A DNA stretch of 37,570 nucleotides from a virus. Location of the stretch: positions 1-37,570 of IMG/VR virus record IMGVR_UViG_3300034198_010365. One strand, 5' to 3'. Under the pieces are notes generated by a model. It worked only from the letters and a program-made list of their open reading frames with translations, was not told where the DNA came from and ran no database searches. Each line of letters begins with the position of its first letter. The first letter of the stretch is position 1. Shown here piece by piece: positions 1-37,570 of the stretch. The translations under genes and the position numbers were made by a program.

Positions 1-3000
1 ATTCCCTCCAGATGTGTTGAATTGTTGGTACATCGTTGCAGTAGTTGCACCCGATAAAAGCAATGATTGACCGCTTGTATTAAATATTCTTTGTTTACCT
101 ATTACATCAAGCATATAAGATGCTGAAGGTGTAGTAGTCCCTATCCCCACATTCCCACTACTCGCAGCAAGTACCGTTGTACCCGTGACGTATGTGTTCC
201 CTGAAACTTGCAAAGAATAATCCCCGGCATCTGTTGCCGTTCGCACCAAAAGTTTCCCCGTTGAGCCGGAATTGAATATGAAATTTCCGCTTACCCTTTC
301 CATTAATAATGTCGCATTATTGTTTCCCAATTGCGTATCGAAATCATTCACAGATGAAAGGTATCCCCCCGCTGAACCTCCGGCATTTTCAAACGAAATC
401 GCACCACGGTTCACAATTCGAAAGGTCTTTGTTGCCGTCGTGGTTGTGCCTAACGATATCCCGCCCGATGAAACTGCAAATACTCCGCTACTTGATACGT
501 ATGTGTTCCCCGCAACTTGTAGTTTATAGTCGCCGGCATCGGTGGTGGTGCCGATATAAGTCTCCCCTGAAGATGTATTAAAATAGGCTGAAGTCGTAGA
601 ACGGATATCTCCAGTAACATCAAGTTTGTAGGATGGTGATGTTGTGCCTATGCCGATATTCCCATACGTGAAGTTTATATTTCTAAAACCAATAGCATCC
701 CCTGCAAACATTTCGACGTATCTGCTTGACCCGGTTGCGCTTGGCCTTGCGTTAATTACGAAATAAAGTGATCCAAGCGTTGCGTCTGATCCTGCCTGTG
801 TGCGAAACATTAAATTAGTAGCGTCATTCGGAAGGGATGGGCGGTTGACTAACAGGGCCCCGTCATAAATTTCTACTTTTTGCGCGGGGGATGTGGTTCC
901 TATGCCTACATTTCCGCTCGTCGTCGCAAAATTCGCACCAAGGGTAGAACGTAGGGTGCCAGCTACGTCTAGTTTGTATCCTGCGTCAGTAGTAGTACCA
1001 ATTCCCACATTCCCCGCATTATCCACCGTCATCCTGACGATGTTGTTCGTGGCAAACTGAAGCGGAGTGTTGTACCCACTACCTACCACAGCAGCGTTAG
1101 CGGAGCTACCCGTAAAGATATTTCCCCCCGAGCTGCTCTCCGCGCCCATAATAATCCAAGCGTTAGAGGTGAAGGCTTGGAAGGCTACCGGAGATGCGCC
1201 AGAACGGTTGAGGTTCATGGCAAAGTCGGTGTTCGCTATAACATCGATCTTGCCGTTACGGACAGAGGCGGTTCCGTTGACATCGAGTTGATACCCGTTG
1301 TCTACCGGCGTTGAGCCTATATAAACACGGCCGTTTGCAAAGATGCGTACTCGCTCAGCTCCGTTAGTACCAATCGACAAGGGGGTATTTGACTCGGTCC
1401 TGAATACACCAGAAGACGAGTCATGGTTTATTATTATCTGATTTACTCCTGCTCTGTTTATCCTAACCCTTGCATCTCCAGATAATGCATTTACAATTAG
1501 CGTATCATTTACGCTTGGGATGGCGTTAATTCCGACGTTTCCATTTGAATCGATGCGCATACGCTCTGCATAAGACACTGCACTGCTTTGCGTGTAGAAC
1601 GACAAGGCACCGGCACCGTTACCGCTGTTTTCGTTTATCCCGTAAATAGCAGCCTTTGACCCCCACACAGAATTGCTAAAGTTTATCCCGTACCTATCGT
1701 TGCTGGTGTTTGTGGTTGGGATGAGCGTAATAAAGTCAGAGTTTGTCGCAACTACTTGGCTTACGGTTAGTCTTGCTGGGGTTGTGGTTGTGCCTATTCC
1801 GACGTTTCCAGATGTTGTAGCAAAGAAGGCGTCATTGTCCGATCGCATATTGCCGGCCACATGTAGGCGTGCCGCCGGTGACAATGTATTAATCCCCACA
1901 AACCCATCGTTACCGATGATCATTCTGTCTTGAACCCCGGCTGAAGCTGTTGGGGTTGTTCTGAATATAAGATAGCTTCCCCTGTTCGTTGATGTCCAAG
2001 CCTCTGTTGAGTATGCTTCTATCCTTGCTTGTGCAGGATAGTTTACACTACCGAACCCGATAGAGAATACCCGGTTTGCGGAAGCGGTTGGGTCCGTCAG
2101 GCTTACAAAGCCCACACCGCCACCACCCACAGGGTTGGTGAATAGCGTGTTAAACCCTGCTGTAGTGTTTACCCGAAGATCGCTGTTGATGCGGGCGGTA
2201 CCGCTGACGTCAAATCTGTACCCACTGTCAGTAGACGTACCCACTAATACATTCCCGCCAAGTCTTGCTATTGTTACGTTGCCCCAAGATTGATTGTAGT
2301 TTTTGGTTGACCAAATGGTTCCATATTCGGCATTGTCTTGAAATATTTGTATAGAACCCCCAGTGCTTGGAGATGCAAAGTCAGACGAAACTGCTGCTAT
2401 TGTACCTTTAACGCCTAGTTTAAACTCCGCAGGAGTAGTGTACCCAATAAGAACATTCGTCCCATTATCGAATATCTGCGAGTCCCCCAATGTCGCCCCA
2501 TTAGGGGTCCACTTGGCAACATAGTTGAGCGTACCTGTACCTGCCACAGCCCCCGAACCGAGCGACTGTGTGCTCAGCACCCCGTTAGCGTCAGCGACTA
2601 CCATCCGGGTACCGGTGCCGGCGAGGGAGGTGGCGGTGATGGTGCCGGTGGCAGAAATAGTCAGCCGAACCGGAGGAACCGTTGGCGTTCCAGACGGAAG
2701 ATCTTGGGTGTGGAATGTCAGAATACCTCTCCTTGTTGACTTTATCTGAGAGGCAACTCCGGGGCCAGACCTGACGCCAGTGAACGATATAGCCATTTCG
2801 GCAGTATCGCTTGCTACTGTATTATGAAGGACAAGCTCGGGGCCAATACCAGCTAGTCCGGCCTCTATGTACGCATACTTCAGTCCGGTAGATATTGCAG
2901 CGGTAGTGGCTCCAATAAAAACATTCCCGCTCGTTGCGGCAAGGACAGCGCTTGCACTATTGTATAGACTGCCTATAACCTGCAGATCAGAACCCTGATC

Positions 3001-6000
3001 CGTTGCGCCAGTGTTTATACCTACCCGACCGTTGGCGAAGATGCGTACACGCTCTGTATTAGACGTCTCAAATGTTATAGGCTGAGAAAGCAAAGCTCTC
3101 ATACTGAACGAGTCAGTACTTGAGAATATCAGACCCGTTGTTCCGTTTATGGTTGTAGCGTTCCCGTATGTAAATGTAAGCCTGCTCTGAGATGAACCAC
3201 CTCCGCCTCTGAGTTCCGCTACTGTGGTGTTAAGAGTAGGATTGTAGACAACCAGAGGAGAACCGGGGTTCGCTGTGCCAAGTCCAAAGCGTCCGTCAGA
3301 GGTAATCCTTGCTACCTCGGTAAGGCCGGAGACGGTGGTGACGGCAGTGCTTACGCTTGTGCTCACCCTAAAGGTTATACCCCCGAGATAGTGGCCGGTT
3401 GGGTTATTCCTGAGTCCGGAGATTGCACTGGTGAGCGTGAAGTTTGCGTCATCGGCAAATACCAGACCGATCTGACGCTCGCCATTGTATGAAGAAAGGC
3501 CGGAACGCTGGATGCGCACAGCCTCCTCTATTGCAGAGTCGGTGAATGTGGTGGATACATGGAGGCGGGCGGAGGGGTTGGTTAAGCCTATCCCCACATT
3601 CCCGCTCGTTGTCGCGAAATTCGCACCCAAGGTACTACGCAATGTCCCCGCAATGTCGGTCTTGTAGCCCGCGTCAGTGGTAGTGCCGATGCCGATGTTG
3701 CCGCCACTTAATATTGTGAGTTGGTTGCTATTATTTTCCCTGAATTGAATATTACCGCCCGTCACTCTATTAAAAAATAAATCCGTACCGTTACCAAGAA
3801 TGTTATAGTTCGCGGCTAAAATTGCAGAAGGTGAAGTGGTAAAAGACAGACCAGAAAAAGTATTGTTGCCCGATAGAGGGCCGATATTTGTTGCAGTTCC
3901 ATCTAAAATAGAAAGCTTTGTTCCGGGGCTTGTAGTGCCTATGCCAATTTTTGTACCATCATCAAATATCTGCGAGTTCCCCAAGGTCGTACCGTTGGGT
4001 GTCCACTTCGCCACGTAGTTGAGCGTACCGGATCCGAAGGTGGCAGAGGCGTTTGATTTTTGTATTACACCGTTTGCGTCCGCCGTAAGGAAGAAGGACG
4101 GGGTGGCGTTGGTGTCTATGGTTCGCACACGAGCCGTCCCGTTTACGTCAAGAGTATTGGTTGGGGTGGTGGTGCCGATGCCGACGTTGCCATACAATGC
4201 CAAAGGCACATAATCTGAAGCCCCTCCGGCCGTTATCCATCCATAGTTCCCGCTTGAAGAATACCCTACCGTTGTGGCATTGATTATCCATGATGCGGGT
4301 GTTAAATTTCCGTTTGCGATTAATCGAATAGAAGACCTCAAATCTCCTATAACATCTAATTTATATCCGGGTATCGCAGTTCCCACCCCGACATTCCCAT
4401 TATTTAATACTGTGAAATAATTCAATAGGCTTGAACCGCCTCTTAAATAAAACTCACCGCTGCCGCCTTGGCCAAAATCAAAATATTGAGTTCCCACGTT
4501 TCGAATGGCAGATGTACTTGCCATTTGAATACCGACATTTGTACCAGACCTAGTATATAAGGTGTCTTGGAATCGACTAGTACCGTTTACGTCCAGCAAA
4601 TATCCGGCGTCTGCAGGGGAAGATCCAATAAACACACGACCATTCCCGAAAATACGTAGGCGCTCATTGCTTCCATTAGTATAGAATGCTATTGGAGCGT
4701 TTGATGCTTGATAAATGTTCAATGAGTCGACTCCGGCAAAGTTCGACTGAGTTGATCCGTTTTGAAATATCGTCGACTTAACTGTTGTGTTTTCGTAAAA
4801 TATGATCTCATTGTAATTAGTCGTGTTTAGGTTTGTCAACGCTATTTTAGCACCAGCGCTGCCAATACCAAATACGTCCAATCTCTGTTTTGGTGAGTTA
4901 CTGCCAATGCCGACATTCGTCCCATTATCGAATATCTGAGAGTCACCTATTGCAAACCCTGTGGGCGTCCACTTGACCACATAGTTCAACGTTCCAGAAC
5001 CGGTCACCGTACCAACGTTCCATGTTCTGTCAGCAGACAGATCGTATGTCGTGCCGTTGATGGTCAACTGCCTTGTGAGTGGAACACCCCCGAGCCCGGC
5101 CAAAGTATAGTTTGGTACGTTGAGTATGCCAGTCGTGTTGTTGTACGTGGACGCACCACTGTTACCGGTGGTGGTCAGGCTGATGGCAAGACGGGCTCTA
5201 GCATCCGTGTAGTACAGGTTGGTGCTCTCCGGAACGACAGCGGTGTTAAGCGTCTGCCACGTTTTATCCCCGCGCCAGTACTGAGCTGTAGTGCCCGGGG
5301 CAATGTATGGCTCCTTCGAGTTGAATACGTTCCAGTCAGTGGATGACAGATAGCCGTCAGATGACGCTCCAGACTGTGTGATGCCGATGGTTCCGGTTCC
5401 CGTGATAGGTCCGCCAGTGATAGGCCCGGTGGTGGCTATGCTCGTGACAGTCCCTACATTCCACGTACGGTCCGCGCTTAGGTCCTGAGCGAGTCCGTTT
5501 ATTGTGAGCACACGAGCCGATGGCACACCGCCCAAACCGGCAAGCGTGTAGTTCGGTATGTTGAATACCCCGGTGGCGTTATCGTATGTTGATGCCCCCG
5601 AGTTGCCGGTCGTGGTAAGGCTTACCGCCTGACGGGCCCGGGAGTTGGTGAAGTACAGGTTTGTCCCCTCAGGCACAACAGACGTGTTCAAGGTCTGCCA
5701 AGTCTTGTCACCCCTCCAGTACTGTGCGGTAGTCCCGGGTGTGATATAGTCCTGCTTCGCGTTGAAGATCACCCAGTCCTCGTTAGACAGTAGACCCTGC
5801 CCGGCCGCGCTAGCGGTATTGATGTTGATCTTGAGTACGCCGACAGTGGTTACCGGCGTATCTGTGATAACCACGCCCTCGGTCTCAGACGCCAACCCAA
5901 CACTCACCGATGACTCGTAGTTGATGAAGTCGTATGGGAGTATCTCGTTCCCGATGGAGTTACAGAAGGTCTGGCCGTTATTCAACAGAGACAGCAACTG

Positions 6001-6813
6001 CTGGTACACATCGTAGAATCCGGGCTGGAACTGCTCGTCAATCAGTACCAAACGCAGCATGCTGAACAGGTGGCTGTACAGCGTGCTCGCCTTCTCGAAC
6101 TTGTCCCAGTCTCCACCGCAGGCTTCGTTCGACTCCACGCGCAAAGCATCGATGGACTGAGTCAGCTCGTCAAGCGGCTTTGGAACACAGGCGTTCACGG
6201 TCTCGGAGGCGGACTGATTGTGCGCCACGGTCAACCAAGACAGAGATTGGTTCGCGTACACCAAGGACACGCCGAATCCGATAGCATAGTTCTCCGCGTA
6301 GTACTTATTGTTCTTCTTGAGGTCGATGGTCGCAGCGGTACCGGTAATAGCGCCGGTAGTTGGAGATGTCACACTCCAAGACCTTGTAGGCCCAGAGGTG
6401 AGGTTATAGTCAGACACCGCGTAGTTCGTGATGTCGGTGTACTGCAGCTTTGGGGTGAACAGGTCGAAGTCGTTCCTCAGCTTGATCGTTGCGGGCGTGT
6501 ACTGGAACGCGAACGTCCTTGTGAATGTCGTAGACAGATAACCCGGAGCGAGCGCGGTGAGCTCGATAACATACTGACCCTTTTGGATCTGACCATTTGA
6601 GTCAGGGATCAGCGCGATCTGCGCAACCCTTGTGACGGTGTTTACATCCGGCGTATTGATGTTGCCCTCCCGAACGTAACCGTCAGGCTGGATCACCTTG
6701 AAGATACCAACGTATCCTGCCGGGAGCACTGGAGTTGTGTCGGTGAGTATGACCCTGTTCGGGTTGTGAGCCTCGAATCTTACGCTGGATGAAAGGTTAG
6801 ATATCTGCGACAT
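1..6813 (-). CDS. Giant repetitive tail fibre / tail spike protein (partial, C-terminus outside window)
   Basis: An open frame runs from an ATG at 6813 off the left edge, giving about 2,271 codons in the window. The first ~330 residues look like a virion-attachment domain. Two near-identical blocks follow (about 5030-5330 and 5455-5780), each with WRGDKTWQTLN and NLYFTNSRARQAVSLTTTGN. The rest is about twenty copies of an NVGIGTT(S/T)P motif followed by LDVxG-type strands (for example at 140-160, 645-660, 895-920, 1795-1815, 3590-3610, 4170-4195, 4380-4400). Such repeats are typical of trimeric beta-structured phage fibres and probably bind the host surface. It is the last late gene, behind its own terminator and promoter. 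A chaperone or peptidase tail, common in this class, would lie outside the window. Confidence 0.85.
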   Translation of the reverse strand, partial: MSQISNLSSSVRFEAHNPNRVILTDTTPVLPAGYVGIFKVIQPDGYVREGNINTPDVNTVTRVAQIALIPDSNGQIQKGQYVIELTALAPGYLSTTFTRTFAFQYTPATIKLRNDFDLFTPKLQYTDITNYAVSDYNLTSGPTRSWSVTSPTTGAITGTAATIDLKKNNKYYAENYAIGFGVSLVYANQSLSWLTVAHNQSASETVNACVPKPLDELTQSIDALRVESNEACGGDWDKFEKASTLYSHLFSMLRLVLIDEQFQPGFYDVYQQLLSLLNNGQTFCNSIGNEILPYDFINYESSVSVGLASETEGVVITDTPVTTVGVLKININTASAAGQGLLSNEDWVIFNAKQDYITPGTTAQYWRGDKTWQTLNTSVVPEGTNLYFTNSRARQAVSLTTTGNSGASTYDNATGVFNIPNYTLAGLGGVPSARVLTINGLAQDLSADRTWNVGTVTSIATTGPITGGPITGTGTIGITQSGASSDGYLSSTDWNVFNSKEPYIAPGTTAQYWRGDKTWQTLNTAVVPESTNLYYTDARARLAISLTTTGNSGASTYNNTTGILNVPNYTLAGLGGVPLTRQLTINGTTYDLSADRTWNVGTVTGSGTLNYVVKWTPTGFAIGDSQIFDNGTNVGIGSNSPKQRLDVFGIGSAGAKIALTNLNTTNYNEIIFYENTTVKSTIFQNGSTQSNFAGVDSLNIYQASNAPIAFYTNGSNERLRIFGNGRVFIGSSPADAGYLLDVNGTSRFQDTLYTRSGTNVGIQMASTSAIRNVGTQYFDFGQGGSGEFYLRGGSSLLNYFTVLNNGNVGVGTAIPGYKLDVIGDLRSSIRLIANGNLTPASWIINATTVGYSSSGNYGWITAGGASDYVPLALYGNVGIGTTTPTNTLDVNGTARVRTIDTNATPSFFLTADANGVIQKSNASATFGSGTLNYVAKWTPNGTTLGNSQIFDDGTKIGIGTTSPGTKLSILDGTATNIGPLSGNNTFSGLSFTTSPSAILAANYNILGNGTDLFFNRVTGGNIQFRENNSNQLTILSGGNIGIGTTTDAGYKTDIAGTLRSTLGANFATTSGNVGIGLTNPSARLHVSTTFTDSAIEEAVRIQRSGLSSYNGERQIGLVFADDANFTLTSAISGLRNNPTGHYLGGITFRVSTSVSTAVTTVSGLTEVARITSDGRFGLGTANPGSPLVVYNPTLNTTVAELRGGGGSSQSRLTFTYGNATTINGTTGLIFSSTDSFSMRALLSQPITFETSNTERVRIFANGRVGINTGATDQGSDLQVIGSLYNSASAVLAATSGNVFIGATTAAISTGLKYAYIEAGLAGIGPELVLHNTVASDTAEMAISFTGVRSGPGVASQIKSTRRGILTFHTQDLPSGTPTVPPVRLTISATGTITATSLAGTGTRMVVADANGVLSTQSLGSGAVAGTGTLNYVAKWTPNGATLGDSQIFDNGTNVLIGYTTPAEFKLGVKGTIAAVSSDFASPSTGGSIQIFQDNAEYGTIWSTKNYNQSWGNVTIARLGGNVLVGTSTDSGYRFDVSGTARINSDLRVNTTAGFNTLFTNPVGGGGVGFVSLTDPTASANRVFSIGFGSVNYPAQARIEAYSTEAWTSTNRGSYLIFRTTPTASAGVQDRMIIGNDGFVGINTLSPAARLHVAGNMRSDNDAFFATTSGNVGIGTTTTPARLTVSQVVATNSDFITLIPTTNTSNDRYGINFSNSVWGSKAAIYGINENSGNGAGALSFYTQSSAVSYAERMRIDSNGNVGINAIPSVNDTLIVNALSGDARVRINRAGVNQIIINHDSSSGVFRTESNTPLSIGTNGAERVRIFANGRVYIGSTPVDNGYQLDVNGTASVRNGKIDVIANTDFAMNLNRSGASPVAFQAFTSNAWIIMGAESSSGGNIFTGSSANAAVVGSGYNTPLQFATNNIVRMTVDNAGNVGIGTTTDAGYKLDVAGTLRSTLGANFATTSGNVGIGTTSPAQKVEIYDGALLVNRPSLPNDATNLMFRTQAGSDATLGSLYFVINARPSATGSSRYVEMFAGDAIGFRNINFTYGNIGIGTTSPSYKLDVTGDIRSTTSAYFNTSSGETYIGTTTDAGDYKLQVAGNTYVSSSGVFAVSSGGISLGTTTTATKTFRIVNRGAISFENAGGSAGGYLSSVNDFDTQLGNNNATLLMERVSGNFIFNSGSTGKLLVRTATDAGDYSLQVSGNTYVTGTTVLAASSGNVGIGTTTPSASYMLDVIGKQRIFNTSGQSLLLSGATTATMYQQFNTSGGN

Positions 6814-6817
6814 AGTA

Positions 6818-6825
6818 CAAATTTA
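6818..6825 (-). promoter_or_regulatory. Bacteroidota-type -7 box (TAAATTTG) of the tail-fibre gene
   Basis: Read on the minus strand, TTGAGTAAATTTGTA lies directly before the fibre ATG at 6813. TAAATTTG fits the TAnnTTTG -7 consensus. No clear -33 TTG at ~19 bp is seen. The predicted start of transcription falls at or beside the ATG, so the mRNA may be leaderless. The same 15-mer precedes the first early gene at 18671. Confidence 0.6.
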
Positions 6826-6842
6826 CTCAACTTTAATTACAG

Positions 6843-6874
6843 AAAAGAAAATCCCCACCTAAGAATAGGCGGGG
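6843..6874 (-). terminator. Intrinsic terminator upstream of the fibre gene
   Basis: On the minus strand CCCCGCCT pairs with AGGTGGGG (8 bp with one G.U, 6-nt loop), followed by ATTTTCTTTT. It lies between the 277-residue gene and the fibre gene and would insulate the fibre promoter. Confidence 0.8.
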
Positions 6875-6901
6875 AGGAGACAACCAAACTAAGAGAGACC
6901 A

Positions 6902-7735
6902 TTATTTTTTCGCTTTGGAACTTATGGTGGCGTACACCTTCTCTCCCTTAGCATTGCTTACACAGTACCCAATCAGCTCTTCGATGTGGTCGCCGCCGGT
7001 TGTTCTGGACACGGTGAGGACAACCTCTCCGTTAGGCCACATGAACCGGGACTGTTCGGGGTTGAACACAATCACGCCCTTCTTCAGTGCGCGATTGATT
7101 GCGGCCTTCATGACCGCCTGCTTGTTTCCAATCAGCTCCATGAACTGTTTGGGCGCCTTGTCGGCTAGCTCCTCGAGCGTGTTCCTGAGGACCTCAAGCT
7201 TGCCCGTGTCGTCAAGACCAAGGGCTGCCACGTAGTCCCTTACCTCGTCTGCGGACAGATCCGCCGCAATGTTCAGAGCCTCGCGCTTTGTATTTCTACT
7301 AAACCGCTCTACCTCGCTGCGCTTGGCCTCGTCGATTACTTCGAAGATCGCCGGCTTTGATGTATCACGGTTGGGGTTTGATGCGTTGTAGTTGCAGAGG
7401 CTCAGGTAGCTATGAAGCTCCTGATCGATGGCTCGGCCGCCGTGAAGTGTGACAACACCTCCTGCGGCACCATAGAAGTAAATCTTGTGGAAGTCGTGCG
7501 TTCCGTCGGGCGCAACTGATTTGACTGCAGCGATATCGATGTAAGACTCAGTCTCTGGTTCCCAGATCTGGTCTGTAGATGGAACAGATCTTAGCGCGGG
7601 ATAAGCGATCCTTGATGGATCCATCGGGTTAGGCTGCAAGCCGGTGAGCCGATATGATACGGTCTGGCCGGGCTTGATCTTAGTCTTGTCAAGAATCTCT
7701 TTTGGAATGTCGTTGTACAGGTCTGTCTTTTTCAT
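6902..7735 (-). CDS. Putative structural protein downstream of the major capsid gene (277 aa)
   Basis: No family recognised. The protein has 277 residues and starts MKKTDLYNDIPKEILDK. It seems to have a beta-rich N-terminal half (to about residue 130), a helical middle and a beta C-terminal segment (about 225-270) ending in a lysine-rich tail. It has no signal peptide or membrane segment. It is transcribed after the capsid gene, across a terminator-like hairpin, and before the fibre gene. That position suggests a head-completion, connector or decoration role, by inference from context only. The ATG at 7735 is the only reasonable start. Confidence 0.7.
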   Translation of the reverse strand: MKKTDLYNDIPKEILDKTKIKPGQTVSYRLTGLQPNPMDPSRIAYPALRSVPSTDQIWEPETESYIDIAAVKSVAPDGTHDFHKIYFYGAAGGVVTLHGGRAIDQELHSYLSLCNYNASNPNRDTSKPAIFEVIDEAKRSEVERFSRNTKREALNIAADLSADEVRDYVAALGLDDTGKLEVLRNTLEELADKAPKQFMELIGNKQAVMKAAINRALKKGVIVFNPEQSRFMWPNGEVVLTVSRTTGGDHIEELIGYCVSNAKGEKVYATISSKAKK

Positions 7736-7750
7736 CTCTTAGTTTTTATT

Positions 7751-7787
7751 GAAAGTAAAACGGGAGAGCAGACTGGCTGCCCTCCCG
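7751..7787 (-). terminator. Terminator or attenuator after the major capsid gene
   Basis: On the minus strand CGGGAG-G-GCAG pairs with CTGC-T-CTCCCG (10 bp around one mismatch, 5-nt loop), followed by TTTTACTTTC. It starts 10 nt past the capsid stop. Partial termination here would give more capsid than downstream mRNA. Confidence 0.75.
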
Positions 7788-7796
7788 CCTTTATGG

Positions 7797-9107
7797 TTAG
7801 ACGATCTTGAACGTCTGCTGTGCGCCGAGGATCTCGAGACCTTGGATGGACTCGTAGTGTACCTCCAGAACGCTGCGCTCGTTGGTCGGAACCGGAGCGA
7901 GGCCACCGAGGAGGATCTCACGGTACTTGAAGTCCGTAGAACCCTCTGCCATGTAGCGGACACCCATGCGGTCAACCATCTGACCATCGTTGGTTTTGAT
8001 CTTCGACGCCGGGATACCGTAGGCTGCGTTGGCGGCATTGTATCCGTTGGTGAAGTTCACGATGTTCTTGTGGTCGAGCAGCGGCAGGAACTTCTTGTAG
8101 TAGGTCCGGCCGTAGATCTTCACGCTGTCGATACCCAGATCCAACTCCTTGCCGGCGATCTGGAAGCGAGCTCCCTGAGACAGCAGTGCGCTGTTGCCGA
8201 GGTTGTTGAACAGGTTGTCGAACAGGATGTTCTGCGTGGTACCTACAAACAGGAAGTACTCCTGAGGGCAGCGGTCCTTGTTCAGCTCCTGAGTGATTTC
8301 CTTGATGTCAGACAGGGCGAGAGTTCCAGCGGTATCAAGGCTGAAGTTCTTTCCGAGAGACGTGACATACTGGTCGACACCCATGGTAGTTTGGATGGGC
8401 TTACCCTCTGCGTCGGTCAGGGCAGGAGACGCATCACCGAACTTGGTGGCGCTCTTGCGGCTGAAGAACAGAGCGGCGCTGATGTCGTAACGGAACTTCA
8501 TCAGGCTCTCGTGCTGGCCCTTGTACATGTAGAAGGGCTTGCCCTGAAACTCAACCTCAACCTTGGACGCCTTTTGGATGTCCGTGATCTCGAACTTCTG
8601 CTTGAAGATCTGGACTTGGTTGGCGTACTTGGTTACACCCCAGCGCTTTGCAGCGGGAGACAGAGAGCCTTCGCCGTTTGCGTTGGAGAAGAAGGCGATG
8701 GTTCCGCTGTTTGCAACGGTCAAGTTTCCGTCGGCGTCATCAACGTTCTTTACAACGATGGACGCGGGGCCCGTCTTGGATGCAACGATACCAACCTTCC
8801 CATCAGGGAACAGGACCATCTCACCGACATTCACATAGGCATAAGCCGTGGAGTCGATAACGAGGGTCAGGGTGTCAGCGGGGGTTGCGCCACCGGAAGT
8901 GACCGTGGCCTTCACGTACATCTCTTCGTTCACGAAGTGGTGGTACTCGGGTACGGAGGTCGGATTGGACCGGCCGGTGAGCTCCATGATATCCAAGAAG
9001 GACATCTCCTCGTTCGTGACGTCGAGGACTTTGTTCAGGATTTCCCTCTGATCGAGGAACGCGGTAGAAGAGACGTAGCTCTTATTTAACTGACCAATGC
9101 TAGGCAT
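7797..9107 (-). CDS. Major capsid protein (probable HK97 fold)
   Basis: 436 residues, starting MPSIGQLNKSYVSSTAFLDQ. The N-terminal ~50 residues are helical. A beta domain with TSGGATPADTLTLVID and VGEMVLFPDGK follows (about 65-150), then a long alpha/beta body. The C-terminus contains YMAEGSTDFKYREILLGGL, like the final strands of HK97-type capsid proteins. Length, position after portal and scaffold-like genes, and the strong terminator behind it all fit the major capsid subunit. It would form the icosahedral shell, possibly with help from the co-chaperonin encoded upstream. The fold is inferred from layout rather than a diagnostic motif. Confidence 0.75.
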   Translation of the reverse strand: MPSIGQLNKSYVSSTAFLDQREILNKVLDVTNEEMSFLDIMELTGRSNPTSVPEYHHFVNEEMYVKATVTSGGATPADTLTLVIDSTAYAYVNVGEMVLFPDGKVGIVASKTGPASIVVKNVDDADGNLTVANSGTIAFFSNANGEGSLSPAAKRWGVTKYANQVQIFKQKFEITDIQKASKVEVEFQGKPFYMYKGQHESLMKFRYDISAALFFSRKSATKFGDASPALTDAEGKPIQTTMGVDQYVTSLGKNFSLDTAGTLALSDIKEITQELNKDRCPQEYFLFVGTTQNILFDNLFNNLGNSALLSQGARFQIAGKELDLGIDSVKIYGRTYYKKFLPLLDHKNIVNFTNGYNAANAAYGIPASKIKTNDGQMVDRMGVRYMAEGSTDFKYREILLGGLAPVPTNERSVLEVHYESIQGLEILGAQQTFKIV

Positions 9108-9119
9108 GTTGTTTGTTTT

Positions 9120-10076
9120 TTATTTTTTAATACCTCTTGTTGCAAAAGCTTGCAGCAAGCCAGACGTGAAATCCCCGGCAGTTTCTGTCGGAATATCCCC
9201 CGAACCGGTGCCGCTTGGATTCTTTATGTCCTTTGTCACTTCGAGTCTTCCGAGCGTCTTACCGAAGTTGATGAGAGCCTTCTCAAACATCTCCGGGTTC
9301 TGAGAGTACGAAGCGGTCTTGTACCATCTGTCGTAATCTATGTCGCCGCTTTGATTCGCGAACTGAGAAAAGAACTTGTCGTTGTCGAGCGTCATGTCCA
9401 CGATACTGTCAGGGGACTGGAGCTCAAAGTTGAAGTCGCCGTCAGAAGTCTTGATCGAGATCTTCTTATCCGACATCAGCCTTTGGGTGAGCTGGCTTGA
9501 CTTGACCTGATCCTCGAACTGCTTCATCATCCTCTCCGACTCTTCGTCCCTTGTCGTATCGACCTTGGTTTCGGGAGCGGAAAAACCTTTCTGCCAGTCG
9601 AGGTAAGACTGTCTTGCCTTGTTGGCCTCGATCTTCAGCAATTCCTTGCCGAGCTCGGACTCATCCTCTGTGTATTCATCCGGATCCAGCTTGAATTTGT
9701 CGACCACCTGCTGCTTGTAAAGCTTGTCGAAAGCCTTATCGCTCAGCTCAGAGTATTGCTCACGAAGAGACCGTCTCAGTATTTCTTCGTCACTCATCTT
9801 GGTGAAGTCCACAGTCTTCGCCGCCAGATACGGGGTTATGTCGCCCGTTTTTTCATAGAACTCTACCACCCCTTTTATGAAGTCGTCCTTCCATTTGTAC
9901 TCCGTTGGCTCAGGCTTTGTTGGCTCTGGCGCCGGAGTAGGTTCCGCAGCCGGGGTTGGTTCTGCTGCAGGAGCCGGATCGGGGTTTGGCGTTGGATCTG
10001 GCGTAGGTTCAACTGGTGTCGAACCCACCTTAAAGTCGTCAGCCTTGGCCGAACTGAAGTCGATAGTCTCTTCCAT
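9120..10076 (-). CDS. Scaffolding-like protein with Pro-rich N-terminus
   Basis: From the ATG at 10076 the product has about 318 residues. It starts MEETIDFSSAKADDFKVG and continues with a Pro/Glu/Ala-rich linker of repeated PTP, PAPA and AAEPTPA units (about residues 20-55). The remainder is charged and helical, with a KQFEDQVKSSQLTQRLM segment. Acidic helical proteins between portal and capsid genes are usually scaffolds that guide procapsid assembly and then leave. The frame can be extended to a GTG at 10124, but the ATG has an A-rich leader and a TATTTTTG box just upstream, so I prefer it. Confidence 0.7.
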   Translation of the reverse strand: MEETIDFSSAKADDFKVGSTPVEPTPDPTPNPDPAPAAEPTPAAEPTPAPEPTKPEPTEYKWKDDFIKGVVEFYEKTGDITPYLAAKTVDFTKMSDEEILRRSLREQYSELSDKAFDKLYKQQVVDKFKLDPDEYTEDESELGKELLKIEANKARQSYLDWQKGFSAPETKVDTTRDEESERMMKQFEDQVKSSQLTQRLMSDKKISIKTSDGDFNFELQSPDSIVDMTLDNDKFFSQFANQSGDIDYDRWYKTASYSQNPEMFEKALINFGKTLGRLEVTKDIKNPSGTGSGDIPTETAGDFTSGLLQAFATRGIKK

Positions 10077-10094
10077 AGTTTGATCTGTTGATTG

Positions 10095-10102
10095 CAAAAA
10101 TA
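10095..10102 (-). promoter_or_regulatory. Possible internal late promoter (TATTTTTG)
   Basis: On the minus strand TATTTTTG matches TAnnTTTG and would start transcription near 10088, about 12 nt before the scaffold ATG. It could raise scaffold and capsid expression above portal and terminase. No convincing -33 element is seen. Confidence 0.4.
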
Positions 10103-10129
10103 CTATTCCTTGCGAATTATGCACATTTT

Positions 10130-12475
10130 TTACATAGGCATCATATCCTGAGACGGCGCGCGCTCATCATCGAACATTGGCGTTGGCGCAGGCGGCGCAG
10201 CCTTTTGATCCTCCGGTAGACCCGTCTTGATCTTGGCCACGTTCTTGGTTCCGAAGTTCTCCTCGGACTTGACGGCCAGCTTACCGGTCTGACGGAGTTG
10301 CTCAAGCTGAAGCTCGTACTGGTACTTCATGTCAAGAAGCTTTGCCTCAAGATTCTTTTCGACCTCAATGATCTGCGACTTGACCTGACCCTCCATCTGG
10401 ATGGTCTGCTGCTTGGCCTGCTCTGCAGCCATGGACGACTGCTGCTGGACCTGAGCGTTCATCTGCTGCATCCTCATGGCCTTCTCCTCCTCCTGCTGGC
10501 GACGCTTCTTTATCTTGTACGCCAGTAGCTGTTGGGCCACCTTCAGATTGTCGGTGTTCTGTATGGTAATGGCGTCCTCGATGTCGAGCAGGCTGTTGAC
10601 CTGACCGGCCTGAACCTGCTGCATAAGCATAGCACGCTGATCGTCTGTCGGCCTGTCCTCCAAGAATATCCCATACTCATGCATGGCCACGTTGGGCGAC
10701 ACGCGCAAGAACTTCAGGGTATTTCCGCCAAGTGACCTGACATACCCCTCAACCGTGGTCTTCTGTACGGAGTCCTGCAGCCGGAGCATGACAGAGTACG
10801 CCAAGGACTCGAGCAGTTTCTTCTCCCCGGATATGATGCCGGCAAGCGAGTTGTTCGTTCCCTCGTACGCGAGCTTGGCCACCGTGGTAAGCGTGCGCGG
10901 ATCGGGGGTGGACCCGTCTGTCATCTCGTTCATGCCGGTGATGTCACGCAGCATTTGGATATGATTCTGGATCAACTGCCAGTAGTTCATGGCGTCCCGG
11001 CCCAAACCGTTCTCCAGCTCCTCGATTGGCTTCACGTTGCTGACCCGGCCCTGAGAGTCCATCTTACGGTAGACCAAGGTACCGGTCTTGTTGTACAGGT
11101 CGAGCACCTTCATGGGCGTGAGTTTCATTCCCCCCGAGCCGAGCGGGATGTCCTCGAGTGCTCCCATCTCAATCATGATACCCTTCGGCCTAGACTGGTT
11201 GATCACATTCTGCAACCGGTACCACGCGATCTGAATAGCGTCCGCGATGGGGATGATCTGCTCCATGATGCCATAGGCCTTCATGTCCCAGAACTCGGGC
11301 GCGATCAGGTGGTAGCTGAGCTTGGTGTCCATCATGCTGGACTTGGCTCGCTTCATGTCTGTACACAGGCCGTACCCAAACATGTAGTTGCTGTCCACGA
11401 TCCACCGACCCTTGTATACCACCTTGTATGCATGGCGCTCGTACTTGTCCTTGCGCTTGTTCCTATCCTCAAACTTTGCACGGGCGTACACTAGGTTACC
11501 GCGACGGTCTATCCTCTTCTCGTAGACCATCTCGTTTACCGAGTAGAACTCCATGTCAAGGACCCGGACCTTAAACCGGTCGTAACCCTTGTTATATACA
11601 GACAGGGATGTTGGCCACTCCTTTGAGTTGCCGTACTTCCCAATAACGTTCTTTGCGATGTCCTCGTACTCATCCGCGCTGAACTCGTCTCCGGCCATCT
11701 GCTTCAGGTCCGCGATGGTCATCTCGATAACCTCGCCAACGTGTGACACATCACTAAAGTCGTTCTTCTTGCAGTGGTTTACCACGATAGATCGGGGGTC
11801 GACTACCCGGAACTTCACAACTCCGTTTGAGTCGAGGTACTCCTTGTACCCTGCAACGCCGTAGTCGAACAGGCACTCCCGGATACGCTCCCGGGCCTTG
11901 TCAATCTCGTTCTGTTCGAAGATCAGCTTGATAGCCTGCTCGGCCTCGATGGCCATCTGATGCTTGTGCGTGTATGCCATCTGCATCTCAAGCTCCTCAA
12001 GGTCGGCCGCCTCCCCGGGCTGTAGCTGTAGCGCCGGTTGGTTCAGCATCTCAGGATCAATAGCCTTGGCCTGCTCGCGCAGAAGTATCTTGGCCTTTGC
12101 GGTTGCGTAGTACTTCTCGGTGTCAGATGTGGCAATAGAGTCAACCGGTGTGGCGACAATATTGTAGTCCATCTTCGCCAGCTTCCCGAGCGCGATACGC
12201 CGGAACTTTGGTACGATGGGGATAACAGACCAGTCCACGTTGAGCCAGCTCTCGTTACTGTCCTCGTCGATACCCATAAGCGGCCGGTACTTGTTGATGC
12301 TCTGGTTACCCATGGCATACTGCTTGTTCACCTCGTACCGGTACCTTGAGTGGTAGAATATCTCTCTTGGCATGTCGCTCTCAAATGAGGACCACGCCGC
12401 TTTTATGTACTGAAGAATCCACTCTCTGCCCTTTTCTCTAGGGTCAAGAAGGTGGGATGGGTAGTCGTTAATCAT
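10130..12475 (-). CDS. Portal protein (781 aa)
   Basis: 781 residues, starting MINDYPSHLLDPREKGREW. It lies directly after the large terminase, with a 4-nt stop/start overlap, and before the scaffold and capsid genes. The large alpha/beta body includes ITGMNEMTDGSTPDPRTL near residue 515, of the kind seen in portal core regions. A Gln/Met-rich coiled-coil C-terminus (about residues 655-735) follows, then a Pro-rich tail. Portals form the dodecameric DNA channel at one capsid vertex and dock the terminase. This length is at the large end for portals, as in podovirus-like and crAss-like phages of Bacteroidota. Family membership rests on gene order and general features. Confidence 0.8.
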   Translation of the reverse strand: MINDYPSHLLDPREKGREWILQYIKAAWSSFESDMPREIFYHSRYRYEVNKQYAMGNQSINKYRPLMGIDEDSNESWLNVDWSVIPIVPKFRRIALGKLAKMDYNIVATPVDSIATSDTEKYYATAKAKILLREQAKAIDPEMLNQPALQLQPGEAADLEELEMQMAYTHKHQMAIEAEQAIKLIFEQNEIDKARERIRECLFDYGVAGYKEYLDSNGVVKFRVVDPRSIVVNHCKKNDFSDVSHVGEVIEMTIADLKQMAGDEFSADEYEDIAKNVIGKYGNSKEWPTSLSVYNKGYDRFKVRVLDMEFYSVNEMVYEKRIDRRGNLVYARAKFEDRNKRKDKYERHAYKVVYKGRWIVDSNYMFGYGLCTDMKRAKSSMMDTKLSYHLIAPEFWDMKAYGIMEQIIPIADAIQIAWYRLQNVINQSRPKGIMIEMGALEDIPLGSGGMKLTPMKVLDLYNKTGTLVYRKMDSQGRVSNVKPIEELENGLGRDAMNYWQLIQNHIQMLRDITGMNEMTDGSTPDPRTLTTVAKLAYEGTNNSLAGIISGEKKLLESLAYSVMLRLQDSVQKTTVEGYVRSLGGNTLKFLRVSPNVAMHEYGIFLEDRPTDDQRAMLMQQVQAGQVNSLLDIEDAITIQNTDNLKVAQQLLAYKIKKRRQQEEEKAMRMQQMNAQVQQQSSMAAEQAKQQTIQMEGQVKSQIIEVEKNLEAKLLDMKYQYELQLEQLRQTGKLAVKSEENFGTKNVAKIKTGLPEDQKAAPPAPTPMFDDERAPSQDMMPM

Positions 12476-14481
12476 CTCGATTGTACTTTATGCGACCTGA
12501 AAAATTCTGTCACCTCTCTAACCTTGGTTCTGTCAACCTTTGACACCTTGATCTGGTCGGCTATCAGGGCGTACCCGGCAGCCATCGCGGCGTCAAACTT
12601 TGTGGTGCTTGACAGGTCGAACTCAAGCCAGTCCTTGATCAACTCCTTGAAGTACACCCTGTCATGGTGTCCCGATATGTAAGACTCCGTCAACTCGGCT
12701 ATGTGCTGGTGCGTCTTTGGAGAGGCAGCAACACCGGGCTGAGTCCGTTCCGGGAGCCATATCAAAAAGTTCCCGTACCCCCGATCGTTGAAGTAGTGCA
12801 GCATCCCGACCTTGTTGTTCTCGTAAAGAACACCGCAGCCGTAGTACACACACATCTTGATCATGTCCTCGTAGAACACAGCAACGTTGTCAGGCCGGTG
12901 CACATACAACGCCACGAACGCGTAGTTGTAGATGTCGTTCTCCCGGGCCGCGTTGTGCTTCTGCAGTACAATGCCGGCGCCGTTAGATCTTCTTCCGTCC
13001 TGAGTCTGGTTATGGTCAACGGGGTCCACGCCCATCACGAAGTCCGGGTTGTTAGGGTAGAACAGATCGCCTCGCTTGGCTATCTTGTTACTATCCTGTG
13101 GATCAGAGAAGAGTTTCGCCACCAACCACTTGCCATTCTTGCTTGGCTCAAAATCCACCTTCGTATCCCTCTCTCCATCAACCCAAACAAAGTTACCTCT
13201 TGTTGACAAATTGTCCTTCCATTGTAGCCTATCTAGGCGTTCGTTAAGCTTCATGGCGTCAAAAAGACACTTGTCTCCGTCAATACGGAAGGCTTCCTCC
13301 CAGCTTAATGGCTCCTTCCTGATGACCGCGCTAAGGGCCCGGGAGTCATTGGACAGGAGTTTACGCTCCTCGAGTATCTCGTTCAGTGCCTTCTCCCGAT
13401 CCGCGAACCCATACTTGTCGTAGTATCTGGTGTGGTCCGCCGGGCAGAAGTACCGGTACAGGCCGGAGGCGGTACGCTTTCCGGTCTTGTTGGTGTGGTC
13501 AGAGTTGTCCCATATCTTCTTGAACGCTTCTCCTCCCTGATCAATATCCTCAACCGTAGTGGTCAACAGCGACTTGCCAATGATATTACCCTCGTCATCC
13601 AAGTGGCAGTATCTGGTAACGAGGTACCGTTCCCACACGTTGATCTCGGTCGTTTTGCCCACCTCGTCACCTAGGTATCTCTGTAACTTCTGTCCGTCAT
13701 ACGATATGGCCTCAGACGTCTTCCAGTCAACCATGGACTCAAGCTCGTCATCGTCCTTGATGGTGGCGGCCTTCTTTCCCTTTACTGTGGTCTGAAAGAA
13801 CCGGAGCTCCGATGTGGGGGTCAAACCCTTCGACTGATCATACACCGGGACAAAGAAGTCTGGAAGTTTCTTGAATGGCTGGATGATAGCCTTACGGAAA
13901 ACCTCCTTTGCGTCGTTTCCGGTTTTTGACTGCACCCCCGAGCGGGAGTTTTTGGTCCGGGATGCATGCTCATACAGGAACACGCCACCTCTGAACGTTT
14001 TGCCCTGACGTCTTTTGGATATTTCAACCATGCCAAAACATTCCGGATCCTCTATGCAGAACTGTAGAAAGTAGAAGTACCTCCGGTCTGGCTCCCGGTA
14101 TTTAGGCAGGCCGATGTCAATACTCCAGTAGCACATGTAGAAGTAGTGCAGACCGGTGACGTATGTAGGTACGCCGTTGTTGTAAAACCAAAACCCGTTC
14201 AGCCGGCGGTCCCACTCCTGAGTACGGAATGCTTCCAGTGCCGGGTCGTAGGCGTCCTTGTTTTCTATTTGGGAAAGACTCTCCTTCTCGCGAAGCTTCG
14301 CATAATTTTCCGGAAGCTTAGTTGGCTCCCAGTACTGCTCAGCCTTTTTAGTTGAACGCGCAAATATGACACGCTTCTCCATCTGCCCTGTGAGTACGTT
14401 GTATACGTAGCCGGGCGGTGGGATGTTGCACTTGAGACCGAATATCTCCTCGACACTTCCGTTATCGTATTCCCTGAACAT
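12472..14481 (-). CDS. terL: Large terminase subunit (ATPase/nuclease)
   Basis: 669 residues. A Walker A-like SKRRQGKT lies at 155-162, and a Walker B-like segment ending LGDE at about 270-273. The C-terminal nuclease half has VMGVDP (Asp486), an acidic LYENNK (Glu554) and KFDAAMAAGYAL (Asp near 644). These are the usual three acidic positions of the RNase H-like terminase nuclease. The enzyme drives ATP-dependent DNA packaging through the portal and cuts concatemers. It overlaps the portal gene by 4 nt and the preceding gene by 20 nt, which indicates translational coupling. The N-terminal ~150 residues before the ATPase are longer than in many TerL proteins. Confidence 0.9.
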   Translation of the reverse strand: MFREYDNGSVEEIFGLKCNIPPPGYVYNVLTGQMEKRVIFARSTKKAEQYWEPTKLPENYAKLREKESLSQIENKDAYDPALEAFRTQEWDRRLNGFWFYNNGVPTYVTGLHYFYMCYWSIDIGLPKYREPDRRYFYFLQFCIEDPECFGMVEISKRRQGKTFRGGVFLYEHASRTKNSRSGVQSKTGNDAKEVFRKAIIQPFKKLPDFFVPVYDQSKGLTPTSELRFFQTTVKGKKAATIKDDDELESMVDWKTSEAISYDGQKLQRYLGDEVGKTTEINVWERYLVTRYCHLDDEGNIIGKSLLTTTVEDIDQGGEAFKKIWDNSDHTNKTGKRTASGLYRYFCPADHTRYYDKYGFADREKALNEILEERKLLSNDSRALSAVIRKEPLSWEEAFRIDGDKCLFDAMKLNERLDRLQWKDNLSTRGNFVWVDGERDTKVDFEPSKNGKWLVAKLFSDPQDSNKIAKRGDLFYPNNPDFVMGVDPVDHNQTQDGRRSNGAGIVLQKHNAARENDIYNYAFVALYVHRPDNVAVFYEDMIKMCVYYGCGVLYENNKVGMLHYFNDRGYGNFLIWLPERTQPGVAASPKTHQHIAELTESYISGHHDRVYFKELIKDWLEFDLSSTTKFDAAMAAGYALIADQIKVSKVDRTKVREVTEFFRSHKVQSR

Positions 14482-15100
14482 TTGCTATCTCCTCCGGGCG
14501 AAGCCTTTTCCTGACCTTGATCTCCTCCTCAAGCATCGGGTCTCCGCCGGACATATCCTTGTAGTATCTCTGAAGCCTCTGGTATATATCGTCCTGAGAC
14601 TGCATAATCTGCGTCTTGATGTTGATGGCCTGAAGGATGTCCTTGTCCCGGTTACCCTCCACCGGCATCATCACCCGTTTGTTGTACTCGTAGAACGCCT
14701 CCGAGTTGCTGACGATCATAGTCCACACCCAGTTGTTCTGGTACTTCAGGTAGTTCATTATCATAACGAGCATGTCCTCATTCGGAACCACGCCTCCTTC
14801 CGTCTTGATCTTGAACTCAAGAATCTCCTCCATGTCATCCTCTCCCCAGTCGAAGCCGGCTAGGTCCGCCGCTGCAATCTTTCTCTGTTCCAGATCGGGA
14901 TAGTACAGACGGAGCGGACTGTTCGCGTCGTACATCAGCAGGATGTACCGGACGGTCTTGTCAGTCTTTGACTTGACCTTTGTGCACTCCTTGTCAAGGG
15001 ATGGGTTGACTATAGAGCCAAGCTTTTGGTACTCAACGCACATGGCTTTCTTCGCCAACGGAAAGAACTCCATCTTCGAAAAGTCGGTATCCTTCAGCAT
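14462..15100 (-). CDS. Unknown protein immediately upstream of terL (212 aa)
   Basis: Not recognised. I start it at the ATG at 15100 (MLKDTDFSKMEFFPLAKK), which overlaps the preceding stop by 7 nt; a longer frame would overlap that gene much further. The product is charged. It has a possible TerL-adjacent motif MNYLKYQNNWVWTMIVSNSEA and a highly basic/acidic helical C-terminus (EEEIKVRKRLRPEEIANVQ). A gene directly before terL is a candidate small terminase or packaging adaptor, but there is no recognisable DNA-binding helix-turn-helix. That role is positional inference only. Confidence 0.75.
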   Translation of the reverse strand: MLKDTDFSKMEFFPLAKKAMCVEYQKLGSIVNPSLDKECTKVKSKTDKTVRYILLMYDANSPLRLYYPDLEQRKIAAADLAGFDWGEDDMEEILEFKIKTEGGVVPNEDMLVMIMNYLKYQNNWVWTMIVSNSEAFYEYNKRVMMPVEGNRDKDILQAINIKTQIMQSQDDIYQRLQRYYKDMSGGDPMLEEEIKVRKRLRPEEIANVQGIR

Positions 15101-15333
15101 TCTACTATGGATTTCATTTCTTCGGTGTTGAGCAGTACGGTATGAATAGCGCCGGACTTTGTCCTGAGCGTGCAACATGCCTTGGTTTCTGTCTCAAGGG
15201 TGTCGTCTCTGTCATAAGAAACCTCTGAATCATAGAACGATTCTATCTGGAATGGGTTCAGGTAGAAGTCATAGAACGTAACGTTATTTTTCTTGTCTAT
15301 CGAGACGGCTTCCATCAGGACAAATCTAGACAT
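15094..15333 (-). CDS. Small hypothetical protein (79 aa)
   Basis: 79 residues, starting MSRFVLMEAVSIDKKNNVTF. It looks like a compact beta-rich domain with FYDFYLNPFQIESFYDSE and a run ending TLRTKSGAIHTVLLNTEE, reminiscent of a small ligand- or protein-binding beta fold. It has no catalytic signature. Its end overlaps the next gene by 7 nt and its start overlaps the upstream stop by 19 nt, so it belongs to the late polycistron. Function unknown. Confidence 0.7.
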   Translation of the reverse strand: MSRFVLMEAVSIDKKNNVTFYDFYLNPFQIESFYDSEVSYDRDDTLETETKACCTLRTKSGAIHTVLLNTEEMKSIVEC

Positions 15334-15695
15334 TCGTTCAGATTATTTAAGTTATTCATTGACACAAAGATAGTCGACACCCCCGAGTTTTTCTTGAAGA
15401 ACCAAGCGCTCTCCGAATAAACATACACGGCAAAGTAGTCAACATCTGATAGCTTGTAGTTGTTGATTCTGCCTGTCTTCGCGACAACCTTTACCCACTT
15501 CCTTGACTTCAGATCCTTAAACATACCCTTGATCTGAAACTTAAGAAGCTGTCCGTTTATCTCGACAACCCTATCGTATATGGATGATGCGCTTATTGGA
15601 CGCAGTACAGAAAATCCGTTGGAAACCATAAATGCGTCAAACATGTGCTCCGCCAGATCACCCTTCTGACACTCTGATAATTGTAGATTTTTCAA
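15315..15695 (-). CDS. PD-(D/E)XK nuclease-like protein (126 aa)
   Basis: 126 residues from a TTG at 15695. KGDLAEHMFDAFMVSNGF resembles the first helix of restriction-like nucleases. YDRVVEINGQLLKFQIKG then resembles the core strand pair with the Q-x-K version of the E-x-K motif. The next in-frame ATG falls inside this first helix, so I keep the TTG start. Possible roles are trimming or resolving DNA during packaging, or a selfish endonuclease; an inactive fold is also possible. It overlaps the preceding gene by 38 nt. Confidence 0.6.
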   Translation of the reverse strand: MKNLQLSECQKGDLAEHMFDAFMVSNGFSVLRPISASSIYDRVVEINGQLLKFQIKGMFKDLKSRKWVKVVAKTGRINNYKLSDVDYFAVYVYSESAWFFKKNSGVSTIFVSMNNLNNLNECLDLS

Positions 15696-16161
15696 CAGGT
15701 AGGTAGGCGTTTAACCTCTTAGCTGTGCCTCCGTTACACGTACCATTTGTTGTTGTTACCCTCTTCTCGAAGTCAAACTCGAACACGCCTTGGTCGTCGG
15801 ATATCTTCCATATCAGGATGACGTTCTCGTGAACAAGTCGGACAATAAGAAAGAACGGGACGGAGAGCATGCTTGATGTCTCCACCCCGTGTGAAATCTT
15901 GTCGTATGTTATGAGGTACCCGCCGTTTGCCTTTAGGTACCTGATAGTAAGATGGCTATCTTTCGCGAACAATCGGGTTTTTATCTCGCAGACGCCGGCG
16001 ATGATCAGGCGGTCGTCCTGCTTCCTAGCGATGATCGCATCCGAGAAGGCGTCGTCTGTCGCCATGTTTATGAACGTGTAGCCCATGGACTCCAGTATGC
16101 ACTGGGTCTTGTGCTGCTCGTCGATAAACCTACGACCCCGGGGTGTCTGGCAGTCCAGCAA
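15658..16161 (-). CDS. Second PD-(D/E)XK-like protein, probable TTG start
   Basis: The conserved-looking part begins RRFIDEQHKTQCILESMGYTF and continues DDAFSDAIIARK...VCEIKTR. This gives an Asp followed by E-I-K, as in PD-(D/E)XK nucleases, then a beta-rich tail. The frame stays open to 16242, but that would overlap the preceding gene by over 100 nt. A TTG at 16161 keeps the whole domain with a 32-nt overlap; an ATG near residue MGYTF would cut it. It is next to another nuclease-like gene, so they may be a diverged pair. Function unknown. Confidence 0.55.
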   Translation of the reverse strand: MLDCQTPRGRRFIDEQHKTQCILESMGYTFINMATDDAFSDAIIARKQDDRLIIAGVCEIKTRLFAKDSHLTIRYLKANGGYLITYDKISHGVETSSMLSVPFFLIVRLVHENVILIWKISDDQGVFEFDFEKRVTTTNGTCNGGTAKRLNAYLPVEKSTIIRVSEG

Positions 16162-16411
16162 CTTGTTCCTGTTTATCGATCTGGTTGCGCACGTACTCAA
16201 AGTAGTGACGCACGCCGGCCATCCCGTGTTTCTGATATGCACGACGCAGTCTGCGCTCGTGATTTACTTCTACATCGACGGTTCCGTCCGGGTACTTCGC
16301 AGACTCTTTAGTTTCTTCGTTTATCCATAGCTCATACTTTGGAGCACGAACAACACCCTTGGGTAACCGTGACGCAATCTCTCTTATCTGTTTGGTTTCT
16401 TCTTTGGTCAT
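16130..16411 (-). CDS. Hypothetical protein (93 aa)
   Basis: 93 residues, starting MTKEETKQIREIASRLPKG. A short beta segment with YELWINEETKESAKYPDG is followed by a helical basic segment (ERRLRRAYQKHGMAGVRHYF). The start overlaps the upstream stop as ATGA, indicating coupled translation. No family is recognised. The basic helix could bind nucleic acid, but this is only an impression. Confidence 0.65.
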   Translation of the reverse strand: MTKEETKQIREIASRLPKGVVRAPKYELWINEETKESAKYPDGTVDVEVNHERRLRRAYQKHGMAGVRHYFEYVRNQIDKQEQVAGLPDTPGS

Positions 16412-16761
16412 GGGAACCGGTTCATGTATTTTAGTTTGCCGATGGCCTCATGGAACTCCGCGCACATGTTACACAGGGCCTCATCCTCGAGCTTATCCTC
16501 GGCGATCATGTACAGCTCACTGTACGTCATCATCGCGTAAGAGATGGTATCGCCGGATGTCTCAAGCATGGACAGCTCGACCCCGGGGATGTACCCCATC
16601 CCGATGCAGTGCTCAGACACACGATCCGCAAGCTTGTCCACAAAGCTGTAGAAATCACCAAACGCCTCGTGCTTTGCGTACGACATCGAGTTGATGTGCG
16701 ACGCTTTTGCCATGACGCTTAGCGCGAAAAGTTTCCTTATAACGATACTTAGCTCTTTCAT
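16408..16761 (-). CDS. Ferritin/Dps-like helical protein (DUF5856-like)
   Basis: 117 residues, all helical in pattern. HINSMSYAKHEAFGDFYSFVDKLADRVSEHCIG places His, Asp and Glu at spacings like those of Dps and ferritin-like four-helix bundles. From memory this matches DUF5856, which is frequent in phages of Bacteroidota. Dps proteins bind DNA and store iron; in phages the role is unknown, and virion or host-stress functions are both possible. It overlaps both neighbours by 4 nt. Confidence 0.65.
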   Translation of the reverse strand: MKELSIVIRKLFALSVMAKASHINSMSYAKHEAFGDFYSFVDKLADRVSEHCIGMGYIPGVELSMLETSGDTISYAMMTYSELYMIAEDKLEDEALCNMCAEFHEAIGKLKYMNRFP

Positions 16762-17324
16762 TTTGTATTTTTTATGATACCCATAACGTTGTCGTTGTAC
16801 ATCACATACAGCTTCTTCCCCTCGATATCGTTCTCAAACATACCTCTTTTTTGGAATATAACCTCGGCGCCGACGGGGATGTCAGGCTGGTTACTGGCCG
16901 CCACGATGCCCCGGGTGGTCTTCACCTTGTTGTGGCTTTCCGGGATTATGATGGTGTCGTTCTTGATTTCTTCGACGATCGGCTCGACCAGTATATGTTC
17001 GCCGACAGGAATAAGCTTCCCGGCTCGGGAGACAGCTAGGGCCATGTAGTAGTCCACGATCCAAAGCCCGTCTCCGATATAGTTGTGCTTGTCTCCGACC
17101 ACTCCGTAATTGAAGTACAGCTTGTCTCCGACCTCGACGTTGTAGACAAAGTCGTGTTGGTTGAGTTTAGGGTTTCGCTTTGGTATGGAGTGTACGTGTC
17201 CGAACGGAACCACATTATGCTCTGGCCGGTAGGTAGGGTCGAAGTATATTTTTCCGCCATTGAAATCAAGTTCTTCGATGTGGGTCTTCTCCAGCTTGAT
17301 GATTATCTTGGTTGGGCTGATCAT
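16758..17324 (-). CDS. Tandem-domain GroES-like co-chaperonin (188 aa)
   Basis: GroES proteins have about 95 residues; this has 188 and reads as two Cpn10 folds. Domain 1 (about 5-98) has KIIIKLEK, a possible mobile loop at 22-45 (GGKIYFDPTYRPEHNV), FGHVHSIP and VEVGDKLYFNYG. Domain 2 (about 104-186) has IPVGEHILVEPI, TIIIPESHNKVKTTRGIVAA and VGAEVIFQKR...YVMYNDNVMGII, closest to ordinary GroES. Phage co-chaperonins such as T4 gp31 cap host GroEL to fold the capsid protein. A two-domain form is unusual. It sits in the late operon just after the endolysin, with 4-nt overlaps on both sides. Confidence 0.75.
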   Translation of the reverse strand: MISPTKIIIKLEKTHIEELDFNGGKIYFDPTYRPEHNVVPFGHVHSIPKRNPKLNQHDFVYNVEVGDKLYFNYGVVGDKHNYIGDGLWIVDYYMALAVSRAGKLIPVGEHILVEPIVEEIKNDTIIIPESHNKVKTTRGIVAASNQPDIPVGAEVIFQKRGMFENDIEGKKLYVMYNDNVMGIIKNTK

Positions 17325-17947
17325 AGAGACTTAAGCATTTGGATAAGTTCGGGGTGTGGATACACGTCGTTCTTGTCGCGCCTTACTGAGTTGTGTGTGA
17401 ACACCCCCGAGCTGCCGGTTAGGGCCCTATTGGTGATATCCCATATGTCCGGGTTGTACTTGATGGGTATCCCGAACACCTCGTTTAGGCCAATGAGTAT
17501 CTTCCGGGTGGACTCGATCTGCAGCGGCGAGTAGTCGTAGTAGTGGCGGAATCCCTTGAACGGTACGTCCAGAGTGCGGACGTAGTTCTTGTGTACCTCG
17601 CGGCCCACATAGGTGTAGTACTTTCCGTCCTTGAGTGTGAGCTGCCCCCAGTTGCAGATCTCGATACCAATGGATGCCTTGTCCAGTGACCGGTACTTCA
17701 GGCCCATGCTGTGAAATGCGGACTCCCTGAGGCCGAGGTGGAATGCCCAGAACTTCGGGTCGAACCCCTGAACTACTTCGCCGTTCCCTGAAATAACGAA
17801 CGAGGTTGCGATACGCTCCGGGCTCTTTGACCAGTCGGTGAACACCGCGTCAGCGCTTGACCCGCCGGCGGTATGGTGAAGGTAGATCTGTGTTTTCTTC
17901 ACGACCTCCTTAACGTACTGTGTTTCAGGGAGTTGGATAGTCCTCAT
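17321..17947 (-). CDS. N-acetylmuramoyl-L-alanine amidase endolysin
   Basis: 208 residues from an ATG at 17947; longer in-frame starts run into the HNH gene. The fold is Amidase_2-like: QIYLHHTAGGSSADAVFTDW (His24/25), VISGNGEVVQGFDPKFWAFH, SIGIEICNWGQL (Glu97) and VFTHNSVRRDKNDVYPHP near residues 183-199 supply the zinc and catalytic positions. It cleaves the amide bond between MurNAc and L-Ala of peptidoglycan, releasing progeny. It has no signal peptide, so a holin would be needed. No holin is evident in this operon. It overlaps the HNH gene by ATGA. Confidence 0.85.
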   Translation of the reverse strand: MRTIQLPETQYVKEVVKKTQIYLHHTAGGSSADAVFTDWSKSPERIATSFVISGNGEVVQGFDPKFWAFHLGLRESAFHSMGLKYRSLDKASIGIEICNWGQLTLKDGKYYTYVGREVHKNYVRTLDVPFKGFRHYYDYSPLQIESTRKILIGLNEVFGIPIKYNPDIWDITNRALTGSSGVFTHNSVRRDKNDVYPHPELIQMLKSL

Positions 17948-18195
17948 AGTTTTAGCCTTTTGTTGTGGGCGTTCTTCAGCATTTCCATGTGCTGTTTCTT
18001 GTCGCCAAAATCTACGTGACATTCTCTGCAGAGCGCCATAAGGTTCTGGATGTTGTCCTTCTCCTTGGATCCTCCCATGCCCCGGGCCTCGATGTGATGG
18101 ATGTCAACGGCACGCAATCCACAGACTTCGCAACAAATAAATTCATCTGGCCCGTACCCGAAGTGCGCCATGTAGATCTTGGTATGCTTCTTCAC
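17944..18195 (-). CDS. HNH endonuclease
   Basis: 83 residues with a zinc-bound HNH core: C22xxC25, DIHHIEARGMGG (His33-His34), DNIQNLMALC and C56xxC59H. It could begin at the GTG at 18195, which overlaps the upstream stop, or at an ATG eight codons later that still keeps the domain. HNH proteins near packaging genes often assist terminase in cleaving cos or concatemer DNA. A free homing endonuclease is the alternative. It is second in the late operon. Confidence 0.85.
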   Translation of the reverse strand: MKKHTKIYMAHFGYGPDEFICCEVCGLRAVDIHHIEARGMGGSKEKDNIQNLMALCRECHVDFGDKKQHMEMLKNAHNKRLKL

Positions 18196-18332
18196 TTCCA
18201 GCCCTTCTTCATCTTGGCGTACTGCTTGGGGTCCACGGAGCTTTTACTTTTCGGCTTCGATGTCCCGGCTTTCTTCTTCGCGTTGATGTTGTTCACCAAG
18301 CTATTCTCTACGCCTAACTTGTTCTTCTTCAT
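18192..18332 (-). CDS. Small lysine-rich protein, first gene of the late operon (46 aa)
   Basis: 46 residues from the ATG at 18332: MKKNKLGVENSLVNNIN followed by a Lys/Ser/Pro-rich segment (AKKKAGTSKPKSKSSVDP) and QYAKMKKGWK. It is strongly basic and probably disordered, so it may bind nucleic acid. I recall similar tiny basic proteins at this place in other Bacteroidota phages, but no function. A longer frame upstream lacks coding character. Its stop overlaps the HNH start. Confidence 0.65.
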   Translation of the reverse strand: MKKNKLGVENSLVNNINAKKKAGTSKPKSKSSVDPKQYAKMKKGWK

Positions 18333-18603
18333 ACTGAGTTCTTTAATACAGCAAGATACGTTGTATTCTAGAATAACCTGCTTAGTGGGAGAGCTCCTGA
18401 GCATAGCTTCGCTTAAAAGCATTTACTCTGCCTCAACACTAAACCTGCTTGAGCGGTGTCGCAACCCTCGCACAGCCTCCAGCTTTCACTGGCAGAGAGT
18501 TAGGTCTCTGAGCTTCCTGCTCATAGCTTAAACATACCGGCCTCCCGGTTAAACATAGCTTGGTTTTTGAATGGAACCTCCCGAGCAGGTAGAACCATCG
18601 ACA
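18333..18603 (-). promoter_or_regulatory. Structured leader of the late operon
   Basis: About 270 nt without a credible gene between the predicted late transcription start and the first late ATG. It contains CAGAGA-GTTAGG-TCTCTG (6-bp stem), CCAG-CTTTCA-CTGG, GGAG-AG-CTCC and ACCGG-CCTC-CCGGT. The last is flanked by direct copies of TTAAACATA, and CATAGCTT occurs three times. This much structure in a leader suggests a regulatory RNA or protein-binding region for the late switch. No known riboswitch is recognised. Confidence 0.45.
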
Positions 18604-18611
18604 CAAAATTA
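18604..18611 (-). promoter_or_regulatory. Probable late-operon promoter (TAATTTTG)
   Basis: On the minus strand TAATTTTG matches the TAnnTTTG -7 box. A T-rich stretch lies about 20 nt upstream. Transcription would start near 18598 and give the long structured leader. It is back to back with the early promoter at 18676, about 65 bp apart. Confidence 0.5.
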
Positions 18612-18675
18612 TGCGGATTGTCTTGAAAAAAATAAATAGTGGGTAAATCTTCTTTTCCACAGCATGAGGATTGAG

Positions 18676-18683
18676 TAAATTTG
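18676..18683 (+). promoter_or_regulatory. Early-operon promoter (TAAATTTG)
   Basis: TTGAGTAAATTTGTA at 18671-18685 holds TAAATTTG, with the ATG of the first early gene at 18689. The predicted transcription start is at that ATG, so the mRNA is likely leaderless. The 15-mer is identical to the one before the fibre gene on the other strand. Confidence 0.6.
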
Positions 18684-18688
18684 TATTC

Positions 18689-19150
18689 ATGACAACATAC
18701 ACTATCAAGCGGGGCCGAAAGTCCTCCGGCTTTGTTCGGGGGCTCGTTATTCTACCGCCGTCCATCCGCAAGACGGTACGATTTACACCAAGCTGCGTGT
18801 ACGATACTGTGCACTCCATTCCCGGGAATCTGTTCGGGGTGGTATCTCCAAAGGGTTATTCAGTCAAGTTCATGTGGGAGTACGATCCACGGTTTGATCA
18901 GATCTGGCTGTACGTCGCCAAGTCGGTGAAGGGTCAGGAGGAGAGGTTCTCTCTGGGTATGGTACCGGTCGGAGAGGAGTTGAAGATGGACATCCTGATG
19001 GCGGACAACTACGTCGTGTTCGCCGTGTCAGCGAAGGGAGTCCCTTCCATGAGCAGGTTCGTTCCGTTTGACCGGATAAGCTTCGGTCTGGAGGTCCGGC
19101 CATCGTTTCCGGTGAAGGCGCCGCATGACATCAAAATCGAAATGAAGTAG
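18689..19150 (+). CDS. Hypothetical first early protein (153 aa)
   Basis: Starts at the ATG at 18689 (MTTYTIKRGRKSSGFVRGL). A longer reading from the TTG at 18671 would translate the promoter. The product is beta-rich with a basic N-terminus. It has GYSVKFMWEYDPRFDQIWLY and a C-terminal FGLEVRPSFPVKAPHDIKIE. First-expressed phage genes often subvert the host, but nothing here shows a function. Confidence 0.7.
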   Translation: MTTYTIKRGRKSSGFVRGLVILPPSIRKTVRFTPSCVYDTVHSIPGNLFGVVSPKGYSVKFMWEYDPRFDQIWLYVAKSVKGQEERFSLGMVPVGEELKMDILMADNYVVFAVSAKGVPSMSRFVPFDRISFGLEVRPSFPVKAPHDIKIEMK

Positions 19151-19207
19151 GGATTTGCTGTAATCCATGGATCGAATCATCGGAAATTACCCGAAAACCA
19201 CACTAAA

Positions 19208-19423
19208 ATGATACAGAAGGACGACCTGTTCCAGTTGCTTGATATCAGCGAGGACGTGGCGGTACTCGAGAGTCCCATGACCTACGACATGATGATGATC
19301 TACGTCAACAAGAGGTTCGAGGAGCAGCCGCTCAAGTACTTCAACCTGAGCAACGGGCTTAGGGTGATACACCTTAGGAGTAAGATGATCATGCAGGTGA
19401 AGCTGAAGCTGGAGATCCAGTGA
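19208..19423 (+). CDS. Small hypothetical protein (71 aa)
   Basis: 71 residues, starting MIQKDDLFQLLDISEDVAVL and ending with alternating basic/hydrophobic residues (IMQVKLKLEIQ). It follows a 57-nt gap that holds a WATCCATGGATW-type palindrome but no clear promoter. The sequence looks like a small alpha/beta domain. No family recognised. Confidence 0.6.
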   Translation: MIQKDDLFQLLDISEDVAVLESPMTYDMMMIYVNKRFEEQPLKYFNLSNGLRVIHLRSKMIMQVKLKLEIQ

Positions 19424-19460
19424 ATGGTGTCTCATTCATAACAACCAAAAAACACGTATA

Positions 19461-19802
19461 ATGTCTGAAAAATCACACCCCATGACAGAGCACGAGGCAA
19501 TGATCCTGCTGCAGAAGCACAATGAGTGGCGCCGAGGTAAGGTTGGGGGAGATCACGCCAATCCGGGGGATATAGGTGTTGCGATTGACGCCGTACTCCG
19601 GGCGTACATTATTCGCCGGCTTGAGCTGTTGTGCAGGAGCTCGGGGGATATAGATACGGGCAGCCCACTGGCGGACCTTATCCTAAAAAACCATGAAGAC
19701 AAGAACGACATGCATCTTGTCAATCCAGACCGTAAGTGGATGATAGAGGCCATGGAGGAATACGCTTGGGCAAAGAACCTTTTAGAATCACATAACAAGT
19801 AA
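19461..19802 (+). CDS. Hypothetical protein with LLQKHNEWRRG motif (113 aa)
   Basis: 113 residues. The segment AMILLQKHNEWRRGKVGG...IGVAIDAVLRAYIIRR belongs to a short motif (LQxHNxWRRG followed by an IAIDAVI-type helix) that I recall in many small phage proteins of unknown role. The C-terminal half is mostly helical. It sits in a run of small, tightly packed early genes. Confidence 0.7.
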   Translation: MSEKSHPMTEHEAMILLQKHNEWRRGKVGGDHANPGDIGVAIDAVLRAYIIRRLELLCRSSGDIDTGSPLADLILKNHEDKNDMHLVNPDRKWMIEAMEEYAWAKNLLESHNK

Positions 19803-19804
19803 CC

Positions 19805-20029
19805 ATGGCACAGACGCCGGTGAGTTGGCTGGTCGGGCAGCTCGGGGGCTTTAGAACAAAAGACGGTGACATAGCCTTCATAGGTGTCATACCAAAGGAA
19901 CTAATAGACAAGGCAGAGGGCATGCACAAGGAGCAGACAAAAAATGGAGTTGATTATGGTTGCTCCGATTGGGGCAGTCGTAAAGATGCAGAACAGTACT
20001 ACAACCAAACCTTCGGGGGTAAAATATGA
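19805..20029 (+). CDS. Small phage protein, WLVxQL family (74 aa)
   Basis: 74 residues. It starts with SWLVGQLGGF and has a helix IPKELIDKAEGMHKEQT followed by a Gly/Asp-rich end. This resembles the common unknown phage family with SxxWLxxQL at the start and an IIEQAKEMEKEQ-like helix. The next gene is a paralogue and overlaps by ATGA. Confidence 0.65.
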   Translation: MAQTPVSWLVGQLGGFRTKDGDIAFIGVIPKELIDKAEGMHKEQTKNGVDYGCSDWGSRKDAEQYYNQTFGGKI

Positions 20030-20286
20030 AATCATCAATCGATTGGCTCGTAGAGCAGGTAAACGCCGACTGTACAAACTCCACCTTTATCCGGCCAGAT
20101 CTGGTAAAGAAGGCCAAGGCCATGGACCTAAGCCAGAAGGCGGATGCGTGGGATAAGGGGGCGGTAAACAATATGCGGATTATGAGTGGCGCACCCGCTA
20201 TAGGCTTCAGTCAGTACTATGCCGAGACCTACGAACTGCAAGAACCTAAAGTGGTCGACCATCTTAAAAAAACAACAGATGCCTAA
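20026..20286 (+). CDS. Paralogue of the preceding WLVxQ protein (86 aa)
   Basis: 86 residues, starting MKSSIDWLVEQVNADC, with a second helix RPDLVKKAKAMDLSQKADAWDKG. The N-terminal SIDWLVEQ and the spacing to the acidic/basic helix match the previous gene, so the two look like a tandem duplication that diverged. It is translationally coupled by a 4-nt overlap. Function unknown. Confidence 0.65.
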   Translation: MKSSIDWLVEQVNADCTNSTFIRPDLVKKAKAMDLSQKADAWDKGAVNNMRIMSGAPAIGFSQYYAETYELQEPKVVDHLKKTTDA

Positions 20287-20563
20287 GTACAGAAAGAAAC
20301 CGGTGGTTATTGAGGCGGTGCAGTTTGACGGGTCATCAATATCCGCCGATATGATAAGCTCATGGTCGGACAAGAAGGTCTGGAGTAACACGACGGGCTT
20401 TGGGGAATTTCTTGGAAGTTTATCCATAAATACCCTTGAGGGTGTGATGACCGCATCAAAGGGAGACTACATCATCAAAGGAATCAAGGGTGAATACTAC
20501 CCATGCAAGCCGGACATATTCGAGGCGACGTATGAGAAGGTTGACGAAAACACACAGCAATGA
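20279..20563 (+). CDS. Small phage protein, YRKKPVVIEA family (94 aa)
   Basis: 94 residues from the ATG at 20279, which overlaps the preceding stop by 8 nt. The start MPKYRKKPVVIEAVQFDG, then NTLEGVMTASKGDYIIKGIKGEYYP and CKPDIFEATYE, is a very widespread phage family of unknown function. The domain is complete. Confidence 0.8.
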   Translation: MPKYRKKPVVIEAVQFDGSSISADMISSWSDKKVWSNTTGFGEFLGSLSINTLEGVMTASKGDYIIKGIKGEYYPCKPDIFEATYEKVDENTQQ

Positions 20564-21222
20564 TCAATACAGTAGAGCTCGTTGGGCACTACGGGTCGGA
20601 CGAGACCCATGCCCTGTCTGCGTGGACGTCCACCGGTCGTGACCTGACGGATGAGAAGGTTGAAAGGATTCCGAAGCTGCTGAAGATGCTGGCGGATAAC
20701 GGACATCATACGCCGTTTGAGAAATCAAGCCTGCACTTCTTGGTGACGTGCGACCAGTCTGCTCACATCCACATGATCAAGCACCGGGTCGGCGTGTCAA
20801 TCAATGGGGAATCGGCCCGCTACAAGGAGCTGAAGGAGGATAAGACTTATCTCCCCATGGATTGGTTGGGTGTTCCGGTAAGCGAGGTTTCGGATGACAG
20901 TACTTTAGGAGCGGACTGGTTTACTATGCTGAAGGTATTCTCTGATGGCGCCAATGAGCTGTACCATAAGTGCCTCGAGGACCTGACTCCAGTACTCGGG
21001 CGGAAGAGGGCCAAGGAGTCTGCCCGGTTCTTCAAGACCATGAACTCCCAGATAACTATGGATGTGATGTTCAACTGGCGCAGCTTCTACCACTTCCAGT
21101 CGTTGAGGAGCAAGCCGGACGCGCAGATGGAGATTGCAGAGATAGCGGACAAGATGCTAGAGCTGGTGGAGAATATTGAGGGCAAACCATTTGAGTACAC
21201 CATAAAGGCGTTCGGGTTATGA
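20560..21222 (+). CDS. thyX: FAD-dependent thymidylate synthase ThyX
   Basis: 220 residues. The ThyX signature appears as KHRVGVSINGESARY (residues 74-88; usual form RHRxxSxNExSxRY, with Lys replacing the first Arg). TPFEKSSLHFLVTCDQSAHI precedes it. ThyX makes dTMP from dUMP using methylenetetrahydrofolate, NADPH and FAD, and raises the thymidine pool for phage replication. The length is normal. It shares a 4-nt overlap with both neighbours. The dNMP kinase at the right end would act in the same nucleotide pathway. Confidence 0.92.
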   Translation: MINTVELVGHYGSDETHALSAWTSTGRDLTDEKVERIPKLLKMLADNGHHTPFEKSSLHFLVTCDQSAHIHMIKHRVGVSINGESARYKELKEDKTYLPMDWLGVPVSEVSDDSTLGADWFTMLKVFSDGANELYHKCLEDLTPVLGRKRAKESARFFKTMNSQITMDVMFNWRSFYHFQSLRSKPDAQMEIAEIADKMLELVENIEGKPFEYTIKAFGL

Positions 21223-21584
21223 GTAATCTTAAGTCAGGGGCAGACTTTGTTCAGGCGTTGCGCCATTTGATGACAGCACAGGAGTATTTCGAGAGTGTCA
21301 TGCGTGACCACCCAAACACACCAATGCGGACACTCATAAAGAACTGGAACGCCAAGATACGTTGGATACTGTTTGACATGAAGACCAGTCCGATATTCGA
21401 CCATGGTATAGTGGACGCCATAAAGGAGGAGCTCAAGTCGGATCCGTTCGTGTTCGCCGCCATTCAGGAGAAGATGGCTATTATGTCCCCAGACCAGAGA
21501 CTTAAACTCGAAGAGGTGGCTGACATGATAAACCAAGGCTGGAGTATAAAAGTAACCACATGTATACCTACAGAGCAAGAGTAG
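21219..21584 (+). CDS. Hypothetical helical protein (121 aa)
   Basis: 121 residues, mostly helical, starting MSNLKSGADFVQALRHLMTA. It has IKNWNAKIRWILFDMKTSP and ends in IPTEQE. It lies between ThyX and the SNase-like gene, overlapping the first by 4 nt and the second by 25 nt. No family recognised. Confidence 0.65.
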   Translation: MSNLKSGADFVQALRHLMTAQEYFESVMRDHPNTPMRTLIKNWNAKIRWILFDMKTSPIFDHGIVDAIKEELKSDPFVFAAIQEKMAIMSPDQRLKLEEVADMINQGWSIKVTTCIPTEQE

Positions 21585-21964
21585 TCAGGGTAATAGACGG
21601 CGACACTGTGGTGCTGGACATCGACCTCGGGTTTGACATCCACCACATCAAGTCCTGCCGGTTGTATGGCATCAACGCGTATGAGCTGAGGGATAAGGAC
21701 CCAGAGAAGAAGAGACTGGCGAACGCAGGGAAGAACGCTCTCGACGAGATACTTCCGGATGAGGTTATCATTGAGTCTATGGAGCTGGACAAGTACGGCC
21801 GGCCACTGGTGATCATCTACCTGTTCAATGGCATGGAGAAGCTGATGGACCCGGACGAGCGTCGTGTCACCGCAAACAACGAGATGCTCCACCGTAGACT
21901 GGCGGTAACGTACCTTGACCCCAAAAACAAACTAGGCAATACGGAGCCTATTACGGGCGAGTAA
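21560..21964 (+). CDS. Staphylococcal-nuclease-like protein (thermonuclease family)
   Basis: 134 residues with the SNase OB-fold signature: VVRVIDGDTVVLDIDLGF (calcium-binding Asp13/Asp15 region), CRLYGINAYELR (Arg34, Glu42) and LDKYGRPLV (Arg81). All three catalytic positions are present, so it is probably an active calcium-dependent phosphodiesterase. There is no signal peptide, unlike secreted SNases, so it likely acts in the cell, perhaps in host DNA degradation or phage DNA processing. It is the last gene before the gene-poor region. Confidence 0.88.
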   Translation: MYTYRARVVRVIDGDTVVLDIDLGFDIHHIKSCRLYGINAYELRDKDPEKKRLANAGKNALDEILPDEVIIESMELDKYGRPLVIIYLFNGMEKLMDPDERRVTANNEMLHRRLAVTYLDPKNKLGNTEPITGE

Positions 21965-22503
21965 TGTCAGACCATACCAATGTACCAATTTATACCCGAT
22001 AGCGCAGCCCTAAGCCCCGGACGGGCTCACGCGTACCCTTATGGGTATAGTCTTACCGGTAAGGTAGGGTATATGGCAAATTGCGGTGGTTTGAGGACGG
22101 CGAACCGGGTGGGGTGTGTAAATGGGAGTTGGGTGTGGGAATGGTGGTGGGGTTATGTATATACACGGGTATACAGGCGTGGCGTGCGGGAACGCGCAGG
22201 CGCGACCGGGTGGGTGCGCGTCTTCCTATTACGGATTCCGGAATCGCCACAAAACATAACACCGAATTAGCGACATAGGAACGCAAAGCAATGATACACA
22301 ATGAGTTACGATTGCAAAAGCGTAGATTTGCAGGGAACAAAGCGGAATCTGCGGGTGAAAAAGGAATCTGCGGAATCCACGGAAACCCTTGACAGACGTG
22401 GGTTTCAGGCGATTCCCTGCTCATCGTCCATGTGTGAACGGCATGACAATAACCCACCCCCCCCTCTCCTCCCCTCATCACCCCACCTTCAACGTCCTGA
22501 CTG
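21965..22503 (+). other. Gene-poor, palindrome-rich intergenic region
   Basis: About 540 bp with no convincing gene. Three inverted repeats stand side by side: AGCCC-cggac-GGGCT (about 22011-22025), TACCC-ttat-GGGTA and CTTACCGGTAAG (about 22051-22062). GATTCCGGAATC lies near 22232. GGAATCTGCGG is repeated directly near 22345 and 22370. A C-run (about 22458-22466) ends a G-rich to C-rich skew change. Weak possible small ORFs exist (a TTG-start membrane-like frame at 22081-22278 and an ATG frame at 22301-22504), but their composition is poor. It is a candidate replication or regulatory region. Confidence 0.5.
22323..22330 (+). promoter_or_regulatory. Possible -7 box TAGATTTG
   Basis: TAGATTTG fits TAnnTTTG and lies about 170 nt before the next gene, in the gene-poor region. 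There is no obvious -33 element. It could start the transcript of the winged-helix gene. Confidence 0.3.
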
Positions 22504-22827
22504 ATGCAGATTGAAAAGTTCCTAACCTTCCTGCCTGCTGCTCTCTCTCATGTATCTGAGAGGATGCGTCTGCCTATCGTGTCTTCTCATTTGCTTTATC
22601 TCTTACACATAGTCAAACGACTCCCCCGAACTGCTCGCGCTGACCTGTACAGGTACACAAAATCGGCAGGGCGTGGTATGCACTTGCACACGCTTGCATC
22701 ATACTTACAGGATGCAGTAAAGTATAACCTTCTGACTATCGAAGACGGCAGCTATAAACTCACGACGAGAGGTCTTGAATTCATCGCAAGGGTTAACCGA
22801 TATTTTCATCATAAGCGGTTTAGGTAG
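22504..22827 (+). CDS. Small winged-helix-like DNA-binding protein (107 aa)
   Basis: 107 residues. The C-terminal ~65 residues (ADLYRYTKSAGRGMHLHTLASYLQ..., then LLTIEDGSYKLTTRGLEFI) have the helix-helix-wing order of a winged-helix domain. The N-terminal part is helical. It lies inside the candidate origin region, so a role in replication control or transcription is possible but not shown. It contains one CCCCCGAAC copy. Confidence 0.65.
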   Translation: MQIEKFLTFLPAALSHVSERMRLPIVSSHLLYLLHIVKRLPRTARADLYRYTKSAGRGMHLHTLASYLQDAVKYNLLTIEDGSYKLTTRGLEFIARVNRYFHHKRFR

Positions 22828-22844
22828 TCCTTCCCTCATCCCTT

Positions 22845-22853
22845 TGTGGATAA
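22845..22853 (-). promoter_or_regulatory. Consensus DnaA box (TTATCCACA)
   Basis: TGTGGATAA on the plus strand is the exact complement of the bacterial DnaA box TTATCCACA. It is followed by a T9 tract at 22863-22871 and AT-rich DNA. A one-mismatch copy (TGATACACA) is at 22292. With two DnaA-domain-IV-like proteins in the phage, this supports an origin here. Confidence 0.45.
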
Positions 22854-22968
22854 TTTCCAAACTTTTTTTTTCGGCTGAAACCCTTTACCATCAAGGCTTT
22901 CCAAGGTTTTGCAACATTGTTGCAGAAATTATTTTTGGGTAAAGTGTTGGTAATTCGGAAAACGTTCC

Positions 22969-22976
22969 TACTTTTA
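22969..22976 (+). promoter_or_regulatory. Possible promoter of the gene-array transcript
   Basis: TACTTTTA differs from TAnnTTTG at the last base. A TTGG lies about 19 nt upstream. Transcription would begin just before the hairpin-rich region at 22980 and run into the small-gene array. Confidence 0.3.
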
Positions 22977-22979
22977 CAA

Positions 22980-23428
22980 TGTCAACGGCACGATACCCCG
23001 ATAAGGCCTAGTCCCTCTGCCGTTCGATGTAGTTCTTTTTCAGCAGGTCACAATGTGTAAGGGCAATGCACTCAGTTCCGCACTCTTTTTGAGTAATGCA
23101 CGGATGAACACCAAACCACATAAATGCACGACCTTGGTCACGATAATACTGCGAAGAGCAGCAATGTGACCCGTCCGATGATGCGGACTGCTAATAAACA
23201 TACATCCGCTGAGGGTGACAGACCGACTCTCATGCGTAAGACTCGCAGTGATGCGATGAAGGATGCGTCAAACCTGTCCATGTGGCAGTTAGGATGTTGG
23301 GTGTGACAAACCGAAAGGCTCACACTACTGCGGAAAGATGGCAAGACCACTCTGCTTAAGTGAATGCGTCTCGTGCTAATATCCGCACGACTGATGATGG
23401 CAGCGGTACTGCCGAAACGTATACACAC
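22980..23428 (+). ncRNA. Hairpin-rich region, possible structured non-coding RNA
   Basis: About 450 nt without a convincing protein gene. Stems visible by eye are AACGGCA/TGCCGTT (22984-23024), GCGGA/TCCGC near 23185-23210, GTGTGA/TCACAC near 23302-23327 and GGCAG-CGGTA-CTGCC near 23399-23413. A few tiny ATG frames occur (38 aa from 23053, 43 aa from 23178, 13 aa from 23338, 12 aa ending in the lipoprotein start), but their composition is unlike the neighbouring genes. It could be a leader or a large structured RNA of unknown class. Confidence 0.35.
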
Positions 23429-23599
23429 ATGAAAGACTTAAGCCCCCGAACGGCAACAATTGCCTTCATTTTTACAGTCTTGATAGCCTGCATGGCCGAC
23501 AATTGTCACCCTGCAAACCCACACATTTGCGTAGACGCCACCCACTCCCAGTGTGATGGCGAGTGCTCTTGTGATGGCATGGAATGTCCGAAACCTTAA
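23429..23599 (+). CDS. Tiny Cys-rich lipoprotein (56 aa)
   Basis: 56 residues. MKDLSPRTATIAFIFTVLIAC is a short signal segment with lipobox L-I-A-C, so the product is probably lipid-anchored after Cys21. The mature part is Cys-rich (seven Cys after the lipobox) and acidic, with DGECSCDGMECPKP. It could act at the cell envelope, for example in superinfection exclusion, by inference. The start overlaps a 12-codon frame by ATGA. A CCCCCGAAC copy lies in codons 5-8. Confidence 0.6.
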   Translation: MKDLSPRTATIAFIFTVLIACMADNCHPANPHICVDATHSQCDGECSCDGMECPKP

Positions 23600-23610
23600 A
23601 ATTCACACAT

Positions 23611-23811
23611 ATGAACATCTTAGAACTTCCAGAAGAAATCCTGTCCAAGGTGGTCAGGAACTGCGTTGAGCAGCATGGCACAAAGCGACTTGTCTTCCTC
23701 ATGAAAAGATATGCGGATGATGCACAAGAATTCCTTCAGTCCTCATTCGATTGGCAGAAATCGCCCGAAGGATGGGTCTATTGGGAAAAGTATTTCGATA
23801 GCATAAGCTAA
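23611..23811 (+). CDS. Small hypothetical protein (66 aa)
   Basis: 66 residues from the ATG at 23611 (MNILELPEEILSKVVRNCVE). It is helical, with an aromatic end (WQKSPEGWVYWEKYFDS). It is the first gene of the array separated by tRNA-like minihelices; the first such element begins 6 nt after its stop. No family recognised. Confidence 0.65.
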   Translation: MNILELPEEILSKVVRNCVEQHGTKRLVFLMKRYADDAQEFLQSSFDWQKSPEGWVYWEKYFDSIS

Positions 23812-23817
23812 CCCCCA

Positions 23818-23858
23818 CACCCATCGGTCAAGCCGTGGCATTCGATTGCAGATGGGTG
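23818..23858 (+). ncRNA. tRNA-like minihelix E0 (degenerate)
   Basis: CACCCATC pairs with GATGGGTG (8 bp). A weak T-arm (TG, bulged G, CA / TGCA) has the loop TTCGAT. The linker is 10 nt (23826-23835) and an unpaired C follows at 23859. It starts 6 nt after a stop and ends 14 nt before an ATG, the same placement as its better relatives. The T-stem has only 4 bp. Confidence 0.45.
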
Positions 23859-23872
23859 CAAATCTTACAAAC

Positions 23873-24097
23873 ATGGCAAAGCAACACAAGACAAACGAGC
23901 AAAGGTTGATTGCTCTCGTCAAAGACAACCACCCCATCCTGAACGCGCTATTGGTTGAGCGTATCCTGTTCATTGCTGAACTTACGCACAAACAGGCCAT
24001 CGAGAATCCTGAAGCGTTCACCATTGGCGGTCTCATCCATCCTCGCCTGTACACCGAATTGTACGAACAGGTCGAAAAGCATCTTAAGGGTGAATAA
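23873..24097 (+). CDS. Small hypothetical protein (74 aa)
   Basis: 74 residues from the ATG at 23873 (MAKQHKTNEQRLIALVKDNH). The product is helical: LNALLVERILFIAELTHKQAIEN, then IGGLIHPRLYTELYEQVEKHLKGE. It is framed by minihelices E0 and E1. No family recognised. Confidence 0.65.
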   Translation: MAKQHKTNEQRLIALVKDNHPILNALLVERILFIAELTHKQAIENPEAFTIGGLIHPRLYTELYEQVEKHLKGE

Positions 24098-24104
24098 CAC
24101 CCCC

Positions 24105-24147
24105 GAACAGGATGGTCGCAGACAGGGTTCGACTCCCTGTCCTGTTC
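24105..24147 (+). ncRNA. tRNA-like minihelix E1
   Basis: GAACAGGA (24105-24112) pairs with TCCTGTTC (24140-24147). The T-arm is CAGGG-TTCGACT-CCCTG (24123-24139), giving 8+5 = 13 stacked bp. The linker TGGTCGCAGA is 10 nt, and C24148 is unpaired. There is no D-arm or anticodon arm. It starts 7 nt after a stop and ends 16 nt before the next ATG. CCCCCGAAC spans its 5' edge. Confidence 0.7.
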
Positions 24148-24163
24148 CTCAATTTTATCAATC

Positions 24164-24910
24164 ATGGCACAAAAACCGAACGGATACGTCCTGTGGCAAG
24201 GCGTATCGTCATTCGATGGCAGTCCCATTGCTGTCATCGCCACAGGTCTCGAAAGCAAGTCAACGAACGCAAAAACAGGCGCAATGGTGCAGACCTACAT
24301 CCTGCGAACGGATGTCAACCCTGTCGAAGCGGTCAAGACAGGGCAGGACGTAAGCATCTGCGGAGATTGTCGTCATCGTCCGACATTGGCTGCGCAGAGC
24401 GGAGAGGCTCGGTGCTACGTGAATGTAGGGCAGGGTGCATTGGCAGTCTACAAGGCATTTAAGCAGGGCAAATATCCTGCTGCATCAGTATCGGACATTG
24501 CACCCCTGCTGAAAGGTCGGAAGGTCAGATTCGGCACGTATGGTGACCCTGCGGTCGCTCCTGTACAGGTCTTCGCTGACCTCGCCAAGGTTGCAGACGG
24601 TCACACAGGATACACCCACAGGTGGCGAGACCAGTCATTCGATGTGGCTGCATGGTCTCCGCTCGTGATGGCATCCGTGGATGACCTGTGGGAGCAGCAG
24701 ACCGCCAAGGCTTTAGGTCTCCGATATTTTCGGGTGACCATTGGTGTCACGGAACTGCTTGACAGGGAGGTAAGATGCCCTGCTTCCGCAGAGATGGGTA
24801 AACGTACCACCTGTGTCTCATGCACCCTGTGTTCAGGCACAACAACCAAGGCAAAGAGCGTGGTTATAGCTGACCATGGGCTTGGATGGAAGTCAAGAGC
24901 GAAGGCGTAA
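24164..24910 (+). CDS. DUF7227-like phage protein (248 aa)
   Basis: 248 residues, starting MAQKPNGYVLWQGVSSFDGS. The centre has KTGAMVQTYILRTDVNPVEA, SICGDCRHR and ARCYVNVGQGALAVYKAF. A second Cys cluster near the C-terminus (RTTCVSCTLCSG) could bind metal. From memory this order matches the DUF7227 family found in phages and plasmids, whose function is not known to me. The Cys pairs suggest a zinc or iron-sulphur site. It is framed by minihelices E1 and E2. Confidence 0.75.
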   Translation: MAQKPNGYVLWQGVSSFDGSPIAVIATGLESKSTNAKTGAMVQTYILRTDVNPVEAVKTGQDVSICGDCRHRPTLAAQSGEARCYVNVGQGALAVYKAFKQGKYPAASVSDIAPLLKGRKVRFGTYGDPAVAPVQVFADLAKVADGHTGYTHRWRDQSFDVAAWSPLVMASVDDLWEQQTAKALGLRYFRVTIGVTELLDREVRCPASAEMGKRTTCVSCTLCSGTTTKAKSVVIADHGLGWKSRAKA

Positions 24911-24919
24911 GCCACCCCC

Positions 24920-24965
24920 GAACTGGCAGCATAGGGCGTAGATGGTTCGACTCCATCGCCAGTTC
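24920..24965 (+). ncRNA. tRNA-like minihelix E2
   Basis: GAACTGGC (24920-24927) pairs with GCCAGTTC (24958-24965). The T-arm is GATGG-TTCGACT-CCATC (24941-24957), 8+5 = 13 bp. The linker is 13 nt. The bases after the stem read CCA, as in a tRNA 3' end. It starts 9 nt after a stop and ends 18 nt before the next ATG. Confidence 0.7.
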
Positions 24966-24983
24966 CCACTAAACCAAAAGCAC

Positions 24984-25160
24984 ATGAACAAAGCACAGGT
25001 ACAGGCTGCTGCACGGCAGCACATCGCAGATGGACAGGTCATATCCGACCGTGACCTTGCCTTCCTAATTTGGGATGCAAGATTCGACTCCCAAATCGAA
25101 AGGGACACGGACAACGGTACGACATTATCTCACTACGAAAAATGGGTGTCAGAGTTATGA
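24984..25160 (+). CDS. Small hypothetical protein (58 aa)
   Basis: 58 residues from the ATG at 24984 (MNKAQVQAAARQHIADGQVI), helical, ending GTTLSHYEKWVSEL. Its stop overlaps the lipoprotein start by ATGA. No family recognised. Confidence 0.6.
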   Translation: MNKAQVQAAARQHIADGQVISDRDLAFLIWDARFDSQIERDTDNGTTLSHYEKWVSEL

Positions 25161-25291
25161 AAAAAGCAGCACTCTTCTGCATCATTGCAGTAATGTTCAC
25201 ATCATGCATGACCACCTATAGCAGGGTAGGGAACTGCAAGTACAAGCATCGCCCATCATTACAAAACGCCTCATGGAGGCATTTAAAATAA
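25157..25291 (+). CDS. Tiny lipoprotein (44 aa)
   Basis: 44 residues. MKKAALFCIIAVMFTSC has a Lys-rich start, a hydrophobic core and a lipobox ending F-T-S-C, the pattern of a type II signal. The short mature part is basic (YKHRPS...WRHLK). It is probably membrane-anchored; lysis or superinfection roles are possible but unproven. The 3' end holds the hairpin GCCTC-ATG-GAGGC. Confidence 0.65.
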   Translation: MKKAALFCIIAVMFTSCMTTYSRVGNCKYKHRPSLQNASWRHLK

Positions 25292-25297
25292 ACAAAA

Positions 25298-25453
25298 ATG
25301 AGAACCTACATCTTCAGCGGTATGGATGACCGCAGAGTCCAGTGGGACAACCACATCCAAGCCTCAAACCTTCGAGAGGCGATAAAGACTGCACGTTCAA
25401 TGTGCAGAAGGACAGGCTTGAGATACGGCAATGATTGTCGGAGGCTCAGGTAG
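25298..25453 (+). CDS. Small basic protein (51 aa)
   Basis: 51 residues, MRTYIFSGMDDRRVQWDNHI, then an Arg-rich C-terminal part (IKTARSMCRRTGLRYGND, CRRLR). The ATG at 25298 follows the lipoprotein stop by 6 nt with an A-rich start context. The short beta start and basic helix could bind nucleic acid. No family recognised. Confidence 0.55.
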   Translation: MRTYIFSGMDDRRVQWDNHIQASNLREAIKTARSMCRRTGLRYGNDCRRLR

Positions 25454-25459
25454 TCTCCC

Positions 25460-25505
25460 GAACTGCGAGGTAAGACCGATGATGGCTCGTCACCATCCGC
25501 AGTTC
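25460..25505 (+). ncRNA. tRNA-like minihelix E3 (variant loop)
   Basis: GAACTGCG (25460-25467) pairs with CGCAGTTC (25498-25505). The T-arm stem is GATGG/CCATC as in E2, but the loop is CTCGTCA instead of TTCGACT. 8+5 = 13 bp, 13-nt linker, unpaired C25506. It starts 6 nt after a stop. The gap to the next ATG is 33 nt, longer than for the others. Confidence 0.6.
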
Positions 25506-25538
25506 CTAAACGTTGCCGAATCGTAATCGGATACACAC

Positions 25539-25994
25539 ATGGTATTCTACGAATCAGAACTGGCAGAGGCTATGCTTAACGCCATAGCAGACGGACACAG
25601 CGCTGCGGATGCAAAGAACGACATCAAGGTATTTCAGGAGGCGGTCAATCTGCTGCCCAAGTACAACACCCCCGAACTGAAGTCTTTCCTGCTGAAAAAA
25701 CTCATGCCAAATTCCCCAAGCACGGAGTATGAATTGTTTGAGTCTATCGCAAAATTGGATGAGGGTTGGTTCATTGCCTTGCAAATACCCACATTCGACT
25801 CAACCTATCGCATTGAGAGGTGCGACGAAAAGAAGGTATTCAAGAGTGACAATGACGCAATAAGGCACGTGTGGGAGAAGGCAAAGCAAAAGTCCAAGGT
25901 ACACCTTGACACCATCGTGTTTATGATGCAACACGGCAGCGCACACGAGATGGATTTCATTGTAAACGCACTAAACAAAACCAATAAAGCATAA
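25539..25994 (+). CDS. Hypothetical protein (151 aa)
   Basis: 151 residues, starting MVFYESELAEAMLNAIADGH, largely helical, with FALQIP-like strands in the middle (GWFIALQIPTFDSTYRIERC) and a helical C-terminus. It follows E3. A CCCCCGAAC copy encodes Thr-Pro-Glu-Leu near residue 45. No family recognised. Confidence 0.65.
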   Translation: MVFYESELAEAMLNAIADGHSAADAKNDIKVFQEAVNLLPKYNTPELKSFLLKKLMPNSPSTEYELFESIAKLDEGWFIALQIPTFDSTYRIERCDEKKVFKSDNDAIRHVWEKAKQKSKVHLDTIVFMMQHGSAHEMDFIVNALNKTNKA

Positions 25995-25998
25995 GCAC

Positions 25999-26412
25999 AT
26001 GGACTATTCATTCTTCCTGTTCTCCATGCTCTACCGTGAGGTGGTAGACTCCGATAGCGAACACGATGCAGCCTTCGAGCGTATCAAGGAACTGTACGAC
26101 CAGTACATGACCATCCACATCGATGACACTCATAAGTCCGACCATGACAACATGGTGGAATTCCTTAAGAAGGAACGCCCTGCCCTGCTCATGTTAAGCC
26201 CTGCTGCGGTACGGTCAGAGTTGAAGGCAGCAGGGTATATCCCTGTCCTGTGGACGTGGCAGGATGTCAGGGATGTCGCCAAGTCGAAGCACATCCATAT
26301 AAGCGGTCGGCATATTGCCAAGGTGGTTGACTACATCGTAGAAAACCATGACGCCAATGTAGGTATCACATGGGGTGTCGTCAGTGATGCGATTGATGCG
26401 GTCATAAAGTGA
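25999..26412 (+). CDS. Hypothetical protein with C-terminal helical domain (137 aa)
   Basis: 137 residues. The N-terminal half is acidic and helical (MDYSFFLFSMLYREVVDS). The C-terminal half, WTWQDVRDVAKSKHIHISGR...VDYIVENHDANVGITW, is a domain I recall in many Bacteroidota phage proteins, possibly helix-turn-helix-like. It starts 4 nt after the previous stop and is followed by minihelix E4. Confidence 0.65.
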   Translation: MDYSFFLFSMLYREVVDSDSEHDAAFERIKELYDQYMTIHIDDTHKSDHDNMVEFLKKERPALLMLSPAAVRSELKAAGYIPVLWTWQDVRDVAKSKHIHISGRHIAKVVDYIVENHDANVGITWGVVSDAIDAVIK

Positions 26413-26418
26413 CCCCCC

Positions 26419-26461
26419 GAACTGGAATGGTTGCAGGTCTGTTCGATTCAGACCCCAGTTC
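26419..26461 (+). ncRNA. tRNA-like minihelix E4
   Basis: GAACTGG (26419-26425) pairs with CCAGTTC (26455-26461). The T-arm GGTCTG-TTCGATT-CAGACC (26436-26454) has 6 bp, so 7+6 = 13 bp. The linker AATGGTTGCA is 10 nt, and C26462 is unpaired. It starts 6 nt after a stop and ends 15 nt before an ATG. Confidence 0.7.
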
Positions 26462-26476
26462 CTTAAACTTAACCGT

Positions 26477-26716
26477 ATGTATACAATCATCCTGTGCCGA
26501 AGAGAGGCACATCAGAAGGCTCGTGTTTTCAAGTTCAGCACCCCCGACCCACGCAAAGCATTCGCCAATTACAACGACTGGCTTGAGCGTGAGGTCATGG
26601 CAATCTCCGGCAGGGTGAAGGTCGGCATCACGACTCGCCTGTCTATCCTTGAGGGTAGTAAAGTCATCAAGCAAATTCGTCTTCAAACAATAAAAACAAA
26701 CCGAGTTCAGCGGTAA
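26477..26716 (+). CDS. Small hypothetical protein (79 aa)
   Basis: 79 residues, starting MYTIILCRREAHQKARVFKF, a small basic alpha/beta protein ending in Lys/Arg-rich helices. A simple hairpin GTTCAG-CGGTAA-CTGAAC spans its stop codon (26704-26721), 10 nt before the next ATG; this could be a reduced boundary element. No family recognised. Confidence 0.65.
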   Translation: MYTIILCRREAHQKARVFKFSTPDPRKAFANYNDWLEREVMAISGRVKVGITTRLSILEGSKVIKQIRLQTIKTNRVQR

Positions 26717-26731
26717 CTGAACACGACAATC

Positions 26732-27640
26732 ATGGATGCTAACAACATCATCCAGTCCGCATTCTCCGGACTGACGACCAAAGATTCCGCCAATGCCGAG
26801 GCGGTAGCAGAGATGCTTGAGAGGTTCGGCTTACGCTGGGACGTGCAGAAGGAGTCCCTGCTGCTGCCCGATGGCGCAGATTCAGGGTACTACGCAGTCG
26901 TCCGACAAGACAACCGCACACCCTTCACCGCAGTCAAGTACACCTACCACCCCTATCAGAATTCCGAACTGGCGGAACTGCTCATCCGTGTGTCGGAGAA
27001 GACAGGGTACGCCATTCAGAACGGTGGTATGTTCAACGGTGGGGCGAAGGTGTACCTCCAGTTGGAGACAGGCAACTCAATCTCCGGCATCGGTAAGCGT
27101 GGCGACAGGGTTTTAGGCTACGCCACCGCCATCAACTCCCATGACGGCACGACCGCCCTTCGGTGGGGATCGTCCAACATCACCATCTCCTGCAAGAACA
27201 CGTTCGCCAAGGCGTACAAGACCCTTGCAAATTCCGTCCGTCACTCGCACTCTATCAGAGACAAGGTTGAAGAGTCCCTGCGCAGCATCGACCATGTACT
27301 GACCGATGAGAGGCTCGTGTTCGACGGGTTCATGAACATGGCGTCCCGACCTGCCCTTGGCACGGATATCGTGAAGGTGGTCAAGCACATCACTGGCGTG
27401 GACATGAAGGACAAGAGCGAGTCCACTACTTATGCTCGGAACAGGGCATCGGAACTGCTCTCGTCCATCACCACCGAGATGGAGAGCAAGGGCGACACCA
27501 TGTGGGGATTGTTCAGTGGCGTGACCCACTACACCTCGCACAAGATTCCTGCACCGAAGCGTGACAACGGACGGCTTGAGTCCAAGTTCATCGGCTCGGG
27601 GGCTGCTATCGACAACGACATATTCGCCATTCTAAACTAA
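26732..27640 (+). CDS. DUF932 family phage/plasmid protein
   Basis: 302 residues, starting MDANNIIQSAFSGLTTKDSA. It has DSGYYAVVRQDNRTPFTAVK, a Gly-rich NGGMFNGGAKVYLQLE, and DRVLGYATAINSHDGTTALR followed by SSNITISCKNTFAKA. This order is that of the DUF932 (TIGR03299-like) family common in phages and plasmids. No biochemical role is established that I know of; links to recombination have been suggested by context. Length is near the family norm. E5 begins within its TAA stop. Confidence 0.85.
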   Translation: MDANNIIQSAFSGLTTKDSANAEAVAEMLERFGLRWDVQKESLLLPDGADSGYYAVVRQDNRTPFTAVKYTYHPYQNSELAELLIRVSEKTGYAIQNGGMFNGGAKVYLQLETGNSISGIGKRGDRVLGYATAINSHDGTTALRWGSSNITISCKNTFAKAYKTLANSVRHSHSIRDKVEESLRSIDHVLTDERLVFDGFMNMASRPALGTDIVKVVKHITGVDMKDKSESTTYARNRASELLSSITTEMESKGDTMWGLFSGVTHYTSHKIPAPKRDNGRLESKFIGSGAAIDNDIFAILN

Positions 27641-27682
27641 AGCAGATTGGATACAGGTGGGGTTCGACCCCCCACCCTGCTT
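27640..27682 (+). ncRNA. tRNA-like minihelix E5
   Basis: AAGCAG (27640-27645) pairs with CTGCTT (27677-27682). The T-arm GGTGGGG-TTCGACC-CCCCACC (27656-27676) has 7 bp, so 6+7 = 13 bp. The linker ATTGGATACA is 10 nt, and C27683 is unpaired. The first pair uses the last base of the preceding stop. It ends 16 nt before the next ATG. Confidence 0.65.
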
Positions 27683-27698
27683 CTTTAAACCAATACAT

Positions 27699-27962
27699 AT
27701 GCCTAAAGGAAAGAACGTTGCCATCCTCGTGTGGTGGGAGGCAACTGCGGCATTCATTATGCCAAACCCATCCACAACATCCCTTGAGAAAGGTCTTGCC
27801 GAGTTCCTTGGCGGGAAGGTGCAGTGCCTTGACGAGGTCGAGCGCATCGACTTCCGGCACACGCAGACCGCAGAGGTCAGGGTGTTCGTCACGGACGATG
27901 CCGACCCCTTGGACGACGTGCCGTACCATATCGTAGAGATGACCCCATTATCAACCTATTAA
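27699..27962 (+). CDS. Hypothetical protein (87 aa)
   Basis: 87 residues from the ATG at 27699 (MPKGKNVAILVWWEATAAFI), a probable alpha/beta domain with a basic start and acidic C-terminal half (VFVTDDADPLDDVPYHIVE). It follows E5. No family recognised. Confidence 0.65.
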   Translation: MPKGKNVAILVWWEATAAFIMPNPSTTSLEKGLAEFLGGKVQCLDEVERIDFRHTQTAEVRVFVTDDADPLDDVPYHIVEMTPLSTY

Positions 27963-27972
27963 AACCAAGACA

Positions 27973-28236
27973 ATGGTAGACTACCTTATCATGGCACTCG
28001 CCCTGTGTGGCCTGTACCTGTTGGGCATGGCGCTCATCACCCGAGCATGTCGCAAGCAAGAGTTCGACAGAGAGTACAAGTGGCTCGTCAGGCACATCGA
28101 GTCCATGTCGGAAGATCAAGCCGACACCGCTATCATCAACTTCTCTGACAGGTGGGAGGGTCATATCAACCACTTCTCCCTGTCGTTTCATATCAGCCGC
28201 CTTGTCAGGCTACGGCTGAACAAAAGATTTCGTTAG
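27973..28236 (+). CDS. Small membrane protein (87 aa)
   Basis: 87 residues. One N-terminal membrane segment (LIMALALCGLYLLGMALIT) is followed by a charged helical part (KQEFDREYKWLVRHIESMSE) that probably faces the cytoplasm. It could be a membrane-anchored regulator or a lysis accessory, but it has no diagnostic motif. Confidence 0.65.
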   Translation: MVDYLIMALALCGLYLLGMALITRACRKQEFDREYKWLVRHIESMSEDQADTAIINFSDRWEGHINHFSLSFHISRLVRLRLNKRFR

Positions 28237-28277
28237 CCATGACTGACCCCCGAGCCTGTCTAGGTATAAGGGGACTT

Positions 28278-28323
28278 TGCAGGGGATGGTCACTCTCGGA
28301 TGGTTCGACTCCGTCCCCCTGCA
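28278..28323 (+). ncRNA. tRNA-like minihelix E6
   Basis: TGCAGGG (28278-28284) pairs with CCCTGCA (28317-28323). The T-arm GGATGG-TTCGACT-CCGTCC (28298-28316) has 6 bp with one G.U, so 7+6 = 13 bp. The linker is 13 nt, and C28324 is unpaired. It lies 41 nt after a stop (a CCCCCGAGC copy is in that gap) and 14 nt before an ATG. Confidence 0.65.
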
Positions 28324-28337
28324 CTCAATCTTTAACA

Positions 28338-28587
28338 ATGCAAAACCAAACATTCAATGAGTGGATCACCTACATCTACCGAGAGGCCGGTTGGCCAGAG
28401 CATCGCATCGCCCAGTACGACACAGGCAAAGAAAGTAAAGGCGATATTCCGAGAAGTAGACCGTGCGCTCCGTGCCTTGGAAGGAATGCCACTGGCTCGG
28501 AGAAAGCAGACAGTCAAAGACCTGCTCGTCATCAACGAGGAACTGTGTGACCTGTTCATCGAAAAACTATTCACAAATGACAAATGA
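28338..28587 (+). CDS. Small protein in two overlapping frames (possible frameshift)
   Basis: From the ATG at 28338 the frame reads MQNQTFNEWITYIYREAGWP and looks natural for about 30 codons, then turns Arg/Cys/Pro-rich. The +1 frame has an ATG at 28357 and becomes natural after about 28420 (KAIFREVDRALRALEGMPLA, then KQTVKDLLVINEELCDLFIE), ending at 28587. Either one ~82-residue protein is made by a +1 (or -2) shift near the A-rich GGCAAAGAAAGTAAAGG stretch, or a one-base indel broke the gene, or two overlapping genes exist. The product is helical with unknown function. Confidence 0.55.
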
Positions 28588-28933
28588 AATCTTCACGTTC
28601 TTCAACGAACGTCTGATCGAAAAGTACGGTATCGATGTGACCGCATCCCGAAGCAGGGAGCAGCCACGCCCTACCATGCGCAGGGCTTTGGTCAACATCA
28701 TGTACCGAATGTATGGGTACACGGATGAGTACATCTCCAAACTGCTGAACCTCGACCGAAGCACGGTTCACACCCACCGCAGCAGTCACGACAACGACAT
28801 CCGCCACTTCAACCTGTACATCGAGATATACGAGTTCCTTGAGAGTGCGTCTCAGGAGAAGGCCTCGTACATCAACATGGATGAGGTATTCAGTAACATC
28901 AAATCCTTACGAGATGAAGGTCAGCTTCTTTGA
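28577..28933 (+). CDS. DnaA domain IV-like DNA-binding protein (118 aa)
   Basis: 118 residues from the ATG at 28577. RRALVNIMYRMYGYTDEYIS, then KLLNLDRSTVHTHRSSHDND, resembles the helix-turn-helix and signature (D/R)HSTV..H of DnaA domain IV, which reads DnaA boxes. There is no AAA+ part. It could regulate origin use or transcription through DnaA-box-like sites; one consensus box is at 22845. It overlaps the previous gene by 11 nt and the recombinase by 20 nt. Confidence 0.65.
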   Translation: MTNEIFTFFNERLIEKYGIDVTASRSREQPRPTMRRALVNIMYRMYGYTDEYISKLLNLDRSTVHTHRSSHDNDIRHFNLYIEIYEFLESASQEKASYINMDEVFSNIKSLRDEGQLL

Positions 28934-30170
28934 CAGCAGGGGTGTGGTTCACGCCCTCGTCACCGACAAGGGAGAGCGTGTCAGGCTCTCTATGGATATC
29001 AAGGTCAGCCCCTACACGTTCAAGGGCAGGTTCGTTGGCAAGGGTGAGAAGATAGAACACCTGAACCACGAACTGGAGAGGCGCAGGGTTCTCCTTGGGG
29101 ACATCTGCATCAAGTACGGTGTGCATATGGTACGCACTGCGTACTCCCCCGAGCCGACCAAGTGGGAGGCAGGGACTGACGTTGCCAAGCTATGTCAGGA
29201 GTACATCGAGGGCATGAGGGGCGCAGACATCCGAACCAAGGGCGCAAAGCAGTTCTCCTTGGCGTCCATCAACACCTACGCTGACGCAGCCAACTGCCTG
29301 TCCAAGTTTATGTCCCAGTACGAGTTCGAGAACGGCAGCAGGTTCGATATCCGGCTCTTCAACCTCGAGCTGAAGGAGAAGGCGGTGTCGTCATGGAACA
29401 AGATGTTCCGCAGGTTCGAGGACTTTATGGTTGACAGGGGTATGTCGGTCAGATCCCGACAGAACTACATCAATCAGATCGGCATCATGCTCCGGTACTG
29501 GGGCGAACATATGTTCATCCCCCTGCCGAAGACTCCGTCAGTGCTGAAGGCGGAGAAGGATGTGATAGCCCTGCCCCCATCGTTTATCTCGGAGTTCTTC
29601 AACTCCCCCCGACCCGACGACGATGAGCAGCGTATGGTGTGGGAGATTGCCGCCATCATCCTCGCCACCACCCTGCGTATCAGTGACGTCATGAGCCTGA
29701 CACCGAACGACTTCAGCCACGACTTCAAGCACATCCGCAAGGTGTTGAGCAAGACCGGAACATGCTCCATGCCGATGCCATCTGCGCTTACGGATATTCT
29801 TATCGAGAACATGGCGAAGGGTGGATGGTTGTTCACCTGCCTACCGAACAGGACGTCCGTGTACAGGCATCTCCGGCAAATGATGTCCAAGTATCCATCC
29901 CTCCGGCAGATGGTAACCTTCACAGCTCAAGACATACACGGCAAGAAGGTAACGGAGCGGATGCCGTACTGGATGGTTGTCACGCCACACGTTCTGCGCA
30001 AGACCGCCATCACATCGATGCTGTACGCAGGTGTCAGCCACATCCATGTCCGCCATGCTTCAGGGCATAGCCAGTCATCCAAATCGTTTTGGCAGTACGT
30101 CAAGGTGGTCGATGACCTGTACGAGAAGGAGATGACCGAAGCGCATCGCAAAATGGGGATAAGTATATGA
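28914..30170 (+). CDS. Tyrosine recombinase / integrase
   Basis: 418 residues from the ATG at 28914. An N-terminal Arm-like domain is followed by a SAM-like core-binding domain (about 85-205). The catalytic domain has TTLRISDVMSL (Arg255), TPHVLRKTAITSML (His359, Arg362), a SGHS segment (His385) and SFWQYV (nucleophile Tyr395). All key residues are present, so strand exchange activity is likely. It suggests a temperate phage, or a recombinase serving the gene array just upstream. A strong terminator follows directly. Confidence 0.88.
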   Translation: MKVSFFDSRGVVHALVTDKGERVRLSMDIKVSPYTFKGRFVGKGEKIEHLNHELERRRVLLGDICIKYGVHMVRTAYSPEPTKWEAGTDVAKLCQEYIEGMRGADIRTKGAKQFSLASINTYADAANCLSKFMSQYEFENGSRFDIRLFNLELKEKAVSSWNKMFRRFEDFMVDRGMSVRSRQNYINQIGIMLRYWGEHMFIPLPKTPSVLKAEKDVIALPPSFISEFFNSPRPDDDEQRMVWEIAAIILATTLRISDVMSLTPNDFSHDFKHIRKVLSKTGTCSMPMPSALTDILIENMAKGGWLFTCLPNRTSVYRHLRQMMSKYPSLRQMVTFTAQDIHGKKVTERMPYWMVVTPHVLRKTAITSMLYAGVSHIHVRHASGHSQSSKSFWQYVKVVDDLYEKEMTEAHRKMGISI

Positions 30171-30174
30171 TACG

Positions 30175-30202
30175 GGCGTGGATAACCACGCCTTTCTTTT
30201 CT
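30175..30202 (+). terminator. Strong intrinsic terminator after the recombinase
   Basis: GGCGTGG-ATAA-CCACGCC (7 bp, 4-nt loop) followed by TTTCTTTTCT, starting 5 nt after the recombinase stop. It separates the array and recombinase from the replication genes. Confidence 0.88.
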
Positions 30203-30208
30203 AATTTG
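30202..30208 (+). promoter_or_regulatory. Probable promoter of the replication operon (TAATTTG)
   Basis: TAATTTG lies right after the terminator and 7 nt before the ATG at 30215. It is one base shorter than TAnnTTTG. A very short or absent leader would result, as at the two other strong promoters. Confidence 0.4.
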
Positions 30209-30214
30209 CATGGC

Positions 30215-30460
30215 ATGATTGACGTAAAAAGAAACAGAGTCCTCATCGAGGGAAAGGCATATCCGCTGTCCGCCTACCGGACATGGCTGAGTGCCAACCA
30301 CCCCGAGCTGGTTCGCAATCATTTCGTGAAGGCGATCGTCAGCGAGGGTAAGAAACTAAAAACATACGACTGGCTTGGCATATTCTCAACCGCCGCCCAG
30401 TATAACTTTCACCTAAACTTTAGAGATGACTATCAGAGAGATCGTACAGGCTCTGCGTGA
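30215..30460 (+). CDS. Hypothetical protein (81 aa)
   Basis: 81 residues from the ATG at 30215 (MIDVKRNRVLIEGKAYPLSA). A longer frame from 30167 would include the terminator, so I reject it. The product is basic and may hold a short helix-turn-helix-like segment (YRTWLSANHPELVRNHFV). It is the first gene of the replication operon and overlaps the next by 35 nt. Confidence 0.6.
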   Translation: MIDVKRNRVLIEGKAYPLSAYRTWLSANHPELVRNHFVKAIVSEGKKLKTYDWLGIFSTAAQYNFHLNFRDDYQRDRTGSA

Positions 30461-31130
30461 GCCGATACCCTACCAGTGGAGGGTACATAGCAAGACCAAG
30501 ACAGGGAAGTTGATGTGTTCGGCTTATGTAGACGCCCGTGACGTGATGAACAGGCTGGACGACGTCTGTGTGTGGGAGGTAAGGTATGCCCACGTTGCCG
30601 ATACGATTATGGCGACACTTGAAATCCATGCCGATGACGGTATGTTCTGCCGCGCCGACTTCGGTCAGAGGATTGAGACCAACACCCAAGACCAAATGTA
30701 CGAACAGGCTATCAAGTCCTCGAGCAGCGATGCGTTCAAGCGTTCTGCGGTTGCGTTCGGTCTGGGAAGATTTCTGTATGACATCGACATGGTGTGGATT
30801 GATGGCGACCAAAATGGACGGCCTGTAGACGGTCATGGAAATCCTATATGGGACTTGACCAAGCATATCAACACCATGCATGGGAAGACAACATTCTCGA
30901 AGTCCCCCGAACCTCAGCGAGAGCAGGCTTCCGAAACTACACAGCAGCCTGACCCAAACGTCCTGACTCAGGACAAGTTCGACGCCATGGTCAAGTTTCT
31001 TACCGAGGGCAAGATTAAGGAGGTCGAGGCAGGCATGAAGAAGTACACCATGAACGAGGCACAGAAGAAGGTGCTGACGTCCATGATTTCTCAGGTCAAG
31101 GCGGAGGCTATTAAAAAGAGCGCTAAATGA
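30426..31130 (+). CDS. Rad52-like single-strand annealing protein
   Basis: 234 residues. The N-terminal ~140 form a Rad52/22-type core: VDARDVMNRLDDVCVWEVRY, a beta region, then SSSDAFKRSAVAFGLGRFLY, the most conserved segment of the family. The C-terminal part is a flexible Pro/Gln linker (about 150-175) and a small helical tail. It anneals complementary single strands and pairs with an exonuclease, which is the next gene (4-nt overlap). A CCCCCGAAC copy lies in the linker. Confidence 0.82.
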   Translation: MTIREIVQALREPIPYQWRVHSKTKTGKLMCSAYVDARDVMNRLDDVCVWEVRYAHVADTIMATLEIHADDGMFCRADFGQRIETNTQDQMYEQAIKSSSSDAFKRSAVAFGLGRFLYDIDMVWIDGDQNGRPVDGHGNPIWDLTKHINTMHGKTTFSKSPEPQREQASETTQQPDPNVLTQDKFDAMVKFLTEGKIKEVEAGMKKYTMNEAQKKVLTSMISQVKAEAIKKSAK

Positions 31131-32113
31131 TCAAGCGAATAAAGACAGCCGGACTAAGTGAGCAGGAGTGGCAGACCATGAGGTTGTCGCTCGTCAGGTC
31201 TGGGATGGTTGGGGGCAGCGATGCCTCCACCCTCCTCGGACTCAACCCCTACAAGAGCGAGATCAACATGTTTTATCAGGCGACCGGACTGGCGGACACC
31301 CCGCACAAGATGAACGCGGCCATGCTCCATGGCAAGCAGCTTGAGGAGTATGTCGCCAAGTGTTGGCAGTACTGGGACGGAACAGAGGACGGATGGGTTG
31401 AGAACACCCAAAAGAACAACAAGATCAAGCGGTATCAGAAGGTGAAGAGCATCCTCATCAACGACAAGCACCCTGCCCTGTTCGCCAACGTGGACGGCAA
31501 GATTGTCTTCCACCCTGACAGAGGCAAAGAGCCGGGCATTCTGGAGATCAAGACCATCTCCGGCTACTCCTCCGACATGTGGGACGGCGGCATACCTCCG
31601 TCGTACTACGTTCAGTTGCAGCACTACCTGTTGGTGACCGGGTATAAGTGGGGCGAGATCATATACCTGAAGGATGGCCGAGAGCTAGGATGTGTCACGT
31701 TCGAGGAAGACAAGGAGATGCAAAAGCGCATCAACGACAGGGCGACCGAGTACAAGATGCGTGTACTGACCGCCAAGCGTGAGATTGAGTTAAACCCTGA
31801 CCTCACCCCTGACGAACACATGAACCTCGTGATGGGCTTCGAGCCTGAGGCGGATGCAACCAAGGCGTTTGATCAGTTCATGTCCGAGAAGCACAAGAAA
31901 CGGACGGAGGATGTGACGATTCAGGCGGATGAGCAGATGGTCAAAGCTGCCGATGACTTTGCTTGGCTTCAGGATCAGATAAAGACCCTTGAGTCAGGGA
32001 AAACGCTCAAGCAGAACGAGATCAAGCAGTACATGGAGAGACACGCCGCAACAATAATGATGCTCCCGACCGGGAAGGTTACGTGGAGAACTAAATTCAC
32101 TGTGAAGGTATGA
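31127..32113 (+). CDS. YqaJ-type viral recombination exonuclease
   Basis: 328 residues of the lambda-exonuclease fold. GGSDASTLLGLNPYKS, HGKQLEEYV (Glu73), FANVDGKI (Asp123), LEIKT (Glu140, Lys142) and YYVQLQHYLLVTG give the usual motifs in order. It degrades one strand from double-strand ends to supply single strands for the annealing protein encoded just before it. A C-terminal helical extension (about 250-310) is probably an interaction tail. It overlaps both neighbours by 4 nt. Confidence 0.88.
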   Translation: MIKRIKTAGLSEQEWQTMRLSLVRSGMVGGSDASTLLGLNPYKSEINMFYQATGLADTPHKMNAAMLHGKQLEEYVAKCWQYWDGTEDGWVENTQKNNKIKRYQKVKSILINDKHPALFANVDGKIVFHPDRGKEPGILEIKTISGYSSDMWDGGIPPSYYVQLQHYLLVTGYKWGEIIYLKDGRELGCVTFEEDKEMQKRINDRATEYKMRVLTAKREIELNPDLTPDEHMNLVMGFEPEADATKAFDQFMSEKHKKRTEDVTIQADEQMVKAADDFAWLQDQIKTLESGKTLKQNEIKQYMERHAATIMMLPTGKVTWRTKFTVKV

Positions 32114-32490
32114 AACTGGAGAACCTAGAGAGAGTAATGAAGGCTCAGTTCGTGTGGCACAGAGACCCTCTGAAGCCCATGCAGACTAACGAGCTGATCG
32201 AGGGCAGCAAGGACACGGCGAGGATCGTATTCGTTGGTATCGCCAACATGTACGGATTCTACGTGGCCGACATCTGCCAGTACTTGGACATCATGCACGA
32301 CAGCTACGTAGAGAAGCTTACCCTGTTCCGCGACGTGTACCGCGATGGATATAAGGGTCGCCACCTCAGCAGGGACAAGGGAAGAATCTACAGAAAGATC
32401 CGGCTTGTGCTTAACGCAATCCAATCTGAAACAAAAAGAAACCCCTACATCAAAATGGAGGTATACCTTGACAACGACTATCAACCATGA
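32110..32490 (+). CDS. Second DnaA-C-like helical protein (126 aa)
   Basis: 126 residues. ARIVFVGIANMYGFYVADIC followed by QYLDIMHDSYVEKLTLFRD has the same helix-turn-helix spacing as the DnaA-domain-IV-like protein at 28577, without the STV signature. A basic helical C-terminus follows. A role in origin recognition beside the replisome organiser is plausible from context. Confidence 0.6.
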   Translation: MKLENLERVMKAQFVWHRDPLKPMQTNELIEGSKDTARIVFVGIANMYGFYVADICQYLDIMHDSYVEKLTLFRDVYRDGYKGRHLSRDKGRIYRKIRLVLNAIQSETKRNPYIKMEVYLDNDYQP

Positions 32491-33046
32491 GACACGACAG
32501 TCTCTTGGTCTGACGTTGGTCGAGTACGCCATCTTAGACTTTTGCGCACAGAGGGAGCGGCTTCTGCTCGGGACTGGAATCAATATCGTGAGCGAGACCT
32601 TGGGGATACCTAAGGCCTTGGTAACAGAGTTGATGAAGTCCTTGGCGACCACCGTTCCCTCTCTGCTTGTCAAGCGGGAGAACGGATACTACTACCCGTC
32701 TGACAGGTGGTACATGGCGCACTGGGAAAGGGTGGAGGCGCCGACCACACAGGCCAAGCAGACAGCATCAGACGTTATCGCCGAGTTCAACAAGATAAAC
32801 GGAACACGTTACGCCACCCATACCTACGAGCAGGCTGTGGTGGGTATTCTAAAAGCCAATCCTACGTTGACTCTTGAGCATTTCAAGTCCATTTTTTTAC
32901 ACAAAAAACTGACGTGGGGTGCTGACGAGAAGATGGCCATGTACAACAGGCCGGCCACGATCTTCAGCAAGAAGTTCATGGTCTACCTAGACGAGGCAAA
33001 CCTTTACTGGATAAACAAAGCGAACCATGATCAAGCATCTCTCTGA
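32468..33046 (+). CDS. Replisome organiser-like protein (Phg_2220_C domain), TTG start
   Basis: 192 residues from a TTG at 32468, which overlaps the previous stop by 23 nt; no ATG fits. The N-terminal ~100 residues look like a winged helix (EYAILDFCAQRERLLLGTG, then LGIPKALVTELMKSL). The C-terminal part, VIAEFNKINGTRYATHTYEQ, then ILKANPTLTLEHFKSIF and YNRPATIFSKKFMVYL, matches the conserved phage C-terminal domain Phg_2220_C of replisome organisers. It should bind the origin and recruit the helicase encoded next. Confidence 0.8.
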   Translation: MTTTINHETRQSLGLTLVEYAILDFCAQRERLLLGTGINIVSETLGIPKALVTELMKSLATTVPSLLVKRENGYYYPSDRWYMAHWERVEAPTTQAKQTASDVIAEFNKINGTRYATHTYEQAVVGILKANPTLTLEHFKSIFLHKKLTWGADEKMAMYNRPATIFSKKFMVYLDEANLYWINKANHDQASL

Positions 33047-34754
33047 ACTGGGCATAAAGCCCCATCACCGTGGCGATGTGAAGGTGGTGTGTCCAGAGTG
33101 CAGTCACACACGGAAGCACCGGACGGATCCATGCCTGAGCGTAAACGTGGACAAGGGCGTGTGGAACTGCCACAACTGCGGGTTCTCCGGCTCGATTACT
33201 AAGAAGACTGAGAAGATTTACTCAATGCCTCCGGCAGAGCTGAAGACCCTGAGTCAGCCCGTCATCGACTGGTTCGCCAAGCGTGGCATATCCAACCAGA
33301 CCCTTATCCGGTACAAGGTATCCGAGGGTGTTGACTACATGCCTCAGGTAGACGGCGAGGTCAGGACTATCCACTTCAACTACATCCTTAATGGCGAGAT
33401 TGTCAACATCAAGTACCGGGACAACGCTAAGAACTTTCGCATGGTTAGCGGCTGCCGTCTTATTCCATTTGGTATCGACGTGTGTACTGATAATGCTGAC
33501 GACTCTATTTGTGTAGTGGAGGGAGAGATAGACTGCATGTCCTTCTACGAGGCAGGGGTTAAGAGTGTGGTCTCTGTGCCGAACGGTGCGTCCAAGGGGA
33601 ATCAAAAACTCGAGTGGCTTGATGAATGCTTGGACATGTTCGACGGAAAGAAGATCTACCTCGCCTGCGACATGGACGAACCCGGCGTCAACCTGCGCAA
33701 CGAGCTGGCTAGAAGGTTGGGCAAGGAGAACTGCTGGATCATAGACTTCCCAGAGAAGGACGCCAACGACACCCTGCTTGCGTACGGGCCCGAGTATCTG
33801 TACGGCCTGTACATGAATGCTCGGCCATACCCGGTGGATGGTATCGATGACGCCAGTACCGTGGACATCATGCAGCTCTATGATGCAGGCCTCCCGAACG
33901 GCTGGCACACGGGATTCAACACCGACTTCCGGTGGTATCCCGGTCAGGTCACTATCATCACCGGTATTCCCGGCCATGGCAAGTCCACCTTCGTGAAGAA
34001 CGTCATGTTCCGGTTGGCGGAGAGGCACGGCCTCAGGTTTATGGTGTACTCCGCAGAGGAGGCTAGCACAGCAATAGCCCTGTCGGACATTTACAGCCTC
34101 GCCACGGGCAAATCGTTCTTCGAGAACAGATACGGTCAGCGCATGACTCGGGAGGAAATAGAGAGCCTTACGCCGTTCATCAACGACCACTTCAAGTACT
34201 ACAGCCTGACCGACAACGAGCTCACCATCGATGGGATCATGGCCAAGGCGAAGGAGATGGTCAAGAGGTACGGCATCAACGGCCTGATCATCGACAACAT
34301 GAGCACCGTTGAGAAGAGCCTGTCGAGCAAGAGCGACGCACGTCACCATCAGATCCAGTCCATGATGTCTGAGATAACAGCGTTCGCCAAGAGCTCGGGG
34401 GTGCATGTGTTCTTGGTAGTCCACCCGAAGAAGATGCAGGAGGTGAAGGCCGGGGTGTACCGTGTTCCAAACGGGTATGACTTGGGTGACTCATCACACT
34501 GGTACAACCTGACGGACAACGGCATGACGGTCTACCGGAACTTCGAAACCAAACAGACTGAGGTTTACAAGTGGAAAATTAGGCATAAGTACACCGGAGA
34601 ACTGGGCACGGAGTACTTTAACTTTACACCCTACTGCTCACGGTTCACGTCCGCCGAGCAGACAAACGCAGGAGATGACAGGACTAAGTTTATCGGACAG
34701 CCAGTCGATCGCAAGACTATTGAGAACTTCGCCAGACTCGCAGATTCTACTTAA
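33027..34754 (+). CDS. Bifunctional primase-helicase (T7 gp4 / Twinkle type)
   Basis: 575 residues. Zinc finger: Cys22/Cys25 and Cys48/Cys51 (CPEC, CHNC). TOPRIM: CVVEGEIDCMSFYEAG (Glu166) and LACDMDEPG (Asp215, Asp217). DnaB-like RecA helicase: Walker A GIPGHGKST at 313-321, LIIDN at 420-424, and HVFLVVHP. It would prime and unwind DNA at the phage fork. No phage polymerase is seen, so it likely works with the host replisome. It overlaps the replisome organiser by 20 nt. Confidence 0.92.
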   Translation: MIKHLSELGIKPHHRGDVKVVCPECSHTRKHRTDPCLSVNVDKGVWNCHNCGFSGSITKKTEKIYSMPPAELKTLSQPVIDWFAKRGISNQTLIRYKVSEGVDYMPQVDGEVRTIHFNYILNGEIVNIKYRDNAKNFRMVSGCRLIPFGIDVCTDNADDSICVVEGEIDCMSFYEAGVKSVVSVPNGASKGNQKLEWLDECLDMFDGKKIYLACDMDEPGVNLRNELARRLGKENCWIIDFPEKDANDTLLAYGPEYLYGLYMNARPYPVDGIDDASTVDIMQLYDAGLPNGWHTGFNTDFRWYPGQVTIITGIPGHGKSTFVKNVMFRLAERHGLRFMVYSAEEASTAIALSDIYSLATGKSFFENRYGQRMTREEIESLTPFINDHFKYYSLTDNELTIDGIMAKAKEMVKRYGINGLIIDNMSTVEKSLSSKSDARHHQIQSMMSEITAFAKSSGVHVFLVVHPKKMQEVKAGVYRVPNGYDLGDSSHWYNLTDNGMTVYRNFETKQTEVYKWKIRHKYTGELGTEYFNFTPYCSRFTSAEQTNAGDDRTKFIGQPVDRKTIENFARLADST

Positions 34755-35007
34755 GGAGTACTGGAAGAAGCTCCAGAGCGGCGGGATGCTGCTCGAGTAC
34801 AGGATCGATGCGATGGGCGAAGACCTTCTCAAGCCCGCCGAGCTGCATGAAATTTTACCTGACACTCCGCTCTACCTCCGAAACCCTATCAAGCCTCAGG
34901 TATTCACGCCACACACATTTCATCACACAGTGAACTACTCCACCATAAAGGAGTTCCACCAAAAAGGTTTCATATGGAAGCGAATACTTTCGCCGTCTAC
35001 GTTGTGA
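34675..35007 (+). CDS. Hypothetical protein overlapping primase end (110 aa)
   Basis: 110 residues from an ATG inside the last 80 nt of the primase gene. LLKEYWKKLQSGGMLLEYRI and FHHTVNYSTIKEFHQKGFIW look like ordinary protein. A later start may be the true one, since the first ~25 codons are constrained by the overlap. No family recognised. Confidence 0.5.
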   Translation: MTGLSLSDSQSIARLLRTSPDSQILLKEYWKKLQSGGMLLEYRIDAMGEDLLKPAELHEILPDTPLYLRNPIKPQVFTPHTFHHTVNYSTIKEFHQKGFIWKRILSPSTL

Positions 35008-35213
35008 TCGCCAACCACCCCAAGGTTGGGATGACCGGAATAAGAAACACGACTGGTCTGCCCCCGGCTGATATAAGGGCGGCTATCAAAGAGCTTGTAG
35101 ATGAGGGTAGGATAACGAGGAAGAGGGGTTACAGGTATCAGGCAAAGAACATGTACAAACAACTAAGTCTCTATGGCGAAGATCAACGCGAGGCAGAAGG
35201 GCAAACAGTTTGA
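34974..35213 (+). CDS. Winged-helix-like protein (79 aa)
   Basis: 79 residues. VGMTGIRNTTGLPPADIRAA, then IKELVDEGRITRKRGYRYQ, reads as a winged helix-turn-helix with wing. It is probably a small DNA-binding regulator. It overlaps the genes on both sides (34 and 41 nt). Confidence 0.65.
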   Translation: MEANTFAVYVVIANHPKVGMTGIRNTTGLPPADIRAAIKELVDEGRITRKRGYRYQAKNMYKQLSLYGEDQREAEGQTV

Positions 35214-35514
35214 GTTGGACATCATCCGGTGGTTCAACAGCAAGGGCTACAACAGTGTAAGCTCCCGATCTGAAAGTAAACGCACCGATGATGCAGGCGT
35301 AGACCTGTGCTACACCAAGCCGTTCAACGTACAGTGCAAGGCCGTAGAGAAGCTCGGCAGCATCCACGACATCATCAAGGGTATGCCCAACGACACCAAC
35401 TACAACCTAGTCTTCCACAAGAAGAACCGTAAGGGTGTGATGGTAACGATGTCCATGGAGGACTTCGGGGAGATACTCGACATGCTCATCACCAATCAAA
35501 TCATCAAACCATGA
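35173..35514 (+). CDS. Holliday junction resolvase-like protein (Hjc type)
   Basis: 113 residues. KGKQFELDIIRWFNSKGY (Glu14), a Ser/Arg loop, DDAGVDLCY (Asp44) and FNVQCKAVEK (Gln54-x-Lys56) give the archaeal Hjc/PD-(D/E)XK pattern. It probably resolves four-way junctions formed by recombination or replication before packaging. Its stop overlaps the next small gene as ATGA. Confidence 0.75.
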   Translation: MAKINARQKGKQFELDIIRWFNSKGYNSVSSRSESKRTDDAGVDLCYTKPFNVQCKAVEKLGSIHDIIKGMPNDTNYNLVFHKKNRKGVMVTMSMEDFGEILDMLITNQIIKP

Positions 35515-35651
35515 CAATCGAGATCGGGAAGATCGAGGGTGTGATCGCCCTCATCCCAACGCCAGTCGTTGCATACGACAGAAAAGAAAAGACAATCGAG
35601 TTCGGTATCTATTTTTTAACACGTAACATTTCAATCAAGATTCAATTATGA
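35511..35651 (+). CDS. Very small protein (46 aa)
   Basis: 46 residues, MTIEIGKIEGVIALIPTPVV, then a beta-like end (KTIEFGIYFLTRNISIKIQL). It overlaps the resolvase and the SSB-like gene by ATGA on both sides, which supports it as a real coupled gene. The alternating hydrophobic pattern suggests a small beta structure. Function unknown. Confidence 0.6.
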   Translation: MTIEIGKIEGVIALIPTPVVAYDRKEKTIEFGIYFLTRNISIKIQL

Positions 35652-35923
35652 GCGACAAGATTTTCATCGGCAAAGTAGAAAAGAAACAGACCCAGTATGG
35701 GGAGTTGACCAAGATCAGCCTCAACACCGCCGACCTTGATAAGATCAAGGAAAACATGAATGAGAAGGGCTGGATCAATATTGTAATGAAGGAAGGCAAG
35801 AACGGTAACCCGTACCTTCAGGTCGATAACTGGAAACCGAGCGGTGCTCCTGCACAGCAGACACAGCAAGAAGACGCCCCTCGCCGTGGCAACTTCGCCG
35901 GACAAAATGACCTCCCGTTTTAA
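35648..35923 (+). CDS. Single-stranded DNA-binding-like protein (91 aa)
   Basis: 91 residues. The first ~60 are a compact beta-rich region (KIFIGKVEKKQTQYGELTKI, WINIVMKEGKNGNPYLQVDN), followed by a Pro/Gln linker and the terminal tip NDLPF. An acidic-Pro-Phe tip is the protein-interaction tail of bacterial SSBs. The core is shorter than a normal OB fold, so this may be a reduced or unusual SSB. Confidence 0.65.
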   Translation: MSDKIFIGKVEKKQTQYGELTKISLNTADLDKIKENMNEKGWINIVMKEGKNGNPYLQVDNWKPSGAPAQQTQQEDAPRRGNFAGQNDLPF

Positions 35924-35932
35924 TCCACCCAT

Positions 35933-36589
35933 ATGATCATTGGAATCACAGGCTACGCCGGAAGCGGCAAGGACACACTAGGCAAATCTATCCAGTACGT
36001 GACGGCGACCTATCCTATACCGGAGTTCTTGAACCTGAAGGGGGCGTTGAATGTCGCGCACAAGGCCGGCACCCCATGGAAGGTTATGAAGTTCGCCGAT
36101 GGGGTGAGAGAGGTTGCCTCGATTCTTGCTCCGAGGATTGGACTCGTGACGCAGGAAGACAAGGAAAAGCTCATGCCGTCAGAGTGGGACAGGGACGGCG
36201 TGTCGATGACGGTGCGGGAGTTCCTTCAGAGGATCGGTACCGACGCCATGAGGGCTGGACTTCATCCGGACGTATGGGTCAACATGCTCATGTCTAAGTA
36301 TGTCCCTGCCGGGTTCGGTATGGCCGGGTTCAACTACCCGAACTGGATCATAACCGACGTCAGGTTCCCGAACGAGGTTGCCGCCATAAAACAGAAGGAC
36401 GGCATCATCGTGAAGATAACCAGACCCGGCGTAGCTGTGGATTCCCATATCAGTGAGTCATTCATCGCCGATATAGAGGCGGATGTTCACGTAAACAACT
36501 CGTTCACGGAACTTGAACTGCTTGAAGAAGCGAACAAAATCATAACGTATGTCAAGGAAAGAACTCAGAGACATGATCGACGCCCTTGA
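35933..36589 (+). CDS. Deoxynucleoside monophosphate kinase
   Basis: 218 residues. Walker A/P-loop GYAGSGKDT at 7-15. MKFADGVREVASIL, REFLQRIGTDAMRAGLHPDV and WIITDVRFPNEV match the T4 gp1-like dNMP kinase family. It turns dNMPs into dNDPs, complementing ThyX in supplying precursors. An internal insertion (about 22-50) follows the P-loop. The length is near the family norm. Confidence 0.85.
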   Translation: MIIGITGYAGSGKDTLGKSIQYVTATYPIPEFLNLKGALNVAHKAGTPWKVMKFADGVREVASILAPRIGLVTQEDKEKLMPSEWDRDGVSMTVREFLQRIGTDAMRAGLHPDVWVNMLMSKYVPAGFGMAGFNYPNWIITDVRFPNEVAAIKQKDGIIVKITRPGVAVDSHISESFIADIEADVHVNNSFTELELLEEANKIITYVKERTQRHDRRP

Positions 36590-36821
36590 GTCCGCCATCA
36601 GGACAGGGAACGATCTTATTATCGGCCTGACGGTAGGTCAGGTACTTGAGAGCATGAAGAAAATTCATGACCGGGATGACCATATTTCCACAACGGATGG
36701 CCGGTTTATCACAACGGACGGGAAAGAAAGGATGAGAGTCAACCCGGGGGTGTGGCCTAAGGGAGACACCTTGCTGAAGATGGGAGACACCGAGGTCAAG
36801 ACGGTTCACGCTCCGTTGTAA
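36549..36821 (+). CDS. Hypothetical protein (90 aa)
   Basis: 90 residues, starting MSRKELRDMIDALESAIRTG, helical N-terminal half and a Gly/Asp-rich C-terminal part (GRFITTDGKERMRVNPGV). It overlaps the kinase by 41 nt. tRNA-like element E7 starts 5 nt after its stop. No family recognised. Confidence 0.6.
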   Translation: MSRKELRDMIDALESAIRTGNDLIIGLTVGQVLESMKKIHDRDDHISTTDGRFITTDGKERMRVNPGVWPKGDTLLKMGDTEVKTVHAPL

Positions 36822-36826
36822 TGCAT

Positions 36827-36915
36827 CCCCCGGATGGCGTAAGCGAAAATGAATATCGCTGAAAAGGTAGCGTGTCGCATAGCGATAGGTGCGGGTTCGA
36901 CTCCCGCTCCGGGGG
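36827..36915 (+). ncRNA. Long tRNA-like element E7 (89 nt)
   Basis: CCCCCGGA pairs with TCCGGGGG (8 bp). The T-arm is GCGGG-TTCGACT-CCCGC (36891-36907), 13 bp in total, and C36916 is unpaired. The 56-nt middle (36835-36890) begins TGG like the other linkers. It can form TATCGCT/AGCGATA (7 bp, 20-nt loop) but no 5-bp/7-nt anticodon arm. It starts 5 nt after a stop and ends 13 nt before an ATG. Confidence 0.65.
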
Positions 36916-36928
36916 CAAACAATACCAG

Positions 36929-37195
36929 ATGAATAAAAAAGAGATCCTGCTGGAGGCGCTTCAAGACGAAGAGATACTAACCGCTGACGGGTTCGACGAT
37001 GCCATCATAGGCTTCTGCGAGAATACGTACAGGGTTATCTACTCCATGCATAAATGTATCGAGATACTTATGGCGGAGGGCATGACAGAAGAGGATGCCA
37101 TGGACTACTTCTCGTTCAACATGTCAGGTGCGTATGTTGGGGAAAAGACCCCGATATGGTGTAACGATATCGATATAAATATGAACGATCTTTGA
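36929..37195 (+). CDS. Hypothetical protein (88 aa)
   Basis: 88 residues from the ATG at 36929 (MNKKEILLEALQDEEILTAD). IIGFCENTYRVIYSMHKCIE, then AMDYFSFNMSGAYVGEKTPI and WCND, recalls a small phage family of unknown function. Acidic and helical. It is bracketed by tRNA-like elements E7 and E8. Confidence 0.7.
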   Translation: MNKKEILLEALQDEEILTADGFDDAIIGFCENTYRVIYSMHKCIEILMAEGMTEEDAMDYFSFNMSGAYVGEKTPIWCNDIDINMNDL

Positions 37196-37264
37196 ATTCG
37201 CAATGACTCGTTTTGCTCATGTGTGATTTTTGGTGATGCCCGGGGGTTTCTACCCTTGGGCTTA

Positions 37265-37369
37265 TTGCGGGATGGCGAAATTGGTAAACGCCCTTAGGGC
37301 AGTTAACGGAGAGTGGGAGAGCAACTCGCGACAATGCCCCCAATGCAGGTTCGATTCCTGCTCCCGCAA
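37265..37369 (+). ncRNA. Long tRNA-like element E8 with D-arm, no clear anticodon arm
   Basis: TTGCGGGA pairs with TCCCGCAA (8 bp). T-arm GCAGG-TTCGATT-CCTGC (37345-37361), 13 bp in total, unpaired C37370. A tRNA-like D-arm GCG-AAATTGGTAAA-CGC with the conserved GG follows TG. Instead of an anticodon arm there is a long imperfect arm closed by GGGCA/TGCCC (37297-37301/37335-37339). T5 follows directly. It is closest to a tRNA-Leu layout, but no amino-acid identity can be assigned. Confidence 0.6.
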
Positions 37370-37396
37370 CTTTTTGTGTCATAATAAATAGTAAAC

Positions 37397-37425
37397 GTCC
37401 GGTATTTCTATACTGGACTCTTTTT
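37397..37425 (+). terminator. Intrinsic terminator of the early strand
   Basis: GTCCGGTAT-TTCT-ATACTGGAC (9 bp with one G.U, 4-nt loop) followed by TCTTTTTAAA. It would end the replication operon after E8. Confidence 0.82.
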
Positions 37426-37456
37426 AAATGATGCTCTAACTACTAAAATAAAAGTT

Positions 37457-37558
37457 ATGAGGAATGAAAAGTATTGGAATGGGTTTTTACTAGGATTCTT
37501 TATTGGTGGGATAATTGGTATAATAATACTCCATTTAGTACAAAGGGGAATTTTATAA
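37457..37558 (+). CDS. Single-pass membrane peptide (33 aa)
   Basis: 33 residues: MRNEKYWNGFLLGFFIGG, then IIGIIILHLVQRGIL. It has one membrane helix with Gly-rich packing. It lies in AT-rich DNA unlike the rest of the window, after the terminator and 12 nt before the window end. It could be a holin-like or small regulatory membrane peptide. The short length makes this tentative. Confidence 0.45.
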   Translation: MRNEKYWNGFLLGFFIGGIIGIIILHLVQRGIL

Positions 37559-37570
37559 AATATAGTCAGG

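Follow-up and report, generated by a model that had tools for sequence, protein, structure and literature searches.

Minimal tRNA-like elements between small early genes of related phages share their intergenic slots with hammerhead ribozymes

The window (the whole stretch of DNA analysed, an IMG/VR virus record of 37,570 bases) encodes a portal protein and a terminase that match PHROG families. The closest terminase relatives (49–76% identity) are other uncultured contigs. Because Flavobacterium, Cellulophaga and Bacteroides are the hosts of the nearest named phages (terminase, ~33% or less), the window phage probably infects a member of the Bacteroidota. Seven structured elements, E0–E6, lie between small early genes on the + strand (23818–28323), and a tyrosine recombinase (integrase) gene is found near them (28839–30170). 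They are listed below with the E-values obtained with two covariance models, R2 (built from 32 class A sequences) and R3 (from 14 of class B), neither of which contains any sequence from the window.

E0, 23818..23858, + strand: class D, 41 nt; recognised by sequence, fold and the same design in relatives, outside the covariance models; C at 23859, ATG of the next gene at 23873.
E1, 24105..24147, + strand: class A, 43 nt; E 3.4e-10 with R2; CCCCC leader on the 5′ side, C at 24148, ATG at 24164.
E2, 24920..24965, + strand: class B, 46 nt; E 1e-22 with R3; CCCCC before the element, C at 24966, ATG at 24984.
E3, 25460..25505, + strand: class B, 46 nt, loop CTCGTCA; E 7e-25 with R3; C at 25506, ATG at 25539.
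E4, 26419..26461, + strand: class A, 43 nt; E 2.6e-16 with R2; CCCCCC before the element, C at 26462, ATG at 26477.
E5, 27640..27682, + strand: class A2, 43 nt, linker ATTGGATACA; E 2.5e-5 with R2; first base overlapped by the TAA stop (27638–27640) of the upstream DUF932 gene, C at 27683, ATG at 27699.
E6, 28278..28323, + strand: class A-like, 46 nt, 13-nt linker, loop TTCGACT; E 1.7e-4 with R2; C at 28324, ATG at 28338.

The first-pass annotation had placed E0–E6 between early genes and described their geometry, and both parts were borne out: the two stems of E1–E6 sum to 13 bp (8+5, 7+6 or 6+7), the linkers are 10 or 13 nt long, five loops read TTCGAYY, and an unpaired C follows each acceptor. 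A strict stem/loop descriptor returned exactly E1–E6 on the + strand, none on the − strand, and none in most of 20 shuffled sequences. E6 is the weakest model match and has a competing minimum-energy fold. The element claimed at E0 is present, with an 8-bp acceptor (CACCCATC/GATGGGTG), a mini-hairpin and a 3-bp stem carrying the hexaloop TTCGAT, and stands as a third class called solely from sequence comparison and fold. Two further members, E7 and E8, had to be dropped; no additional full elements were found in the window, where the remaining model matches cover just the T-arms of a pair of atypical tRNA genes (36891 and 37345).

To define the wider family, viral contigs and relatives were scanned for patterns, which yielded ~80 distinct elements, each placed in its gene context, from ~20 related genomes, the phages of which probably infect Bacteroidota; the scripted element finder and ORF rules were simple, and the counts are approximate. 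At least four interior designs fit one outer frame common to all classes. Class A (E1 and E4, with E5 as the A2 form) is 43–45 nt long, has the loop TTCGAYT in nearly all members, and has a linker of the form N-ATGGT-N′ with a covarying N/N′ pair (A-U, G-C, C-G and U-A). Class B (E2, E3) is 46 nt long, with a 2–3 bp hairpin in the linker and an invariant CG in the loop. An additional 44-nt form combines the linker AGAGTGGATAA with the loop AGCGATA, class C (45–48 nt) has a 4–5 bp linker hairpin and a TTCGTGA-type loop, and class D (E0) is the shortest at 41 nt. Besides the tRNA-type loops (TTCGAYT), a GG in the linker is among the conserved features of the family.

Pairing is kept while bases change, as had been claimed from the window: in class A, 97.4% of cells are paired, with 263 double changes (58 in shuffled alignments) and a covariation score of 0.83 (0.15 shuffled), and covariation was similar in the first alignment and in one without window sequences. 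Similarly, 97.6% of cells are paired in class B (57 double changes vs 20). All 60 distinct class A rows have G-C as the pair that closes the T-loop, like G53:C61 in tRNA. The rarity of G-U pairs (10 of about 800 cells) would also fit a DNA hairpin. A lack of homologues in related phages and a lack of covariation in an alignment had been named beforehand as refuting the idea, but both homologues and covariation were found, so that the alignments and covariance models strongly support a covarying class of minimal tRNA mimics in related phages. The proposed single family divides, with E2 and E3 forming a separate class marked by the 2–3 bp mini-hairpin in their 13-nt linker.

Models built from other phages only recovered E1–E6 (E 7e-25 to 2e-4); R2 matched E4, E1, E2, E5 and E6 in the window, and R3 matched E3 and E2. 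Beyond the window, the R1 model matched 27 of 49 records, its strong matches lying in single-strand clusters, and R3 matched 22 of 41, while 98 unrelated viral loci (0.89 Mb) gave no full match. Shuffles, independent models and these unrelated loci together reject a chance origin. No full element was returned by R1 on the named phages elemoE, phi13:2 and Calle_1 plus seven other records, and a blastn search with one element yielded no useful match among named phages. When bacterial genomes were scanned for the GAACTG form, ten matches came up, of which only L246 resembles the family; this contig of 5.3 kb lies in the bin of a Streptomycetaceae MAG, carries a hammerhead as well and is probably a phage contig.

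The elements occupy a regular position relative to genes. The usual layout is a stop codon, 6–7 nt ending in CCCCC, the element, the C, 18–20 nt (~19), and ATG. Strict matches lie on the gene strand of their cluster in 88 of 89 cases, with an ORF start within 90 nt downstream for 83 of 89; the distance from element end to ATG is 18–20 nt in 47 of 78, and that from stop to element is 6–7 nt in 37 of 78. In ~10 of 78 elements, and likewise in the unrelated contig L326, the 5′ acceptor strand is overlapped or abutted by the stop codon of the upstream gene. Where CCCCC is missing, such overlap or abutment (TAA or TGA) is frequent and the 3′ strand compensates for it. Base 1 of the element is usually G and the leader usually single-stranded; a few leaders hold an extra small hairpin, as at E3. 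The usual element ends are CCCGAAC and GTTCCTC, and the bases after the element are mostly CTC, CTA or CTT (CCA in 3 of 78). The conserved CCCCCGAA leader is a feature for which a processing-site explanation gives no account.

In the relatives, hammerhead ribozymes also sit in this kind of intergenic gap, sharing clusters and strand with the elements. The type I form reads GGTTAA-CUGANGAG...CGAAA...GUC/UUAACC, cut at the slash; these are weak matches to RAGATH-1 (E 0.72) and were called from the complete core plus pairing. When re-measured in related records, the distance from cut to ATG was 19, 19, 19, 19, 20 and 22 nt, one more ribozyme having no ORF start in range. Type III hammerheads occupy some slots too, one of them scoring 44.3 bits (E 1.6e-8) with Hammerhead_3, just under the gathering score. 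The core pattern is present in 14 of 20 related records, with a single reversed-pattern control match in the whole search, and also in the cultured Flavobacterium phage elemoE, which has two such cores. In a wider scan, at least 120 viral stretches had type I hammerheads; the cut lies 18–26 nt before an ORF start in 107 of 132 distinct ribozymes, and the upstream stop codon mostly ends within the ribozyme, lying past the cut in just 1 of 131. Of 77 type I hammerhead loci outside the family, four contain class A matches, five in all (E 4e-5 or better; L346, L326 twice, L347 and L290), all on the strand that carries the hammerheads.

The two kinds of RNA also replace each other next to orthologous genes. 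Downstream of the slot, related genes follow a hammerhead in L217 and a class A element in L257 (79% over 57 aa), and likewise a hammerhead and a tRNA-like element in the pair L246/L252 (54% over 145 aa). Upstream, the gene preceding a hammerhead in L216 matches that preceding a tRNA-like element in L410 (71%), and the same exchange is seen for L014/L261 (45% over 47 aa); all these comparisons are of short proteins. Because hammerheads and tRNA-like elements swap at orthologous slots, they would do the same job, which is our main argument concerning function; hammerheads being RNA cutters, cutting between genes would be the simplest job for both to share.

We asked whether the elements belong to known families. 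ARAGORN and Rfam gave no tRNA (RF00005) match at E0–E6, and a linker of 10–13 nt leaves no anticodon arm, so ordinary tRNAs are rejected. At permissive E-values the only Rfam match was mascRNA-menRNA (RF01684) on E1, at 23.9 bits (E 0.15) against a gathering score of 42.5, and membership is rejected likewise. The hammerhead core (CUGANGA ... GAAA ... NUH) is absent from E0–E6 and from the whole window. The T-arm signature of tRNA (TTCRANY loop, G53:C61 closure) is present in class A and not in the class B and C loops, and the elements have the form of an RNase Z substrate (an acceptor/T-arm helix with no CCA after it). As the first-pass annotation had supposed of phages, no described equivalent was found: no Rfam 15 family and no open-access paper retrieved describes the elements, and the open-access papers gave no description of tRNA mimicry used for a phage mRNA cut site; preprints lay outside the search.

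We conclude that the elements are probably intercistronic RNA-processing sites that split a long message into shorter ones. The mRNA-processing role put forward in the first-pass annotation thus gains new support from the hammerheads in the same slots, and RNase P as the main enzyme is disfavoured by the stop codons at the 5′ strand and the absence of RCCA. Cleavage, its enzyme, the cut side and any effect on stability or translation are matters that we infer. Our preferred reading, towards which the evidence inclines us slightly, is that the elements punctuate a polycistronic early mRNA and are cut at their 3′ edge, most likely by host RNase Z. No RNase Z gene is encoded in the window; the enzyme is present in a Bacteroides control genome. 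Acceptor and T-stem would stack into one 12–13 bp helix, the minimal top half of a tRNA, with a rudimentary D-loop the G(s) of which probably dock on the T-loop base resembling C56. This elbow would be bound by a host enzyme of tRNA maturation, RNase Z being the likeliest, which would measure along the helix and cut just before or after the conserved C, freeing the mRNA of the next gene with a short A-rich 5′ leader of ~19 nt (cut before C) or ~18 nt (cut after it). The mini-tRNA would stay as the structured 3′ end of the upstream mRNA, and hammerhead ribozymes would serve the same purpose at other slots. The ruler-like anatomy (a conserved elbow, a fixed-length compensated helix and a fixed C) is the reason that RNase P or RNase Z fit; the conserved bases cluster at the elbow, one helix length from the proposed cut. 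Against this reading, the paired helix has 13 rather than 12 bp in most elements, and the class B and C loops are non-canonical T-loops. The broader proposal, in which 41–48 nt tRNA mimics with at least four elbow designs would form a general processing code of tailed phages for host RNase Z, evolutionarily exchanged with hammerheads, is put forward tentatively, as somewhat short of an even chance.

RNase P is known to accept acceptor/T-stem helices. Acting alone or together with RNase Z, it might instead cut at the 5′ edge, in which case the element would be released as a small RNA or remain on the message of the next gene as a 5′ cap-like structure. Phage M3 RNA, phage C4 antisense RNA and some polycistronic mRNA sites are among its substrates (PMC11143913), G is usual at base 1 after a single-stranded leader, and the C, at position 74, could pair with RNase P RNA. 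Type III hammerheads, which cut on the 5′ side, occupy the same slots, and for that reason the hammerhead analogy leaves the cut side unfixed. However, a 5′ cut would mostly strip the stop from the upstream mRNA and leave nonstop messages at the ~10 of 78 elements that overlap or abut it, whereas stop codons in that position are explained by a 3′ cut, the side on which type I hammerheads cleave. Since the RCCA end is also missing and the leader is C-rich rather than having U at −1, we regard 5′ cutting by RNase P as unlikely, while giving it appreciable weight.

The tight 18–20 nt spacing to ATG and the rare use of Shine-Dalgarno sites in Bacteroidota would suit elements that stay uncut and, as structures or protein-binding sites, insulate the next gene or set up its translation at a fixed distance. 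Hammerheads nevertheless replace the elements at orthologous slots, and the type I spacing agrees if the count starts at the cut (~19 nt) but not if it starts at the structure's edge (~13 nt), which makes such a role improbable. That the elements are themselves new self-cleaving ribozymes, as their interchange with hammerheads and their several compact designs might suggest, is less probable again: C is the only conserved base near the element ends, the acceptor helix changes by compensation with the conserved loops a full helix away, and four or five unrelated ribozymes would be needed in one frame. Folded DNA recombination sites of the integron attC kind, shuffling small early genes, are least probable, for although gene-plus-element modules, a repeated outer boundary, few G-U pairs and the nearby integrase gene would suit them, the attC boxes (RYYYAAC/GTTRRRY) are unmatched by the element ends, which rejects attC identity, the boundary sequences vary with compensation, the tRNA-type loops are conserved and RNA ribozymes substitute.

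Several known systems resemble the processing sites proposed here. In mitochondrial polycistronic RNA, tRNAs between genes mark the RNase P and RNase Z cuts that release mRNAs; the likeness lies in tRNA structures between genes, whereas the phage elements are acceptor/T-arm mimics without an anticodon arm, are swappable with hammerheads and are known here from sequence. In the T7 early region a series of intercistronic RNase III sites splits the phage early mRNA, a similar series but of RNase III hairpins without tRNA features. mascRNA and menRNA are tRNA-like, and RNase P and RNase Z excise them from a longer transcript, but they derive from mammalian long non-coding RNAs, have a further arm and lie at a transcript 3′ end rather than between cistrons. 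The RNase P substrates M3, C4 and mRNA sites are likewise tRNA-like structures in phage or polycistronic RNA, but are single cases and not a repeated intercistronic family with fixed stop and start spacing. Phage hammerheads (Rfam Hammerhead_3, RAGATH-1), such as that 13 nt before a start codon in haloviruses HF1/HF2 (PMC3088659), share the slots and a similar cut-to-ATG distance, but are self-cleaving with a known core that the mini-tRNAs do not have.

If the preferred reading holds, phages would split mRNAs with borrowed tRNA-maturation enzymes and self-cleaving RNAs interchangeably, a bacterial-virus counterpart of mitochondrial tRNA punctuation, and intercistronic phage hammerheads would have a natural function. 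The elements would also supply naturally occurring minimal substrates of RNase Z (or P), as well as compact RNA cutters with which operons could be built in Bacteroidota. With alternative elbow designs set in one frame, the family amounts to a natural experiment on the requirements of the tRNA elbow.

Phages often carry hammerhead ribozymes, of both type I and type III, in their intercistronic gaps. Among the loci compared with the window, hammerhead-bearing gaps were found in L014, L072, L087, L216, L217, L246, L253, L255, L264 and L268, and at least 120 further viral stretches (L272 onward) also carry hammerheads. In the intercistronic phage examples, the type I hammerhead cut usually lies 18–26 nt upstream of the start codon.

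Because stop codons are followed by a CCCCCGA motif, or a shortened form of it, regardless of which element type comes downstream, this motif may have a separate function of its own. It also lies 5' of the hammerheads in L072, L217, L255 and L268. Examples in the window are:
24100-24104, CCCCCGA-type motif after a stop codon
24915-24919, the same
26413-26418, the same

Directly 3' of some elements, a small additional hairpin was observed within the leader, as it was in L326, L346 and L290, three loci outside the group of related phages:
25507-25538, leader with an extra small hairpin after the element
If the element were cut on its 3' side, the mRNA that follows would begin with this hairpin.

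Two stretches lie upstream of elements:
22830-23410, about 600 bases, apparently mostly non-coding, upstream of the element cluster
28241-28277, CCCCCGAGCCTGTCTAGGTATAAGGGG, directly upstream of E6, resembling a degenerate terminator hairpin
The former is possibly an early promoter and leader region, and a comparable stretch precedes the element cluster of the viral contig L267. A more complete version of the latter, with a T run, is present in another, L252.

Near the window end lie two odd tRNA-like genes:
36828-36915, + strand, called by ARAGORN with a two-base anticodon
about 37269-37368, + strand, resembling a class II tRNA carrying extra bases, not called by ARAGORN on the window
Neither encodes CCA. 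Comparably odd tRNAs are present in L264 and L266.
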